Part shown: positions 1-64,000 of the stretch, piece by piece
Position numbering within the stretch: position 1 is the stretch's first letter
Layout: each line of letters opens with the position of its first letter
Assembly: GCA_934525625.1 (NCBI GenBank)
Contig: CAKSZL010000004.1
Coordinates: 62,001-126,000, forward strand
Length of the DNA stretch: 64,000 bases
Direction of reading: 5' to 3'
Source of the DNA: an uncultured Burkholderiaceae bacterium
GTDB taxonomy: Bacteria > Pseudomonadota > Gammaproteobacteria > Burkholderiales > Burkholderiaceae_B
Program-made: the position numbers and the translations under genes
The notes under the pieces: generated by a model
What the model was told of the DNA's origin: nothing
Databases searched by the model: none
What the model saw: the letters and a program-made list of their open reading frames with translations, nothing else

Positions 1-303
1 GGATTCGGGCAGGCTCAGCAGCTCGGTTTCGTCCAGCCCCACGTGCCCCGAGGTAATGGCCGCCGCCTCGGGCAGCAGCCGCAGCAAGGCCAGCGCCGTC
101 ATGCTCTTGCCGCTGCCCGATTCGCCCACCAACGCAAAGGTTTCGCCGCGCGCAATCGCCAGGCTCAAGCCGCGCACGGCCTGCATCACGCGCTCGTCGG
201 CCTCGACGGCGACGGACAGGTCGCGCACGCGCAGCAAGGGTTCGGATGCTGGGGTAGCCGCGCCGTGCGCCGCACCGTGGGGTATCAATGCTTGCTCGTT
301 CAT
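1..303 (-). CDS. yejF: Peptide ABC transporter ATP-binding protein, YejF-like (C-terminal part outside the window)
   Basis: The first 101 residues of a cytoplasmic ABC ATPase are visible; the rest lies beyond base 1. The start at 303 overlaps the stop of the permease gene as ATGA. A Walker A motif, GESGSGKS, lies at about residues 59-66, followed by an MTALALLRLLP helix typical of the Dpp/Opp/Yej ATPase family. YejF proteins are usually about 530 residues with two nucleotide-binding domains, so most of the gene is missing here. As the last visible gene of a four-gene operon (binding protein, two permeases, ATPase) it should power import of oligopeptides. Substrate is inferred from family; E. 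coli YejABEF also imports microcin C. Confidence 0.85.
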   Translation of the reverse strand, partial: MNEQALIPHGAAHGAATPASEPLLRVRDLSVAVEADERVMQAVRGLSLAIARGETFALVGESGSGKSMTALALLRLLPEAAAITSGHVGLDETELLSLPES

Positions 304-1799
304 ACCGGCTCCCGCTGGGTATCGCCGCCGTCCGCTCCAATGCGCCCCGCGGCGCCTTTAGCACGTGCGCGGCGCAGCGCCAGCAATCCGCCCACACGCC
401 GCGCGCGCGGATCGAAAGCGCGCTGCACGGCATCGGCGAACAGGTTGGCGGAAAGCACCAGCGCCAGCATGAACGCGAACGCCGCCAGCAGATTCCACCA
501 GATCATGGGGTCGCGGGCCATTTCCAGCCTTGCGGCGTCTATCATGGTGCCGAAGGAAGGCGTGGCCGGGTCCACCCCTATGCCCAGGTAAGACAGAACA
601 GCCTCATACAGCACCAGGCCGGAGAACTCCAGCGCCGCCGTGATGAGCACGATGTGCATCAGATTGGGCAGCAGATGGCGCAGCATGATGCGCACATGCC
701 CCACGCCGAAAGCGCGCGCCGCCTGCACATATTCCATTTCGCGCAGCTTGAGCGTTTCGGCGCGCAGCAGGCGGCACAAGCCCGACCATCCCGTCAGCCC
801 CAGAATCAGGCATAGCAGGAACAGGCGCAGGTCGGCGCGCGCAGCCATGGTCGGGAACAGTTCGGGATGGCGATCTATGTAGACCTGCATCATCAGCACG
901 CAGGCGGCGATCAGCAGCACGCCGGGAATGGACGTCAGCGTGGTGTACACGTACTGGATCACGTCGTCGACGCGCCCCTTGAAGTAGCCCGCCGAAATGC
1001 CGAACAGCAGCGCGGGCGGCAGCATGGCCAGCGTCGTCAGCGTGCCGATGATCCATGCCGTGCGCAGGCCCTTGAGCGCCTGGCCCAGCACGTCGTTGCC
1101 GGTTCTGTCGGTGCCCAGCACGTGATAGTTGGCGGCCAAGGCCAGCGCTGCGCCCGCCGCCAGGCACAGCAGCAGCCAGGTGACCCACATGGCGCGCCAG
1201 GGCACGCCGGTCTCGCTGCGCCACCAGGCTTGCCAGGCCAGCCGCCACGAGCGCGTGCGCCGCCATTGCGACGCGGTCAGCAGCACGGCCGCCAGCAAAG
1301 CCGCCAGCGTGCCCAGGCCCAGCCCCCACGCCAGCAAGCGGCGCAAGTCGGCGCCGCGCTGGGCGTCGTACAGCAGCCCTACGCCGGCATGTTTCAGGCG
1401 CGGATAATCGCGCACCGCTTCGCCGTCCACCAACTGGGTTTCCTTGGTGAACTGGTACAGCGACAAGGGTGCGGAATAGGTGTTCTCGGGGCTGCCCATG
1501 CGCGTATGGGCCAGCAGGTCGTCCAGCAGCGAACGCACGACGGGCGAGTAGCTCACGCCCGATTCGGCATCGCCCTGCGCGTTGGCGGCCACCGGCCGGT
1601 AATGGATGGAATCCAGCACCGCCACCAGCAGGAACACGGCCAGTATCACCGAGGCGCACATGGCCGGCGCATCGCCCGCCACCTGGCGCCAAGCCCGGCG
1701 CAGATTGGGCTTGCGCGCCACGTAGAAGCCATAAGCCAGCAGCACGGCCGCCAGGCCCAGCATGAAGACATCCGTCCAAAGCAGAGTGAACTTAGGCAT
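300..1799 (-). CDS. yejE: Peptide ABC transporter permease, YejE-like
   Basis: A 499-residue inner-membrane permease of the DppC/OppC type. The N-terminal half holds a first membrane segment (about residues 10-26), a periplasmic stretch and further hydrophobic segments. The C-terminal half is a standard BPD_transp_1 domain with a DRTGNDVLGQ motif and the EAA-type loop (EYVQAARAFGVG). The start at 1799 (MPKFTLLW) is preferred over the longer frame, which would run into yejB. It is longer than E. coli YejE (about 340 residues) because of an extended N-terminal region. It sits between yejB and yejF in one operon and overlaps yejF by four bases. Confidence 0.88.
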   Translation of the reverse strand: MPKFTLLWTDVFMLGLAAVLLAYGFYVARKPNLRRAWRQVAGDAPAMCASVILAVFLLVAVLDSIHYRPVAANAQGDAESGVSYSPVVRSLLDDLLAHTRMGSPENTYSAPLSLYQFTKETQLVDGEAVRDYPRLKHAGVGLLYDAQRGADLRRLLAWGLGLGTLAALLAAVLLTASQWRRTRSWRLAWQAWWRSETGVPWRAMWVTWLLLCLAAGAALALAANYHVLGTDRTGNDVLGQALKGLRTAWIIGTLTTLAMLPPALLFGISAGYFKGRVDDVIQYVYTTLTSIPGVLLIAACVLMMQVYIDRHPELFPTMAARADLRLFLLCLILGLTGWSGLCRLLRAETLKLREMEYVQAARAFGVGHVRIMLRHLLPNLMHIVLITAALEFSGLVLYEAVLSYLGIGVDPATPSFGTMIDAARLEMARDPMIWWNLLAAFAFMLALVLSANLFADAVQRAFDPRARRVGGLLALRRARAKGAAGRIGADGGDTQREPV

Positions 1800-1809
1800 G
1801 ATTCCAACC

Positions 1810-2790
1810 CTACTCGAAACGCACACGCGGGTCGGCCAGCGTGTAGGACACGTCGGCCAGTATCAGGCCCACGATATACAGGGACGAGCCCAGAAACACC
1901 ATGGCGCGCACGATGGAGAAATCCTGGGCATTGATGGCGTCTATGGTGTAGCTGCCCAGCCCCGGAATACCGAAGAACGACTCGGCGATCAGGCTGCCCA
2001 TGAACAGCAGCGGAATCGCCGACACCGAGCCGGTGAGTATCGGCAGCATGGCGTTGCGCAGCACGTGACGCACCATCACGGTGCGCTCGGCCAGCCCTTT
2101 GGCGCGCGCGGTGCGCACGTAGTCTTTGTTGATTTCTTCCAGGAACAAGGTACGGTAAAAGCGCGCTTCGCCGCCCAGGCGCGCAACGATGGCCACTAGT
2201 ATCGGCAGCGCCAAAAAGCGCAGGCTTTGCCACCAGGTTTCGCCGAAGCCCGAATACGGCACCCAGGCCAGCACCTTGGCGAACAGCCATTGGCCCGCGA
2301 TGATGTAGAACAGCCCCGAGATGGAAAGCAGCACCACGCACAGCACCACTCCGGCCAGGTCTATGGCCGTATAGCGAAAGAACACCATCCAGAACGCGAA
2401 CGCGATGCACACGCCCAGGCCGAGCACGAAGGTGGGCAGCGCCAGCGCCAGGCTGGGCCCCATGCGCTGGCGTATCTCGTGGCCGATGTCACGCCCGGCA
2501 TCGGACAGGCCGAAGTCGAAAGTCAGCAAAGGCACCGAACGTTCGTGGAAAATGGTGTCGGTCAGCTTAGCGCCGCCCTGCGCCTGCGCGTTGAAGAACA
2601 AGGGCTTGTCGTAGCCGCGCTCGGCCTTCCATTGGTCAATGGCTTCCTGGCTGATGCGCTGCCCGCCTATGGCCATGCGCGCCATGTCGTCCGGCGTGTT
2701 CACCGTGAAGAACAGCAGGAAGGTCAGCACGTTGACGCCCAACAGCACCAGTACACCATAGGCCAGGCGGCGGCAGATGTATCCGATCAT
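1810..2790 (-). CDS. yejB: Peptide ABC transporter permease, YejB-like
   Basis: A 326-residue permease of the DppB/OppB type with about six membrane segments. It begins MIGYICRRLAYGV, the usual cytoplasmic N-terminus followed by the first helix, and keeps the EAA loop DYVRTARAKGLAE near residues 225-237 and the C-terminal DPRVRFE. A strong ribosome-binding site (GGAGGATCG) precedes the ATG. The ATG overlaps the stop of the binding-protein gene (ATGA), indicating translational coupling. It should form the heteromeric channel with the YejE-like permease. Confidence 0.9.
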   Translation of the reverse strand: MIGYICRRLAYGVLVLLGVNVLTFLLFFTVNTPDDMARMAIGGQRISQEAIDQWKAERGYDKPLFFNAQAQGGAKLTDTIFHERSVPLLTFDFGLSDAGRDIGHEIRQRMGPSLALALPTFVLGLGVCIAFAFWMVFFRYTAIDLAGVVLCVVLLSISGLFYIIAGQWLFAKVLAWVPYSGFGETWWQSLRFLALPILVAIVARLGGEARFYRTLFLEEINKDYVRTARAKGLAERTVMVRHVLRNAMLPILTGSVSAIPLLFMGSLIAESFFGIPGLGSYTIDAINAQDFSIVRAMVFLGSSLYIVGLILADVSYTLADPRVRFE

Positions 2791-4997
2791 CGCGATCCTC
2801 CGGGCAGGCGGCCGGCCGGACGCGCCAGGCCGGTCTGCTTCTCGCGGCGGCGGGCCGCCCGCCACACCACCCAGGCCGCCAACAGCGCCAGCGCGGCCGC
2901 CGCCCACAGCGGCCACCACACCGGCCGGTTCCATTGCTGGATTTTCTCGGCGCGCAGTTCGGGCTCCAGGCGCAGATACGGCAAGGCGTCGCGCACCATC
3001 TGCGTAGCGCGCGCATTGCGCACCCACGACTGGTACGCGCCGCCGGAAAGCGGCAGAAAGCCGAACATCCACGGCATGTCGCGCTGCACGATGGCCACCA
3101 TGCGCCGCACCAGCGCTTCTTTTTCGGGGCCGTCGTCCAGAAACCGCATCTGTTCGAACAGGCGGTCGAATTCCTCGTTCTGGTAATTGGAGGCGTTCTC
3201 GCCGCCGTTGACGGCCTTGGCGTTGGGCCCGTACAGCAGGAACAGGAAGTTCTCGGCGTCGGGATAGTCGGCCATCCAGCCCCACATGAACATCTGCGCC
3301 GAGCCGTTGCGCATTTTGTCCTGGAAGCGGTTGTAGTCGGTGGCGCGTATTTCCAGCTCGACGTTCAGGCGCTGAAGCTGGCGCCGCATCCAGTCGAGGC
3401 TGGCGCTGGAACCCATGCCGCCCATGGAATCGAAGTACAGAATCAGCGGCTGCCCGGTACGGGCGTCACGGCCTTCGGGATAGCCGGCCTCGGCCAGCAG
3501 GCGGCGGGCTTCGTCCAGAGAACGGCGCGCCACTTTGTCGCCTTGCAGCTCGTAGACTTGCTTGTTGCGCCCTTCGGGCAGCTCCTGGTAGCCCAGAATA
3601 CCGGGCGGCACCGGCCCGTGGGCGGCTTCGCCCTGGCCGTTCAGGAAGATGGAAACGTATTGCTCCCAGTCGAAGGCGATGCTAAGCGCCTGGCGCAGCT
3701 TGCGGTTGCGCTCTTGCTGCTCGGGCGTGTCGCCCCGGCCCACCACCGGATCCAGCCAATTGAAGCCCAGGTAGTACAGGCTGGCTTCGGTACTGGTCAG
3801 CAATTGCAGGCCGCGGTCGGCGTACAACTGGGCCTTCTCGGGCGAATCGCCCGCGGCCACCGTCAGCGCCACGCCGTAGGTGTCGTCCTGCGCGATGGGC
3901 ACGTCGTAATAGCCTTGCAGAAACTTGCCCAGCAGCGGCACGCTTTCTTTTTCCAGCGTAAATACGACGCGGTCTATGAACGGCGTGGGCTTGCCGCAGT
4001 CTTGCAGCCGCCCTTGGGCGGCGTCCTCGAACTCGCCTTCGCAGGGATATGGCTCGCCCCGAAAATTGGGGTTGCGCTCCAGCACGTGGCGGCGGTTGGG
4101 AATGGATTCCACCAGCCGGTAGGGGCCGGTGCCCACCGGCCAGGTATTCAGCGACAGGCCATGGCGCAGCATGTCCGGCTGGTCGTAGAAACGGTCGGCC
4201 TCCCAGGGCACCGGCGCGGCGAAAGTCATGGCCAGCCAATACTTGAACTGCGGGTACTTGCCTATGACGCGAAAGCGCACGGTGTGCTCGTCCAGCGCCT
4301 GCACGCCGGAAAAGCCATGTTCGCGCAATACCGTCCAATGCGGCGCCTCGCTGCTCTTGAGCAATTCCCGAAGCCGCTCGCCGTACTCGCGCATGCCTTC
4401 GACGTGCTCGGCCATGGTCGAGAAAATCGGCGACACCACCCGCGGGCTGGCCAGGCGCCTGAACGCATAGACGAAATCGTGCGCCGTTAGCTCGCGCGTG
4501 CCGGTTTCGGCGAAATCCGTAATCGCATACTTGCCGTCCAGCTGCTCCGGCGAAATCGGCCAGTACAGCGGGTGCCCATAGGCGTCCAACGCGAAAGCGG
4601 GGTGCGGCTCGAACGACACGCCCTTGCGGATGGGCACTTCGTAGACGCTGACCGCCACCTGCTCGCCCGGCGCGTCGTCGGGCAGCCTGCGCCCGCGCGC
4701 GTCGTAGTAGACCGGCGTCGCCACCGCCTCGGCCGAGCGCGGCGCAAGCTGGTAAGGGCGCACCAGATACTGGTAGCGATACAGCGGCTCGTAGATGGAA
4801 TACGTGAACGGCGTCTCGTCGGTGGAGTAGGACTTGGCGGGGTCCAGATGCTTGGGCGAGCGCTGCGAAAACGCGGTAAACAGCGTGTTGGCGGCTTCGT
4901 CGCCCCGGCCGTAGGGGCTGTTGACGGCGCTATCCGAACAGGCCGCCAGGCCCGCCGCCCACGCAAGCGCCAGACATGCGAGCCAGGAACGCATCAT
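2787..4997 (-). CDS. yejA: Peptide-binding lipoprotein of the YejA type (SBP family 5), with a C-terminal membrane segment
   Basis: A 736-residue extracellular solute-binding protein of family 5. The N-terminus is a lipoprotein signal (MMRSWLACLALAWAAGLAAC, with LAAC as lipobox), so the protein should be anchored by a lipidated Cys. The body shows family-5 features: an early YSTDETPFTYSIYEPLY region, the TVGTGPY-like stretch WPVGTGPYRL, and a C-terminal WMADYPDAENFLFLLYG. It is longer than E. coli YejA (about 600 residues). After the binding domain comes a Trp-rich hydrophobic helix (about residues 690-712) followed by basic residues, a predicted second anchor. ATG 4997 (or 4994) overlaps the nuclease stop. 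Confidence 0.88.
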   Translation of the reverse strand: MMRSWLACLALAWAAGLAACSDSAVNSPYGRGDEAANTLFTAFSQRSPKHLDPAKSYSTDETPFTYSIYEPLYRYQYLVRPYQLAPRSAEAVATPVYYDARGRRLPDDAPGEQVAVSVYEVPIRKGVSFEPHPAFALDAYGHPLYWPISPEQLDGKYAITDFAETGTRELTAHDFVYAFRRLASPRVVSPIFSTMAEHVEGMREYGERLRELLKSSEAPHWTVLREHGFSGVQALDEHTVRFRVIGKYPQFKYWLAMTFAAPVPWEADRFYDQPDMLRHGLSLNTWPVGTGPYRLVESIPNRRHVLERNPNFRGEPYPCEGEFEDAAQGRLQDCGKPTPFIDRVVFTLEKESVPLLGKFLQGYYDVPIAQDDTYGVALTVAAGDSPEKAQLYADRGLQLLTSTEASLYYLGFNWLDPVVGRGDTPEQQERNRKLRQALSIAFDWEQYVSIFLNGQGEAAHGPVPPGILGYQELPEGRNKQVYELQGDKVARRSLDEARRLLAEAGYPEGRDARTGQPLILYFDSMGGMGSSASLDWMRRQLQRLNVELEIRATDYNRFQDKMRNGSAQMFMWGWMADYPDAENFLFLLYGPNAKAVNGGENASNYQNEEFDRLFEQMRFLDDGPEKEALVRRMVAIVQRDMPWMFGFLPLSGGAYQSWVRNARATQMVRDALPYLRLEPELRAEKIQQWNRPVWWPLWAAAALALLAAWVVWRAARRREKQTGLARPAGRLPGGSR

Positions 4998-5554
4998 GAA
5001 CATTGACCCAGTTGCCAACACTGATAGCGCCACACCCAGGGCGCCACCGCATCGGTACGCTGCCAGATGCCGAGCCGGTCGCGGCGCGCCTCGCGCTCCA
5101 GCCCGCGCAGGCTGTCGTCACGCAGAAAACGGCCGCGCTTTTCCATATTGGCCCAGGCCAGGCCGCGCGCCACTTGTTTCTGGTTGGCGGTGGAGCCGTC
5201 GGGCAGCATGACGTCGCAAACGTTGCGCTGGTAGCGGTCTTGCTCGAAGCATTGCACCTTCAGCGTCTTGCCGGCCACGAGATCGGCCAGGGCCTTGCGC
5301 GACTGCTGCGCCATGGGCTGGCCGGGCCGGGCCCTATCTTTCGTGACTTCGGGCGCGTCGATGCTGGCCAGGCGGACTCTTTCGCGCCGTTTGCCCACCA
5401 GCAAGGTCAGGGTGTCGCCATCAGCCACCTGCACGACCTGCCCGGTCAGCGAAAAAGCATATTGCGTATCGGGGCGCACGGGCTCGCGGGATTGCGCGGG
5501 CAACGCGGCCGCCAGCAATACCGCGCCGGCCAGCCAGCCGACAACGCGCGCCAT
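4994..5554 (-). CDS. Secreted thermonuclease family (SNase-like) protein
   Basis: A 186-residue protein beginning MARVVGWLAGAVLLAAALPAQS, a good Sec signal peptide, so the mature enzyme should act in the periplasm or outside. The mature part matches the staphylococcal nuclease fold: VVQVADGDTLTLLV, then RVRLASIDAPE (the catalytic Arg and the Ca-binding Asp of the family), an SRKALADLVAGK helix, QDRYQRNV and a C-terminal AWANMEKRGRF/EREARRDRLGIW segment. These residues fit Ca-dependent cleavage of DNA or RNA. The reading frame continues far upstream, but only ATG 5554 gives a signal peptide. Its stop overlaps the yejA start, so it is probably co-transcribed with the importer. Confidence 0.85.
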   Translation of the reverse strand: MARVVGWLAGAVLLAAALPAQSREPVRPDTQYAFSLTGQVVQVADGDTLTLLVGKRRERVRLASIDAPEVTKDRARPGQPMAQQSRKALADLVAGKTLKVQCFEQDRYQRNVCDVMLPDGSTANQKQVARGLAWANMEKRGRFLRDDSLRGLEREARRDRLGIWQRTDAVAPWVWRYQCWQLGQCS

Positions 5555-5583
5555 GCCGTACCCGCGCGCATCGCAACAAAGCG

Positions 5584-5660
5584 TCCCCACGCTACCCAGT
5601 CGGCTTACCGCTCCCGGAGAGGGGGCTTTTTGCCTTGGGAGCGGCCTGGTGGCGAAAGCG
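5584..5660. repeat. Interspersed GC-rich repeat, copy 1 (divergent)
   Basis: Contains the core GCTTTTTGCCTTGGGAGCGG at 5625-5644, identical to cores at 43868 and 63108. The flanks are degraded compared with the other copies: the CCCCACGC lead-in and a CGGCTT block are still recognisable. It lies in the gap between the divergent nuclease and DUF423 genes and may contribute a hairpin. Confidence 0.7.
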
Positions 5661-5813
5661 CCGCCCCGCCGATACCGTTCTTGCTGACTACTCGACATCT
5701 CCGTACCACCCCGCGTCATTGCGCTATTCAAGCAAGCTGCCGCCTGCCCCGTCCACAAGGCCTGGGCATTCATGCTACAACCTTGGCAGTCCGTTTTTCC
5801 AACTGGTGCCATC

Positions 5814-6191
5814 ATGACTGAACGCCATCTCGTTATTCTCGCCTCGTTGTCGCTGGCCGTGGCCGTGGCCGCCGGCGCCTTCGGCGCGCACGGCCTCAAG
5901 CGCGTACTATCGGCCGACATGCTGCAGATCTGGCAAACCGGTGTACTTTACCACCTGATACACGCGCTGGGCATACTGGCTTTGGCCGCGCTGATGGGCC
6001 GTTCGATGTCCGGCAGCCTGCTGGGCTGGGCCGGCCTGCTGATGTTCATCGGCATCGTCTTTTTCAGCGGCAGCCTGTACGTGCTGGCGCTAAGCGGCAC
6101 CAAGTGGCTGGGCGCCGTCACGCCGCTGGGCGGGGTGCTGTTCATCATCGCCTGGCTGCTTACCGCGGTCGCCGCCTGGCGCGCCTATTGA
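5814..6191 (+). CDS. DUF423 family small membrane protein
   Basis: A 125-residue protein of four predicted membrane helices, matching the DUF423 (YgdD/YwdK) family in length and in its N-terminal signature AAGAFGAHGLK followed by a QIWQTGVLYHLIHALG stretch. The function of this inner-membrane family is not established. ATG 5814 (MTERHLV) is chosen because the longer frame begins in non-hydrophobic, non-conserved sequence. It is followed 72 bases later by the deaminase gene in the same direction, so the two may share a transcript. Confidence 0.8.
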   Translation: MTERHLVILASLSLAVAVAAGAFGAHGLKRVLSADMLQIWQTGVLYHLIHALGILALAALMGRSMSGSLLGWAGLLMFIGIVFFSGSLYVLALSGTKWLGAVTPLGGVLFIIAWLLTAVAAWRAY

Positions 6192-6263
6192 AGCCGTAGT
6201 TTCCGGCCCCTGCCATGCCGTCGTTTTTCGACCTGTCGCTTCCGATTTCCAGGAAAGATAGCC

Positions 6264-7352
6264 ATGCCTATGCCCCCCTCCTCCACCGCGGCTTTTTCGT
6301 CCACCCCCGACACGCAGGCCTTGCGGGAGTTCGTCATCGGCCTGCCCAAGACGGAACTGCACCTGCACATAGAAGGCACGCTGGAGCCCGAGCTGATTTT
6401 CGCGCTGGCCGAGCGTAACGGCCTTACGCTGCCCTACCCCTCGGTGCAGGCGCTGCGCGACGCCTACGCCTTCACCGATCTGCAGTCTTTCCTGGATTTG
6501 TACTATGCCGGCGCGGGCGTTCTGCTGACCGAGCAGGACTTCTACGACATGGCCATGGCCTACCTGCGGCGCGTACATGCCGAAGGCGTGCGCCATGCCG
6601 AAATCATGTTCGACCCGCAAACCCACACCATGCGCGGCGTGGATATTTCCACGGTATTCGCCGGGCTGGCGCGCGCCCTGCGCGAGGCGCGCGACACCCT
6701 GGGCCTGAGCAGCTACCTGCTGCTCAGCTTTCTGCGCCACCTCAGCGAAGCAGAAGCCTTCGACACGCTGGAGCAAGCCCTGCCCCTGCGCGAGGCCTAT
6801 CGCGACCTCTGGATAGGCATAGGGCTGGACTCGGGCGAACGCAGCAACCCGCCCGAAAAATTCGCGCGGGTCTATGCGCGCTGCCGCGAGCTGGGCTTCC
6901 GGCTGGTGGCTCACGCCGGCGAAGAAGGGCCGGCCGAATACGTACGCGACGCGCTGGACATACTGCATGCCGAACGCATAGACCATGGCGTACGCAGCGA
7001 AGAAGACCCCGCCCTGGTGCAAAGGCTGGCCGACAGCCGCACACCGCTGACCGTCTGTCCGCGGTCCAACCTGAAGCTGTGCGTGGTCGACGACATGCGC
7101 CAGCACAACCTGGCCAGGCTGATGCGCCAGGGCCTGTGCGTAACAGTCAATTCCGACGACCCGGCCTACTTCGGCGGCTACCTGGCGGACAACTACATGG
7201 CGGTGGCCCAGGCCCTGGGCCTGTCGGCCGCACAAGTGTCCACGCTGGCGCGCAACAGCATCATGGCGTCGTTCCTGCCCAACGCCGACAAGCTGCGCTT
7301 GCTGGACGAGCTGGAAGCCTACTGCCAGCGCAGCCCGCTCTGGGTCGCTTAA
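6264..7352 (+). CDS. Adenine deaminase / adenosine deaminase-family hydrolase
   Basis: A 362-residue metal-dependent amidohydrolase of the purine salvage type. Visible motifs are LHLHIEGT (metal-binding HxH), HAGEE (His and catalytic Glu), IDHGVR (metal His) and NSDDPAYFGGY. The last motif is the form I associate with adenine deaminases (yeast Aah1 type), whereas classical adenosine deaminases carry a DDP with different flanks. The likely reaction is therefore adenine to hypoxanthine plus ammonia, in the cytoplasm. An AGGAAAGATAGCC ribosome-binding site precedes ATG 6264. A strong terminator follows the stop. The substrate assignment is inference from the motif. Confidence 0.82.
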   Translation: MPMPPSSTAAFSSTPDTQALREFVIGLPKTELHLHIEGTLEPELIFALAERNGLTLPYPSVQALRDAYAFTDLQSFLDLYYAGAGVLLTEQDFYDMAMAYLRRVHAEGVRHAEIMFDPQTHTMRGVDISTVFAGLARALREARDTLGLSSYLLLSFLRHLSEAEAFDTLEQALPLREAYRDLWIGIGLDSGERSNPPEKFARVYARCRELGFRLVAHAGEEGPAEYVRDALDILHAERIDHGVRSEEDPALVQRLADSRTPLTVCPRSNLKLCVVDDMRQHNLARLMRQGLCVTVNSDDPAYFGGYLADNYMAVAQALGLSAAQVSTLARNSIMASFLPNADKLRLLDELEAYCQRSPLWVA

Positions 7353-7371
7353 TTCGATTTTCGTAGTAATG

Positions 7372-7410
7372 AAAAAGCCGGAATCCGCAAAAACGGATTC
7401 CGGCTTTTTT
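7372..7410 (+). terminator. Rho-independent terminator after the deaminase gene (bidirectional with csp)
   Basis: A near-perfect hairpin with stem AAAAAGCCGGAATCCG, loop CAAAAA and the complementary arm ending in a run of six T. The A-run on the left makes it usable from the minus strand too, where it would end the cold-shock transcript. Confidence 0.9.
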
Positions 7411-7502
7411 GTATCTATCCGGGCCTGATTTATCCGGCTAGCCCGAACCGTTTGGCGGCGCAGGCTGGCCCAAGCAGGCGTAGATGATCTAGGCTTTAAA
7501 GC

Positions 7503-7712
7503 TTAGATGACCTGGATGGATTTGGCCTGGGGGCCTTTCTGGCCTTCAGCAGCCACGTAGGACACACGCTGGTTTTCTTCCAGCGTCTTGAAGCCCGTGC
7601 CCAGGATGTCGGAATGGTGAGCGAACAGATCTTTGCCGCCCGACTCGGGCTTGATGAAGCCATAGCCCTTTTCGTTGTTGAACCACTTGACGATACCGGT
7701 TTCAGTTTGCAT
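7503..7712 (-). CDS. cspA: Cold-shock-like RNA chaperone
   Basis: A 69-residue single cold-shock domain that binds single-stranded RNA/DNA. RNP1 appears as KGYGFIKPE and RNP2 as DLFAHHS; the opening [16 protein letters not shown] is diagnostic. The length is typical of CspA-family proteins. The gene stands alone between converging terminators, and its start at 7712 is preceded by a leader of roughly 130 bases from a strong promoter, as is usual for regulated csp genes. Whether it is cold-induced cannot be read from sequence; the long leader is consistent with that. Confidence 0.92.
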
Positions 7713-7847
7713 TTTTTGCGTTCCAAATAAAAGACTGGGCAACAGCGCCCAACAGCGAGACTTCAAGAGCAAAGATCGGCGCAAAAAAGTACTGAACGGG
7801 TACTGACTTGTACTAACTTCAACGAACTTGAAAATCCAGCCATTGTG

Positions 7848-7877
7848 TTTATATGCTTTGATGGCGACCAGCGTCAA
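7848..7877 (-). promoter_or_regulatory. Sigma-70 promoter of the cold-shock gene
   Basis: On the minus strand TTGACG (7877-7872) and TATAAA (7853-7848) are separated by 18 bases. Transcription would begin near 7841 and give a leader of about 130 bases. That leader contains three copies of a 10-base unit (GTACTGAACG, GTACTGACTT, GTACTAACTT read on the plus strand at 7789-7819). Confidence 0.65.
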
Positions 7878-8097
7878 GCACATATTGCATTGCTATGGGC
7901 AGCTGTATCGCCCAAGCAACCGTTTATAGGCGCGATACGACGGCGACAGAGGTAAATATCAGGGTAAACCAGCATGCAAAGCACGACTAATGACGAAGCG
8001 TGGTTATCGAGCATGGCTACCTTCTATAGCCACCGCGTACAGCCTGCCAAGCAACACATGACGAACCAGTATTGGCAACCGTCCCAACCCTAGCTAT

Positions 8098-8277
8098 CTA
8101 GAACCCGCCTGCCGCGCCCAGCCACATGAGACCGGGGATGCTGGCGCCCCAGACCATGACCAGTACGATGTCGGCCAACATGGCGCCGCGCGTCAGGCGC
8201 CCCGGCTGCCGCCGACGGGGTTGGGGCGAAGGGGGAAACGGCCATTTGCCGCGGGATTCAAAACGCTGTGTTTGCAT
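8098..8277 (-). CDS. Small single-span membrane protein, probably SOS-controlled
   Basis: A 59-residue protein: a basic, Pro/Arg-rich N-terminal tail of about 30 residues followed by one hydrophobic helix (MLADIVLVMVWGASIPGLMW, residues 33-52) ending LGAAGGF. I do not recognise a named family. ATG 8277 is favoured by the AGGTG ribosome-binding site five bases upstream; the open frame extends to 8334 without a better start. Two LexA-type boxes lie 60-100 bases upstream in the position expected for a promoter. Known SOS-induced small membrane proteins (SidA of Caulobacter, for example) block cell division, which suggests but does not prove a similar role. Confidence 0.55.
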   Translation of the reverse strand: MQTQRFESRGKWPFPPSPQPRRRQPGRLTRGAMLADIVLVMVWGASIPGLMWLGAAGGF

Positions 8278-8336
8278 TGCGCACCTCGCTAGTGTTTGTT
8301 TTGTGCTGCTTTTTTGTGCTACCTCATACAGCAAAA

Positions 8337-8352
8337 CTGTTTATTCATACAG
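8337..8352. promoter_or_regulatory. LexA (SOS) box 1
   Basis: CTGTTTATTCATACAG fits the CTGT-N8-ACAG consensus exactly. It lies 60 bases upstream of the ATG of the minus-strand small membrane protein gene. Confidence 0.6.
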
Positions 8353-8361
8353 TGATTAATA

Positions 8362-8377
8362 CTGTACAAAAAAACAG
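8362..8377. promoter_or_regulatory. LexA (SOS) box 2
   Basis: CTGTACAAAAAAACAG fits CTGT-N8-ACAG exactly and is preceded by TA, as in the extended consensus. With box 1 it forms a pair whose centres are 25 bases apart. The intervening TACAGTGATTAATACTGTA is itself an inverted repeat. Confidence 0.6.
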
Positions 8378-8379
8378 CA

Positions 8380-8702
8380 ATGCGCGCAACAAGATTTTGC
8401 ACCTGATTTCTACGCCCGGCTCCTAGCCCCCCTTCCCTTGGCGCGCCATAACCGCCGACGCGCTCCCGCCCGGCTCCCCCATCGCGAGCCAGCCCTCGGC
8501 CCGGCCTCGCAACCGCTATATACGACCGAATATCCACTTTAGTCTAATAAGGCTTCCGTACCCGCCCCAACTGAGGTCAAATCGTTGCAGGACAAGGGTT
8601 TTGGCGGGATGTAAGTAGGCGCGGCATTTTTTTGCGCGCTCTATAATGCCCTTACAAAACCAAGGTTTTTATTAGATTCAACCACAGCGAATGGAGTTCG
8701 TT
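8380..8702 (+). promoter_or_regulatory. Upstream region of the formate dehydrogenase operon
   Basis: About 320 bases without a credible gene. TATAAT at 8642-8647, 55 bases before the fdnG start, is a good -10 box, but no convincing -35 stands at the right distance, so an activator may be needed. A CGCTATATA half-site at 8514-8522 resembles half of a molybdate-regulator (ModE) site, but the partner half is poor. The fdnG ribosome-binding site GGAG is at 8692-8695. Confidence 0.4.
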
Positions 8703-11700
8703 ATGAACATGTCAATTTCGCGCCGAGGCTTTTTAAAGCTGGCGGGTGCGGGCATTGCGGCAGCAACGTCGCTAGGAGCCATGGGCTTCAGCGACGCGGA
8801 GGCCGCTGAAGCTGCGCACGTACGGCCGTTCAAGCTGGCCACCATGACCGAAGCCCGCAACATCTGTACGTACTGTTCGGTCGCCTGCGGAATCATCATG
8901 TATTCCAAGGGCGATCTCAGCGCCGGCGAAAAGGCCGAGCTGGTCCACATCGAAGGCGATGCCGACCACCCCACCAACCGCGGCACGCTCTGTCCCAAGG
9001 GCGCGGCGCTGAAGGATTTCGTCAAGGCCAAAACCCGCCTGACCAAGCCGCGCCATCGCGCCCCCGGCAGCGACAAATTCCAGGAAATCTCCTGGGACGA
9101 GGCCCTCGACAAGATCGCCCGCGCCATCAAGGACGATCGCGACGCCAATCTCATCGAGAAGAACGCCGCGGGCCTTACCGTCAATCGTTGGACGACCGCT
9201 GGCTTTCTTGCCGCTTCGGCCACCACCAACGAAACGGCCTGGGCGACATGGAAAGTCGTTCGTTCGCTAGGTATAGTCGGATTCGATAACCAGGCGCGCG
9301 TCTGACACGGCCCCACGGTGTCCAGTTTGGGCCCGACATTTGGCCGTGGAGCGATGACGAACTCCTGGACCGACATTAAAAATACCGACCTTGTCATCAT
9401 CATGGGCGGCAATGCCGCTGAAGCGCACCCGTGCGGCTTCAAATGGGTGACCGAGGCCAAGCATCATCGCGGCGCGAAGCTGATCGTGGTCGATCCACGC
9501 TTCAATCGCTCGGCGAGCGTTGCCGATTACTATGCCCCCATCCGTCCCGGTTCGGACATCGCCTTCCTCATGGGCGTGATCCGCTGGTGTATCGAGAACG
9601 ACAAGGTGCAGTGGGACTACGTCCGCAACTACACCAACGTGTCCTATCTCGTACGCGAAGACTTCGGCTGGCAAGACGGCATGTTCACCGGCTACGACGA
9701 GGCGAAGCGCGAATACGACCAAACGAGCTGGGAATACCAGATCGGCGATGACGGCTACGTGCTCACCGACGAAACGCTGGAAAACCCGCGCACCGTCTGG
9801 CAGCTGCTGAAAAAACACGTCAGCATCTACACGCCCGAATTCGTGGAAAACGTCTGCGGCACGCCCAAGGACCGCTACCTGAAGATCTGCGAAATGATCG
9901 GGGAATGCTCGTCGCCGACGAAAACCATGACCTCGATGTACGCGCTCGGCTGGACGCAGCACTCCAAGGGCTCGCAGAACATCCGCGGCATGGCCATGCT
10001 GCAGCTTCTGCTGGGCAACATCGGCGTGCCGGGCGGCGGCATGAACGCGCTGCGCGGCCACTCCAACATCCAAGGTCTCACCGACGTGGGCCTGATGTCG
10101 AACCTGATCCCCGGCTATCTGGCGATACCGAAGGAATCGGAACCCGACTTCGCCACCTACATGTCCACCCGCGCCAACAAGCCGCTGCGCCCCAACCAGA
10201 TGAGCTACTGGCAGAACTACAACAAGTTCTTCGTCAGTTTCCTCAAGACGCTCTGGGGCGACAAGGCCACGGCCGCCAACGGCTGGGGCTACGACTGGCT
10301 GCCCAAGCTCGACATCCGGGAGTACGACGGCCTGCGCATGTTCGACATGATGTCCAAAGGACAGGTGAACCTCTATTTCTGTCAGGGATTCAATCCTATC
10401 CTGGCCTTCCCCAACCGGGGCAAGCTGACCGAGGCGTTCTCCAAGCTGAAGATGCTCGTGGTCATGGATCCGCTCGAAACCGAAACCGCTTCGTTCTGGG
10501 AAAACCACGGCATCTACAACGACGTCGATTCCGCCAAGATCCAGACCGAAGTCCTGGAGCTGCCCACCACGTGTTTCGCCGAGGACGAAGGCGCCATCGT
10601 AAGTTCGGGCCGCTGGCTGCAATGGCACTATGCGGGGGTCACCCCTCCGGGCGAGGCCAAACACGACAGCTGGATCATGGCCAATATCTATCTCAGGGTG
10701 AAAAAGCTCTACGAGAAGGAAGGCGGCAAGGCTCCCGAGGCCATCATGAATCTCAACTGGGACTACGCGGACCCCGCCAATCCCACGGCGCCCGAACTCG
10801 CTCAAGAACTGAACGGCCGCGCGCTCGAAACGGTCTATGATCCCGCCGACCCAAGCAAGGTGCTGCTCGAAAAAGGCAAGCTGCTGTCCACCTTCGGCCA
10901 GATGCGGGACGACGGCACCACCTCGGGCGCCTGCTGGATCTATACCGGCTGCTACACCGAGGCCGGCAACATGATGGCGCGCCGCGACAACAGCGACCCG
11001 TCGGGCATGGGCGTGTTCCAGAACTGGTCCTTCTCCTGGCCCGCCAACCGCAGGGTGCTGTACAACCGCGCTTCCTGCGACCTGGACGGCAAGCCATGGG
11101 ATCCGAAACGGGTGCTCGTCGAGTGGAATGGCGAGAAATGGGTGGGTGCGGACGTCCCGGACATCGCCCTGACCGCCAAGCCGCGCGAGGTCGGGCCGTT
11201 CATCATGAACCCCGAGGGCACCAGCCGCTTCTTCAGCCGCAGGCTGATGCGCGACGGCCCCTTCCCGACCCACATGGAGCCCTTCGAAAGCCCCATCGCC
11301 AACCCGCTGAATCCGTCGATGCGCGGCAATCCCGCCGCGCGCATATTCGAGGGCGACGTGGCGCAGCTGGGCGACAGCTCGGAGTTCCCGTTCGTGGCTA
11401 CCTCCTATCGCCTAACCGAGCACTTCCACTACTGGACCAAGCACAACTACGTGAACGCCGTGAACCAGCCCGAGTTCTTCGTCGAAATCAGCGAAGAACT
11501 GGCGGCCGAGCGCGGCATCAAGAAAGGCGGCATGGTTCGCGTCTGGAGCAAGCGCGGCCAGGTATGGGCGAAAGCGGTGGTAACCAAGCGCATCCGGCCT
11601 CTAGTCTGCGACGGCAAAACCGTCCATGTCATCGGCATTCCTTTGCACTGGGGCTTCAAGGGCGCGGCGCGCAAGGGCTTCGGCCCGAACACGCTGGGGC

Positions 11701-11786
11701 CGTTCGTTGGCGACGCCAATATCGATACGCCGGAATTCAAGGCGTATCTCGTCAATATTGAACCCGCTTCGGAGGTCAAAGCATGA
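8703..11786 (+). CDS. fdnG: Formate dehydrogenase-N type, catalytic alpha subunit (selenoprotein, Sec201)
   Basis: A 1027-residue molybdopterin (bis-MGD) selenoenzyme oxidising formate in the periplasm. Residues 5-11 (SRRGFLK) form a twin-arginine export signal. A [4Fe-4S] site follows (CTYCSVACG with a later LCPKG). At 9303-9305 an in-frame TGA interrupts the frame in the context ARV-Sec-HGPTV, the exact selenocysteine context of E. coli FdnG/FdoG, and downstream similarity continues unbroken ([31 protein letters not shown]). A SECIS-like hairpin directly follows. Start 8703 is chosen from GGAG eight bases upstream. It overlaps fdnH by ATGA. Ordinary gene finders would split it in two. Confidence 0.95.
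9306..9348 (+). promoter_or_regulatory. Bacterial SECIS element for selenocysteine insertion
   Basis: Immediately after the UGA, CACGGCC (9306-9312) pairs perfectly with GGCCGTG (9342-9348). An apical stem GTCC/GGGC (9320-9323 with 9329-9332) closes a loop AGTTT containing the GU pair expected for SelB binding, with T9319 placed to bulge below it. Distance and shape match known bacterial SECIS elements. Confidence 0.85.
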
Positions 11787-12766
11787 ACGAGCGCGCACCC
11801 CAACCCACAACGGCGGCCGCCAATCCGCCGGTTCAGCCGCAGCCGTCCAACCTGCTGCCCAGCGATGTCGTGCGCGCGTCGGCCATGTCCAACCTGCCGA
11901 CGCCCGAACGCCAGCTGACCAAGGTAGCCAAGCTGATCGACGTCTCCAAGTGCATAGGCTGCAAGGCCTGCCAGACGGCTTGCATCGAGTGGAACGACAC
12001 GCATCCCGACATCGAGGAAAACCTGGGGGTCTACGAGAACCCCCACGACCTCACGCCGGAAATGTACACGCTCATGCGGTTCACCGAGTATGAAAACCCG
12101 GAAACCAACGATCTGGAATGGCTGATCCGCAAGGACGGCTGCATGCACTGCGAAGACCCGGGCTGCCTGAAGGCCTGCCCGGCCCCCGGCGCCATCGTGC
12201 AGTATTCCAACGGCATCGTGGACTTCATCTCCGAGAACTGCATCGGCTGCGGCTACTGCGTGGCCGGCTGTCCGTTCGACGTGCCGCGCGTCTCCCAGAT
12301 CACGCACAAGAGCAAGAAGTGCACGCTCTGTTCGGATCGGGTCGCGGTAGGCCAGGGCCCGGCTTGCGCCAAGGCCTGTCCGACCCAGGCCATCGTCTTC
12401 GGCACCAAGGAAGACATGGTGGCCCACGCCGAAGAGCGCATCGAAGACCTGAAGTCGCGCGGCTACGACAACGCCGGCCTGTACGACCCGCAAGGGGTGG
12501 GCGGCACGCACGTCATGTACGTGCTGCACCACGCCGACAAGCCTTCGCTGTACGCCGGGCTGCCCGAAGACCCGAAGATCTCTCCGATGGTCCAGACCTG
12601 GAAGGGACAGGCCAAGACGGTCGGCCTGGCAGCCATGGGCATCGCCGCGGCTGGCGCCGTCTTGCACGGCGTCATCGCGCGGGCCAACAAGGTCTCCGAG
12701 CATGACGAAGCCGAAGCCCGGAAACTCGTCGAGCACGTCGACCTGTCGGAAATCAAGGAGCCATGA
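11783..12766 (+). CDS. fdnH: Formate dehydrogenase-N type, iron-sulfur beta subunit
   Basis: A 327-residue electron-transfer subunit with four [4Fe-4S] clusters. Cys clusters appear in order: [11 protein letters not shown] (about residue 53), [26 protein letters not shown] and CTLCSDR...CAKACP. A C-terminal membrane helix ([17 protein letters not shown], about residue 276) anchors it to the periplasmic face, as in E. coli FdnH. An additional N-terminal stretch of about 40 residues, rich in Pro and Ala, precedes the conserved part. The gene overlaps both neighbours by four bases, so the three subunits are translated together. Confidence 0.95.
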
Positions 12767-13446
12767 TGGATAAGAAACGCATCTATTCCGCAAGCGGCGA
12801 CAAGATCGAGTCCACGCAGCCTTTGGTGGTCAGCCGCTACCGCGGCTTCACCCGCGCCAACCACTGGCTGACGGCCCTATGCATGATAGGCCTACTGCTG
12901 TCCGGCTTCGCGTTCTTCCACCCCTCGCTGTACGGGCTCACCAGCCTGTTCGGCGGGGGCCCGACCGCGCGCTGGCTGCATCCCATCATGGGTGTCGTCA
13001 TGTTCGTCAGCTTCCTGATTCTGTTCCTGCAGATGTGGAAACTGAACCTGCCGCGCAGTGAAGACTGCGCATGGGTCAAGAACATCGGCGACGTCGTCAA
13101 GGGCAACGAAGAAAAGCTGCCCGAACTCGGCAAATACAACGCCGGCCAGAAGTTCATGTTCTGGGCGATGGCGGGGCTGATAGCGGTTCTGCTGGCTACC
13201 GGCATCATGATCTGGGAAGAGTACTTTCCGCAGCTCGTCTCGATTCCGGTGCGCCGTATCGCCGTGGTCGTGCATGCGCTGGCGGCGGTGCTGATGTTCC
13301 TGGTCTTCGTCCTGCACGTCTACGCGGCCATCTGGACGCGCGGCACCATACGCGCCATGACGCGCGGCACGGTTACCGGCGGCTGGGCTTATCGCCACCA
13401 CCGCAAGTGGCTGCGCGAACTGGCGGCACGACGCAGCCAGGGCTAG
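12763..13446 (+). CDS. fdnI: Formate dehydrogenase-N type, cytochrome b gamma subunit
   Basis: A 227-residue inner-membrane diheme cytochrome b556 that passes electrons to quinone. Four membrane helices are visible, with His residues in the expected helices: RANHWLTA (helix 1), [11 protein letters not shown] (helix 2), and [23 protein letters not shown] (last helix). The start may be either of two adjacent ATGs; GGAG is spaced better for the second (12766). Length and helix pattern match FdnI/FdoI (about 210-220 residues). The operon ends with a terminator at 13507. Confidence 0.95.
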
Positions 13447-13506
13447 GCCCCCCTGAACAGGCCGCCCGCGCCGCATGCACCGCGGCCCCAGGCGGTTCGC
13501 TTCAGC

Positions 13507-13545
13507 ACAAACCCGCGCGATACTCCAGTTGTTGCGCGGGTTTGT
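13507..13545 (+). terminator. Terminator after fdnGHI
   Basis: A perfect 12-base stem, ACAAACCCGCGC paired with GCGCGGGTTTGT, with a 15-base loop and T-rich sequence (TTTGTCTCT) on the 3' side. It separates the structural genes from fdhE-selAB. Confidence 0.75.
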
Positions 13546-13611
13546 CTCTGATAGGCATCCAAACCCTTCCGAACCGCGGCGCATGCCCGCCCCGATCGAT
13601 CCGGCCTTCCC

Positions 13612-13617
13612 TATAAT
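13612..13617 (+). promoter_or_regulatory. Probable -10 box for fdhE-selA-selB
   Basis: A perfect TATAAT ends only six bases before the fdhE ATG (13624). Initiation at the normal distance would start the message at or next to the start codon, giving a leaderless transcript. No good -35 is seen. Confidence 0.4.
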
Positions 13618-13623
13618 GACAGC

Positions 13624-14535
13624 ATGACCATCCCTATCCAACCCGATCCCTCATACATCGGCGGCGTCCCCGAGGCGCCGCTGGCCTTTTTGCCCGAACC
13701 GATCCAGGTCTTCCAGGCCCGATCGCGCCGCTTCGCCTTTCTGGCCGAATCCAGCAACCTGGGCCCCTACCTGAAACTGCTGGCCGAGATCTGCTCGCTG
13801 CAAGCGCGCCTGTGCGTTACGCTGCCGCCGGTAGAGCCCATCGCGCCGCAGCGTCAGCAAGCGGCCAAGGCCAACGGCATGCCGCCCCTAGACCGCATGG
13901 CGCTGGCCGACGACCCGCAACTGATCGCCACGCTGGAGGCCTTTTGCGAACAGGCCGCGCGCCTGAGCATGCCCGAGCAGGCGCAACTGGCCCTCGCCGC
14001 GGTAAGCCAGGCCGACCCTGAAGACCGTCGCTGGCTGCTTTCCAACGTGCTGTCCGACACCGTTCCCGACGACGGCGTCGCGCTGCATCTGTTCGCGGCG
14101 GCGGCCGTGCAGGTGCATGCCGCCAGGCTGGCCGCCACGCTGGACGTCGCCATGCTGGCCCCCATACGCACGGGCGTCTGCCCTTCCTGCGGCGGGCGCC
14201 CGGCCACGTCGTCGGTCATGGGCGCGCAAGGCATCGAGAACGTGCGCTACGCCACCTGCGCCTGCTGCGCCACGCAATGGAACGAAGTGCGCGTCAAATG
14301 CCTGTGCTGCGGCTCCACCAAGGGCATCAGCTACCGCTCGGTCGATACCCACGAAGCCACGGTCAAGGCCGAGGTTTGCGTGGAATGCAATAGCTGGGTG
14401 AAAATCCTGTACCAGGTCAAGAACGCCAGCCTCGACCCCATCGCCGACGACGTCGGCAGCCTGGGGCTGGACATCCTGATGAAGGACACCGGCATCCACC
14501 GGCACGGATTCAACCCATTCATCGTAGGCTACTGA
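13624..14535 (+). CDS. fdhE: Formate dehydrogenase accessory protein FdhE
   Basis: A 303-residue cytoplasmic rubredoxin-like protein needed for maturation of Tat-exported formate dehydrogenases. The C-terminal half carries the family's four CxxC motifs: CPSC (about residue 187), CACC, CLCC and CVEC, which bind iron, followed by the conserved NSWVKILYQ. It is the usual length for the family. No ribosome-binding site precedes the ATG, which fits the possible leaderless start. The stop overlaps selA (TGATG). Confidence 0.93.
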
Positions 14536-15911
14536 TGCACGATTTCCGCGCGCTGCCTTCGGTCGACCAATTCCTGCTCTCCGAAGCCGGCAAGGCCCTG
14601 GCTCAACAACACGGCCGAGCCGGCGTGCTGGCCGCGCTGCGCAAGCGGCTGGACGCCATGCGCGCCGCCATCCGCGCGGGCGAAGACGGCGCGGCGCTGG
14701 CCGACGCCCTGCCCCATTTGCTGGCCGCCGACATGGCGATGGCCGCGCGCTCCAAGCTGCGCCCGGTACTCAACCTGACGGGCACCGTGCTGCACACCAA
14801 CCTGGGCCGCGCCATACTGGCCGACGAAGCCATACGGGCCGCCACGGCGGCCATGGCCAATCCGCTGGCGCTGGAGTTCGACCTGGACGGCGGCGAACGC
14901 GGCCAGCGCGACGACCACCTGCGCGGCCTGCTGTGCGAACTGACCGGCGCCGAAGACGCCACCCTGGTCAACAACAACGCGGCGGCGGTGCTCATCGCGC
15001 TCAACACCCTGGGCCAGGACCGCGAGGCCATTGTCTCGCGCGGCGAACTCATCGAGATCGGCGGCGCCTTCCGTATGCCGGACATCATGACGCGCGCCGG
15101 CGCTCGCCTGGTCGAAGTCGGCACCACCAACCGCACTCATGCGCGCGACTACGAAGGCGCAATCGGGCCCGACACCGGCCTGATCCTGAAAGTCCATACC
15201 TCCAACTACCGCATCGAAGGCTTTACCGCCGAAGTCGGCGCGCAACAGCTATCGCAAATTGCGCGCAAGGCCGGCGTGCCGCTGCTCAACGACCTGGGCT
15301 CGGGCTCGCTTGCCGATCTGTCAAGCTACGGGCTGCGGCGCGAGCCCACCGTCGCCGAAGCCGTCGCCGAAGGCGCCGACCTGGTCACGTTTTCCGGCGA
15401 CAAGCTGCTGGGCGGGCCACAGGCCGGCTTCATCGTGGGCCGCCGCGACCTGATCGCCGCCATCAATAAAAATCCGCTCAAGCGCGCCGTGCGCCTGGAC
15501 AAAATCCGCATCAGCGCGCTCGAAGCCACGCTGCGCCTGTACCAAGACCCCGACCGCCTTACCGAACGCCTGCCCACGCTGCGCATGCTGGCGCGCCCCC
15601 GGGCCGACATCCAGGCCCAGGCCGCCAGGCTGCAGCCACCCGTGCAGGCGCTGCTGGCGCCGTTGGGCTTTGCCGCCGCCGTCACCGATTGCGACAGCCA
15701 GATAGGCTCGGGCGCGCTGCCCGTCGACACCATCCCCAGCGCCGGCCTGAAACTGACCGGGCAAGGCGGCGACGCGCCCAATCAACTGGCCGCCCGGCTG
15801 CGCGCCCTGCCCACGCCCGTCATCGGCCACATCCGAGACGGCGGGCTCATACTCGACCTGCGCTGCCTGGACGACGACCAGGCCTTGCTCAAGGCCCTCG
15901 AAGCCCTATGA
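14535..15911 (+). CDS. selA: L-seryl-tRNA(Sec) selenium transferase
   Basis: A 458-residue PLP enzyme that converts Ser-tRNA(Sec) to Sec-tRNA(Sec) using selenophosphate. The PLP lysine is in [14 protein letters not shown] (around residue 290). Also present are [13 protein letters not shown] and [10 protein letters not shown], typical of SelA. Length is typical. The start overlaps the fdhE stop by one base, and the stop overlaps selB by ATGA, so fdhE, selA and selB are a translationally coupled unit serving the upstream selenoprotein. Confidence 0.96.
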
Positions 15912-17812
15912 TCGTCGGCACCGCGGGCCACATCGATCACGGCAAGACAGCGCTGGTCAAAGCCCTGACCGGCGTGGACGCCGATCGCCTGGCCGAGGAG
16001 AAAGCCCGGGGCATCACCATAGAGCTAGGCTTCGCCTACGCCGACCTGGGCTCGGGCACCATCACCGGCTTCGTCGACGTACCCGGCCACGAACGCCTGA
16101 TTCACACCATGCTGGCCGGCGCCGGCGGCATAGACATGGCGCTGCTGGTGGTGGCGGCCGACGACGGCATCATGCCGCAAACCCGCGAACACCTGGCCAT
16201 TCTCAACTTGCTGGGCATCACGCGGGCCATCGTCGCGCTCACCAAGGCCGACCTGGCCACGCCGGAGCGCCGCGCCGAGGTCGAGAAGGAAATCCGCGCC
16301 ACGCTGGCCCATACCGGCTTGCGCGACGCCCCCGTGCTACCCGTCTCGGCCCATACCGGCAAAGGCATCGCCGATTTGCGCGCGGCCCTGCTGGCCTGCG
16401 AAACCGACATCCGCGAACGCGAAACCACCGGGCTGCTGCGCTTTGCCGTGGACCGCAGCTTTACGCTGCCCGGCGTGGGCACGGTCGTCACCGGCATCGT
16501 GCTCTCCGGCCGCGTGGCGCTGGAAGACAGCGTCATCGTCAGCCCCTCCGGCCTGCATGCCCGCGTGCGCGGCATCCATGCGCAAAACCGCAAGGCCGCC
16601 GAAGGGCTGGCCGGCCAGCGCTGCGCGCTGAACCTGGCCGGCGACGGCATCGCCAAAGACGCCATCCATCGCGGCGACATGGTGCTGGCCCCCGCGCTGC
16701 ACGCGCCCACCGACCGCATCGACGGCGAGCTTGCCGTGCTGGCCAGCGAGGCCAAGGCCCTGGACGTCTGGTTTCCGGTGCGCTTGCACAGCAACGCCAC
16801 GGAAGTCGGGGCGCGCATCGTGCCGCTGCAAGGCGCGGTCAAGCCCGGCGCAACCGGCCTGATTCAATTGGTGCTGGACCACCCCATCGCTGCCGCCGTC
16901 GGCGACCGCTTCATCGTGCGCGACACCACGGCCAGCCGCACACTCGGAGGCGGGCATTTTCTGGACCTGCGCGCGCCGCAGCGCAAGCGCGGTTCGCCCG
17001 AACGGCTGGCTACGCTGGCCGCCGCGCGCCTGCCCTTGGCCCACGAGGCGCTAGCCGCGCTGGCCGCCATCGACCCGGTGGACATGCCCGCCTTCGTGCG
17101 CGACCGGGGCTTGGCGCAGGCCGCGCTGCCCGCCATCGTCGAGCAAGCGGGCGTGGCGACCATCGCGCACATGGCCTTGTCGCCCGACAGCCTGAACGAG
17201 TTGCGCACGGGCTTGCTGGCGCAGCTCGAAGCCTTCCATGCCGACAATCCCGACCTGGCCGGCATAGGACGCGAGAAACTGCGCCTGCTGCTGACGCCCC
17301 GCCTGCCCAAGGACGCATTCCTGGTCTTTCTGGGCGCCGAAACGCAAGCCGGCCGCATCGTGCTGGACGGCGCCTTCGTGCGCCTGCCAGGCCACGAAGT
17401 CAGCCTGTCGCCCGACGAAGAAGCCCTGTTCGCTCGCATTCTTCCGCAACTGCTCGGCGAAAGCCGCTTCCGGCCACCGCGCGTGCGAGACGTCGCCAAA
17501 GCGTTCGACGCGGACGAGCGCGAAGTGCGCAAGGTAATGCGTCTGACGCAGAAGCTGGGCCGCACCGACCAGATCGCGCACGACCACTTCTTCGCACGGG
17601 AAGTCACACGCGAAATGGTGGAGATCATCCTCGACGTGGCCGCGCAAAGCGAAGATGGCTGGTTCACCGCGCCCGCCTTCCGCGACCGCGTCAACAACGG
17701 CCGCAAGGTGGCCATCGAGATTCTGGACTTCTTCGACCGCCTGGGCCTGACCCTGCGCAAGGGAGACCTACGCCGCATCAACCCCCATCGCACGGATTTG
17801 TTCGGAGATTGA
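15908..17812 (+). CDS. selB: Selenocysteine-specific elongation factor
   Basis: A 634-residue GTPase that carries Sec-tRNA(Sec) to UGA codons marked by a SECIS. The G domain starts at residue 1 with [13 protein letters not shown] (P-loop), DVPGHE (G3) and TKAD (G4). EF-Tu-like domains II and III follow ([16 protein letters not shown]), and the C-terminal third consists of winged-helix domains that bind the SECIS hairpin, ending [15 protein letters not shown]. Length matches the family (about 610-640). ATG 15908 overlaps the selA stop. Confidence 0.96.
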
Positions 17813-17836
17813 TTTTTTGCCGGCGGGCCGCCCCAA
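17813..17836 (-). repeat. Degenerate copy of the interspersed GC-rich repeat
   Basis: Directly after the selB stop, TTTTTTGCCGGCGGGCCGCC resembles the reverse complement of the repeat found at 43868 and 63108 (TTTTTGCCGCCGGGCCGCTC). Only part of the unit is preserved. Confidence 0.4.
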
Positions 17837-17904
17837 GACGGTGTGAAGGCCTCTTATTCAAAGCCAGCAGTGATATCATCACGGCTGGCGGCAACTCCCG
17901 CAAA

Positions 17905-18000
17905 GGGAGGGCTTCGTCCCCGGTGGGGCGGCCGGACTTCAAATCCGGTTGGGGCAGCGAGCCTGTCCCGGGTGGGTTCGACTCCCATGCCCTTCCGCCA
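17905..18000 (+). tRNA. selC: tRNA-Sec (anticodon TCA)
   Basis: A 96-base tRNA with the long acceptor typical of tRNA-Sec: GGGAGGGC (17905-17912) pairs over eight bases with GCCCTTCC, with one G-U. The anticodon TCA is at 17939-17941 in the loop CTTCAAA on a perfect GCCGGA/TCCGGT-type stem. A long variable arm (TTGGGGCAGCGAGCCTGTCC region), a T loop GTTCGACTC and an encoded GCCA end follow. It sits 92 bases after selB. Just upstream CTCCC can pair with the first five bases of the tRNA, and a GTGAT-N3-ATCAC palindrome lies at 17870-17882. Confidence 0.96.
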
Positions 18001-18011
18001 TTCTCCCTACG

Positions 18012-19319
18012 TCAATCGCGCAGCCGTATCATCCCCCCGGCCACCGTCTGGTGCGTGGCTTCGTCTATCAGGATGAAAGCCCCCGTCGCCGCCAGGTCGC
18101 GATAATCGTCGAAAGCCAGGGCGTCGCGCGTCTTGAGGGTGACGCGGCCGATGTCGTTTACCGACAGCTCGCCGTCGTGCACGGCGGTTTCTTCCAGGCG
18201 TTGAAGGTCGCGGCGCGTGCGCACTTGCTGCAGCTTGGCCGAGCTAAGCTGCGTGCCGTGCTTGATGAGATAGCGCCGCGCCAGGCTGGCCGGGCGCGTG
18301 TCCAGCCAGCACAGGTCGGCCTCGAACTGATTGCCCACCACGGGCGCTTGCTCGGCGTGCGTGAACCAGTTGCCGCGCGATACGTCGACTTCCTTGTTCA
18401 ACACCACCGTTACGGGTTGGCCGGCCACGGCCAGTTCGATGGCGCCGTCGCTGGTCAGCAGCGATTGCACGCGCGCGCTTTCGCCCGAAGGCTGCACCCG
18501 CACTTCGTCGCCCACGCGCAGCACGCCGCTGGCAAGCTGGCCGGCGTAGCCGCGCAAGGCGTCGGCCTGGTGGCCGTTGTGGCGCGCCACCCATTGCACG
18601 GCGAAGCGCAGCGGGCCATGGCTGAGGTCTTGCGAGCCCGGCAGGGATTCCAGATGATCCAGCAGCGCCGGGCCTTGATACCAAGGCGTATGCGCCGACG
18701 CATGCACGATGTTGTCGCCATGCAGGGCCGAGATCGGTATCGCCTGGAAGCCGCCAATGCCGATGCGCTCGGCCAGCCTATGATAAGACTGCACGATGCG
18801 CTGGAACACGGCTTCGTCCCAATCGAGCAGGTCGAGCTTGTTGACGGCCAGCACGATGTGGCGCACGCCCAGCAGTTGCGCGATGGTGCTGTGCCTGCGC
18901 GTCTGCACCAGCAGTTCGCCGTCGGGCGCCTTGGCCGCGTCCACCAGAATGATGGCCGCGTCGGCCGTCGAAGCGCCGGTTACCATGTTGCGCGTGTACT
19001 GTTCGTGGCCGGGCGCGTCGGCCACGATGAACTTGCGTTTGGGCGTGGCGAAATAGCGGTAAGCCACGTCTATGGTGATGCCCTGCTCGCGCTCGGCCTC
19101 CAGGCCGTCGGTCAGCAGCGCCAGGTTGGGCGCTTCGTCGGGCGTGCGCCGGTACTTGCTGTTCTCCAGCGCGCGCAGCTGGTCGGTGTACACGCCTTTG
19201 CTGTCGAACAGCAAGCGGCCTATCAGCGTGGACTTGCCGTCGTCCACCGAGCCCGCCGTGATGAAGCGCAAGACTTGCGAAGCCGCTTCGCGCTGCCAGG
19301 ATTCATTGATCGCATTCAT
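18012..19319 (-). CDS. cysN: Sulfate adenylyltransferase subunit 1 (GTPase)
   Basis: A 435-residue GTPase that drives ATP sulfurylase (sulfate + ATP to APS) together with CysD. The P-loop GSVDDGKSTLIGRLLFD is near residue 23, DAPGHEQYTRNM is G3 and AVNKLDL is G4, followed by EF-Tu-like beta-barrel domains. There is no fused CysC (APS kinase) domain, since the protein ends soon after the barrel. This fits the neighbouring reductase being of the APS-using type. The start overlaps the cysD stop (TAATG). Confidence 0.95.
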   Translation of the reverse strand: MNAINESWQREAASQVLRFITAGSVDDGKSTLIGRLLFDSKGVYTDQLRALENSKYRRTPDEAPNLALLTDGLEAEREQGITIDVAYRYFATPKRKFIVADAPGHEQYTRNMVTGASTADAAIILVDAAKAPDGELLVQTRRHSTIAQLLGVRHIVLAVNKLDLLDWDEAVFQRIVQSYHRLAERIGIGGFQAIPISALHGDNIVHASAHTPWYQGPALLDHLESLPGSQDLSHGPLRFAVQWVARHNGHQADALRGYAGQLASGVLRVGDEVRVQPSGESARVQSLLTSDGAIELAVAGQPVTVVLNKEVDVSRGNWFTHAEQAPVVGNQFEADLCWLDTRPASLARRYLIKHGTQLSSAKLQQVRTRRDLQRLEETAVHDGELSVNDIGRVTLKTRDALAFDDYRDLAATGAFILIDEATHQTVAGGMIRLRD

Positions 19320-20227
19320 TAAAAATACCCCTCTTTCTTGCGGCGCTCCATCGAAGCTTCCGATGTCTGGTCATCCATGCGGGTGGCCCCGCGCTCCGTC
19401 ACCGTGCTGATCACGGTTTCCGCGACGATCTGCGCCACGGTCGCGGCCGTCGAGGCCACCGGGCAGGTGCACGAGATGTCGCCCACGGTGCGGAAACGCA
19501 CCGAGCGCGTTTCCACGGTTTCGCCTTCGCGCGGCGGCGTCAGCGGCGTCACCGGCACCAGCAGGCCGTTGCGCGGCACCACTTCGCGTTCGTGCGCGTA
19601 GTAGATGGAAGGCAGTTCTATGCCTTCGCGCTCTATGTATTGCCAGACGTCCAGCTCGGTCCAGTTCGAGATCGGGAACACGCGCATGTTCTCGCCGGCG
19701 TGCACCTTGGTGTTGTACAGATTCCAAAGCTCGGGGCGCTGGGCCTTGGGGTCCCACTGGCCGAACTCGTCGCGGAACGAGAAGATGCGCTCCTTGGCGC
19801 GCGCCTTTTCCTCGTCGCGCCGCGCGCCGCCTATGCAGGCGTCGAAGCGGAATTCCTCGATGGCTTCGAGCAGCGTGACGGCTTGCGCGGCATTGCGCGA
19901 ATCGGTCTCGCGGCGCAGCACCACGGAGCCGCGCGCGATGGAGTCTTCGACGCTGCGCACGATCAGGCGTTCGCGCAGCTGCGCGGCGCGCGCGTCGCGA
20001 AATTCGATGACTTCGGAAAAGTTGTGCCCCGTGTCGATGTGCATCAACGGAAACGGAAAGGCCTGCGGCCTGAAGGCTTTTTCCGCCAGCCGCAGCAGCA
20101 CGCAGGAATCCTTTCCGCCCGAGAACAGCAGCACCGGCCGCTCGCATTCGGCGGCCAATTCGCGCAGGATGTAGATGGCCTCGGCTTCCAGCCAGTCCAG
20201 ATGGGTTCTTGCTTGTACGTTAAGCAT
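19319..20227 (-). CDS. cysD: Sulfate adenylyltransferase subunit 2
   Basis: A 302-residue catalytic subunit of ATP sulfurylase. The PP-loop motif LLFSGGKDSCVLLRLA is at about residues 33-48. Further family signatures are HIDTGHNFSEVIEFRD, ARRDEEKARAKERIFS and FPISNWTELDVWQYI, and the C-terminus ends ERRKKEGYF as in E. coli CysD. It works as a complex with CysN. The gene overlaps cysH upstream by eight bases and cysN downstream by one. Confidence 0.96.
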   Translation of the reverse strand: MLNVQARTHLDWLEAEAIYILRELAAECERPVLLFSGGKDSCVLLRLAEKAFRPQAFPFPLMHIDTGHNFSEVIEFRDARAAQLRERLIVRSVEDSIARGSVVLRRETDSRNAAQAVTLLEAIEEFRFDACIGGARRDEEKARAKERIFSFRDEFGQWDPKAQRPELWNLYNTKVHAGENMRVFPISNWTELDVWQYIEREGIELPSIYYAHEREVVPRNGLLVPVTPLTPPREGETVETRSVRFRTVGDISCTCPVASTAATVAQIVAETVISTVTERGATRMDDQTSEASMERRKKEGYF

Positions 20228-20948
20228 GGTTTTGCGCTTCCTTGTCTACGTTGATTCTTTGCAGGTTGACGCCATGCAACCCGCACTCCTTGGCGTCCGA
20301 CGATTCCCACCACCACCTGCCCGCGCGCAAGTCTTCGCCGGGTTTGACCGCACGGGTACAGGGCTCGCACCCGATGGAGGGATAGCCCTGGTCGTGCAGC
20401 GGGTTGTAGGGAACGTCGAAATGACGGATGACTTGCCAGACTTCCTCGTGGCTCCACTCGGCCAAGGGGTTGAACTTCTGCAAGCCGAAAGCCGTATCGA
20501 ACTCGGACAGCGGCAGCTCTTCGCGCGTAACGCCCTGGCCGCGCCGCTGGCCGGTAACCCAGGCGCCGCGCCCTTGCAGGGCGCGCGTCAGGGGTTCCAC
20601 CTTGCGTATGTGGCAGCAGCTTTTGCGCAGCGCAACGCTTTCATAAAAACCGTAGGCGCCGTGCTGCGACACGTACTGCCGCACCGCTTCCTCGTCGGGC
20701 CGCCAGACTTCCACGTCGCAGCCATAGCGCTGCTTCACGGTGTCCAGCAAGGCCAGCGTCTGCGGCGGCAGCATGCCGGTGTCCAGCGTCAGTATGGCCA
20801 GCGCAAACCCTTGCTCCGACAAGGCATGCGTCAGCACCATGTCTTCGGCCGCCAGCGACGAAGCCGCCACAGCCCGTGGATATTCCCGGGCGATGGCGGC
20901 AAGGTCTTGCCGCAAGGCCTGCCAGCGTGCTTCTGGAAAATCGTTCAT
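20220..20948 (-). CDS. cysH: Adenylylsulfate (APS/PAPS) reductase
   Basis: A 242-residue cytoplasmic reductase producing sulfite. The cysteine pairs CC (in RKSCCHIRK, about residue 112) and C-x2-C (GCEPC) together are the [4Fe-4S] ligands of the APS-reductase type, and the catalytic Cys is in the C-terminal ECGLH. Enterobacterial PAPS reductases lack the CC/CxxC cluster, so APS is the likely substrate. The absence of an APS kinase gene or domain nearby supports this. It lies at the head of the cysH-cysD-cysN cluster, 37 bases after cysW. Confidence 0.93.
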   Translation of the reverse strand: MNDFPEARWQALRQDLAAIAREYPRAVAASSLAAEDMVLTHALSEQGFALAILTLDTGMLPPQTLALLDTVKQRYGCDVEVWRPDEEAVRQYVSQHGAYGFYESVALRKSCCHIRKVEPLTRALQGRGAWVTGQRRGQGVTREELPLSEFDTAFGLQKFNPLAEWSHEEVWQVIRHFDVPYNPLHDQGYPSIGCEPCTRAVKPGEDLRAGRWWWESSDAKECGLHGVNLQRINVDKEAQNHA

Positions 20949-20984
20949 CGTTTAAACGTCCTCATTGAAAATCGTCCTCCCGCG

Positions 20985-21845
20985 CTATCGCATGCGCCAC
21001 TCGACCAGGCTCTTGAGCGCCAGCGTCACCAAGGCCAGCAGCGCCAGCAGCGACGCCACCGCGAAGGCGGCCGAGAACATGTATTCGTTGTAGAGAATCT
21101 CCACGTGCAAAGTCATGGTGTTGGTCTGTCCGCGTATCTGCCCGGACACTACCGACACCGCGCCGAACTCGCCCAAGGCGCGCGCATTCGCCAGGATGGC
21201 GCCGTACAGCAGCGCCCACTTGATGTTGGGCACGGTCACGCGCCAGAAGATCGTCCAGCCCCTGGCGCCCAGCGTCAGCGCCACTTGCTCTTCGTCCTGG
21301 CCCTGCGACTGCATCAGCGGAATCAGGGCGCGGGCGATGAAGGGGAAGGTGACGAACAGCGTCGCCAGCACGATGCCGGGCACGGCGTATACGATGCGCA
21401 TGTCCCACTCCTGCAGCGCCGGCCCGAACCAGCCATGGCGGCCGAACAGCAGGATGAAGATCAGGCCGGCCACCACCGGCGAGATCGTGAACGGCAGGTC
21501 TATCAAGGTGACCAGCAACTGCTTGCCGCGAAACTGGAAGCGCGTAATGGCCCAGGCCGCGGCCAGGCCGAACAGCAGGTTCAGCGGCAGGCAGATCGCC
21601 GCTATCATCAGCGTCAGCTTGATGGCTGCCCAGGCGTCCGGGTCGGTGATGGACTTCCAGTACAGATCCGCGCCGCGCCGGAAGGCTTCGATGAAGACCG
21701 AAGCCAGCGGCAGGAACAGGAACAGCGTCAGAAAGCCCAGGCCGACCAGCATGAGCGCGGCGCGCACCCATCGCGGCTCGGTCAGGTGCATGGGCAGATC
21801 GGCGGCGCGCGGCGGCAAGCCGGCATTGGCAATGACGGCGCCCAT
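20985..21845 (-). CDS. cysW: Sulfate ABC transporter permease CysW
   Basis: A 286-residue inner-membrane permease with six membrane helices and a BPD_transp_1 domain. The EAA loop appears as EEQVALTLGARGWTIFWRVT, and NARALGEFGAVSVVSG is the conserved CysW segment before the last helices. It pairs with CysT to form the sulfate/thiosulfate channel. The start overlaps the cysT stop by one base. Confidence 0.94.
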   Translation of the reverse strand: MGAVIANAGLPPRAADLPMHLTEPRWVRAALMLVGLGFLTLFLFLPLASVFIEAFRRGADLYWKSITDPDAWAAIKLTLMIAAICLPLNLLFGLAAAWAITRFQFRGKQLLVTLIDLPFTISPVVAGLIFILLFGRHGWFGPALQEWDMRIVYAVPGIVLATLFVTFPFIARALIPLMQSQGQDEEQVALTLGARGWTIFWRVTVPNIKWALLYGAILANARALGEFGAVSVVSGQIRGQTNTMTLHVEILYNEYMFSAAFAVASLLALLALVTLALKSLVEWRMR

Positions 21846-22726
21846 CAGTGCCCCCTATCGTGATTGCGTTGGCCTTGCCACCATTGCAGGCCGTTGATCA
21901 GCAGCAACAGCAAGAACGATACGCACAGCATCACGGTGGCGATGGCCGCCGCGCCGGCGTAGTCGTATTGCTCCAGCTTGGAGATGATGAGCAGCGGCGT
22001 GATCTCGGTGAACATGGGCATGTTGCCGGCGATGAACACCACCGAACCGTACTCGCCCACGGCGCGCGCGAAAGCCATCGCAAAACCAGTTAGCAAGGCC
22101 GGCGTCAGCGCGGGCAGTATCACTTTATGGAAGGTGATCCAGCGGTCCGCGCCCAGCACCGCGGCGGCTTCTTCGAGTTCGCGATCCAGGTCGGCCAGTA
22201 TGGGCTGCACCGTGCGCACCACGAACGGCAGGCCGATGAACGTGAGGGCAATGCAGATGCCCAGCGGCGTATAGGCCACCTTCAGGTTGAACCATTCGGC
22301 CAGCGGCGCGCCCAGCCATCCCTTGGGCGCGTACAGGGAAGTCAGCACGATGCCCGCCACCGCCGTGGGCAGGGCGAAAGGCAAATCCACCAGCGCATCC
22401 ACCAGCCGCCTGCCCGGAAACGGATAGCGCACGAGCACCCAGGCCACGACGGCGCCGAACACCACGTTGATGGCGGCCGCGAAGAACGATGCGGTGAACG
22501 ACAATCGATAAGAGGCGACCACCCGAGGGTCGGTCACGACCTCCCAGAAGCCGGACCAGCCCAGCCCAGCCGCCTTGAGCGGCAAGGTCGACAGCGGAAT
22601 CAGCACCAGCAGGCTGAGGTAGAGCACGGCATAGCCCATGCTCAGGCCGAAGCCCGGCAGCGCCCCGCGCGAGGAGCGCCGCGCGGGTGCGGGTACGGGC
22701 AAGGTCGCGGCGACACTAGCGTTCAT
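21845..22726 (-). CDS. cysT: Sulfate ABC transporter permease CysT (CysU)
   Basis: A 293-residue permease with about six membrane helices. Diagnostic stretches are LPFALPTAVAGIVLTSLYAPKGW, the EAA loop EEAAAVLGADRWITFHKVI and ARAVGEYGSVVFIAGNMP. The N-terminal 30 residues are Ala/Arg-rich and cytoplasmic. It is 21 bases downstream of the binding-protein gene and couples to cysW. Confidence 0.95.
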   Translation of the reverse strand: MNASVAATLPVPAPARRSSRGALPGFGLSMGYAVLYLSLLVLIPLSTLPLKAAGLGWSGFWEVVTDPRVVASYRLSFTASFFAAAINVVFGAVVAWVLVRYPFPGRRLVDALVDLPFALPTAVAGIVLTSLYAPKGWLGAPLAEWFNLKVAYTPLGICIALTFIGLPFVVRTVQPILADLDRELEEAAAVLGADRWITFHKVILPALTPALLTGFAMAFARAVGEYGSVVFIAGNMPMFTEITPLLIISKLEQYDYAGAAAIATVMLCVSFLLLLLINGLQWWQGQRNHDRGH

Positions 22727-22747
22727 GATGACTTGCGCCTTTGCCCA

Positions 22748-23773
22748 TCAACGGCTGGGTTGGTAGATCTGGTCGAAGGTGCCGCCGTCGGCGAAGTGCT
22801 CCTTCTGGGCCTTGCGCCAGCCGCCGAAGGTGTCGTCTATGCCAACCAGTTTGACCTCGGGAAACTTGTCGCGGTACTTGGCCGCCACGCTGGCATCGCT
22901 GGGCCGGTAGTAGTTGCGCGCAATGATCTCCTGGGCCTCGGGCGTGTACAGCCATTCCAAGTAGGCTTGGGCCTGCGTGCGTGTGTTCTTGCGGTCTACC
23001 ACCTTGTCGACGATGGTGACCGGCGGCTCGGCCAGTATGGAGAGCGAAGGCACGACGATGTCGAATTTGTCGGGCCCCAGTTCGTTCAGCGCCAGAAAGG
23101 CTTCGTTCTCCCAGGCCAGCAATACGTCGCCCAGGCCGCGCTCGACGAATGTCGTGGTGGAGCCGCGCGCGCCGGTATCCAGCACCGGCACGTTCTTGTA
23201 CAGGCGCTTGACGAACTCCTGCGCCTTGGCCTGGTCGCCGTTGCTGCGCGCCAGCTCGAAGGCCCAGGCCGCCAGATAGTTCCAGCGCGCCCCGCCCGAG
23301 GTCTTGGGGTTGGGCGTAATCACCTGCACGCCGTCGCGCGCCAGATCGTCCCAATCCTTCAGGTTCTTGGGATTGCCCTTGCGCACCAGGAACACGATGG
23401 TCGAGGTATAGGGCGAGCTGTTGTGCGGCAGGCGCTTTTGCCAGTCCTGCGGCAACAGCCCGGCATCGGCGATGGCGTCGATGTCGGAAGCCAGCGCCAG
23501 CGTGACGACGTCGGCGTCCAGGCCGTCGATGACCGAGCGCGCCTGGCGGCCCGAGCCGCCGTGCGACGGCCGGATGACGATGTCCTGGCTTTGCGCCTGT
23601 TTGTAGTGCTCGGCGAATCGCGCATCGATCTCGCGGTACAGCTCGCGGGTTGGATCGTAGGAAACGTTCAGCAGTGTCACGGCTTGTTGGGCATGCGCGG
23701 CGACGCCCGGCACGGCCATTGCAAATGCGACCGCCAATATGCGCAAAGGACGGGTGAGACGGTGATGATTCAT
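22748..23773 (-). CDS. sbp: Periplasmic sulfate-binding protein
   Basis: A 341-residue substrate-binding protein with a cleavable signal peptide ([20 protein letters not shown]...AHAQ, cleavage near residue 29). Characteristic stretches are [53 protein letters not shown] and GARGSTTTF. An AAGGAGG ribosome-binding site precedes ATG 23773. First gene of the cys operon sbp-cysT-cysW-cysH-cysD-cysN. The ATPase component is not in this operon; a cysA-type gene appears at 63327. Confidence 0.94.
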
Positions 23774-24111
23774 GCTTGGCCTCCTTCAAAGCCTGGCTGC
23801 TTGACGAAGCGCCATCTTGCCCACGCCCACCCGCCAGAAGAACGAATCGTTTTTTCGATACTTATGCCTTGCATGTATATGCCTGAACGGCGGAATGCCG
23901 AAACCCGCATGAACAAAGGCTTTCAAGGCATCCAACGATTTTTCCCGTTCGCCTGCTTATGCGTGCAGGCCATAAGGTAAGCATTCAAACTGATTTAGAC
24001 CCGCCTACAATTTCACTCACCCTGGCGCGACGGCTGCTTTGCTTGCGCCCTCGATCACCCGCCCCCTCTTCGGGCCCGTCGCGCAGCGCGCGGCCCATGC
24101 ATTGGAGCACC
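23774..24111. promoter_or_regulatory. Divergent control region between sbp-cysTWHDN and cysI
   Basis: A 338-base spacer with no gene. CTTATG-N9-CATAAG at 23956-23976 is a perfect dyad containing a T-N11-A pair, the form bound by LysR-type regulators; CysB or a relative is the obvious candidate. Downstream, TTCAAA (23984-23989) and TACAAT (24006-24011), 16 bases apart, make a plausible promoter toward cysI, placing the dyad just upstream of its -35. A second small palindrome, ATGC-CTT-GCAT, lies at about 23865-23875 on the sbp side. Confidence 0.5.
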
Positions 24112-25854
24112 ATGTATATCTACGATGAAGTCGACCAAAAGCTGGTGAATCAGCGCGTCGCCCAGTTTGCCGATCAGACTCGCCGCTTTCTGGACGGCCA
24201 ACTGAGCGAAGACGAATTTCGCACCTTGCGCTTGCAGAACGGCCTGTACATTCAGCGCCATGCGCCCATGCTGCGCGTGGCCATTCCCTACGGCCTGCTT
24301 GCCAGCTACAAGCTGCGCGGGCTGGCCTACGTGGCGCGGCGCTGGGACCGCGGCTACGGGCATTTCTCCACGCGCCAGAACATGCAATTCAACTGGCCGG
24401 CCTTGCCCGACGTGCCCGACATCCTGGCCCATTTGGCCACTGTGCAGTTGCACTCCATCCAGACCAGCGGCAACTGCATACGCAACACCACCACCGATCA
24501 CTTCGCCGGCGTCGCGCCCGATGAAGTCGTCAATCCGCTGGTGTGGTGCGAAGCCATCCGCCAGTGGTCCACGTTTCATCCCGAGTTCGCCTTTCTGCCG
24601 CGCAAGTTTAAGATCGCCGTCAGCGGCGCGCATACCGATCGCGCCGCCATCGTCGTCAACGACATCGGCCTGCAAGCCGTCGAGCAAGGCGGCGAAATCG
24701 GATTCCGCGTCTGGATAGGCGGCGGCCTGGGGCGCACTCCCCTGGTGGGCCACCTGATCAAGCCCTTTGTCGCCTGGTACGACTTGCTGACTTATCTGCA
24801 GGCCGCGATACGCGTCTACAACCTGCACGGCCGGCGCGACAACAAGTTCAAGGCGCGCATCAAGATACTGGTGAAGGAACTCAAGCCCGACGTTTACGCA
24901 GCCGAGGTCGAAGAACAGTGGAAGACCTTGCGCGGCGGGCCCGACACGCTGCGCAAGGAAAACATCGACGCTATTGCCGCGCGCTTTACCTGGCCCGACT
25001 ACGACACCCTGCCCGCCGACTTGGCGGACGACGCGCCCGCCGACGCGCCGGCGGGCTACCGCCATTGGCTCAAGCGCAACGTGCATCCACACAAGGTGCC
25101 CGGCTATGCCGCCGTCACCGTATCGCTCAAGGCCACCGGCGTGCCGCCGGGCGACATCACGGCCGATCAAATGGACGGCATGGCCGACCTGGCCGACGAA
25201 TACAACTTCGGCGAACTGCGCGTGTCGCACGAACAGAACCTGATTCTCGCCGACGTGCGCCGCGATCGCTTGTACGCCTTATGGCAACGCCTAAAAGAGC
25301 TGAATCTGGCCACCGCCAACGTGGGCCTGCTGACCAACATCATCTCCTGCCCCGGCGGCGACTTCTGCGCGCTCGCCAATGCGGTTTCCATTCCGGTGGC
25401 GGCCGCCATTCAAGAGCGCTTCGACGATATGGACTATCTGCACGACATCGGCGAACTGGATCTGAACATCTCCGGCTGCATCAATTCTTGCGGCCACCAC
25501 CACGTCGGCCACATCGGCATTCTGGGCGTGGACAAGGCCGGCGAGGAGTGGTACCAGATTACGCTGGGCGGCCGGCAAAGCAACGCACAGAAAAACATCT
25601 CGGCGCTGCAGGCCGACAAAAGCGCGGGCGCGGCCATAGGCAAGATCATCGGCCCCTCGTTCGCCCGCGAACAGGTGCCCGACGTCATCGAACATCTGGT
25701 GCAAACGTATCTGGATCTGCGCGACAGCGAACACGAGCGCTTCATCGACGTGGTGGAGCGCCTGGGCATAGGCCCGTTCAAGGAACGCGTCTATTCCGAC
25801 CCCACGCTGAACGGAACCGCAACAACCGCCGCCAAGGAGCTCGCCCATGCTTGA
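24112..25854 (+). CDS. cysI: Siroheme sulfite (nitrite/sulfite) reductase
   Basis: A 580-residue siroheme/[4Fe-4S] reductase that takes sulfite to sulfide with six electrons. Two ferredoxin-like repeats and two catalytic repeats are recognisable. HFSTRQNMQFNW and QTSGNCIRNTTTDHFAGV mark the siroheme-binding half. The cluster ligands are CPGGDFC (about residue 413) and CINSC (about 460) in NISGCINSCGHHHVGHIG. ATG 24112 is preceded by GGAG. The longer open frame starts in non-conserved sequence. It overlaps the DUF934 gene by eight bases. The electron donor is not encoded here. Confidence 0.92.
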   Translation: MYIYDEVDQKLVNQRVAQFADQTRRFLDGQLSEDEFRTLRLQNGLYIQRHAPMLRVAIPYGLLASYKLRGLAYVARRWDRGYGHFSTRQNMQFNWPALPDVPDILAHLATVQLHSIQTSGNCIRNTTTDHFAGVAPDEVVNPLVWCEAIRQWSTFHPEFAFLPRKFKIAVSGAHTDRAAIVVNDIGLQAVEQGGEIGFRVWIGGGLGRTPLVGHLIKPFVAWYDLLTYLQAAIRVYNLHGRRDNKFKARIKILVKELKPDVYAAEVEEQWKTLRGGPDTLRKENIDAIAARFTWPDYDTLPADLADDAPADAPAGYRHWLKRNVHPHKVPGYAAVTVSLKATGVPPGDITADQMDGMADLADEYNFGELRVSHEQNLILADVRRDRLYALWQRLKELNLATANVGLLTNIISCPGGDFCALANAVSIPVAAAIQERFDDMDYLHDIGELDLNISGCINSCGHHHVGHIGILGVDKAGEEWYQITLGGRQSNAQKNISALQADKSAGAAIGKIIGPSFAREQVPDVIEHLVQTYLDLRDSEHERFIDVVERLGIGPFKERVYSDPTLNGTATTAAKELAHA

Positions 25855-26398
25855 CACGAACACGCTCAACGCCCGCCTCCATCTGATACGCGAGGGCCGT
25901 CTCATCGGCGACGATCTACGCCGCTTCGAGGCGGCGGAAGGCGGAGACGTCCTGCCCCCGGACGAAGCCGGCTGGCTGGTGCCGGTAGCCGTCTGGCTGG
26001 CGCACGGCATCGAACAGTGGCGGCAACGGCAACACCCCGTCGCCTTGCTCGTCGCGCCCGACACCGAGCTGGAAACGCTGTTCGCGCACAGCGGGCTCTC
26101 CGACCTGCAAGCGCACGTCTCGCTGATCGCGGTGGAATTTCCCGCCTATACCGACGGGCGCGGCTATTCGCTGGCGCAATTGCTGCGCCAGCCATACGGC
26201 TGGCAAGGCGAGCTGCGCGCCGTCGGCGACGTGATGATAGACACCATGCATTATCTGGCGCGCTGCGGCTTCGACAGTTTCCTGGTCAAGCCCAGCCACG
26301 ACCCGCACAAGGCCCTGGCCGCGTTGGCGACTTTTACGCTGGCCTACCAGAAGAGCTACCGCCACTCGGCCGAGGTCGCCGAGCTGGCGCCGGCATAG
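25847..26398 (+). CDS. DUF934 family protein associated with sulfite reductase
   Basis: A 183-residue cytoplasmic protein matching the DUF934 family, which is regularly encoded directly after cysI in proteobacteria. Conserved parts are the central VEFPAYTDGRGYSLAQLLR and the later ELRAVGDVMIDTMHYLARCGFDSF. Its biochemical role is unknown; conserved linkage suggests help in assembly or electron supply to CysI. The start lies inside the cysI end, so translation is coupled. Confidence 0.88.
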   Translation: MLDTNTLNARLHLIREGRLIGDDLRRFEAAEGGDVLPPDEAGWLVPVAVWLAHGIEQWRQRQHPVALLVAPDTELETLFAHSGLSDLQAHVSLIAVEFPAYTDGRGYSLAQLLRQPYGWQGELRAVGDVMIDTMHYLARCGFDSFLVKPSHDPHKALAALATFTLAYQKSYRHSAEVAELAPA

Positions 26399-26407
26399 CA
26401 AAGCGTG

Positions 26408-26497
26408 GAACAGCCCCGGCGGCATGCTGTTTCGAGGCTGTTCAAATATTGCAGGCATGAAAAACGCCAGACACGTCATGAGACAGCCGGCGTTTCA
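26408..26497 (+). terminator. Possible terminator region after the cysI operon
   Basis: Two hairpins in tandem: GAACAGCC (26408-26415) with GGCTGTTC (26436-26443), and TGAAAAACGCC (26458-26468) with GGCGTTTCA (26489-26497). Neither has a long T-run, so the call is tentative. The region separates convergent genes. Confidence 0.35.
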
Positions 26498-26551
26498 TTT
26501 ACCGCTTCGCGGCGCAAAACGGCAGGCGAGCGGTAAGCCCGCCTTCCCCGC

Positions 26552-27193
26552 TTACTTGTTGGGCTGCGGCGTGATGCGCAGATAGGGGCGCACGACGGTA
26601 TAGCCTTTGGGGAATTTTTCTTTCAGCACGGCTTCGTCTTTCAGCGAGGGCACGATGATGACGTCTTCGCCATCCTTCCAGTTGACGGGCGTAGCCACGC
26701 TGTAGTTGTCCGTCAGTTGCAGCGAGTCGATGACGCGCAGGATTTCGTCGAAGTTGCGGCCCGTGCTGGCCGGGTAGGTGATGGTCAGGCGCACCTTCTT
26801 GGCGGGGTCGATGACGAACACCGAGCGCACGGTAACCGTGGCGCTGGCGTTGGGGTGAATCATGTCGTATAGCTCGGAAACCTTGCGGTCGGCGTCGGCG
26901 ATGATGGGGAAGTTGACTTGCGTCTTCTGGGTGTCGTTGATGTCGTCGATCCAGCCTTTGTGCGAGTCTACGCCGTCGACGGACAGCGCCGCCACCTTGA
27001 CGTTGCGCTTGGCGAACTCATCGGCCAGCTTGGCCGTGTAGCCCAGCTCGGTGGTGCACACCGGCGTGAAGTCGGCAGGGTGCGAGAACAGGACGCCCCA
27101 GCCATCGCCCAGGAATTCGTGGAAGCGGATACGGCCGATGCTGGAGTCTTGTTCGAAGTCGGGGGCCGTGTCGCCCAGTCGCAGAGTTGCCAT
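26552..27193 (-). CDS. 1-Cys peroxiredoxin (Prx6 type)
   Basis: A 213-residue thiol peroxidase reducing hydrogen peroxide and organic peroxides in the cytoplasm. The active-site motif is HPADFTPVCTTELG, with the peroxidatic Cys at about residue 46. No resolving Cys of the 2-Cys type is visible in the C-terminal half, and the long C-terminal domain (RNFDEILRVIDSLQLTD, then TPVNWKDGEDVIIVPS) is that of the Prx6 subfamily. ATG 27193 follows AAGGA; the frame upstream of it lacks conservation. It faces the cysI operon. Confidence 0.93.
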   Translation of the reverse strand: MATLRLGDTAPDFEQDSSIGRIRFHEFLGDGWGVLFSHPADFTPVCTTELGYTAKLADEFAKRNVKVAALSVDGVDSHKGWIDDINDTQKTQVNFPIIADADRKVSELYDMIHPNASATVTVRSVFVIDPAKKVRLTITYPASTGRNFDEILRVIDSLQLTDNYSVATPVNWKDGEDVIIVPSLKDEAVLKEKFPKGYTVVRPYLRITPQPNK

Positions 27194-27476
27194 GATGATC
27201 GTCCTTGAAACGAGGGAAGTGAAGGTCAATACCTAACCATGATACTGCCACTTTATTGCGAAAATACAAAATTCCTGGCGTTTATATTCTTATAATTTAT
27301 ATTTGGTTATGGGGGCTGGTGGAGACGCCGGGCTGGACGTGGGAGTGCAAAATTTAATGAACATGCCCTGTGTCAAGTTCTGTCCGGCGCCCCCAGCCTT
27401 GCCCGGCTGGCTCAAGCAGAAGAACACCGCCGAAGCCGCCGCCGCTTCGGCTTCCTTGCGCAAAGCATCGGCGGGC

Positions 27477-30392
27477 TCACTCCAGCAGCACGGCCAGCCT
27501 GTTGACCAGGTCGAGGCTGGTGGGGGTGACGACGTCCATCGGCGCGCGCTCGGGCGCGTAGTTGAGCGACTGCTTGAGGCTCTCGCCGGTGGTGGTGGCG
27601 TTCAGGGGCAGCAGCATGACGGACGTTTTTCTAACGTTCCCCGAAGTCCGCGACGTGATGTCCACCACCTCGCCGTTGCTCATGCGCCGCATCATGCGGT
27701 AGCCGCTGTGCGGGTTGAAGTCGCCCTGCCGGAAGGCGTTGTAGGTGGCGTCGGTCCTGCGGCCGCTTGCGTATTCAAGGTAGTTGAAATCGCGCACCGC
27801 CGACGAGTGCGCGGCTGTGTACATGGTCTGTCCGTCGCTTTCCCTGTAATCGACGGGCGGAGTGAGCAGGAGCGCGTTGTACTTTTGCAGACGCGTGGGG
27901 TCGTTGCCGGAGTTGGGGAAGTACACCGAGTAATCCCAGCTCATGAACTCCAGAAAGGAGTTCCTGGCGTTCGTCATGATCGTGCGCATGTCACTGCCGC
28001 CCAGCGGCTGGTAGTCCTCCCACTTGGGGCTGAGGCTCGGCGTCACGGGCGTGTCGCCGTCGAAGGGCCGCGCCACCCACCGGGCGCCGTAGATGGCCTG
28101 GTAGGCGCCGAAGTGCTGCACGAATACCAGCGCCGGCGCCTGGCCCTGGTTGAAGATATAGACGGGATACCAGGGCGTCTGGAGCGCCTTCATGCCGTTG
28201 CGGTAGAGCGCCAGCGGGTCGGCGTTGGGGTTGCTGAAATCCACCGTCGCCACGCTTTCCTTGTTGGGCTTTCCCTGGTTCACGTGCGCCAGCTCGGTCC
28301 AGGTGACCAGTTCCGCTCCACCGCTGCCGTCGGCCTTCCAGCGCATCGGCAGGTAGCCGCCGGGCGCCACGGTCCACGCCTTGCCCCTGGCGGGGTCGAG
28401 CAGGGTGCCCACCACGTAGTCGTAGTAGTCGATGTCTTGCAGGCTCTGGTACAGCTCGCTCTCCGCCTTGGCGGCGCTGGTGCCCAGCATGGCCTTCTTG
28501 TAGCCCGCCAGCACGGCGGGCGTCAGGTCGGTGCCCTGGCTCAGGGCCAGGCCCACCAGATCGTAGGCGCGGGCGGATGCCTTCTGGAAGAACTGGTGGT
28601 AGCGCGTGCTCATCTCGGGCGTGACGTTGCTGACCGAGAGGCTGGCGAGGAAGGCCAGGTACGTGTCGAGCTTGCCGAGCTTTTCGCTCACCAGCATGAT
28701 TTCCATCAGGTTGGGGAAGCTGCCGATGGCCTTGTCCATGCCGGGAATGTCCAGATCGGGGCGCAGCTGGGGGATGACCGCGTCGTAGGGCAGCGTCTCG
28801 AAGCCGCTGACGAACATCTTGTCGAAGCGCACCAGGTTGCCGTCGCCCGCGCCGGCCTGCGGCGGGTGCTGGTTCTGCCGGGCGCGCTCCTTGATGTCGT
28901 CCAGCTCGGCGATGAGCTGAAGGTAAGCGTCGCCGCCCTGGCCGGATTGCAGCAGCGCCTTGTCGTTGACGACCAGCGGCTGCTCCTCCACGCGCTTTTT
29001 CGCGAGCTCCAGTTCTTTCTTGTCGTCGGCAGCTTTCTTCTTGTCGGCCAGGTACTGCTTCCACTGGTCGTAGGACGTGAAGGCCACGTCCGGCGGGGCG
29101 TCCTCGTCGTGGAGGGGGCCGACGGGGGTGGGCAGTTTCACGCCGGGGTCCCTGGGCAGGCTGCCCATGGGCGGCACCAGGGAACTGCCCTGGTCCTTGA
29201 GCATGGTCTGGATGCTGCTGACCCAGGCCGTGGTATCGGCCACGCCGGCTGGCTTGGCCTCGGCCTGGACTTGCACGTCGGTCAACGCCTTGGCCCAGCC
29301 GTTTTGCTTGTAGAACTGCAAGGTGGTGCTGCCGCCCGCGCCGCCCGTCAGCGTCTGGTACTGGGCCGACAGCGAGCCGCCGTTTTGCGATTCGGTGTTG
29401 CCATCGGCGCTGCGGAAGGAAAGCTTGCCGCTGCCGATGGCCTGGTTCATCGAGGTGGTCTGCGAGACGAAGGCGTCGCCGTTGACGGCGTAGAAGTCGG
29501 CGATGGCGCTCTCGATCTTGCCGCGCAGCTCGACCATCTGGCGCACCAGCACGGGGCGGATGGAGGCGTTGGCGCAGATCCCGTGCTGCGCCTTCAGGTC
29601 GCCGAACACGCTCTCCATGCGTGAGAGGATCTGGATGTTGGCGTAAGGGTCGCTGTCGGCAAACTTGTGGCGGCTGACGGTGACGCTGGTGATGTAGGGC
29701 TTGCCGCCGCAACTGTCGGTGGGCGTGCTCTCGGTGGTGGCGACGTAGCTGCGCAACTGCGCGTCCGTCAGCTGGGTGCCGAGCAGGTAGCCGGTGAAGT
29801 TCTCGCTGCCGGTGAAGCCGCTGCCCAGGATGGAGACGATGTTGTTGGTGTTGGCCGACACCATCTGCACGCTGACGGTGCCGTCGGACTTGGTTTTGCG
29901 GTGGGCACTGGCGTGGTGGTAGGCGGCAGCGGCCTTGGCGCCGCCCCATTCGCCGCCAATGGAGCCGGAGGTCGACACATCAAAGGTGAACTGGTCGGCG
30001 GACGTGCTGGCTTCCTTGCTGCTGGTAACGCTCAGCACGGTTTTCTGCTGCGAACGGGTGGTGTCCACGTTCAGGCGGGCGTCTTCCTTGAGCGCCCCCA
30101 GGTCGAAGATAGGGCGCAGGTTGTAGGTGGACTGGGCCGAGTTGATGCCGGAGCCGACCGAGAGGGACTTGATCGTCTCGGGCGTGATGGGGGTGCCCTT
30201 GCCGGCGGTCAGCAGGTAGCGCTCGAAGTCTTCGTCGTCCATCGCCGCATGCGCGGCCAGGGCGGGGTACTGCGAGGCATGGCCCGGCGCGGGATCGGGC
30301 GAGCCGTCACCGCCACCGCAACTGGCGAGGAAAGCCAGGCAGGCCAGCGCCGACGGCAGCAGCGCCCAGCGGGCGGGGTGGGCTCGTTGCAT
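27477..30392 (-). CDS. Large putative lipoprotein of unknown function, possible MACPF-like N-terminal region
   Basis: A 971-residue protein with a lipoprotein signal (ALACLAFLASC, Cys at about residue 25) followed by GGGDGS. I do not recognise the family. Residues about 75-260 contain SVGSGINSAQSTYNLRPIF, a Ser/Thr-alternating stretch (QFTFDVSTSGSIGGEWGG), and CGGKPYITSVTVSRHKF, placed like the GTHY region of perforin-like (MACPF) proteins. This likeness is weak. A charged helical linker (LADKKKAADDKKELELAKKR) lies at about residues 445-470. The C-terminal half is Trp/Tyr-rich and may be a second globular domain. An AGGAG ribosome-binding site precedes the ATG. It lies in an accessory-looking insert. 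Confidence 0.8.
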   Translation of the reverse strand: MQRAHPARWALLPSALACLAFLASCGGGDGSPDPAPGHASQYPALAAHAAMDDEDFERYLLTAGKGTPITPETIKSLSVGSGINSAQSTYNLRPIFDLGALKEDARLNVDTTRSQQKTVLSVTSSKEASTSADQFTFDVSTSGSIGGEWGGAKAAAAYHHASAHRKTKSDGTVSVQMVSANTNNIVSILGSGFTGSENFTGYLLGTQLTDAQLRSYVATTESTPTDSCGGKPYITSVTVSRHKFADSDPYANIQILSRMESVFGDLKAQHGICANASIRPVLVRQMVELRGKIESAIADFYAVNGDAFVSQTTSMNQAIGSGKLSFRSADGNTESQNGGSLSAQYQTLTGGAGGSTTLQFYKQNGWAKALTDVQVQAEAKPAGVADTTAWVSSIQTMLKDQGSSLVPPMGSLPRDPGVKLPTPVGPLHDEDAPPDVAFTSYDQWKQYLADKKKAADDKKELELAKKRVEEQPLVVNDKALLQSGQGGDAYLQLIAELDDIKERARQNQHPPQAGAGDGNLVRFDKMFVSGFETLPYDAVIPQLRPDLDIPGMDKAIGSFPNLMEIMLVSEKLGKLDTYLAFLASLSVSNVTPEMSTRYHQFFQKASARAYDLVGLALSQGTDLTPAVLAGYKKAMLGTSAAKAESELYQSLQDIDYYDYVVGTLLDPARGKAWTVAPGGYLPMRWKADGSGGAELVTWTELAHVNQGKPNKESVATVDFSNPNADPLALYRNGMKALQTPWYPVYIFNQGQAPALVFVQHFGAYQAIYGARWVARPFDGDTPVTPSLSPKWEDYQPLGGSDMRTIMTNARNSFLEFMSWDYSVYFPNSGNDPTRLQKYNALLLTPPVDYRESDGQTMYTAAHSSAVRDFNYLEYASGRRTDATYNAFRQGDFNPHSGYRMMRRMSNGEVVDITSRTSGNVRKTSVMLLPLNATTTGESLKQSLNYAPERAPMDVVTPTSLDLVNRLAVLLE

Positions 30393-30663
30393 GTTGATTC
30401 TCCTGTTTTGATGGCTGCCAGCGCTTGTCCATCAAGCGCTGGAGGCACTTTTCATCTGCAAATGGATTACGGCACCGGTCTGGTGCAGCCGGGTGGTATC
30501 GGCCCCCGTTGTGGTTGCCGCTGCCACCGCCGCAGTAGTACTCCACCGCGCGGTAGCTGTTGCAAGCCACCAGGTACTGATCACGCGCGCTGACGGCATG
30601 TCCGCGCAACGCGCAAGCTTGGACGTCGGCCTCTTGGCGCTGGGCGGCGCTGAACTCCGCCAC
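30307..30663 (-). CDS. Possible small Cys-containing protein or gene remnant upstream of the lipoprotein
   Basis: A 118-codon frame with GTG 30663 as start (GAGG nine bases upstream) that runs 86 bases into the lipoprotein gene in another frame. The first 75 residues look protein-like (DVQACALRG, DQYLVACNSYRAVEYYCGGG, NPFADEKCLQRLMDKRW). The frame stays open upstream of the GTG to an in-frame TAG without an ATG, giving TPEQINKERNHALIQHEARL. It may thus be the 3' part of a decayed gene. The Pro/Arg-rich end inside the lipoprotein gene looks like shadow sequence. Function unknown. Confidence 0.3.
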   Translation of the reverse strand: MAEFSAAQRQEADVQACALRGHAVSARDQYLVACNSYRAVEYYCGGGSGNHNGGRYHPAAPDRCRNPFADEKCLQRLMDKRWQPSKQENQHATSPPRPLGAAAVGAGLPGFPRQLRWR

Positions 30664-30915
30664 CAGGCGAGCCTCATGCTGGATAAGTGCATGATTTCTT
30701 TCTTTATTGATTTGTTCTGGTGTATTAATGGCGATTAGTAACTACCCAAAGGCGGTTGACAGAGCATGGCTCTCTTTCTCGCCATGCAATTGCCATGTTG
30801 TGAAATTCTACAATTCACCGCCAATCCATCGGGCGCTTCTTTTCTGTCAAATGCTGTCAAAATCTACCGAGCAACATGGACTCGTCGGCATAGTTCAATA
30901 ACTTCACTCATCCAG

Positions 30916-31062
30916 TACCGATTGCATCTTGTCCCATGCACCGGGTTCGATCTCAATGACGCGTACAACGCGACGGGCGCCGTGATGCTGACGGCGCTGG
31001 ATGCCAATGACGATCAAGTGCTCGGTTTCCATGCAGGCGCCGACGTATACCTTTCCAAGCGC
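30916..31062 (+). pseudogene. Remnant of a response-regulator receiver domain
   Basis: About 49 codons align with the middle of a receiver domain: a GFDL segment as after the phosphoacceptor loop, then GAVMLTALDANDDQVLGF and HAGADVYLSK, matching the beta4-alpha4-beta5 pattern MLTA-D-GADDYL-KP including the conserved Thr/Ala and Lys. The phosphoacceptor Asp and everything N-terminal are missing, and the frame loses similarity after the Lys. There is no start or DNA-binding domain. I infer a degraded fragment of an OmpR-type regulator. Confidence 0.45.
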
Positions 31063-31178
31063 AGGTGGCCCGGTTTACTGCTCCTGCTGTGCTTGCTGTC
31101 GATGCGGATGGCAATGCTGGTGGCAATGGCGGCAAGCACCCATGCCGCCCCGGTTTTGGTGAGTTTGATTTTTGCCAC
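31014..31178 (-). CDS. Possible small membrane or secreted peptide
   Basis: A 54-codon frame with GTG start and a strong GAGGAG ribosome-binding site seven bases upstream. It begins with a basic stretch (MAKIKLTKTG) and a hydrophobic helix (AAWVLAAIATSIAI), then becomes basic and polar. No family recognised. Its 3' end overlaps the receiver remnant on the other strand. The good translation signal and signal-anchor shape are the only evidence. Confidence 0.35.
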   Translation of the reverse strand: MAKIKLTKTGAAWVLAAIATSIAIRIDSKHSRSSKPGHLRLERYTSAPAWKPST

Positions 31179-31352
31179 GATGACTCCTCAAAGACCCGTT
31201 TTTCAGGGGCCACACGGGAGCCATGCGGTCACCTGTCGGGTCGGGTTTCAGAAAGCACGGCATACGATGAGCTCGCCTAAGTTATTGATAACCCCTCTGT
31301 ATCTTGCTTGGGCGTAGTCCAGCGAAATGCGCTACTGATGTCATCGTGAATG

Positions 31353-31390
31353 AAAAAGCCGCCCTCCCCATCACGGAGAAGGCGGCTTTT
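31353..31390 (-). terminator. Terminator of the etfBA operon
   Basis: AAAAAGCCGCC (31353-31363) pairs with GGCGGCTTTT (31381-31390). On the minus strand the stem is followed by TTTTTCATT, a normal rho-independent terminator about 65 bases after the etfA stop. Confidence 0.85.
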
Positions 31391-31455
31391 CGGCATGTCT
31401 GCCGCGCCATGGGCCTTGTCCGGCCCCGGCGCAAAGCAGCCGACTTTATAGCGCC

Positions 31456-32385
31456 TTACAGCGCGTTGGTCAGCTCGGGCGCGGCCTGGAACAGGTCGGC
31501 GACCAGGCCGTAGTCGGCTACGCCGAAGATGGGCGCTTCGGGGTCTTTGTTGACGGCCACGATGACTTTGGAGTCCTTCATGCCCGCCAGGTGCTGGATG
31601 GCGCCCGATATGCCCACGGCGACGTACAACTGCGGCGCGACGATCTTGCCGGTTTGGCCGACCTGCCAGTCGTTGGGTGCGTAGCCGGCGTCGACGGCGG
31701 CGCGCGAGGCGCCGACGGCGGCGCCCAGCTTGTCGGCCAGCGCTTCGATGATCTTGAAGTTCTCGGCGCTGCCCACGCCGCGGCCGCCCGACACCACGAT
31801 GGGGGCGCCAGCCAGTTCGGGGCGGTCGCTCTTGGCGACTTCGCGGCTGACGAAGGCCGACAGGCCCGAATCGGCCACGGCGTCCACGTTTTCGACGGCG
31901 GCTTGGCCGCCCTGCGCCGCCACGGCGTCGAAGCCGGTGGTGCGCACGGTGATGACTTTGACCGGGTCGGCCGACTGCACCGTGGCGATGGCGTTGCCCG
32001 CGTAGATGGGGCGCTGGAAGGTGTCGGCCGAATCCACCGCGATGATGTCGGAGATTTGCGCGACGTCGAGCTTGGCGGCCACGCGCGGCGCCACGTTCTT
32101 GCCGCTGGCGGTGGAGGCGAACAGGATGTGGGTGTAGCCCGAAGCCAGCGCCACCACCTGGGCGGCCAGGTTTTCGGCCAGGCCGTTTTCCAGCGCGGGC
32201 GAGTCGGCGACCAGCACCTTGGCCACGCCGGCGGCCTGCGCGGCTTCTTGCGCGACGGCCTGGGCGTTGGCGCCGGCCACCAGCACGTGCACGTCGCCGC
32301 CCAGCTTGGCGGCGGCGGCCAGAACGTTCAGCGTCGCGCCCTTGAGCTGGGCATTATCGTGTTCTGCAATAACGAGAATGGACAT
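31456..32385 (-). CDS. etfA: Electron transfer flavoprotein alpha subunit
   Basis: A 309-residue FAD-binding subunit that, with EtfB, carries electrons from acyl-CoA and related dehydrogenases to ETF-ubiquinone oxidoreductase. The C-terminal FAD domain shows [53 protein letters not shown] and [11 protein letters not shown], all standard for EtfA. Length is typical. It follows etfB by two bases, with AAAGGTG as ribosome-binding site. Confidence 0.97.
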
Positions 32386-32387
32386 GT

Positions 32388-33137
32388 TCAGATCACCTTT
32401 GCTTCGTTCTTGAGTTTGTCTACCAGCGTGGCGACGTCGGGCACCACGACGCCGGCGGCGCGGGTGGGCGGCTCGGAGACCTTGAGCGTCTTCAGGCGCG
32501 GCGTGACGTCCACGCCCAGGTCGGCCGGCGTCAGGGTTTCGAGCGGCTTTTTCTTGGCCTTCATGATGTTGGGCAGCGTGACGTAACGCGGCTCGTTCAG
32601 GCGCAGGTCGGTGGTGACGATGGCGGGCAGCTTGAGATCCAGGGTTTCGAGGCCGCCGTCGACTTCACGGATGACCTTGACGCGATCGCCCGAGACTTCG
32701 ACCTTGCTGGCGAACGTGGCCTGGGGCCAGTCGAGCAGCGCGGCCAGCATCTGGCCGGTTTGGTTGGCGTCGTCGTCGATGGCCTGCTTGCCCAGGATGA
32801 CCAGTTGCGGCTGTTCTTTGTCGACCACGGCCTTGAGCAGCTTGGCCACGGCCAGGGGCTGCAATTCGGCGTCGGTCTGTACCAGCACGGCGCGGTCGGC
32901 GCCGATGGCCATGGCTGTGCGCAGGGTTTCCTGGCACTGCGTCACGCCGCAGGAAACCGCCACGACTTCGGCGGCCACCGACTGCTCGCGCAGGCGGGTG
33001 GCCTCTTCGACGGCGATTTCGTCGAAGGGGTTCATGGACATTTTGACGTTAGCGATGTCTACGTCGCTTTGATCGGACTTGACGCGTACCTTGACGTTGT
33101 AATCAACCACGCGCTTGACGGGTACCAGCACCTTCAT
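32388..33137 (-). CDS. etfB: Electron transfer flavoprotein beta subunit
   Basis: A 249-residue AMP-binding subunit. It starts [19 protein letters not shown], keeps [12 protein letters not shown], and has the signature [28 protein letters not shown]; it ends with a [19 protein letters not shown] helix. ATG 33137 follows GGAGGAAG; the in-frame extension upstream is not conserved. First gene of the etfBA operon. Confidence 0.97.
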
Positions 33138-33260
33138 CGAGCACTTCCTCCAGATAAAAATGAAAACCGCGAACCCTGGCATGACGGAGCGCTTGCGGCG
33201 CCCATCGCCGGTGTGGCTGCCACGCCGGGGACATGTTCTTATGACGAGAAACAACCCATT

Positions 33261-34184
33261 CTACAAGTTTGCCAGCTTTTTTATGTGCAGCGCAACACAG
33301 CGCCCGAGCGACGGCAGATCGTACCCCCCCTCCAACAGGCTGACGACCCGCCCCGAAGCGTGGCGGCCGGCCACCTGCATGATCTGGTCGGTGAGCCAGC
33401 CGTAGTCGGCGTCGGTCAGATCGAGCTGCGCCATGTCGTCGTCCCGATGCGCGTCGAAACCGGCGGAAACCACGACGAGCTGGGGCTGGAAGGCCTCCAG
33501 CCTGGGCAGCCAATGCTGCTGCACCAGTTGTCGTACGCGTTCGCCTCCGGCGCCTGCGGGCAAAGGGAGATTGATCATGTTTTGCGCATTATTTTGAGTG
33601 TACACACCAGGAAAAATATTTTCTTGAAAAAAACCGCACATCAGCACACTGTTGTTTCCGGCAAACATTTCTGCCGTTCCGTTACCATGATGCACGTCAA
33701 AATCAATAATTGCTATACGTTCTAACCCGTATTTTTCAAGTGTATACGCTACAGTTATTGCGATATTGTTGAGAAAGCAGAAGCCCATGGCCTGTTCCGG
33801 GCGGGCGTGGTGCCCGGGCGGGCGCACGGCGCAGAAGGCCGTCTCGGCCTCGCCGCGCATGATGGCGTCCACGGCGGTGATGCCCGCGCCGGCGGCGGCC
33901 CACATGGCCGGCCGGGTGTCGGGGCACATCAGGGTGTCGCCGTCGATGGCCACCGTGCCCTGCCCCGGCGACAGGGTATCGAGCAGATGCAGATAGTTTT
34001 GCCCGTGCACGCGCAAGGCGTCGGCCATCTGGGCGGGCTCGGCTTCACGCTCGGCCAGCAGCTCGAGCACGCCTTGCGCGATCAATTGGTCTTGAATGGC
34101 GTCCAGCCTGCCCGGACATTCCGGGTGCCAGTCGCCCATGTCGTGCAAGCGGCACGCGGGATGAGTAATATAGAGCGTCTGCAT
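33261..34184 (-). CDS. Histone-deacetylase-like amidohydrolase
   Basis: A 307-residue zinc hydrolase of the arginase-deacetylase fold. Zn ligands are visible in DFDVHHGNG (Asp and His, about residues 163-171) and SAGFDAHRDD (second Asp, about residue 245). The charge-relay His pair is in RPPGHHARP, and the catalytic-site Tyr in LEGGYDLPSLG. Bacterial members act on acetylated polyamines or related amides; the true substrate here is unknown. A related enzyme (HDAH) has been described from an Alcaligenaceae strain. The ATG has no clear ribosome-binding site and lies 11 bases from the divergent mltB start. Confidence 0.9.
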   Translation of the reverse strand: MQTLYITHPACRLHDMGDWHPECPGRLDAIQDQLIAQGVLELLAEREAEPAQMADALRVHGQNYLHLLDTLSPGQGTVAIDGDTLMCPDTRPAMWAAAGAGITAVDAIMRGEAETAFCAVRPPGHHARPEQAMGFCFLNNIAITVAYTLEKYGLERIAIIDFDVHHGNGTAEMFAGNNSVLMCGFFQENIFPGVYTQNNAQNMINLPLPAGAGGERVRQLVQQHWLPRLEAFQPQLVVVSAGFDAHRDDDMAQLDLTDADYGWLTDQIMQVAGRHASGRVVSLLEGGYDLPSLGRCVALHIKKLANL

Positions 34185-34195
34185 AAAGGATGATT

Positions 34196-35308
34196 ATGTT
34201 CAAGCCCGTGGGGTTTTTGCAAGCTGCATTGGTCGCGCTGTTGACCGCCTGTTCCGCCACTCCCGCTACACGCCAAGCCACCGAAGCGCCGTCCGCCGCT
34301 ACGGGGCCCACACCAAACACCACCCTGCCGGCGCCCGGCGAGCCGGCCGCCGCGCTGGACGCCGACGAAAAAACCTACGCCCGGCAGATTGCGCAAACCA
34401 GGCAAATACCCATCAGCCACGTCGAACAGCGCCTAAGCCAGGCGCGCTACAACGCCCGGGTGGCCGAATTGATTTCGCCCGCCAAGACCGCGCGCATCCG
34501 CCGCAGTTGGCCCGTGTATCGCCAGCGCGTCGTCGAACCCGTACGCATACGCGCCGGCGTGAGGTTCTGGCAGGAACACCAGGCCACGCTGGAACACACC
34601 GCCGGGCAGTACGGCGTGCCCGCCTCCGTCATCGTCGCCATCATAGGCGTGGAAACCGTTTATGGCCGTCACACCGGCGGTTTTCCGGTGCTGGATACCC
34701 TGTACACGCTGTCCTTCCGCCACCCCGAGCCCGCGCGCCCCGAACGCGTGCAGATGTTCCGCGAACAACTGGCCGATCTGATAGAACTGGATTACGCCGG
34801 CCAGCTCGACGCCGCGCAAGTGCGCGGCTCGTTCGCCGGCGCCATGGGCCTGCCGCAGTTCATGCCGGGCAGCCTCATGCGCTACGCCGTGGACGGCGAC
34901 GGCGACAAGCGCATCGACCTGCACGGCAGCGTGGCCGATGCGGTGGCTTCGGTGGCGAATTTCCTGATCGAACACGGCTGGCAGCCAGGCCTGCCGGTTT
35001 TCGCGCCGGTGCAACTGCCCGCCAACCCCGGCGAACTGGTGGCCGGCGGCCTGGCGCCCACGCTGACCTGGCAGGAGCTGCAAGCGGCGCACGCCGCTAC
35101 GGGCGCCGCGCCGGGCGCCGCCTGGCAGGCGCACAAGCTGGGCGTCATCGACCTGGTCGACGAACCGAGGCAGCGCGTCGAATACCGCACGGCCACGCCC
35201 AACTTCTTTGCGATCACCCATTACAACCGCAGCTACTTCTATGCGGCATCGGTGGCCGACCTGGCTCAGGCGCTGGAGGCCGCCCACGCCAAGCAGGCTG
35301 CGCGCTGA
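34196..35308 (+). CDS. mltB: Membrane-bound lytic murein transglycosylase B
   Basis: A 370-residue periplasmic enzyme that cleaves peptidoglycan to 1,6-anhydromuropeptides. The N-terminus is a lipoprotein signal (LVALLTAC, Cys about residue 19). The catalytic Glu is in IIGVETVYGRHTGGF, followed by SFAGAMGLPQFMPGSLMRYAVDGDGD and a C-terminal NFFAITHYNRSYFYA, all family signatures. ATG 34196 has AAGGA at suitable distance; ATG 34190 overlaps that motif and is less likely. Confidence 0.93.
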   Translation: MFKPVGFLQAALVALLTACSATPATRQATEAPSAATGPTPNTTLPAPGEPAAALDADEKTYARQIAQTRQIPISHVEQRLSQARYNARVAELISPAKTARIRRSWPVYRQRVVEPVRIRAGVRFWQEHQATLEHTAGQYGVPASVIVAIIGVETVYGRHTGGFPVLDTLYTLSFRHPEPARPERVQMFREQLADLIELDYAGQLDAAQVRGSFAGAMGLPQFMPGSLMRYAVDGDGDKRIDLHGSVADAVASVANFLIEHGWQPGLPVFAPVQLPANPGELVAGGLAPTLTWQELQAAHAATGAAPGAAWQAHKLGVIDLVDEPRQRVEYRTATPNFFAITHYNRSYFYAASVADLAQALEAAHAKQAAR

Positions 35309-35331
35309 CGCCGCTCCGGGCCGGCCCGCCA

Positions 35332-35877
35332 TCAGCGCACGTTCAACTGGTCGAGCTGCCATACGGAAAGCGAGTAGTAATAGCGCAAGCGCTCGGAGGG
35401 AATGGCGTCGTAGGGAAACACCAGGAACAAAGGACCATGGCGGCGCGCGGGCATGGATTGGCCGTCCATGCTCAAGGCCACGATGGCATCGTATTCCGTA
35501 ACCTCGTCTATGGGAAAACCCATCTCGAAGTCGTTGACCGAGACTGCGGAAATCCAGGTGCCGTCCATCCCCGCGGCGGCAAGCACGTCGCGCAGCAAAG
35601 GCCCCCGGAACGCCACTTTGCGCAGATACCAGGGGGTGTGCACCTTCTGGGTCAGTTGCGGCAGCGCTTTCAGGGCCTGCAAGTCGAACTGGGCGTGGCG
35701 GCCCATGCCTTGCACGGTGAGCAGGATTTTGCCGGGCCTGGCCGCCCGCGCCGGCGGCTCGGGATCGGACAAACGCAGCACCGTGACGACCGCCGCCACC
35801 GCGCCCAGCACCGCCACGGCATAAAGCGCGGCCATGGCCACCCCGCACCGTCCATCCGAATGCTCGCGCGCGCTCAT
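35332..35877 (-). CDS. Small membrane-anchored protein with a sulfite-oxidase-type molybdopterin-binding fold
   Basis: A 181-residue protein with one N-terminal membrane anchor (about residues 13-34) and a periplasmic domain resembling the Oxidored_molyb fold: AFRGPLLRDVLAAAG, VSVNDFEMGFPI, DAIVALSMDG and GPLFLVFPYD. Its only Cys is at residue 12, before the anchor, so the Cys ligand of true sulfite oxidases is absent from the domain and it probably only uses the fold for binding. The start overlaps the stop of the HD-GYP sensor gene by ATGA, suggesting a joint role in signalling. This is inference from fold and context. Confidence 0.72.
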   Translation of the reverse strand: MSAREHSDGRCGVAMAALYAVAVLGAVAAVVTVLRLSDPEPPARAARPGKILLTVQGMGRHAQFDLQALKALPQLTQKVHTPWYLRKVAFRGPLLRDVLAAAGMDGTWISAVSVNDFEMGFPIDEVTEYDAIVALSMDGQSMPARRHGPLFLVFPYDAIPSERLRYYYSLSVWQLDQLNVR

Positions 35878-38241
35878 GTCGAAGCCTCCGGCTGGGCGGT
35901 GCGCGCAAGCGCCTCGATGTCCACATCGTCGATCTGATCGGGTCGCATGAACTGCCGCGCGTAGTCCATCCACACCTTGCTGCGCAGGAAATAAACGAAC
36001 AATTGTGCGTCCAGATGCTTGTCGCGGCCCATGAAAGCCATGATGCGCAACGACTCGGACAGGGTCTTGGCCGGCTTGTAGGGGCGGTCGCCCGCCGTCA
36101 ACGCCTCAAATACGTCGGCCAGCGCCATGATTCTATCGGTAACGGGCAGATCCTCGGCGCACAGGCGACGCGGATAGCCCGTGCCGTCCATTTTTTCGTG
36201 ATGGTTGGCCGCAATGTCCGGCACGCGCGCCAGATGATCGGGCCAGGGCATGCTCTTGAGCATGATGAGCGTGCGCACGATATGATCGTTGACCATGAAA
36301 CGGTCTTCGTCCGTCAAGGTGCCGCGCCGGATGCTCAGATTGTGCAGTTCGCCCATGTTCTGCTTGTGCGCCGGCAGCACCATGTCGAAACCCAGCGCGT
36401 TGCGTAGGTCGTCGCGCTCCACGGGCGGCTTGTGCACGTCCCAGGCCACAGGATGCTCCGGCTTATCGGCCAATAGCCTTTCGGCGGTGGGCAGAACCGG
36501 CGGCGACGGCCGGGCCTGCTTCAAGCGCAGGCTTTCCTGCGCCGACAGGCCCAGGCCGTCGTCGAAATAGCGCAGCCAGGTCTGCTCGCCGATACGGCTC
36601 AAGCGTTCGACGGCCTCGTCCGACATGAACTCGCCGCCGATATTGCATTCGGCGACGAAGCGGAAATCTTCTTGCAGTTGCGCGCGCCGCGCATCGCGCC
36701 GGGCCGCGGCGGCTGCACAGCTCGAACTCGCTTTGCCAGCGCCCGTCGGCGGTCTCGAATGGGTCACCGTGCGCCATCCCTGGTTCGGGCGCGGGCCGCT
36801 TCCCGTCCAGCATGCCCGCTTCGCCCACCGAAACCACCAGCACCAGTGCGCCGCTTTGCTTGTCCCGCAGATAGACGGCGCCGCCCTGGCAACGCGCGGC
36901 CCTCACCAGATGCTTGAGCACCTGCGTGAGCATGCTTTCGATGTGCGCCTCGGTACCCAGTACCTGGCTGACGGATAGAAAAGCCTCGACGGCGCCCGCG
37001 ACGTTGTCCATCACCCAGTTGAGCGCTTCCACTTCGCTCAGCCTGGAGGCTCCGGCCGTCTTGCGGCGGAAATCGAAATACGACATCGGCCTGGCCTGCT
37101 CGGCCAGGCGTTCCAGCGCCTCGCCCACCGAGCTGCCGACTTTCCAGCCCAGCGGGAAGAACAGCAGGATCAGCGCGATCGAAATCAGGAACATCCGATT
37201 GCGGTAGTGATCCAGATCACCCAGCAGCTCACGCGTGGGCGCCGTCACGTACAGCCGCAAATCCACGCCCTCTATACCGTCGAAAGGCAGCACCACGCCG
37301 AACCAGTCTTCGCCCGCGGCCTGGTAGGACACCGGCTGGTTCAACTGTCCGATGGCATGCAGGCGCTCAAGCGGGGCCACCCCCAGCTCCGATACCGAAC
37401 GCCCGCTCAAACCGGCCGCCCCCCGTTCGGCGATTCGCAAGGCATCGGCATCCAGATAGCCGACCACCGTGTCATAGTTATCGACCAGGGCCAGCTCGGC
37501 ACCGGGCGTCGCCCTCAGGCTACCCAGGCCCGCGCCCAGGTCTTGCAGCGTCAGGTCCAGCGCCACCACCGCCCGCCCCGTGTAGGCCAGCCTGGACAAG
37601 GTGACGCCGACCTCCCCGGTGGTGTAGAAAACGTAAGGCCCCGTCGTGACCGTGGATACCGTGTCTATGGCACCGATATACCAGGGACGCTGGCGCGGGT
37701 CGATCAGGTAATCGGGTTCGGGCCGGTACAGAACCAGCTCGTGCGTGGCATCGTAAAAGAAGGATTCGCTCCGGCGATCGCCTTCGGGCCTTCGCGTAAC
37801 AGTCTGCACCAAGTAGGAGGAACCGGCCGGCGCCTGAACCTGCCTCCGTATCTCCCGGTTTTCCAGGGGGCGTACTAGCAGATAATCGCCATTCTCGTAG
37901 CCGACCAGCAATGCGGAAACCAAGGGGCTGTCTATCAGCCTGTCGGCCAGCACACTGGTGCGCTCCAGGCGCTCACCCAGGGTGTCGGCCGCAGCCACCG
38001 AGTCGGAAGCGAGGACGCGCAGCAGGACGCCGTTGGGTTCCATCATGCGGCTTGCGCGCTGCACGGCGATCTGGCCGGTATCGCGCGCGGACATCGCCGC
38101 CGTGTCCAGCAAAGCCGCCCTAAAACCGTACCAGCTCAGCATGATGAGCGTCAGCGCCACGAACATCATGGCTGCGACCACGACGCCTGCGATGACGACG
38201 CGCACGGGCCAAGCTCGCCTGTAACCGGAAATCCGACGCAT
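35874..38241 (-). pseudogene. dCACHE-GAF-HD-GYP sensor with an apparent frameshift
   Basis: Two overlapping reading frames together make one protein of about 785 residues. The first (from ATG 38241) has a membrane helix, a periplasmic dCACHE sensor domain (IDPRQRPWYIGA), a second helix (MFLISIALILLFFPLGW) and a GAF-like region. It loses sense near 36720. The second frame, offset by +1, then gives QLQEDFRFVAECNIGGEF and an HD-GYP domain with NHHEKMDGTGYP and ALADVFEALTAGDRPYK. The switch lies in a GC-rich stretch at about 36690-36735 and corresponds to one extra base (or two missing). The HD motif itself is replaced (PAHKQNMGELHNLSIRRGTL). It may be a real mutation, phase variation or a sequencing error. 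Confidence 0.75.
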
Positions 38242-38243
38242 GT

Positions 38244-38269
38244 GTTCGTTCCCTTGCAAGAGAACGAAC
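38244..38269 (-). promoter_or_regulatory. Hairpin covering the ribosome-binding site of the HD-GYP sensor gene
   Basis: GTTCGTTC (38244-38251) pairs perfectly with GAACGAAC (38262-38269) across a 10-base loop. On the minus strand the GGGAA ribosome-binding sequence lies at the loop/stem border and the stem ends two bases before the ATG, so folding could hide the start. Confidence 0.4.
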
Positions 38270-38389
38270 GTGGGCGCATCAGGCTGCACACCCCTTCATC
38301 GCTTAGTTCCTTGCGATCGTGTATGTAATAATTTATATCACGCGATGCACGACCACAAGGCTAAACAACGTCAAATCGTCTAAGTAAAT

Positions 38390-38404
38390 ACCCCTTTGCG
38401 GGGT
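38390..38404 (-). terminator. Possible terminator at the cysM stop
   Basis: ACCCC (38400-38404 read in reverse) pairs with GGGGT around a five-base loop, beginning inside the TGA stop and followed on the minus strand by ATTTACTT. Short, so tentative. Confidence 0.35.
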
Positions 38405-39312
38405 CAATTGAATGCGCCCGTGGAAAGATAGCGGTCGCCGCGATCGCAGACGATGAACACGATGGTGGCGTCTCGAACGCCGGCCGCCACGCGCAGCGCG
38501 GCGACCAGGGCCCCCGCCGACGATATCCCGCAGAAAATGCCCTCTTCGGCAGCCAGGCGCCGGGCCATGTCTTCGGCTTCCTGCTGGCTGATGTATTCCA
38601 GGGCGTCGACGCGATCCGCCTGGTAGATCTTGGGCAGATAGGCTTCCGACCACTTGCGTATGCCGGGAATCTGCGCGCCTTCGGCGGGCTGGGCGCCGAC
38701 GATTTGAATCTCGGGCTTGCGGCCGCGCAGATAGGCGCTGACCCCCATGATGGTGCCCGTGGTGCCCATGGCGCTGACGAAATGCGTGATGCGCCCGCCG
38801 GTTTGTTCCCACAGCTCGGGGCCGGTGGTGTCGATGTGCGCCTGGGGGTTGTCGTCGTTGCCGAACTGGTCCAGCACCCTGCCCTTGCCCTCGGCCTGCA
38901 TGCGCAGGGCCAGGTCGCGGGCGTATTCCATGCCGCCTTCTTTGGCGGGTGTCAGGATCAGCTCGGCGCCGTAGGCCGTCATGGCCGCGCGGCGTTCCAG
39001 CGACAGGTTGTCGGGCATGATGAGTATCATGCGGTAGCCGCGTATGGCCGCCACCATGGCCAGCGCAATGCCGGTATTGCCGCTGGTGGCCTCAATGAGG
39101 GTGTCGCCGGGCTTGATTTCGCCGCGCTGCTCGGCCCTGGCGATCATGGACAAGGCCGGGCGGTCTTTGACGGAACCCGCGGGGTTGTTGCCTTCGAGCT
39201 TGGCCAGAATGACGTTGCCGCGCGCGTCGGCCAACTCGCCGGGAATACGTTGCAAACGCACCAGCGGGGTGCGGCCTATGGTTTGTTCGATGGTCGGGTA
39301 GTCAGGTTTCAT
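38404..39312 (-). CDS. cysM: Cysteine synthase B
   Basis: A 302-residue PLP enzyme forming cysteine from O-acetylserine and sulfide (or thiosulfate). The PLP lysine is in NPAGSVKDRPALSM (about residue 46), the phosphate loop in EATSGNTGIALAM, and GTTGTIMGVSAYLRG is the conserved glycine-rich segment. Length and the GRTPLVRLQRI opening favour CysM over CysK. ATG 39312 is chosen; the open frame runs on upstream without similarity. With the cys genes at 18-26 kb it supplies the final step of sulfur assimilation. Confidence 0.93.
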   Translation of the reverse strand: MKPDYPTIEQTIGRTPLVRLQRIPGELADARGNVILAKLEGNNPAGSVKDRPALSMIARAEQRGEIKPGDTLIEATSGNTGIALAMVAAIRGYRMILIMPDNLSLERRAAMTAYGAELILTPAKEGGMEYARDLALRMQAEGKGRVLDQFGNDDNPQAHIDTTGPELWEQTGGRITHFVSAMGTTGTIMGVSAYLRGRKPEIQIVGAQPAEGAQIPGIRKWSEAYLPKIYQADRVDALEYISQQEAEDMARRLAAEEGIFCGISSAGALVAALRVAAGVRDATIVFIVCDRGDRYLSTGAFN

Positions 39313-39386
39313 GCGTAAATGATACACCTGAAACATGTGTCTACCGGCCCGGGCGGACGCCCCGCCTTGCGCCCACCCTTCCCCTT

Positions 39387-39893
39387 TCAACGCGGCGGTT
39401 TCTTCGCATTCGCCTCGGCGGCCGGCGCCTGCGACACCAGCTTCAGGCCGGCCGCCTGCAGCGACTGCGCCTTTTTGGCGCCTATGCCTTTGACGCGCTC
39501 GGACAGATCCTCGAAAGACTCGAAACCGCCGCCGCGCGCGCGTTCGTCGACGATGGCCTGGGCCGTCTTCGGGCCGATGCCGCGCACGGCTTGCAGCTCT
39601 TCCGGCGTGGCGCGGTTGACGTCCACCGCCCAGGCTTGCGTCGAGCAGGCCAAAGCCAGCCCCAAGGTCATGACGGCCTGCGACGCTAGACGTTTCAGGC
39701 CGCCCTGCGCCTGGGCACGCGCTTCGGGCCTGGCCGAACGCGGACGCCTGCGCAGGAAACGCGACATGGGCGAAGCGCGCTCGCCGCGCCCGGCGGCCTC
39801 GCCGGCCTGGCCGGGCGCCGCTCCTCGCGCTTGCCAGCGAGCGGCCGCCCCTTGCAAGGGCTGGGCCACGGTGGATTCGGTAAAGGGATTCAT
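39387..39893 (-). CDS. comEA: ComEA-like helix-hairpin-helix protein
   Basis: A 168-residue protein ending in a tandem helix-hairpin-helix domain (VDVNRATPEELQAVRGIGPKTAQAIVDERA, then FEDLSERVKGIGAKKAQSL) that binds DNA non-specifically. A hydrophobic signal-like segment (VMTLGLALACSTQAWA) directly precedes it at about residues 73-89, so the domain should be exported and could serve DNA uptake. The N-terminal 65 residues are Ala/Arg-rich. ATG 39893 has a GGAGG site; an internal ATG at 39767 would give a more ordinary signal peptide but lacks such a site. Confidence 0.8.
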   Translation of the reverse strand: MNPFTESTVAQPLQGAAARWQARGAAPGQAGEAAGRGERASPMSRFLRRRPRSARPEARAQAQGGLKRLASQAVMTLGLALACSTQAWAVDVNRATPEELQAVRGIGPKTAQAIVDERARGGGFESFEDLSERVKGIGAKKAQSLQAAGLKLVSQAPAAEANAKKPPR

Positions 39894-40196
39894 GGTGCTG
39901 CCTCCGTTGAATAATGCTGGGAAAGCGGCGCACGGGTGCTAACAAAGGCCCGGCGGGGTGAAACCCCGGGCCGCGTTTACAAGCGTGCGCCACCCAGCCA
40001 TCATGCGGCGCGGAGGGCGGCATGTCTGCCGGCAGTGAATGCTTCTGCCCATTGGTAGTTTGCGCAAAGCGGGGGGCGCTAAATGGAACAAGGCCGGGCA
40101 TCACCCGGCCTTGCGCAGGTCATCTTCCTGTTTGCACGAGAGAAGACGACACCACGGTGGCTGCACCGCCAACGAGCGGCGGCACTCAAGCCCGCC
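39894..40196. other. Spacer between hldD and comEA with two hairpins
   Basis: About 300 bases without a gene. CAAGGCCGGG (40089-40098) pairs perfectly with CCCGGCCTTG (40104-40113) around CATCA, about 85 bases after the hldD stop; it lacks a clear T-run, so it is a tentative terminator for the minus-strand hldD operon. A second GC-rich hairpin is at 39947-39972, with ACCCC/GGGGT at the tip. Confidence 0.45.
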
Positions 40197-41192
40197 TCAT
40201 AGACGCCCGGCTTGCAGCAGCGTCTTCGCGTACGACGCCACGCCTTCCTGCACCGTCAGGAAGGGCTTGTCGTAGCCCACGCCGCGCAGGCGCGTCAGGT
40301 CGGCCTGGGTGTGGCTTTGGTAGCGGCCCTTGAGGTCTTCCGGGAAGGGAATGTAGCGCAGCAGTTCTTTGTCGACCAGCTCGGGTAGGGAAAGCTCGGG
40401 CTCGCCCTGGGCCTGGCGCAGCGTATTCACCACGGTGGAGGCCACGTCGTTGAACGGCTGGGCGCGGCCCGTGCCGCAGTTGAACACGCCGGAGATGTCC
40501 GGCCGCTCCAGGAAGAACAGATTGACGGAGACGACGTCGTCCACGTGGATGAAGTCGCGCATCTGCCCGCCCGCCTCGTAGCCGTCCCAGCCGCCGAACA
40601 GACGCACGTGGCCTTCGGCGCGGAACTGATTCATGTTGTGGAAGGCAACCGAGGCCATGCGGCCTTTGTGCTGCTCGCCCGGGCCGTACACGTTGAAGTA
40701 GCGCAGCCCCACCACCGGCGCCGTCAGCGCGCTCATGCGCTGGCGCAGCACCTGGTCGAACAGATACTTGGAATAGCCGTAGACGTTCAGCGGCGCCTCG
40801 AAGCGCGGGTCTTCAATGTACTGCGGCCCGGCGCCGTAAACGGCGGCGGACGACGCGTACAGCATTGGAATCTTGTGCTTTTGCGCGAACTCGAAGAGTT
40901 CGAGCGTGACGCGGTAGTTGTTGTCCAGCATGTAGCGGCCGTTGCGTTCGGTGGTGTCCGAGCACGCGCCCTGATGCAGGATGGCGTCGATTCTGGGCAG
41001 GCGGTTTTGCATCAGGCGGATGCGGAAGTCGTCTTTATCCATATAGTCGGCGATCTGCAGGCCCACCATATTGACAAACTTGTCGCCTTCGAGCAGGTCG
41101 TCGACGACGAGAATATCCGTATGCCCCGCGCGGTTCAAGCCGCGCACCAGATTGCTGCCGATGAAGCCTGCGGCCCCCGTAACGATGATCAT
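40197..41192 (-). CDS. hldD: ADP-L-glycero-D-manno-heptose 6-epimerase
   Basis: A 331-residue extended-SDR enzyme converting ADP-D,D-heptose to ADP-L,D-heptose for the LPS inner core. The NADP site is [16 protein letters not shown] at the N-terminus. The catalytic SAAVYG and [10 protein letters not shown] segments follow, with [20 protein letters not shown] typical of HldD/RfaD. A CAGGAGAA ribosome-binding site precedes ATG 41192, which overlaps the rfaE1 stop. Final gene of the lapA-lapB-rfaE1-hldD group. Confidence 0.96.
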
Positions 41193-42118
41193 GCCAATTC
41201 TCCTGCTGTAACGACCGACGTACCCAATTTACCCACGACGATGCCGCCCGCCTTGTTGGCCCATTCGACCGACTCGAACCAGCCCAGGCCAGCGGCCCGC
41301 ATGACGGCCAGCGTCGCCAGCACGGTGTCGCCCGCGCCCGACACGTCGAAGACTTCCTGCGCCAGCGTGTCGACGTGATGACGGCCCGCATCGGTGAACA
41401 GCGTCATGCCTTGTTCGGAACGCGTGACCAGCAAGGCCTCCAGGCCAAGTCCGGTGCGCAGCGCCTGCGCGCGCTCTATCAGTTCTTCTTCAGTGCGCCA
41501 CGCGCCGATGGCTTCGGTCATTTCGAGCCGGTTGGGCGTGATGACCGAGGCCCCCGCATACTGGCCGTATTCGCGGCCCTTGGGGTCCACCAGCACCGGT
41601 ACGCCGGCCTGGCGCGCCATGCTTATCAATTCGGCCACGCCATCCAGCGTGCCTTTGGCATAGTCCGACAGCACCACCACGTCGTGTTCGGAAAGCCACT
41701 CGGCCATGGTTTCGCGTATGCCGGCCAGCGACACCGCCTCGGGACGCTCTTCGAAATCGACGCGCAGCAACTGCTGCTGGCGGCCCAGCACGCGCATCTT
41801 GAGCGTGGTGTGCAGGCTGGCATCGACGATGAGCCGGGTGCGGATGCCGGCCTGCCTAGCCAGCGCGTCGATTTCGCGCCCGGGTTCGTCGTCGCCGACG
41901 ATGCCCAACAGGCTGGCTTGCGCGCCCAGGGCCGCGACGTTGCGCGCCACGTTGGCCGCGCCGCCCAGGCGGTCTTCGCGCTTGGCGACCTTGACGACGG
42001 GCACGGGCGCCTCGGGCGAAATGCGCTCGACCTCGCCGAACCAGTAGCGGTCCAGCATCAGGTCGCCCACCACCAATACCCGCGCGGCAGCTACCGCCTG
42101 CATGGGAAATTTACTCAT
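41189..42118 (-). CDS. rfaE1: D-beta-D-heptose 7-phosphate kinase (monofunctional HldE N-domain)
   Basis: A 309-residue ribokinase-family sugar kinase. It has [15 protein letters not shown] at the N-terminus, [15 protein letters not shown], and the anion hole [14 protein letters not shown] near the C-terminus. E. coli HldE is about 475 residues because of a fused adenylyltransferase; that domain is absent here, so the nucleotidyl step must be encoded elsewhere. ATG 42118 overlaps the lapB stop. Confidence 0.93.
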
Positions 42119-43335
42119 ACCGCTTCCTCGATACGCCTGGGTTGATAGGTTTCCCAGGCGTTGCAACCAGGGCATTGCCAATAGTAATGCCGCGCCTCGA
42201 AGCCGCACTCGCGGCAGGCGTAGCGGTCGAGCCGCTGCGTATGCCGGTGTATCAGCCGGCGCAGCAGGCCCAAGTCGGCCAGCGGCTGGCCGTCTATGGC
42301 CACGCGGTTTTCCTCGGGGACGGCGAGTTCGACTTCGAGCAGGCGGTCCAGCCCCAGCAGCGAAGGATGCGCCTGCAGGGCTTCGCGCCCGAAGGCCCAG
42401 GCCTGGTCGTGGCCGGCCTGTTCGCGCAGGCCGCGAAACACGACGTTGAAAACATCCAGCGAGGGATGGCGCAGATAATGCTGGCGCAGCAGCGCCAGGC
42501 CTTCGGCGGCCTGGCCGCCGCGCTGATAGTTGTCGTACAGCAGCCCCGCCACCAGGCCGGCATAGGCCGGCGCGCTGGTGAGCACGGATTGCAGGTAGGC
42601 GCGTTCGCCCTCGGCATTGCCTTGCGCGCGCGCAACGGAAGCGCGCAGCATGGCGATACGGGCCATGGCGGCCTGTCCCTGCCCCTCGGCCGCCAGCTTC
42701 TGCGTGGCGTGCTCGGCGGCGTCCAGCGTCGCCAGGGCTTCTTCGACGTCGGGCGGCTTGGACGACAGCGCGGCCTGGGCCAGTTCGCATTGGTAATGCG
42801 CCAGTTGCGGAACGGGCTCGTCCACCAGCCCGCGCAGGCGGCGCACGGCGTCGATGGCACGCGGCCAGTCGTGTTCGGATTCGTAGATGCGGATGAGGGC
42901 GCGCACCGCGGAGACCGCGAAGCGGGTGTCCAGCACCTGCTGGAAGGCCTGCTCGGCGCGGTCCAGCATGCCGGCCTTGAGAAAGTCGTGCGCCAGTTCG
43001 TGCAAGGCTTGTTCGCGCTCGGCCTGCGGCAGGTCGGCGCGCGCCAGCAGGCTTTGGTGCACGCGGATGGCGCGTTCCATTTCGCCGCGCCGGCGGAACA
43101 GGCTGCCCAGCGCGAAGTGCAGTTCGGTGGTTTCGGGGTCGAGCTTGGCGACTTCGATGAAGGCGTCGATGGCGCGGTCGGGCTCTTCGTTGAGTATGAA
43201 GTTCAGGCCCTTGAAATAGGAGTCGGGCAGATTGCGGGTTTCGGACAGCATCTGCCGGATGTCAACGCGCGCCGCCACCCACCCCAGGCCGAACAGAATG
43301 GGAACGATGATCAGCCACCAGGGCTCGAAATCCAT
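42115..43335 (-). CDS. lapB: Lipopolysaccharide assembly protein B (LapB/YciM)
   Basis: A 406-residue protein with one N-terminal membrane helix (WWLIIVPILFGLGWVAARVD), a long TPR array starting at SYFKGLNFILNEEPDRAIDAF, and a C-terminal rubredoxin-type metal site (CRECGFEARHYYWQCPGCNAWETY). In E. coli LapB regulates LpxC turnover through FtsH and so balances LPS synthesis. It is the usual length and sits next to lapA and heptose genes, a conserved arrangement. Confidence 0.95.
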   Translation of the reverse strand: MDFEPWWLIIVPILFGLGWVAARVDIRQMLSETRNLPDSYFKGLNFILNEEPDRAIDAFIEVAKLDPETTELHFALGSLFRRRGEMERAIRVHQSLLARADLPQAEREQALHELAHDFLKAGMLDRAEQAFQQVLDTRFAVSAVRALIRIYESEHDWPRAIDAVRRLRGLVDEPVPQLAHYQCELAQAALSSKPPDVEEALATLDAAEHATQKLAAEGQGQAAMARIAMLRASVARAQGNAEGERAYLQSVLTSAPAYAGLVAGLLYDNYQRGGQAAEGLALLRQHYLRHPSLDVFNVVFRGLREQAGHDQAWAFGREALQAHPSLLGLDRLLEVELAVPEENRVAIDGQPLADLGLLRRLIHRHTQRLDRYACRECGFEARHYYWQCPGCNAWETYQPRRIEEAV

Positions 43336-43350
43336 GATGCGGCCCGGGTG

Positions 43351-43677
43351 TTACATGGGGGCCAGCGGCGCAACGGCTTCGGGCGCCGGCGCCGGCTGCG
43401 TGGCGGTGAGCACCCGTTCGGCCTGGTGCTGCATTTTCTCGAGTTCGCGCCGCAGGCGGGCGGCTTCGCGGCGTCGGCGCAAGGCGGCCGGCAGAATCAG
43501 CAGCAGCGCGAATATCGCACCGATGATGAAGGTGGCCAGCATGACGACGATGAGCGGGACTTCGCGCAACACATAGTCGGCATAAAACGTGACGTCCACC
43601 GGACCGGTATTGTTCAGGGCGAAAAGCAATACCAGCACGAACACCAGCAGGCGCAGCACCCAGACGACGTAGCCCAT
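43351..43677 (-). CDS. lapA: Lipopolysaccharide assembly protein A domain protein (LapA/YciS)
   Basis: A 108-residue membrane protein with two helices (VLRLLVFVLVLLFALNNTG and VPLIVVMLATFIIGAIFALLL), the N-N-T-G motif between strands, and a C-terminal coiled-coil-like Arg-rich tail (RRRREAARLRRELEKMQ). This matches the DUF1049/LapA family. ATG 43677 is taken; the open frame upstream runs through a repeat. It precedes lapB by 15 bases. Confidence 0.9.
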   Translation of the reverse strand: MGYVVWVLRLLVFVLVLLFALNNTGPVDVTFYADYVLREVPLIVVMLATFIIGAIFALLLILPAALRRRREAARLRRELEKMQHQAERVLTATQPAPAPEAVAPLAPM

Positions 43678-43747
43678 GAGTTTCCCCGAAAAATTCGAAC
43701 GGCCTTTATTGTACTTTGTATGGCTGGCGAAAGTCCGCCACAAAGAA

Positions 43748-43902
43748 GCCCCCACGCTGCGCCTGCGGCTTGCTGTCCACCTCGTGGCCTGCATGCCCCT
43801 CGGATTCGCCAGGCACGCAACAGTCCGCAGGGACTGTTGCGTGTCCGGGCTCATCCCCCGTGGGGGCGCTTTTTGCCTTGGGAGCGGCCCGGCGGCAAAA
43901 AC
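43748..43902. repeat. Interspersed GC-rich repeat, copy 2 (with internal hairpin insertion)
   Basis: Begins CCCCCACGCTGCGCCTGCGG and ends in the core GCTTTTTGCCTTGGGAGCGG (43868-43887) plus CCCGGCGGCAAAAA. Compared with copy 3 it holds about 75 additional bases, including a perfect stem GGCACGCAACAGTCC/GGACTGTTGCGTGTC (43812-43846). It fills the gap between ihfB and lapA and supplies the T-run of the ihfB terminator. Confidence 0.75.
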
Positions 43903-43952
43903 GAACCGCCCCCCAAACGCTGGAGCATTATCCAACGCTTGGGGGGCGGTTC
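43893..43952 (-). terminator. Terminator of the rpsA-ihfB transcript
   Basis: A 22-base stem with two mismatches (GAACCGCCCCCCAAACGCTG side, 43903-43924, against 43931-43952) with loop GCATTA. On the minus strand it is followed by GTTTTTGCC, so it should end transcription 19 bases after the ihfB stop. Confidence 0.85.
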
Positions 43953-43970
43953 GACAAGACGGGGAAGCCT

Positions 43971-44285
43971 TTATTGTTCGGCTTCGGCGCCCTGTTGCGC
44001 TTCGAACGCGGCATCGACGCGCTCGCGCAATTCTTTACCCGCCTTGAAGTGCGGGACCTGCTTGCCGGGAACCATGACGGCTTCGCCGGACTTGGGGTTG
44101 CGCCCCACGCGGGGCGCACGCTTGGACAGCGAAAAACTGCCGAAACCGCGGATCTCGATGCGCTGACCCTTGACTAGCGCCTGGGTCATGGCATCGAGCA
44201 CGGTCTTGACCGCGATGTCCGTATCGCGCACGGCCAGCTGCGGGTAGCGGCTGGCCAGAATCGCGATAAGCTCTGACTTGGTCAC
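43971..44285 (-). CDS. ihfB: Integration host factor beta subunit
   Basis: A 104-residue HU/IHF-family DNA-bending protein. It has the [24 protein letters not shown] arm with the intercalating Pro, and [11 protein letters not shown] as N-terminus; IhfB rather than HU is indicated by the RGFGSFSL and RNPKSGE pattern and by its place after rpsA. The start codon is GTG (44285), five bases after the rpsA stop, with no clear ribosome-binding site, so translation is probably coupled to rpsA. Confidence 0.95.
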
Positions 44286-44290
44286 GCTGA

Positions 44291-46003
<1,713 letters not shown>

Positions 46004-46129
46004 CGTAGGTTCCGTTGGCCTTGGAGGGCCGTAAAAAACACGCCCAGGCATAAAGGCTTTGGGCGGAGTGGATGACATCCCGACGCCCCGGTTGACAGCG
46101 ACCGCCGCCCACGATGGGCGGCTGGGTCG

Positions 46130-46810
46130 TCATGCAAGACCGGGGTGGCGGGTACTGATTTTCGACCAGTGGCCGAGTACTGCATTAACCGTTTCTTCGA
46201 CGCCCATATGCGACGAATCGATGGTGATGGCGCCGTCAGCCGGGCGCAAAGGCGCATGGCTACGGCTGCGGTCGCGCGCATCGCGCGCTTCCATGTCAGC
46301 TACCAGCTCGTTAAGCTTAGCAGAAAATCCCTTTTCCTTCAACTGCTTACATCTTCTCTGCGCACGCGATGCAACATCGGCGTCCAGAAATATCTTGAGC
46401 GGGGCGTCCGTGAAAACAATGGTGCCCATGTCGCGGCCGTCCGCCACCAGGCCCGGCGCCTGCCGGAACGCGCGCTGGCGCGTCAGCAAGGCCTCGCGCA
46501 GCAAGGGCTGGGCGGCGATGCGCGAAGCCAGGTTGCCCACGGCTTCCTCGCGGATTTCACGGGCGACGTCGCGCCCCGCCATCCAGATGCGGTCGCCGTC
46601 GAACCGCACATCCAGCCCGGCCGCCTGGCGCGCCACCCCGGCCTCGTCGGCGGCGTTAACGCCGGCGTCCAGGCAGGCCAGCGCCGCCAGGCGATACAAG
46701 GCTCCGCTGTCCAGCACGTGCCAGCCCAGGGCCGACGCCACGCGCTGCGCGATCGTGCCCTTGCCGGAAGCCGTGGGGCCGTCTATGGTGATGACGGGAA
46801 TCATGCTCAT
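46130..46810 (-). CDS. cmk: Cytidylate kinase
   Basis: A 226-residue P-loop kinase phosphorylating CMP and dCMP. The P-loop is [32 protein letters not shown] and [23 protein letters not shown] are standard. It overlaps the aroA stop by ATGA (alternative ATG six bases later). Typical length. Confidence 0.96.
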
Positions 46811-48150
46811 GCCTGCGTCTCTTGAATCAGGTTTCCGAAAACCTGGAAATAATCAGGGAAGGTCTTGGCCACGCAGCCCGGGTCCAGAATCGTGACCTGC
46901 GCCGGCCCGAAGGCGGCCAGCGAAAAGCACATGGCCATGCGGTGGTCGTCGTAGGTGGCGATGCTGGCGTCGCGCCAGTCGCCCGAGGCGATGGGATGCA
47001 CGCGCAGCCAATCGGGGCCGGATTCCACCTGCGCGCCCAGGCGGGCCAGCTCGGTGTGCATGGCGTGAATGCGGTCGGTTTCCTTGACGCGCCAGCTGCC
47101 GATGTTGCGCAGCATGCAAGGGCCGTCGGCGAACATGGCCAGGGCCGCCGCCGTCATGGCCGCATCGGGGATCAGGTTGAAGTCTTCGTCGAAGGCCGCC
47201 AGGCGCCCGCCCTGGGCGACCCGCACGCCGCTGACCTGCACGGATTCGGCTTCCCACTGGATGGTGGCGCCCATGCGCCGCAGCACGTCAGCGAAGGCGA
47301 TGTCGCCCTGGATGCTGCGCGAACCCACGCCGCGTACCCGCACCGGGCCGCCGCCAATGGCGCCCAGCGCCATGAAATAAGAGGCCGACGAGGCGTCGCC
47401 TTCGATGGCCAGGTCGCCCGGCGCCACATAGCTGGCCGTGGCCGGCACGATGAAGCGGTGCCAGCCTTCGTGCTGGACGTTGACGCCGAAGCGCGCCATC
47501 AAGTTGAGCGTAATCAGGATATAGGGCCGCGAGATGAGTTCACCCTCGACCTCGATGACCAGCGGCTGGCCGGTGGCCGCCGTGCACAGCGGCGAGGCCA
47601 GTAGCAAGGCCGTCAGAAACTGGCTGGACACCGAGCCCTTGACGCGGATGGGCTGGCCGCCCTGTATGCTGCCCGGCTGGATGTCCAGCGGCGGGTAGCC
47701 CTCTTTGCCCGCATAGCGGATGTCGGCCCCTACCCGCACCAGCGCCTCTACCAGATCGCCTATGGGGCGCTCGTGCATGCGCGGCACGCCATGCAAATGG
47801 TAATGGCCGCCCAGCAAGGCCAGCGCCGCCGTCAAAGGTCGGAACGCCGTGCCCGCATTGCCCAGGAAAATGCTTTCGCGCCGCGGGCCCGCCGCCAGGC
47901 CGCCCTCGACGTCGAGCCGGCCGCCGCCATGGTCTTCCATGGCCACGCCCAATTGACGCAAGGCCGCCAGCATTACGCGGGTATCGTCGGAATCCAGCAG
48001 GCCGCTCAGGCGTGTGCGCCCGCGCGCCAGGGCCGCCAGCAGCAGCACGCGGTTGGAAATGCTTTTGGAACCGGGCAGCGTCACCTCGCCCCGGGCAAGC
48101 TGGGCGCGGGGAAGCGGCAACGATTCGACGCTGGAGGAATGTATGCTCAT
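46807..48150 (-). CDS. aroA: 3-phosphoshikimate 1-carboxyvinyltransferase (EPSP synthase)
   Basis: A 447-residue shikimate-pathway enzyme. The N-terminal [35 protein letters not shown], and the C-terminal KETDRIHAM with [13 protein letters not shown] are all present. By these motifs it is a class I (plant/enterobacterial-like) enzyme, with Phe where Met is common in the AGTA-x-RP loop. The ATG overlaps the tyrA stop. Confidence 0.96.
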
Positions 48151-49058
48151 GATTGACTCCGGCTGCCCCACAATCGGCGCGCCACGGCGGCGCGCTCCAG
48201 AAACTGCAACAAGGCCTGGCCGTCTTGCTCGCGCAAGGCCGATTCGGCCTGCTCCAGGCTCTCCCGGACCAGCGCCAGTTCGGCCAGCACGGCCTCGCGG
48301 TTGGCCAGGAAGATGTCGCGCCACATTTCGGCAGAGCCCGCCGCGATGCGGGTGAAATCCCGGAAACCGCTGCCGGCCAGCGCCAGGCGGGCGTCGGCGT
48401 CGTCGCAGGCCAGCACCTGGTGCATGTACACCGACGACAGAAAATGCGGCACGTGGCTGACCGAAGCCAGGGCGCGGTCGTGGGCCTGCTCCGTCATGTT
48501 CACCACCCGCGCCCCGCAGGCGCGCCAGATGTCTTCCAGCATGGCGCGCTGCCGCGGCGTGTTTTCGGGCAAAGGCGTCAGCACCACCAGGCGGGACTCG
48601 TACAGATCGGCGCGGGCGGATTCGGGCCCACTGGCCTCGGCCCCGGCGATGGGATGGCCGGGCACGAACTGGCCCACGCGATCGCCCAGGGCCTGCCTGG
48701 CCGCCACGACGACGTCGGCCTTGGTGCTGCCGGCATCGGTAATGAGCGCCCGGGGGTTCAGATTGGGCAGCAGTTGTTCGAACAGCGCGCCCATGGCGCC
48801 CACCGGCGCCGCCAGGAAGATCAGGTCGGCCTGGCGCGCGGCTTCGGAGAGGTCGAGTATCTCGTCGATCAGGCCCAGCCGCTGCGCCTGCAGCAGCGTG
48901 GCGCGGCTGCGGCCCGCGCCGATAATACGCCGCGCCAGGCCGCGCGCGCGCAAGGCCGCCGCGAACGAACCGCCAATCAGCCCGACGCCCGCGATGACCG
49001 CCGTGTCCAGCATCGGCGCCGCATCGGAAGCGGAGGATGCGCGGGAGGAATGCGTCAT
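48147..49058 (-). CDS. tyrA: Prephenate dehydrogenase
   Basis: A 303-residue NAD(P)-dependent dehydrogenase of tyrosine synthesis. The dinucleotide site is [19 protein letters not shown] (about residues 20-38), followed by [24 protein letters not shown] and [11 protein letters not shown]. No chorismate mutase domain is fused. Either prephenate or arogenate could be the substrate; family naming favours prephenate. Overlaps aroA by ATGA. Confidence 0.93.
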
Positions 49059-49068
49059 GCAACCCCCT

Positions 49069-50157
49069 TTATTGCATGGGATAGGAGCCCAGCAGCTTGA
49101 AGAAGGCCGCCTTGGCCTTGAGCTGCGCCAGGGCCCGGCCCACGGCCGGATCTTCGGCGTGCCCCAGGATGTCGACGTAGAAGTAGTATTCCCACTGCCC
49201 CGTGCGCGCCGGGCGCGACTCCAGGCGGCTCATGGAAACGCCGTTCTCGGCCAGCGGCGCCAGCATGTCGTAGACGGCGCCGGAGCGATTGGGCACGGCC
49301 AGGATCAGGCTGGTCTTGTCGTGGCCGCTGGGCGCCACGGTATCTTTACCCACCGCCAGGAACCGCGTGCGGTTGTGGGGAACGTCTTGTATGCCTTCGG
49401 CCACGCATTGCAATTGCCAGGCCTGCGCGGCGGATTTACCCGCCACCGCCGCGATGGAAGCATCTTGCGCCGCCAGGCGGGCCGCCTCGCCGTTGCTGGG
49501 CGCGGCCTCCCAGGGCAGGTCGGGATAGCGCTTGGCCAGCCAGCCCTGGCATTGGGCCAGCGCCTGCGGATGCGCCATCACGCGCGTTACGCCTTCCATG
49601 GTGCCCGACTGCGTCATCAGGCAATGATGGATGTTCAGCGAACGCTCGCCCATGACCTTGAGCGAGGAATTGAGCAGCAAATCGAGCGTGCGGCTGACGG
49701 CGCCCTCGGTGGAGTTCTCCACCGGCACCATGCCCACCTGGGCCTCGCCGGATTCCACCGCGCGGAAGATTTCGTCGAAGGTGTCGCAGCCCAGCTGCAC
49801 GACGGAGTGGCCGAAATGTTCGAGCGCGGCCTGTTCGGAAAACGAGCCCTGCGGCCCGAGATAGGCGACCGTCAGCGGGCGCTCCAGGCCGCGGCACGCC
49901 GAGACGATTTCCGTCCAGACGAAGGGAATGGCCTCGGACGGAAACGGCCCGGCATTGCTTTGCTGCAATCGGCGGATCAGGCTGGCCTCGCGCTCGGGCT
50001 TGAGCACCGGCCCTTGCTCGTCGAAGGATTCCTTGACCTTGCCGACATCCAGCGCGACGCTGGCGCGCTGGTTCAGCAAACCCAGTATTTGCGCGTCCAG
50101 CGCATCGATTTGCTCGCGCAGCGGCTGCAGCCGCGCCTTGAGTGCATCGTCAACCAT
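49069..50157 (-). CDS. pheA: Bifunctional chorismate mutase / prephenate dehydratase
   Basis: A 362-residue P-protein. Residues 1-90 are an AroQ-type chorismate mutase ([20 protein letters not shown], then [14 protein letters not shown]). The prephenate dehydratase domain begins [21 protein letters not shown] and has [19 protein letters not shown] and [10 protein letters not shown]. The C-terminal ACT domain ([21 protein letters not shown] with [19 protein letters not shown]) should bind phenylalanine for feedback inhibition. The start overlaps the serC stop by eight bases. Confidence 0.96.
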
Positions 50158-51280
50158 GGCGTTTTTCGAAATCCCGCATGAAATCTACCAATGCCTGCAC
50201 GGCCTGCATGGGCAGCGCGTTGTAGATGGAGGCGCGCATGCCGCCCACACTTTTATGCCCTTTGAGCTGCAGCAGCCCGGCCTCGCCGGCCTGTTTTAGG
50301 AAAGTATCGGTAAGCGATTCGTCGACCAGCTGGAACGGCACGTTCATGCGCGAGCGGAAACGCGGATGCACGCGGTTGACGTAGAAATCCGATTGATCGA
50401 TGGTGTTGTACAGCAGCTGGGACTTGGCGATGTTGCGCTGCTCGATGGCCGCCACCCCGCCCTGCTCCAACAGCCACCGAAACACCAGCCCCGCAACGTA
50501 GATGGCGTAGGTGGGCGGCGTGTTGTACATGGACTCCGCCTTGGCGATCTGGGCGTAGTCGAAAGCCGAGGGACATATCGGCAAGGCATGGCCCAGCAGG
50601 TCGCGGCGCACGACGACCAATGTTACGCCGGCCGGGCCGGCGTTTTTCTGGGCGCCGGCATACACCATGCCCGCCTTGGCGTAATCCATGGAGCGCGACA
50701 GGATGTTGGACGAAGCATCCACGACCACGGGCAGGTCGGCGCGGCCCAGCCCGGCCATGTCGGGCCAGTCGGGGAACTCCACGCCGCCTATGGTTTCGTT
50801 GCTGCAAAAATGCAGATAGGCCGAATCGGCGCGCAACTGCCAGGTGGCCGGATCGGGAAACCAGGTGAACGGCCCGCACTCGGCGCCCTCTAGCGTGGCG
50901 GCGTGTTCGCTGCTGGCGGCCACGCGCACGTCGCCGTAGCGCTGCGCTTCTTTGAAGGATTTCTGCGACCACGAGCCGGAAACCACGTAATCGGCCTTGC
51001 CAGCCCCGTTACGCCCGATGAGGTTCAGGGGAACGATGGCGTTCTGGCCGATGGCCCCGCCCGTGGTGAACAGGATGGCGTAGTCGTCCGACACCCCCAG
51101 CAAGGCGCGCAGGTCGGCTTCGGCCTGCTGGTAGATCTGCATGAACTGCTTGCCGCGATGGCTCATTTCCATCACCGACATGCCGCTGCCATGCCAGTCG
51201 AGCATTTCGGCGCCGGCGGTCTGCAAAACCTCTAGGGGCAGGACGGACGGCCCCGCCGAGAAATTCCAGGGGCGGCTCAT
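50150..51280 (-). CDS. serC: Phosphoserine aminotransferase
   Basis: A 376-residue PLP transaminase of serine and pyridoxal phosphate synthesis. It begins [18 protein letters not shown], has [21 protein letters not shown], and the PLP lysine in [21 protein letters not shown] (about residue 212). An AAGGAG ribosome-binding site precedes the ATG, which overlaps the gyrA stop. The order gyrA-serC-pheA-tyrA-aroA is characteristic of Burkholderiales. Confidence 0.96.
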
Positions 51281-53964
51281 GGCTGCTCCTTGTCGTCGCC
51301 CTGGTCCTTGCCGGCCTCGGGCGCGTCGGCGCCTTCGGAGGCGTCGCCAGCATCGGAGCCGTCCTCGGGGGCGCCCTCTTCCAGCAGGTCGTCCGCATCG
51401 CTTTCGACCACGCGGCGCACGCCGGACAAGGTGCTGTCGTCATCGACGCTGATGAGCGTGACGCCCTGCGTGGCGCGGCCCATTTCGCGGATCTCGGATA
51501 CGCGGGTGCGCACCAGCACGCCGCCCGTCGTGATCAGCATGATTTCGTCGCTGGGGCGCACCAGCACCGCCGCCACGACCTTGCCGTTGCGGGCGGACGT
51601 TTGAATGGCGATCATGCCCTTGGTGCCTCGGCCATGGCGAGTGTATTCGGCGATGGAAGTGCGCTTGCCGAAGCCGTTTTCGGTGGCGGTGAGCACGCTT
51701 TGCAGTTCGTCTTGCGCCACCAGCAGCGAAATGACCTGCTGGCTGTCTTCGAGCGTCATGCCGCGCACGCCACGAGCGGTGCGGCCCATGGGGCGCACGT
51801 CGTTCTCGTCGAAGCGCACGGCCTTGCCCGCGTCGGAGAACAGCATGATGTCGTGCTGGCCGTCGGTAAGCTCGGCGCCGATGAGGTAGTCGCCCTCGTC
51901 CAGCGCCACGGCGATGATGCCGGCCTTGCGCGGGTTCGAGAAGTCGGACAGCGGCGTCTTCTTGACCGTGCCGCGCGCGGTGGCCATGAAGACGTAGTGG
52001 TCGTCGCTGAACGCCTTGACGGACAGCACCACGGTGATTTTCTCGCCATCGACCAGCGGGAACATGTTGACGATGGGCCGGCCGCGCGAGTTGCGCGAAC
52101 CTTGCGGAACCTCCCACACCTTGAGCCAGTAGACGCGGCCGCGGTCGGAGAAGCACAGTAGATAGTCGTGCGTGTTGGCGATGAAGAGCTGGTCTATCCA
52201 GTCGTTTTCCTTCATCGTCGTGGCCTGCTTGCCGCGCCCGCCGCGGCGCTGCGAACGGTACTCGGACAAGGGCTGGCTCTTGATGTAGCCGGCCTGCGAC
52301 AGCGTGACCACCATGTCGGTCGGGGTGATGAGGTCTTCGGTGTCGAGTTCGGTGGCGTTGTATTCGACCTCGGAACGGCGGGTGTCTTTGGCGTTGGTGC
52401 CGAATTCCGTCTTGATGGCCAGCAGTTCGTCGCTGATGATCTCGGTGATGCGCGAAGGCTTGGCCAGAATGTCGAGCAGGTCGGCGATCTCGGCCATGAC
52501 GTCGCGGTATTCCCCGACGATTTTGTCCTGCTCCAACCCGGTCAGGCGCTGCAGGCGCATGTTCAGGATTTCCTGGGCCTGGACGTCGCTCAGGCGGTAC
52601 ATGCCGTCGCCCTGCAGGCCGAAGCCCTCGCCCAGGTGGTCGGGGCGATAGGCCGCGCTGCCGCCGGGCGTGGCGCCCTGGTCGGCGCGCTGCAGCATTT
52701 CGCGCACCAAGGAGGAATCCCAGGTGCGCGCCATCAGTTCTTCGCGCGCCACCGGCGGCGTCGGCGCCGCCTTGATGATGGCGATGAAGTCGTCGATGTT
52801 GGCCAGCGCTACCGCCAGGCCTTCCAGCACGTGGCCGCGGTCGCGCGCCTTGCGCAGCTTGTACACGGTACGGCGCGTGACGACTTCGCGGCGGTGCGCC
52901 AGGAAGTACTCGATCATCTGCTTCAGGTTGAGCAGGCGCGGCTGGCCGTCGACCAGCGCCACCAGGTTCATCCCGAAGGTGTCTTGCAGCTGCGTGTTCT
53001 TGTATAGATTATTGAGCACGACTTCGGGCACTTCGCCGCGCTTGAGCTCGATGACCAGGCGCATGCCGTCTTTGTCGGACTCGTCGCGGATGTCGGAGAT
53101 GCCTTCTATCTTCTTCTCGTTGACCAGCTCGGCGATGCGTTCCTGCAACGACTTCTTATTGACCTGGTACGGAATGGCATCGACCACGATGGCCTGGCGG
53201 TTGCCTTTTTCGAGGTCTTCGAAGTGCGCCTTGGCGCGCATGATGACCCGGCCGCGCCCGGTGCGGTAGCCTTCGCGTACGCCGGACATGCCGTAGATGA
53301 TGCCTCCCGTGGGGAAGTCGGGCGCCGGGATGCGTTCGATGAGTTCGTCCACCGAGCATTCGGGATTGCGCAGGCAGTACAGGCAGCCTTCGATGACTTC
53401 GGCCAGGTTGTGCGGCGGAATGTTGGTGGCCATGCCCACGGCGATGCCCGAGCTGCCGTTGACCAGCAGGTTGGGCAGGCGCGCCGGCAACAGCGCGGGC
53501 TCTTGCTCGCTGCCGTCGTAGTTGGGCGTGAAGTCGACGGTTTCCTGGTCGATGTCGGCCAGCAGCTCGTGGGCGATCTTGGAGAGCCGGATTTCAGTGT
53601 AGCGCATGGCGGCGGCGCCGTCGCCGTCCACCGAGCCGAAGTTGCCCTGCCCGTCGACCAGCATGTAGCGCAGCGAAAAATCCTGCGCCATGCGCACGAT
53701 GGTGTCGTAGACGGCCTGGTCACCGTGCGGGTGGTATTTACCGATGACGTCGCCGACGATACGCGCCGACTTCTTGTAGGGGCGGTTCCAGTCGTTGTTG
53801 AGCTCGTGCATGGCGTACAGTACGCGCCGATGCACGGGCTTGAGGCCGTCGCGCACGTCGGGCAGCGCACGGCCCACGATGACGCTCATGGCGTAGTCCA
53901 GGTAACTGCGGCGCATCTCTTCTTCAAGAGAAATCGGCAACGTTTCTTTGGCGAAAGAATCCAT
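51277..53964 (-). CDS. gyrA: DNA gyrase subunit A
   Basis: An 895-residue topoisomerase II subunit that cuts and rejoins DNA. The catalytic Tyr is residue 122 in [10 protein letters not shown], and the QRDR reads [14 protein letters not shown] with Gln at position 83 and Asp at 87 (E. coli numbering coincides). The C-terminal beta-pinwheel repeats, including the GyrA-box QRRGGRGK (in the [14 protein letters not shown] stretch), are intact, and the tail is acidic. The start at 53964 follows AGGGACTC. Confidence 0.97.
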
Positions 53965-54426
53965 GAGTCCCTATATATCCCACAGGAAAACCAAGTCGGG
54001 CCCAGCCACCCGGCACAAGCAAATAGGAAATTCTAGCATTTCCAGTTACTTGGCATCCTTCCCGCCACCAGGCCGGACGTTTCCCGCCGCAAGCCTCGGC
54101 CTTGGCCCCGGTGTTGCCCAAAACCAACGATTTAGCGCTGGTTTGAGGCCGAATTGCCGCATCAACCCCTTGCCGAGGGGGCTGGACTCATGCAAAACAG
54201 GCGAAATGCCGTAACATGAGCCCTGATATCGCCCCAAACTTCGGTATCGCGATAGACCCTGAATACACAGCCAAGCCCGTAAGTTGAACCGTTCGTACAG
54301 TTTGAATTGTTTTGCAGCCGGATTCTTTAACTGTTGTTCAGGCATTGCTATACTGGGCACGATTTTATTTATGCGGCGGAGGTTCGCTGCGCTCACCTAC
54401 CAGCATTAAGCTCAACGAGGAGAAAC
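53965..54426. promoter_or_regulatory. Divergent gyrA/ompA spacer with the ompA promoter
   Basis: A 462-base non-coding stretch. TATACT (54349-54354) preceded 17 bases earlier by TTTAAC (54326-54331) is a plausible ompA promoter, giving a leader of about 65 bases. The ompA ribosome-binding site AGGAG is at about 54417-54421. A GATATATAGG sequence just upstream of gyrA could be its -10, but no -35 fits well. A small imperfect hairpin (AACCAACG/CGCTGGTT) lies near 54122-54143. Confidence 0.45.
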
Positions 54427-55014
54427 ATGAATAAACCCTCCAAATTCGCAATGGCGCTTGCCATCGCCGCCTTTTCGGCAGCGGGCGCGGCTTCGGCGCA
54501 AACGGTCGACAACTGGCAAAACCCCTACGGTAATGTCTGGAAGAACGGCACGAACGAACTCTGCTGGCGTGATGCCTTCTGGACGCCCGCCACCGGTATC
54601 GCCGGGTGTGACGGCGTGCCCGTCGCCCAACAGGCTCCCGCTCCCGTCGTGGCTCCCACGGCAAGCAAGGTCGTCCTGAACGCCGACACGTTCTTCGACT
54701 TCGACAAAGACACCATCAAGCCCGAAGGCCGTCAGGTTCTGGATCAAGTCGCTGCTCAAGCTTCCGGCATGAACCTCGAAACCATCATCGCCGTTGGCCA
54801 CACCGACTCCACCGGCCCCGAACAGTACAACCTGGGCCTGTCCCAGCGCCGTGCCGCTTCGGTCAAGAACTACCTGGTCGGCAAGGGCATCGACGCCAAC
54901 CGTATCTACACGGAAGGCAAGGGCGAAAGCAGCCCCATCGCCAGCAACGCTACGCGTGAAGGCCGTGCCCAAAACCGTCGCGTGGAAATCGAAATCGTCG
55001 GCACCCGCCGTTAA
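54427..55014 (+). CDS. ompA: OmpA-family outer membrane protein
   Basis: A 195-residue protein with a signal peptide (cleavage after AASAQ-like sequence near residue 24), a short N-terminal part ([20 protein letters not shown] with a later GIAGCDG, two Cys that may pair), and a C-terminal OmpA peptidoglycan-binding domain ([14 protein letters not shown], then [20 protein letters not shown] and NRRVEIEI). It lacks the eight-stranded barrel of enterobacterial OmpA and matches the short OmpA of Bordetella. Strong AGGAG site; probably abundant. Confidence 0.93.
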
Positions 55015-55035
55015 TTTCATCTCCGCCGCACGGTA

Positions 55036-55096
55036 CGGCAAGCGCATTCCGATGCGCTTGCCGGCTAAAGAACCCCGTCTCGTGGCGGGGTTTTTT
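55036..55096 (+). terminator. Tandem hairpins ending ompA transcription
   Basis: A perfect 12-base stem (CGGCAAGCGCAT/ATGCGCTTGCCG, 55036-55063) is followed by AACCCCG/CGGGGTT and six T (55071-55096). The second is a classic rho-independent terminator; the first may protect the 3' end. Confidence 0.9.
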
Positions 55097-55183
55097 ATTG
55101 CCCTAGTACAATCCTCATGCAAGCCCGCAGATTTGATTTGCATGCGGGTTCCGCCGCAGGCAAAGATTATCCAGGAACGCAAC

Positions 55184-55909
55184 ATGAATTCGCCAGCCAC
55201 GTCTCCCGCCGCCAACGTCGACCAGGCCGAACTCGACAAGTTCAGCGCGCTCGCCACCCGCTGGTGGGACCCCGAGAGTGAGTTCAAGCCGCTGCACGCC
55301 ATCAACCCGCTGCGCCAGGAATGGATAGAAGGCCTGTGCGGCGGGCTGCGCGACAAGCTGGTGCTGGACGTCGGCTGCGGCGGCGGCATACTGGCCGAAG
55401 GCATGGCCAGCCAGGGCGCGCGGGTCACCGGTGTCGACCTGGCTGAAAAATCGCTGCAAATCGCCCGCCTGCACGGCCTGGAATCCGGCGTGCCGGTGGA
55501 CTACCAGTTGATCAGCGTCGAAACCCTGGCCGAGCAGCAGCCCGGCAGCTTCGACGTGGTCACCTGCATGGAAATGCTGGAACACGTGCCCGACCCAGCC
55601 TCCATCGTGCGCGCCTGCGCGAAACTGGCCAAGCCGGGCGGCTGGGTGTTCTTCTCCACCTTGAACCGCAACCCCAAGTCTTTCCTATTCGCCATCGTGG
55701 GCGCCGAATACGTGCTGCGCCTGCTGCCGCGCGGCACGCATCAATACGAAAGCTTCATCAAGCCCAGCGAACTGGCCTCGGCCGCGCGCATGGCGAACCT
55801 GGATGTCCAGGCCATGAAGGGGCTGTCGTACAACCCCATCACCGACCACTATTATCTGTCCGACGACACGTCCGTCAATTACCTGATGGCGACCCGCAAA
55901 AAGGCTTGA
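55184..55909 (+). CDS. ubiG: Ubiquinone biosynthesis O-methyltransferase
   Basis: A 241-residue class I SAM methyltransferase that carries out both O-methylations in ubiquinone synthesis. It shows [25 protein letters not shown] (UbiG signature), the SAM site [16 protein letters not shown] and [14 protein letters not shown] precedes ATG 55184. Typical length. The stop is eight bases before the HAD phosphatase start. Confidence 0.96.
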
Positions 55910-55917
55910 ACCGCGAC

Positions 55918-56589
55918 ATGCGCAAACTGATACTGTTCGACTTCGACGGCACGCTGGCCGACACCGCCCCCGACCTGGCCGTGGCCGCCAACATGCAGCG
56001 CGAGCGCCAAGGCCTGGCCGCCCTGCCCTACGAGCAACTGCGTCCCCTGGCCTCGCAAGGCGCGCGCGGCCTGCTGCGCGTTACGCTGGGCCTGACGCCC
56101 GAAAACCCCGATTACGAAACCCACCGCCTGCAGTTCCTGGCCGATTACGAACAATGCATGCATCAATATGCGTCCTTGTTTCCGGGCATACGCGAACTGC
56201 TGGACGCCATCCGGGCGCATGGCCACGCCTGGGGCATCGTTACCAACAAGTTGGAATACCTGGCCAAGCCGCTCATACGCCATCTGGGCCTGGAAGAGGA
56301 AAGCGCGGTCATCGTGGGCGGCGACACCGCCGGGCATCCCAAGCCGCACCCCGCCCCGCTGCTGTACGCGGCAAAGCAGGCCGGTTTCGAACCCGGCCAC
56401 TGCATGTACGTGGGCGACGACGCGCGCGACATCGTGGCCGGCAAGGCGGCGGGCATGCCCACCATCGCCATCGGCTACGGCTATGGCGACCCCGAGGAAA
56501 TCCCCGGCTGGCAGGCCGACGCCATCGCGGACAGCCCCGCCGCCATTTGGCAAGCCATACAAGACCTCAGCGAAGCCCGGCAAGACTGA
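55918..56589 (+). CDS. HAD phosphatase, MupP / phosphoglycolate phosphatase-like
   Basis: A 223-residue HAD hydrolase with FDFDGTLADTAPDLA (nucleophile Asp), VTNKLEYLAKP (motif II) and VGDDARDIVAGKAAGM (motif IV). Close homologues are often called Gph. In Pseudomonas the gene next to ubiG is mupP, an N-acetylmuramic acid 6-phosphate phosphatase of cell-wall recycling, and the ubiG linkage here suggests the same. Start ATG 55918 is used; a TTG at 55906 overlapping the ubiG stop is an alternative. Confidence 0.85.
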   Translation: MRKLILFDFDGTLADTAPDLAVAANMQRERQGLAALPYEQLRPLASQGARGLLRVTLGLTPENPDYETHRLQFLADYEQCMHQYASLFPGIRELLDAIRAHGHAWGIVTNKLEYLAKPLIRHLGLEEESAVIVGGDTAGHPKPHPAPLLYAAKQAGFEPGHCMYVGDDARDIVAGKAAGMPTIAIGYGYGDPEEIPGWQADAIADSPAAIWQAIQDLSEARQD

Positions 56590-56624
56590 TAGCCGGCATT
56601 GATGGCTACCGTAGGCTGACTACT

Positions 56625-57440
56625 TCACGCGGCGCGCGGCAATACTTCTTTCAGCACCTTGGCGAAACGCACGACGCGCTGCGTGTCGCGCTTGCGCGTC
56701 AGCTTGGGAAAGCGGGCGTCCGCCCACGCCATGGGGCGCAACAGGCGCCGCAGGCGGCGCAGCATGGCAAGCAGCGCCGGGTCGCCCACTTGATCCAGAT
56801 AGCGCCGCAGCAGCGCGCCGCCCTGGGGCAATACCTGTTCGCCATCCAGATGCGAGAATGCGTCGCCGAAATACAGGAAGACATCGTAGGCGCGCGTCGC
56901 CGCCGCCGACAGGGCATAGCCGTGGCGCTCTTCGAAATCGATGCGATACAGCAGGCCGCTGGGGTGGTCGGTGACGTTGCGCAATTGCGCGCCGCCATGC
57001 CAGCAGCCGTGGCGATGCCAATCGGCCAGATCGTCGGCCACGCGCTCGAACAAGGCGATGCGTTCGGGTTCGCTCAGGTGTTCGACGATTTCATCGAAGC
57101 TTTTGCCCACATAGGACAGCACCAGGCATTCCTCGTTTTGCAGCAGCACCTCGGGCACACGGCGGCCGGCGCGCGCCAGTTCGCGCAGGCGCGCGGCCTC
57201 CTGGCGTATGCCGCCGGTGCGCAGCAAGGCCGGCGAGACCCATTCGCCGAAGGCCAGGCGGCAGCCCAGGGCCGCCAGGCAGGCCCTGGCGCCGCCCCGG
57301 GGTTTTTCCCGCGCCCTCTTGAAGACATACGTGCGTCCATCGAGTTCGAATAGCCGGGTCTCGTCATCCGCGCTCACCAGCATCGTCGCAACGGCAGCTT
57401 CCAGGCGGGCCAACGACGCCCCGGTCTTATCGTCTGTCAT
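56625..57440 (-). CDS. LPS-kinase / RIO-like small protein kinase
   Basis: A 271-residue protein with a minimal kinase fold. An ATP-binding Lys lies in YVFKRARE, a catalytic-loop equivalent in DWHRHGCWHGGAQLRNV, and a metal-binding Asp in YRIDFEERHG. This pattern resembles the Kdo/heptose kinase (Waa) and BUD32/RIO group, so it may phosphorylate LPS core sugar. No signal peptide. The start MTDDKTG (57440) follows GGGAAAG. It is convergent with the HAD gene. Confidence 0.7.
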   Translation of the reverse strand: MTDDKTGASLARLEAAVATMLVSADDETRLFELDGRTYVFKRAREKPRGGARACLAALGCRLAFGEWVSPALLRTGGIRQEAARLRELARAGRRVPEVLLQNEECLVLSYVGKSFDEIVEHLSEPERIALFERVADDLADWHRHGCWHGGAQLRNVTDHPSGLLYRIDFEERHGYALSAAATRAYDVFLYFGDAFSHLDGEQVLPQGGALLRRYLDQVGDPALLAMLRRLRRLLRPMAWADARFPKLTRKRDTQRVVRFAKVLKEVLPRAA

Positions 57441-57879
57441 GTACTTTCCCAATCCACATTCAAAGCCGCCATCCGATGCCTAGGGCGGTACGCAGACGTG
57501 ATCATACCTTCCCACCAGAGCCTTTTCGATTGATGTCTAAACGCCGAAGTCCAGCGCGCGGTGGTGTGGTGCCGTTCAGGCACGTTGGAACGAAGGTAGC
57601 CCGCGCAGCGGGCCGAGACCACGTGCTGGAGTGGTCGAGCCGAACGACCGGGCCTGGACGGCGCCACGCCACCGCGCGCGGGTTAGCACTCGCCTGGCAA
57701 GCCGTGCAGCTAAATCGAAAATGCCCTAGACCAAGCAAGGCAGCCGTCATCTGAAGCAAAAGCTCCCCCGAATAGTGGCGGAGAAACTTCGGCCCGAAGG
57801 CCGGTGTTCTTCGCAAGACCATCGCTCGGTTCGGAAATGGAATAAGATCGTTGCTCTTGCCAACCCGGGCCTGCCGCGC
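57441..57879. other. Spacer holding a structured inverted-repeat element
   Basis: A 439-base gap between divergent genes without a credible ORF. The central third is the inverted-repeat element described separately. A small CGGCC-CGAA-GGCCG hairpin sits near 57792, upstream of the MFS gene. No clear promoter stands out. Confidence 0.5.
57554..57679. repeat. 126-base structured inverted-repeat element
   Basis: The outer arms GCGCGCGGTGGTGTGGTGCC...CAGG (57554-57580) and their partner (57653-57679) pair over 27 bases with three mismatches, all G-U compatible on one strand. Inside are CCCGC-GCA-GCGGG and GACCAC-N8-GTGGTC hairpins and a TCG-N7-CGA stem, giving a cloverleaf-like fold. It could be a miniature mobile element, a repeat-family member or an RNA. 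Confidence 0.65.
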
Positions 57880-59091
57880 ATGAATCCACTTACCTCCCTG
57901 TTGTCTCCCGCCAACCGCAACCTGACCCTGCTGGTCGCCGCGCAAGCGCTCGGAGCGGCGACACCGCCCATCATCATTTCGCTGGGCGGGCTGGTCGGGC
58001 AAATGCTGTCCGACGATCCGTCCATCGCCACCCTGCCCGTCAGCCTGTATCAACTGGGCCTGGCGCTGTCCACGATTCCCGCCGCCTACGCCGTCAAGCG
58101 CCTGGGCAGGCGCGAGGCCTATATGGTGGGCGGCATCGTGGGCGTGCTCTCCGCGCTGCTGGCGGCCTGGGGCATTTTCGAAAGCAGCTTTCTGTATTTC
58201 TGCCTGGGCATCACCCTGGCCGGCTTCTACGGCGCCTGCGTGCAAAGCTACCGCTTCGCCGCCGCCGACGCCGTACCGGTGGAGCGCCGCGCCCGCGCCA
58301 TTTCCATGGTGATGGTGGGCGGCCTGATCGCGGCCGTCATCGGCCCGCAAGTCGTCATCTGGACGCGCGACTCGCTGCCGGCCACCCCCTTCGCGGGCAG
58401 CTTCGTCAGCATGGCCGTCCTGGCGCTGCTGGCCCTGCCTTTGCTGGCCATGCTGCGCGTTCCCCGCGCGCAGGCCGTCCGGCAAGAGGACAGCGGCCGC
58501 TCGCTGGGCCAGATCGCCCGCACGCCGCGCTTTCCCGTGGCCGTGCTGGCCGGGGTCGTCTCCTTCGGCCTGATGAGCTTCATCATGACGGCTTCGCCCA
58601 TGGCCATGGTCGGCTGTGGCTACAGCGTGGGCACCGCCGCGCTGGGCATTCAATGGCACGTGCTGGCCATGTTCGGCCCCAGCTTCGTCACCGGCAGGCT
58701 GATAGACCGCTTCGGCAACAACACGCTGACGGCCGCCGGCCTGCTGCTGATAGGCGCGGCCGGCCTGCTGGCCTTGGGCGGCTTGGAGCTGACACATTTC
58801 TGGGGCTCGCTGATTCTGCTGGGCGTGGGCTGGAACTTCGGCTTCATCGGCGCCACGTCGATGGTGACCGACTGCTACCGGCCCAACGAGCGCGCCAAGG
58901 TGCAGGCCCTGAACGATTTCCTCGTCTTCGGCACGGTGGCGGCGGCTTCCTTCTTCTCGGGGCATTTGCTGAATACCGCCGGGTGGGAGGCCATCAACCT
59001 GTATATGCTGCCTTTGATCGTGGTGGTGCTGGCGGCGCAGTTGTGGCTGGCTTGGGTCGAGCGCGGGAAAGGGCCGGCGACGGCGGGCTGA
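57880..59091 (+). CDS. MFS transporter
   Basis: A 403-residue permease with twelve predicted membrane helices. The loop 2-3 signature is KRLGRREAYMVGG, an MFS motif A variant, repeated in degenerate form in the second half (GRLIDRFGNNTLTAAG). Members with this look (YfkF/YP_-type) export small molecules, but no substrate can be assigned. The ATG at 57880 is chosen because the upstream part of the open frame is not hydrophobic or conserved. It converges on the AI-2E gene with three bases between stops. Confidence 0.85.
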   Translation: MNPLTSLLSPANRNLTLLVAAQALGAATPPIIISLGGLVGQMLSDDPSIATLPVSLYQLGLALSTIPAAYAVKRLGRREAYMVGGIVGVLSALLAAWGIFESSFLYFCLGITLAGFYGACVQSYRFAAADAVPVERRARAISMVMVGGLIAAVIGPQVVIWTRDSLPATPFAGSFVSMAVLALLALPLLAMLRVPRAQAVRQEDSGRSLGQIARTPRFPVAVLAGVVSFGLMSFIMTASPMAMVGCGYSVGTAALGIQWHVLAMFGPSFVTGRLIDRFGNNTLTAAGLLLIGAAGLLALGGLELTHFWGSLILLGVGWNFGFIGATSMVTDCYRPNERAKVQALNDFLVFGTVAAASFFSGHLLNTAGWEAINLYMLPLIVVVLAAQLWLAWVERGKGPATAG

Positions 59092-59094
59092 CGC

Positions 59095-60177
59095 CTACTC
59101 GCCCGCGGTATCCCGCACCGGCAAGCCAGCCTGGGAATACGTGATCCACTCCCGCCAGATGGCGACCAGCAGCGCCATCAGCACCGGGCCGATGAACAAA
59201 CCCACCAGCCCCATGGTCTGCACGCCGCCCACCAAACCGAAGAACGTCGGCAGAAACGGCAGCTTGACGGGGCCGCCCACCAGGCGCGGGCGCAGGGTTT
59301 TGTCCACGATGAAGAGCTCCACCGCGCCCCAGGTGAACAGGCCTATGCCCGCCACCACATCGCCCGAGCCGATGAGATACAAAGACACCAGCGTGAACGA
59401 CAAAGGCGCGCCGCCGGGGATCAAGGCCATGAAGCCCGTGACCGCGCCCAGCAGCACCGGCGACGGTACGCCGGCTATCCAGTAGGCGACGCCCAGCACC
59501 ACGCCCTCGCCCAAGGCGATCAGGCCCATGCCGGTTACCGTGGAGTTGATGGTGGCGGGCACCATGCGGGAGAAACGCTGCCAGCGTTCGGGCAGCAGGC
59601 GTTCGCCCACGGCGTCGAGCTGGCCCACGATGCGCCGGCCGTCCTTGTACATGAAGAACAGCACGATCAGCATGAACAGCACCGTCAGCAGCAGGCTGAA
59701 AACGTTGCCCGTGGCCGACAGCAGCATGCGGTAGATGTTGCCCAGGTGCTCGCCGCTGACGGCCTCGACCACTTCGCCCAGCGCGTGGGGTTCGCCCAGG
59801 TAGGTGCGCCAGTGTTCGGCCACCCATTCGCCGATGACCGGCAGTTCGTTGATCCAGGCGGGCACCGGCACGCCGTGGCGGTTGGCCGCCAGCGCCCAGA
59901 TGACGAAGCTGCTGGCCTCCTGGATGGCGAAGGTAAGGGCCAGCGACAAGGGAATGATGAGCACCAGCAGCACGACCACCAGCGCAAGAGAGGCCGACAA
60001 GGTGTCGCGCCGGCCGCAATGGTTCCACAGGCGCCGGTACATCGGCCAACTGGCCAGGCAGATGATGAAAGCGGCCAGCACGGGAACCAGAAAGCCGCGT
60101 AGGAAATAAACGCCCGCCAACAAGACCAGCACCAGCAACCAACGGGTAATGAGCCAAACAGGGAGAATAGGTTGCAT
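59095..60177 (-). CDS. AI-2E family transporter (PerM/YdiK-like)
   Basis: A 360-residue inner-membrane protein of about seven to eight helices. Family marks are LVPVLAAFIICLASWPMYRRL, ALGEGVVLGVAYWIAGVPSP, FMALIPGGAPLSF and the FFGLVGGVQTMGLVGLFIGPVLMAL close. Members export diverse small molecules or act as Na/H antiporters; the substrate here is unknown. Length is typical. Confidence 0.9.
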   Translation of the reverse strand: MQPILPVWLITRWLLVLVLLAGVYFLRGFLVPVLAAFIICLASWPMYRRLWNHCGRRDTLSASLALVVVLLVLIIPLSLALTFAIQEASSFVIWALAANRHGVPVPAWINELPVIGEWVAEHWRTYLGEPHALGEVVEAVSGEHLGNIYRMLLSATGNVFSLLLTVLFMLIVLFFMYKDGRRIVGQLDAVGERLLPERWQRFSRMVPATINSTVTGMGLIALGEGVVLGVAYWIAGVPSPVLLGAVTGFMALIPGGAPLSFTLVSLYLIGSGDVVAGIGLFTWGAVELFIVDKTLRPRLVGGPVKLPFLPTFFGLVGGVQTMGLVGLFIGPVLMALLVAIWREWITYSQAGLPVRDTAGE

Positions 60178-60248
60178 AAAAACTTATAGAGGGCGAACGG
60201 ACATGCGGCGCGGCTTGCCCCGCATGTGGAGGAGGGAAAGGAGGGAAG

Positions 60249-60623
60249 TCAGTTGCCGACGTACATGGGCCTGTTGTCGTTCAGGTTCAGCCAGCCCTTG
60301 ACGATGCGGTAGATGACCCAGACGGCGTTGGCAAACAGAATGGCGTAGCCGACAAGCAGAATGATCGTGACGAAGCCCACCACCGTCCATAGAACGGCGA
60401 ACCAGAAAGTGCGTATCTGCCAACGGAAATGCGAGGCCAGCCAGGTGCCCTGCACTTCTTCCTGCTTGACGTAGTTGATGATGATGGCGACGAGGCTGGT
60501 AATGCCGACGAAAAACGAGGCTGCCTGCAAGGCGTAGACGACCGTCGTGATCGTCTTGGCCGACTTGAGCCTAGGGTCTTCAGCGCCCGTTTGGACGATG
60601 GTCTCAACGCTCTGGTCTTGCAT
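60249..60623 (-). CDS. Small DUF4870-like membrane protein
   Basis: A 124-residue protein with an acidic N-terminal tail and three hydrophobic segments (VVYALQAASFFVGITSLVAIIINY, WFAVLWTVVGFVTIILLVGY, and AILFANAVWVIYRIVKGW), ending NLNDNRPMYV. The pattern matches a family of small transmembrane proteins (DUF4870/YkvI-like tail RIVKGW-x-LNDNRPM) that I know only as uncharacterised. ATG 60623 follows a G-rich ribosome-binding site. Confidence 0.75.
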   Translation of the reverse strand: MQDQSVETIVQTGAEDPRLKSAKTITTVVYALQAASFFVGITSLVAIIINYVKQEEVQGTWLASHFRWQIRTFWFAVLWTVVGFVTIILLVGYAILFANAVWVIYRIVKGWLNLNDNRPMYVGN

Positions 60624-60791
60624 GGAACCCCCTTTTTGGAAAACGCAATGAGGCAAACCGGCGCCGGAGCGTGTTTGCGCCATAATGCTAGCAAGCCTGG
60701 GAAGCCGCCGCAAACATAATATCCGCCGCCGATACGATATTCGCGGATGCGCTTCGCTTCATGTTCCGATGACAGCCAACCATGGAATAAA

Positions 60792-60828
60792 AAATACCCG
60801 CCCCCGGAGAAAAAAGGGGCGGGTATTT
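60792..60828 (-). terminator. Terminator of phoX
   Basis: AAATACCCGCCCC (60792-60804) and GGGGCGGGTATTT (60816-60828) form a perfect 13-base stem. On the minus strand it ends TATTTTTTATT, so it is a strong rho-independent terminator about 50 bases after the phoX stop. Confidence 0.9.
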
Positions 60829-60875
60829 GTCGCCAAAGCAAGGCGCTGCGGGGCGGCGGTGCGCCCCCCATGCCT

Positions 60876-62942
60876 TTAGACGCCGATGGGCTGGCCGTCT
60901 TCGCGGCGGATGGCCACGGTGGAGGCGCGCGGGCGCACCTTGCCGGAGGGCGCCTTGGTGGCGTCGTCCGAATCGTAGGCAGGCCAGTTCACCGGATGCT
61001 GCACGTTCAGGAAGATCGTGGTGTGATCCGGCGTGAACGCGAAGCCCGTGATCTCGGCTTCGTTCGGGCCGACGAAGAAGCGGCGCAGGTCACCCTGGTT
61101 GTCCGCATTGATGGCGGGGCCGGTGCCGGTGGCGTCGGCCAGCGCGCCGGGCACCACGGCCAGCATCTGGTCGTTGGTGGCCTTGGCCACGGCGTTGTTG
61201 CGCCCGCCATCGATGCCGTTGTCGGTCTGGATCCACAGAATACCGCGGTCGTCGAAACCCAAGCCGTCTGGGCTGGCGAGCTGGTTGAGCTCGGTCAGTC
61301 CCGAGCGGTTCACGTCGGCCTCGGCATCGGCGTTGGCGCCGAACACGAAAATATCCCACTTGAAGGCGGTCGAATCCGTTTCGTCGTGCCAGCGGATGAT
61401 GTGGCCGTTGACGTTGTTCAAGCGCGGGTTGGCCGCGTTGGTTTCGTCCTTGCGGGCGGTATTGTTGGTGAGCGTCAGGTAGATGTCGCCGTTGGTCGGG
61501 TGCGTGGCCGTCCACTCGGGGCGGTCCATGGGCGTGGCGCCGACGAAGTCCGCCGCGCCGCGGGTGTTGATGAGGATGGCTTCCAGGCTGCCGAATTCCT
61601 GGCCCAGCGTGCGCCCGTCCGCGCCCTTGGCGTCTTCGGTCAAAGACAGCCACTCACCCGTGCCGTCTTCATTGAAGCGCGCCACGTACAGCGTGCCCTT
61701 GTCCAGGTACTTGGCGCCCACCGCCAGGCGGTCGGTGCGCTCGACGTCTTTCGGGTCCCACACGGCTTCCGAGACGAATTTATAGATGTACTCGAAGCGC
61801 GAGTCGTCGCCAGTATAGAAGGCAACGGGCTTGCCGGCTTCCAGCGGGCCGTAGGCCGCGCCTTCGTGGGCGAAGCGGCCCATGGCGGTGCGCTTGGTGG
61901 CGATGCTGTCCGGGTCGTAGGGATCGATCTCCACCAGGTAGCCGAAGCCGTTGACCTCGTTGCGATAGTCCTGCGTGGCGTCCGCGCCTGTGGCGGTGAT
62001 GTTGAAACGGGAGAACTCGCCTTGCACTTCAGAAGCATCGCCCGCTGCCGTTTCCCACAGGTAGCGCCCCTTGGCGGTGGGCACGCCCAGGCGCTTCTGG
62101 TGCGCCGGCTGATTGGCGGCGTCGGTGTTGACGAAGCAAGAGGCCCAGTTTTCCTCGGCCGTCAGGTAGGTGCCCCAGGGCGTGTAGCCGTTGCCGCAGT
62201 TGTTGTTCGTACCGCGCACCATCGCTCCGGCGGGCGAGTACCGCGTCTTGACCCAGTCGGTGCCTGCGACCGGGCCGGCCAGCGCCATGGGTGTGGCCGA
62301 GGTGAAGCGGCGGTTGTACTTCGAATTCTGAACGATCTCCCACTTGGAGCCGTTGAGCTTGACGTGCAGCACGGACACGCCGTGCGCATTGATTTCCTTG
62401 CGCACTTCCTCGGCGGGACGCTTGCCGTCGTTGCCGATGGTCGGGCCGTTGGGGTGCAAGGCGTTTTCGTCGATGTATTCGTGGTTCATGACCAGCAAGC
62501 CCTCGACCGAGCTGCCCTCCAGGGCGAAGTAGTGCATGCCGTCGTGGTGCATGCCGGTGGAATACAGCAGGTCTTGCGAGGTGTTGTTGCCGTCCTTGTC
62601 CCAGGGTCGGCCGTTGGCGTTGAACGGCGTGCCCCAGGGCGCGAAGACTTGCGCCACGTAGCCCGCCGGCATCACACAGGCGTCGGTCATGGAGTTGGGC
62701 AAGGATTCGAAACCCAGCGTCACCTTGGAAGGCGTCTCGCCACCGCCTCCGGGCGTAGCCTCGTCGTCACTGCCGCTGTCGCTGCCGCAGCCGGCCAGGC
62801 CCAGGCCGGTGGCCGACAGCAAGGCCGCGCTCAAGCTGCCCTGCATGAACCTGCGACGCGACAGGTTTTTCTCCAGTATCAGGCTAAAGGGCGTGTTGTC
62901 GCTGGCATTGCGATTGACTTTATCGCTGATGGACTTGCTCAT
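60876..62942 (-). CDS. phoX: PhoX-family alkaline phosphatase (Tat-exported)
   Basis: A 688-residue calcium/iron phosphomonoesterase. The twin-arginine signal is NLSRRRFMQGSLSAALLS (about residues 26-43) followed by a LGLAGCGSDS stretch, so the protein may be a Tat lipoprotein. PhoX-family marks are LLVMNHEYIDENAL, TPWGTYLTAEENW, GRFAHEGAAYGPLEAGKPVAFYTGDD and PDGLGFDDRGILWIQTDN. It releases phosphate from organic esters in the periplasm. ATG 62942 follows AGGAG. A Pho box upstream indicates control by PhoB. Confidence 0.93.
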   Translation of the reverse strand: MSKSISDKVNRNASDNTPFSLILEKNLSRRRFMQGSLSAALLSATGLGLAGCGSDSGSDDEATPGGGGETPSKVTLGFESLPNSMTDACVMPAGYVAQVFAPWGTPFNANGRPWDKDGNNTSQDLLYSTGMHHDGMHYFALEGSSVEGLLVMNHEYIDENALHPNGPTIGNDGKRPAEEVRKEINAHGVSVLHVKLNGSKWEIVQNSKYNRRFTSATPMALAGPVAGTDWVKTRYSPAGAMVRGTNNNCGNGYTPWGTYLTAEENWASCFVNTDAANQPAHQKRLGVPTAKGRYLWETAAGDASEVQGEFSRFNITATGADATQDYRNEVNGFGYLVEIDPYDPDSIATKRTAMGRFAHEGAAYGPLEAGKPVAFYTGDDSRFEYIYKFVSEAVWDPKDVERTDRLAVGAKYLDKGTLYVARFNEDGTGEWLSLTEDAKGADGRTLGQEFGSLEAILINTRGAADFVGATPMDRPEWTATHPTNGDIYLTLTNNTARKDETNAANPRLNNVNGHIIRWHDETDSTAFKWDIFVFGANADAEADVNRSGLTELNQLASPDGLGFDDRGILWIQTDNGIDGGRNNAVAKATNDQMLAVVPGALADATGTGPAINADNQGDLRRFFVGPNEAEITGFAFTPDHTTIFLNVQHPVNWPAYDSDDATKAPSGKVRPRASTVAIRREDGQPIGV

Positions 62943-63026
62943 TGGAACTCCTAAACTCGTGTTTGATCCCTGTCCGGGGTGATGTCGCGCCGGCATGGGC
63001 GTGCGTCACCCCGATGCGGCAGCGCG

Positions 63027-63060
63027 ATGTTAGGGGTCCAGCATGAAACTTTTATGTCAG
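63027..63060 (-). promoter_or_regulatory. Pho box and -10 of phoX
   Basis: On the minus strand CTGACAT-AAAA-GTTTCAT (63060-63043) matches the Pho box (CTGTCAT-N4-CTGTCAT) at 6/7 and 5/7, followed after 10 bases by TAACAT (63032-63027). This is the normal layout of a PhoB-activated promoter, about 85 bases before the phoX start. Confidence 0.65.
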
Positions 63061-63064
63061 AAAG

Positions 63065-63142
63065 GGCCCCCACGCCGCGCCTTCGGCTTGCTGCCCCCCA
63101 AGGGGGCGCTTTTTGCCTTGGGAGCGGCCCGGCGGCAAAAAG
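63065..63142. repeat. Interspersed GC-rich repeat, copy 3
   Basis: Runs from GGCCCCCACGCCGCGCCTTC through GCCCCCCAAGGGGGC to the core GCTTTTTGCCTTGGGAGCGG (63108-63127) and CCCGGCGGCAAAAA. It lies directly upstream of the phoX Pho box, between divergent phoX and cysA. Confidence 0.8.
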
Positions 63143-63193
63143 GACCACATGATCGCTACGCGGCGTGAAGGCGGAGGCTGGGCAGGGCGAAAC

Positions 63194-63214
63194 TTATAAC
63201 CGCCCTTGCTATAA
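63194..63214. promoter_or_regulatory. Possible LysR-type operator upstream of cysA
   Basis: TTATA-N11-TATAA is a perfect dyad about 113 bases before the cysA ATG in an AT-rich stretch. It resembles, with different spacing, the CTTATG-N9-CATAAG dyad in front of cysI, so a shared CysB-type regulator is possible. No clear promoter can be fixed. Confidence 0.3.
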
Positions 63215-63326
63215 AAATTTCGCAATATTCTTTTGGATTATGAGTGCGGCATGACATGATGCCCCATGGTTTCATCGCCGCCGCCGCGCCTGCGGCCCTG
63301 GCCGGCACCCCATCCCGGAATCCCCA

Positions 63327-64000
63327 TGAGCATAGAAGTCCGCAACGTCCACAAGCAATTCGGCGATTTCACCGCCTTGCACAACGTCTCCCTCAAGTTT
63401 CCCGACGGCGAGCTCACCGCCCTGCTCGGCCCGTCGGGCTGCGGCAAGACCACGCTGCTGCGCATCATCGCCGGCCTGGCGCAGGCCGACAGCGGGCAGA
63501 TACTGCTGGACGGCAACGACGCCTCGCGCCAGCACGTACGGGAACGCCAGGTGGGCTTCGTGTTCCAGCACTACGTGCTGTTCAAGCACATGACGGTGTT
63601 CGACAACATCGCTTTCGGCCTGCGCGTCAAACCGCGTGGCGAGCGTCCCGGCAAGGCGGAAATCCACGAACGCGTCATGCGCCTGCTGAATCTGGTTCAA
63701 CTGGACTGGCTGGCCGACCAATACCCCTCCAGCTTGTCGGGCGGCCAGCGCCAACGCATCGCGCTGGCGCGCGCGCTGGCGGTGGAGCCGCGCGTGCTGC
63801 TGCTGGACGAACCCTTCGGCGCCCTGGACGCCAAGGTGCGCAAGGAGCTGCGCCGCTGGCTGCGGCGCCTGCACGACGAGCTGCACGTCACCAGCATCTT
63901 CGTCACCCACGACCAGGAGGAAGCCCTGGAAGTGGCCGACCAGATCGTCGTCATGAACAAAGGCCGCGTCGAACAGCTGGGCACGCCCGACGAGGTGTAC
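63327..64000 (+). CDS. cysA: Sulfate/thiosulfate ABC transporter ATP-binding protein (cut by window end)
   Basis: The first 224 residues of an ABC ATPase. Walker A is [17 protein letters not shown], the Q-loop [22 protein letters not shown], the signature [15 protein letters not shown] and Walker [17 protein letters not shown], followed by the switch His in FVTHDQEEA. The KHMTVFDN and [23 protein letters not shown] patterns are those of CysA. It lacks adjacent permeases on the visible side and should complete the sbp-cysTW importer encoded 40 kb away. The C-terminal regulatory domain lies outside the window. Confidence 0.88.

Follow-up and report, generated by a model that had tools for sequence, protein, structure and literature searches.

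SOS-induced small membrane proteins are a known kind of effector. SidA of Caulobacter crescentus is described as small, membrane-anchored, SOS-controlled and not homologous to SulA, and a division block has been reported for it (PMC6851548). SosA of Staphylococcus and YneA of Bacillus each carry a single membrane helix, as described in the corresponding reports (PMC6851548, PMC13396833); that of SosA is placed at residues 10–30 and accompanied by an outside C-terminal part, YneA carries an outside LysM domain (PMC13396833), and genes of this type are described as commonly lying beside lexA, which the inhibitor genes of Gram-positive bacteria usually adjoin (PMC6851548). SulA of Escherichia coli (PF03846) is also SOS-induced, and acts as a cytosolic inhibitor of FtsZ. 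TisB, from the same organism, is a short hydrophobic SOS-induced membrane peptide, a depolarising type I toxin accompanied by an antisense RNA.

The locus analysed here is a 59-codon gene within a 64-kb stretch of DNA (hereafter, the window). Its product follows the pattern of the small membrane SOS inhibitors in having one predicted helix and in being encoded behind LexA boxes, and the likeness to SidA, SosA and YneA was drawn by comparing descriptions. A division block is reported for SidA and is proposed for this protein; in contrast to SosA, its helix lies at the very C-terminus; unlike YneA, it has no outside LysM domain (no Pfam match); and in the genome of the nearest named relative (G001), the gene does not lie near lexA, as those of the SosA/YneA type commonly do. 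It shares with SulA the purpose proposed below, but matches neither PF03846 nor the NCBIfam SulA model, and it differs from TisB in that neither a charged helix face nor a known antitoxin RNA was seen. The open-access literature that was searched contained no description of this protein family, nor any account of the way in which cell division is halted upon DNA damage in Alcaligenaceae or in betaproteobacteria as a whole. The family appears to be new within a known kind, and constitutes a concrete, conserved and nearly always single-copy candidate for the division stop during DNA damage.

The small gene and its candidate LexA boxes

The features of the locus are collected in Table 1. Both exact CTGT-N8-ACAG sites that the original prediction had placed 60–100 nt upstream of the gene were confirmed in the sequence, 25 nt apart, and they are the only occurrences of the motif in the window, for which shuffles expect 0.53. 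When the window was shuffled 100 times, 12 of the shuffled sequences had at least two sites somewhere, so that two sites by themselves are weak evidence; a candidate pair 25 nt apart before one gene, and retained in relatives, is not. Each 20-mer agrees with the E. coli consensus at 15 of 20 positions.

Table 1. Coordinates in the window of the small gene, its parts and the upstream sites.
Feature	Position	Strand	Remarks and basis
59-codon gene, predicted single-pass membrane protein	8098..8277	-	ATG 8275-8277, stop 8098-8100; homologues, dN/dS
C-terminal membrane helix, about residues 34-57	8107..8178	-	skeleton D36, W43, P48, G54, G58, with G58 directly past the helix end; prediction
KWPFPP motif, residues 11-16	8230..8247	-	proline/arginine-rich part, thought cytoplasmic; relatives' alignment
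GAGG Shine-Dalgarno	8284..8287	-	6 nt ahead of ATG, read from sequence
Gene-proximal candidate LexA box, exact CTGT-N8-ACAG	8337..8352	.	identical in L001
Gene-distal candidate LexA box, exact CTGT-N8-ACAG	8362..8377	.	identical in L001

The nearest named relative is Mesopusillimonas faecipullorum (locus L001, genome G001), at 92% identity. Between the window and this locus both boxes are unchanged in flanking DNA that has diverged, and within the gene 28 of the 33 changed codons are synonymous and 30 of the 37 coding differences fall at third positions (dN 0.039, dS 2.46, dN/dS near 0.016). Judged by this substitution pattern the small gene is real, and the prediction of a 59-codon gene with its own ribosome-binding site was borne out. 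An alternative reading of 78 aa from TTG 8334, present in the mechanical ORF list, is not favoured, because close relatives align from the ATG. A crude consensus scan revealed neither a consensus sigma-70 promoter nor a terminator at the gene.

The single C-terminal membrane helix that had also been claimed agrees with the predictions made here. Kyte-Doolittle means range from 1.2 to 1.84 for 19-residue windows over residues 27–58, and AlphaFold2, run on 33 sequences, returned a single helix at residues 28–56 (mean pLDDT 70), beyond which only three residues are left. The first 33 residues include eight K/R and one D/E, there are no charged residues in 37–59, and the hydrophobic moment of the helix is 0.04 over residues 37–54. 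The protein very probably has an inner-membrane topology. No Pfam or NCBIfam model matched the window protein or the one relative scanned with it, at E up to 1. Among the matches listed, those relatives that bear a name are called hypothetical or uncharacterised; the single exception is a UniRef entry labelled RDD family protein, a label that the Pfam and NCBIfam scans did not support.

Conservation of the protein and of the boxes

A protein search returned 33 relatives of the small protein, and a profile built from 16 diverse members matched 592 protein clusters, of which 120 were listed. Across 83 distinct C-termini, compared after removal of one trailing residue from rows ending in GLA, W43 and G58 are invariant, D36 is always D or E, P48 and G54 are each altered once, and the final residue is F, Y or L. 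Outside this skeleton the sequence is variable: KWPFPP is common and not universal, and the N-terminal part ranges from about 15 residues (locus L112) up to the long alanine/proline-rich stretches of the Achromobacter type. Diverged members retain little beyond the helix skeleton, and LexA-type boxes are still present in them. The periodicity of conservation along the helix peaks near the helical value (98 degrees), although a placement of the conserved residues on a single helix face was not significant (permutation p 0.11). A further set of 70 named loci was collected with the peptide IPGLMWLG as a search pattern, so the invariance of this peptide among them is partly built in; the profile searches carry less of this bias.

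Upstream DNA was examined in 95 of 208 gene-bearing genomes, a sample merged from 30 weak matches, the 30 best matches of a second profile, the matches of that profile in a sample of Burkholderiales and 40 genomes chosen so that other groups were represented as well, several of which also supplied named loci (see below). One of them, G068, entered the sample although its first piece was already known to lack an exact box, and no genome was dropped. A LexA-type box was found upstream in all 95 genomes, exact in 80 and with one mismatch in 15. In 67 genomes an exact box lies directly before the gene, no more than 470 nt from the stop codon; the frequency of an exact box among shuffled 470-nt regions is 0.56%. 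Two or three exact boxes stand directly before the gene in 44 genomes, with a spacing between the first two of 18 nt in 20 of them and of 25–34 nt in 24. In another 13 genomes the exact box lies 1.3–2.0 kb upstream, with a radical SAM gene between it and the small gene (10 of these were seen in the initial upstream DNA and 3 after it was extended). The one-mismatch boxes are found directly before the gene in two genomes (G068 and G078) and ahead of the radical SAM gene in 13, and each of the 15 outscores every one of 30 shuffled versions of the region in which it lies.

The 70 named loci gave a similar picture, with two exact boxes in 29, one in 8, one at a distance in 21 and a one-mismatch box in 8. 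As 4 loci lack sufficient upstream DNA, the base of this count is 66, and a box was found in 66 of 66 (58 exact, 8 one-mismatch); the shuffle comparison refers to the 15 one-mismatch boxes of the genome set, and the two sets overlap, so that their counts are not independent. No further pair of exact boxes within 40 nt was found across the 782 kb of these loci. The putative boxes are thus conserved together with the gene across species. In the suggested check for conservation of the reading frame together with paired boxes, a box was found in 95 of 95 genomes and an exact pair in 44; the other 51 are without two exact boxes, some of them having a single box. Loss of the boxes with retention of the reading frame, which had been named as the pattern that would speak against the original prediction, was seen in none of the 95 (80 exact, 15 one-mismatch). 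The broader claim, that this may be an undescribed SOS effector of Alcaligenaceae, gained support, given the joint presence of frame and box in these genomes and the lack of any matching model or description in the searches made.

Occurrence in the family and probable place in the LexA regulon

Within the family to which G001 belongs, the second profile (A3, 25 rows) had a match in 208 of 268 genomes, with a single copy in 205 and two copies in 3. The named relatives are Alcaligenaceae, to which Bordetella, Achromobacter and numerous environmental genera belong. In samples of Burkholderiales, the first profile matched 8 of 399 genomes and the second 6 of 300, with at most 15 and at most 21 candidates scored per genome, so that very diverged copies could escape; all these matches fell within the family, and spread outside it was accordingly rejected.

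LexA was found in 250 of the 268 family genomes. The small gene is present in 204 of these 250 and in 4 of the 18 LexA-less genomes, which include very small ones and perhaps also incomplete ones (Fisher p 3e-7, kinship ignored). As the other 46 LexA-bearing genomes have no match, the SOS response can do without the gene. G144–G150 and G190–G200 are LexA-bearing groups of this kind, and the seven genomes G144–G150, when scanned, also lacked a tandem exact LexA site; groups such as G144–G150 may use another inhibitor. SulA (PF03846) was matched in one of 101 family genomes (G215, 25.9 bits against a Pfam cut-off of 23.1), and this genome is without the small gene. This single match is possibly ImuA, since SulA models give a weak match to the G001 ImuA as well. 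In a control over 14 genomes the search matched E. coli only, and a diverged SulA may escape it. SulA as the existing inhibitor of the family was rejected on this count of 1 in 101, and with that one genome lacking the small gene the role of inhibitor looks vacant.

The motif also stands before lexA and imuA in G001, the genome in which these two upstream regions were examined. This genome holds 32 exact sites, compared with 14 for a reversed control pattern, so many of the 32 are chance occurrences. Eight further stretches of G001 were inspected, and the motif was found at lexA, at imuA and at an integron integrase gene, the other boxes not lying at evident SOS genes. The box at the integrase gene of this Mesopusillimonas genome is exact and stands just before the start of the gene (L091:1544-1559), with the same 20-mer in L092. 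A LexA box in this position is known for integrons.

Among 22 genomes selected for having two boxes at the small gene, the tandem site was unique to that gene in all 22, including G237, where three boxes follow one another. As this is the only tandem LexA operator in these genomes, the role of the small gene could be tested directly in an environmental relative. No tandem site was found in 20 genomes without the small gene. Three genomes in which the box lies ahead of a radical SAM gene (hereafter, operon type) were also scanned, and a tandem site occurred elsewhere in two and nowhere in one. The tandem CTGT-N8-ACAG sites of these two genomes, at G031:C137:8386-8425 and G041:C1:1977655-1977694, are identical in sequence. 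Double boxes are described as typical of products that are harmful when produced prematurely, such as those of colicin operons (PMC2994835).

LexA control of the small gene is well supported at the level of sequence. From the boxes and the known biology of the SOS response, we consider it nearly certain that the gene would be repressed by LexA and induced by DNA damage.

A possible role in division arrest, weighed against other roles

The best explanation, to which we give a probability of about one half, is that the product of the gene, kept under tight repression and induced in the SOS response, is a single-pass protein of the inner membrane and would block septation through its helix. In an undamaged cell, LexA dimers on the two adjacent boxes would hold the gene off. 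Upon DNA damage, RecA filaments would trigger the self-cleavage of LexA and the promoter would open, yielding a small bitopic protein whose N-terminus, basic and rich in proline, would lie in the cytoplasm and whose C-terminal helix would sit in the inner membrane. This helix may then pack against a divisome membrane protein (FtsW, FtsI/FtsL or FtsN), so that septal wall synthesis would be blocked until repair is finished, as with SidA, YneA and SosA. The resemblance to these three proteins lies in the small size, the single helix and the position behind LexA boxes, in a group with SulA found in 1 of 101 genomes, and it is because of this resemblance that division arrest through helix-helix contact is favoured over the other roles considered below.

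The YneA work bears on this proposal on both sides. The YneA helix is reported to bind TM7 of FtsW, and so reaches the divisome, and FtsW is suggested there as the target of several inhibitors of this kind (PMC13396833). In the same report, the YneA helix alone localises without inhibiting and the outside LysM domain is required (PMC13396833), which counts against a helix-only inhibitor, as the small protein has almost nothing outside. More tentatively, we put forward the stronger form of the proposal, namely an SOS division checkpoint of Alcaligenaceae, unrelated to SulA, made of little more than a helix and encoded behind what is in many genomes the sole tandem LexA operator, that would block the septal synthase within the plane of the membrane. 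Such an effector would be, as far as known, the first in Alcaligenaceae, and would mean that a helix alone suffices to inhibit.

TisB is an SOS-controlled membrane toxin (PMC11575346, PMC8145889), and a protein acting in the same manner would insert into the inner membrane, lower the proton motive force and lead the damaged cell into dormancy; the tight double boxes, perhaps aided by an antisense RNA, would keep it off. The small size and hydrophobic character of the protein and its conserved LexA boxes are what such a toxin would have, yet its helix presents no charged face (moment 0.04, residues 37–59 uncharged), and the retention of D36, W43, P48, G54 and G58 over large divergence is more readily explained by a protein partner than by a bulk effect on the membrane. 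A search of the window against Rfam at gathering cut-offs found no antitoxin RNA, although one of an undescribed kind would escape it. We regard depolarisation as unlikely, and as the most probable of the alternatives to division arrest.

The neighbourhood of the gene bears on two further readings. Neighbours were counted by tblastn in the 70 named loci. In 67 of these, the small gene is followed in the same orientation by rplS and a NUDIX gene (for a CoA pyrophosphatase), the loci without rplS being L001, L020 and L039 (the last cut by a contig end), and in 62 rsgA comes after them. A plasmid origin was rejected on this arrangement and on a 791-nt region without a plasmid match. The upstream neighbours vary: an acyl-CoA dehydrogenase-like gene is found in 27 loci, a peroxiredoxin gene in 26 and a radical SAM gene, on the same strand, in 26. 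With the neighbours varying and the boxes retained, the predicted regulation has outlived changes of neighbours.

In the Bordetella/Achromobacter type the small gene follows a radical SAM gene of the PA0069 type, and the LexA box lies ahead of the latter. In all 26 operon-type loci checked, this gene stands between the box and the small gene, and we infer that the two share one transcript. Such an arrangement would suit a membrane protein that assists DNA or envelope repair, such as a partner of the PA0069-type protein under the common box. Against this, the other 44 named loci have no radical SAM gene in the DNA examined, which is short in some, and most of them have boxes of their own before the small gene; we hold a repair partner to be somewhat less probable than depolarisation. 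The one radical SAM member scanned matches NF033668, and the PA0069-family protein at L049:4480-5850 shows a weak match to spore photoproduct lyase. A LexA box stands ahead of the PA0069-family gene in the 26 operon-type loci, and a literature search for PA0069 or Rv2578c together with LexA found nothing.

The activity of transporters and proteases is known to be tuned by some small membrane proteins, and the protein could have a target of this sort, be it a transporter, a respiratory complex, a secretion system or a membrane protease. The steady neighbours (rplS, the CoA pyrophosphatase gene and rsgA) suggest none of these, and we place this reading below that of a repair partner. That boxes or reading frame are chance features, as the 12 shuffles with two or more sites might suggest, has practically no probability and was rejected, with boxes in 95 of 95 genomes and a dN/dS near 0.016.

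In the window, as in L001, the small gene lies between a cold-shock gene and a formate dehydrogenase operon. The alpha subunit of this formate dehydrogenase (8691-11786) contains an in-frame TGA with a SECIS element (Rfam SECIS_3) at 9300-9358, and the window also holds a tRNA-Sec at 17905-18000; the subunit is a selenoprotein of the ordinary kind, whose reading frame is broken up by simple ORF finding.
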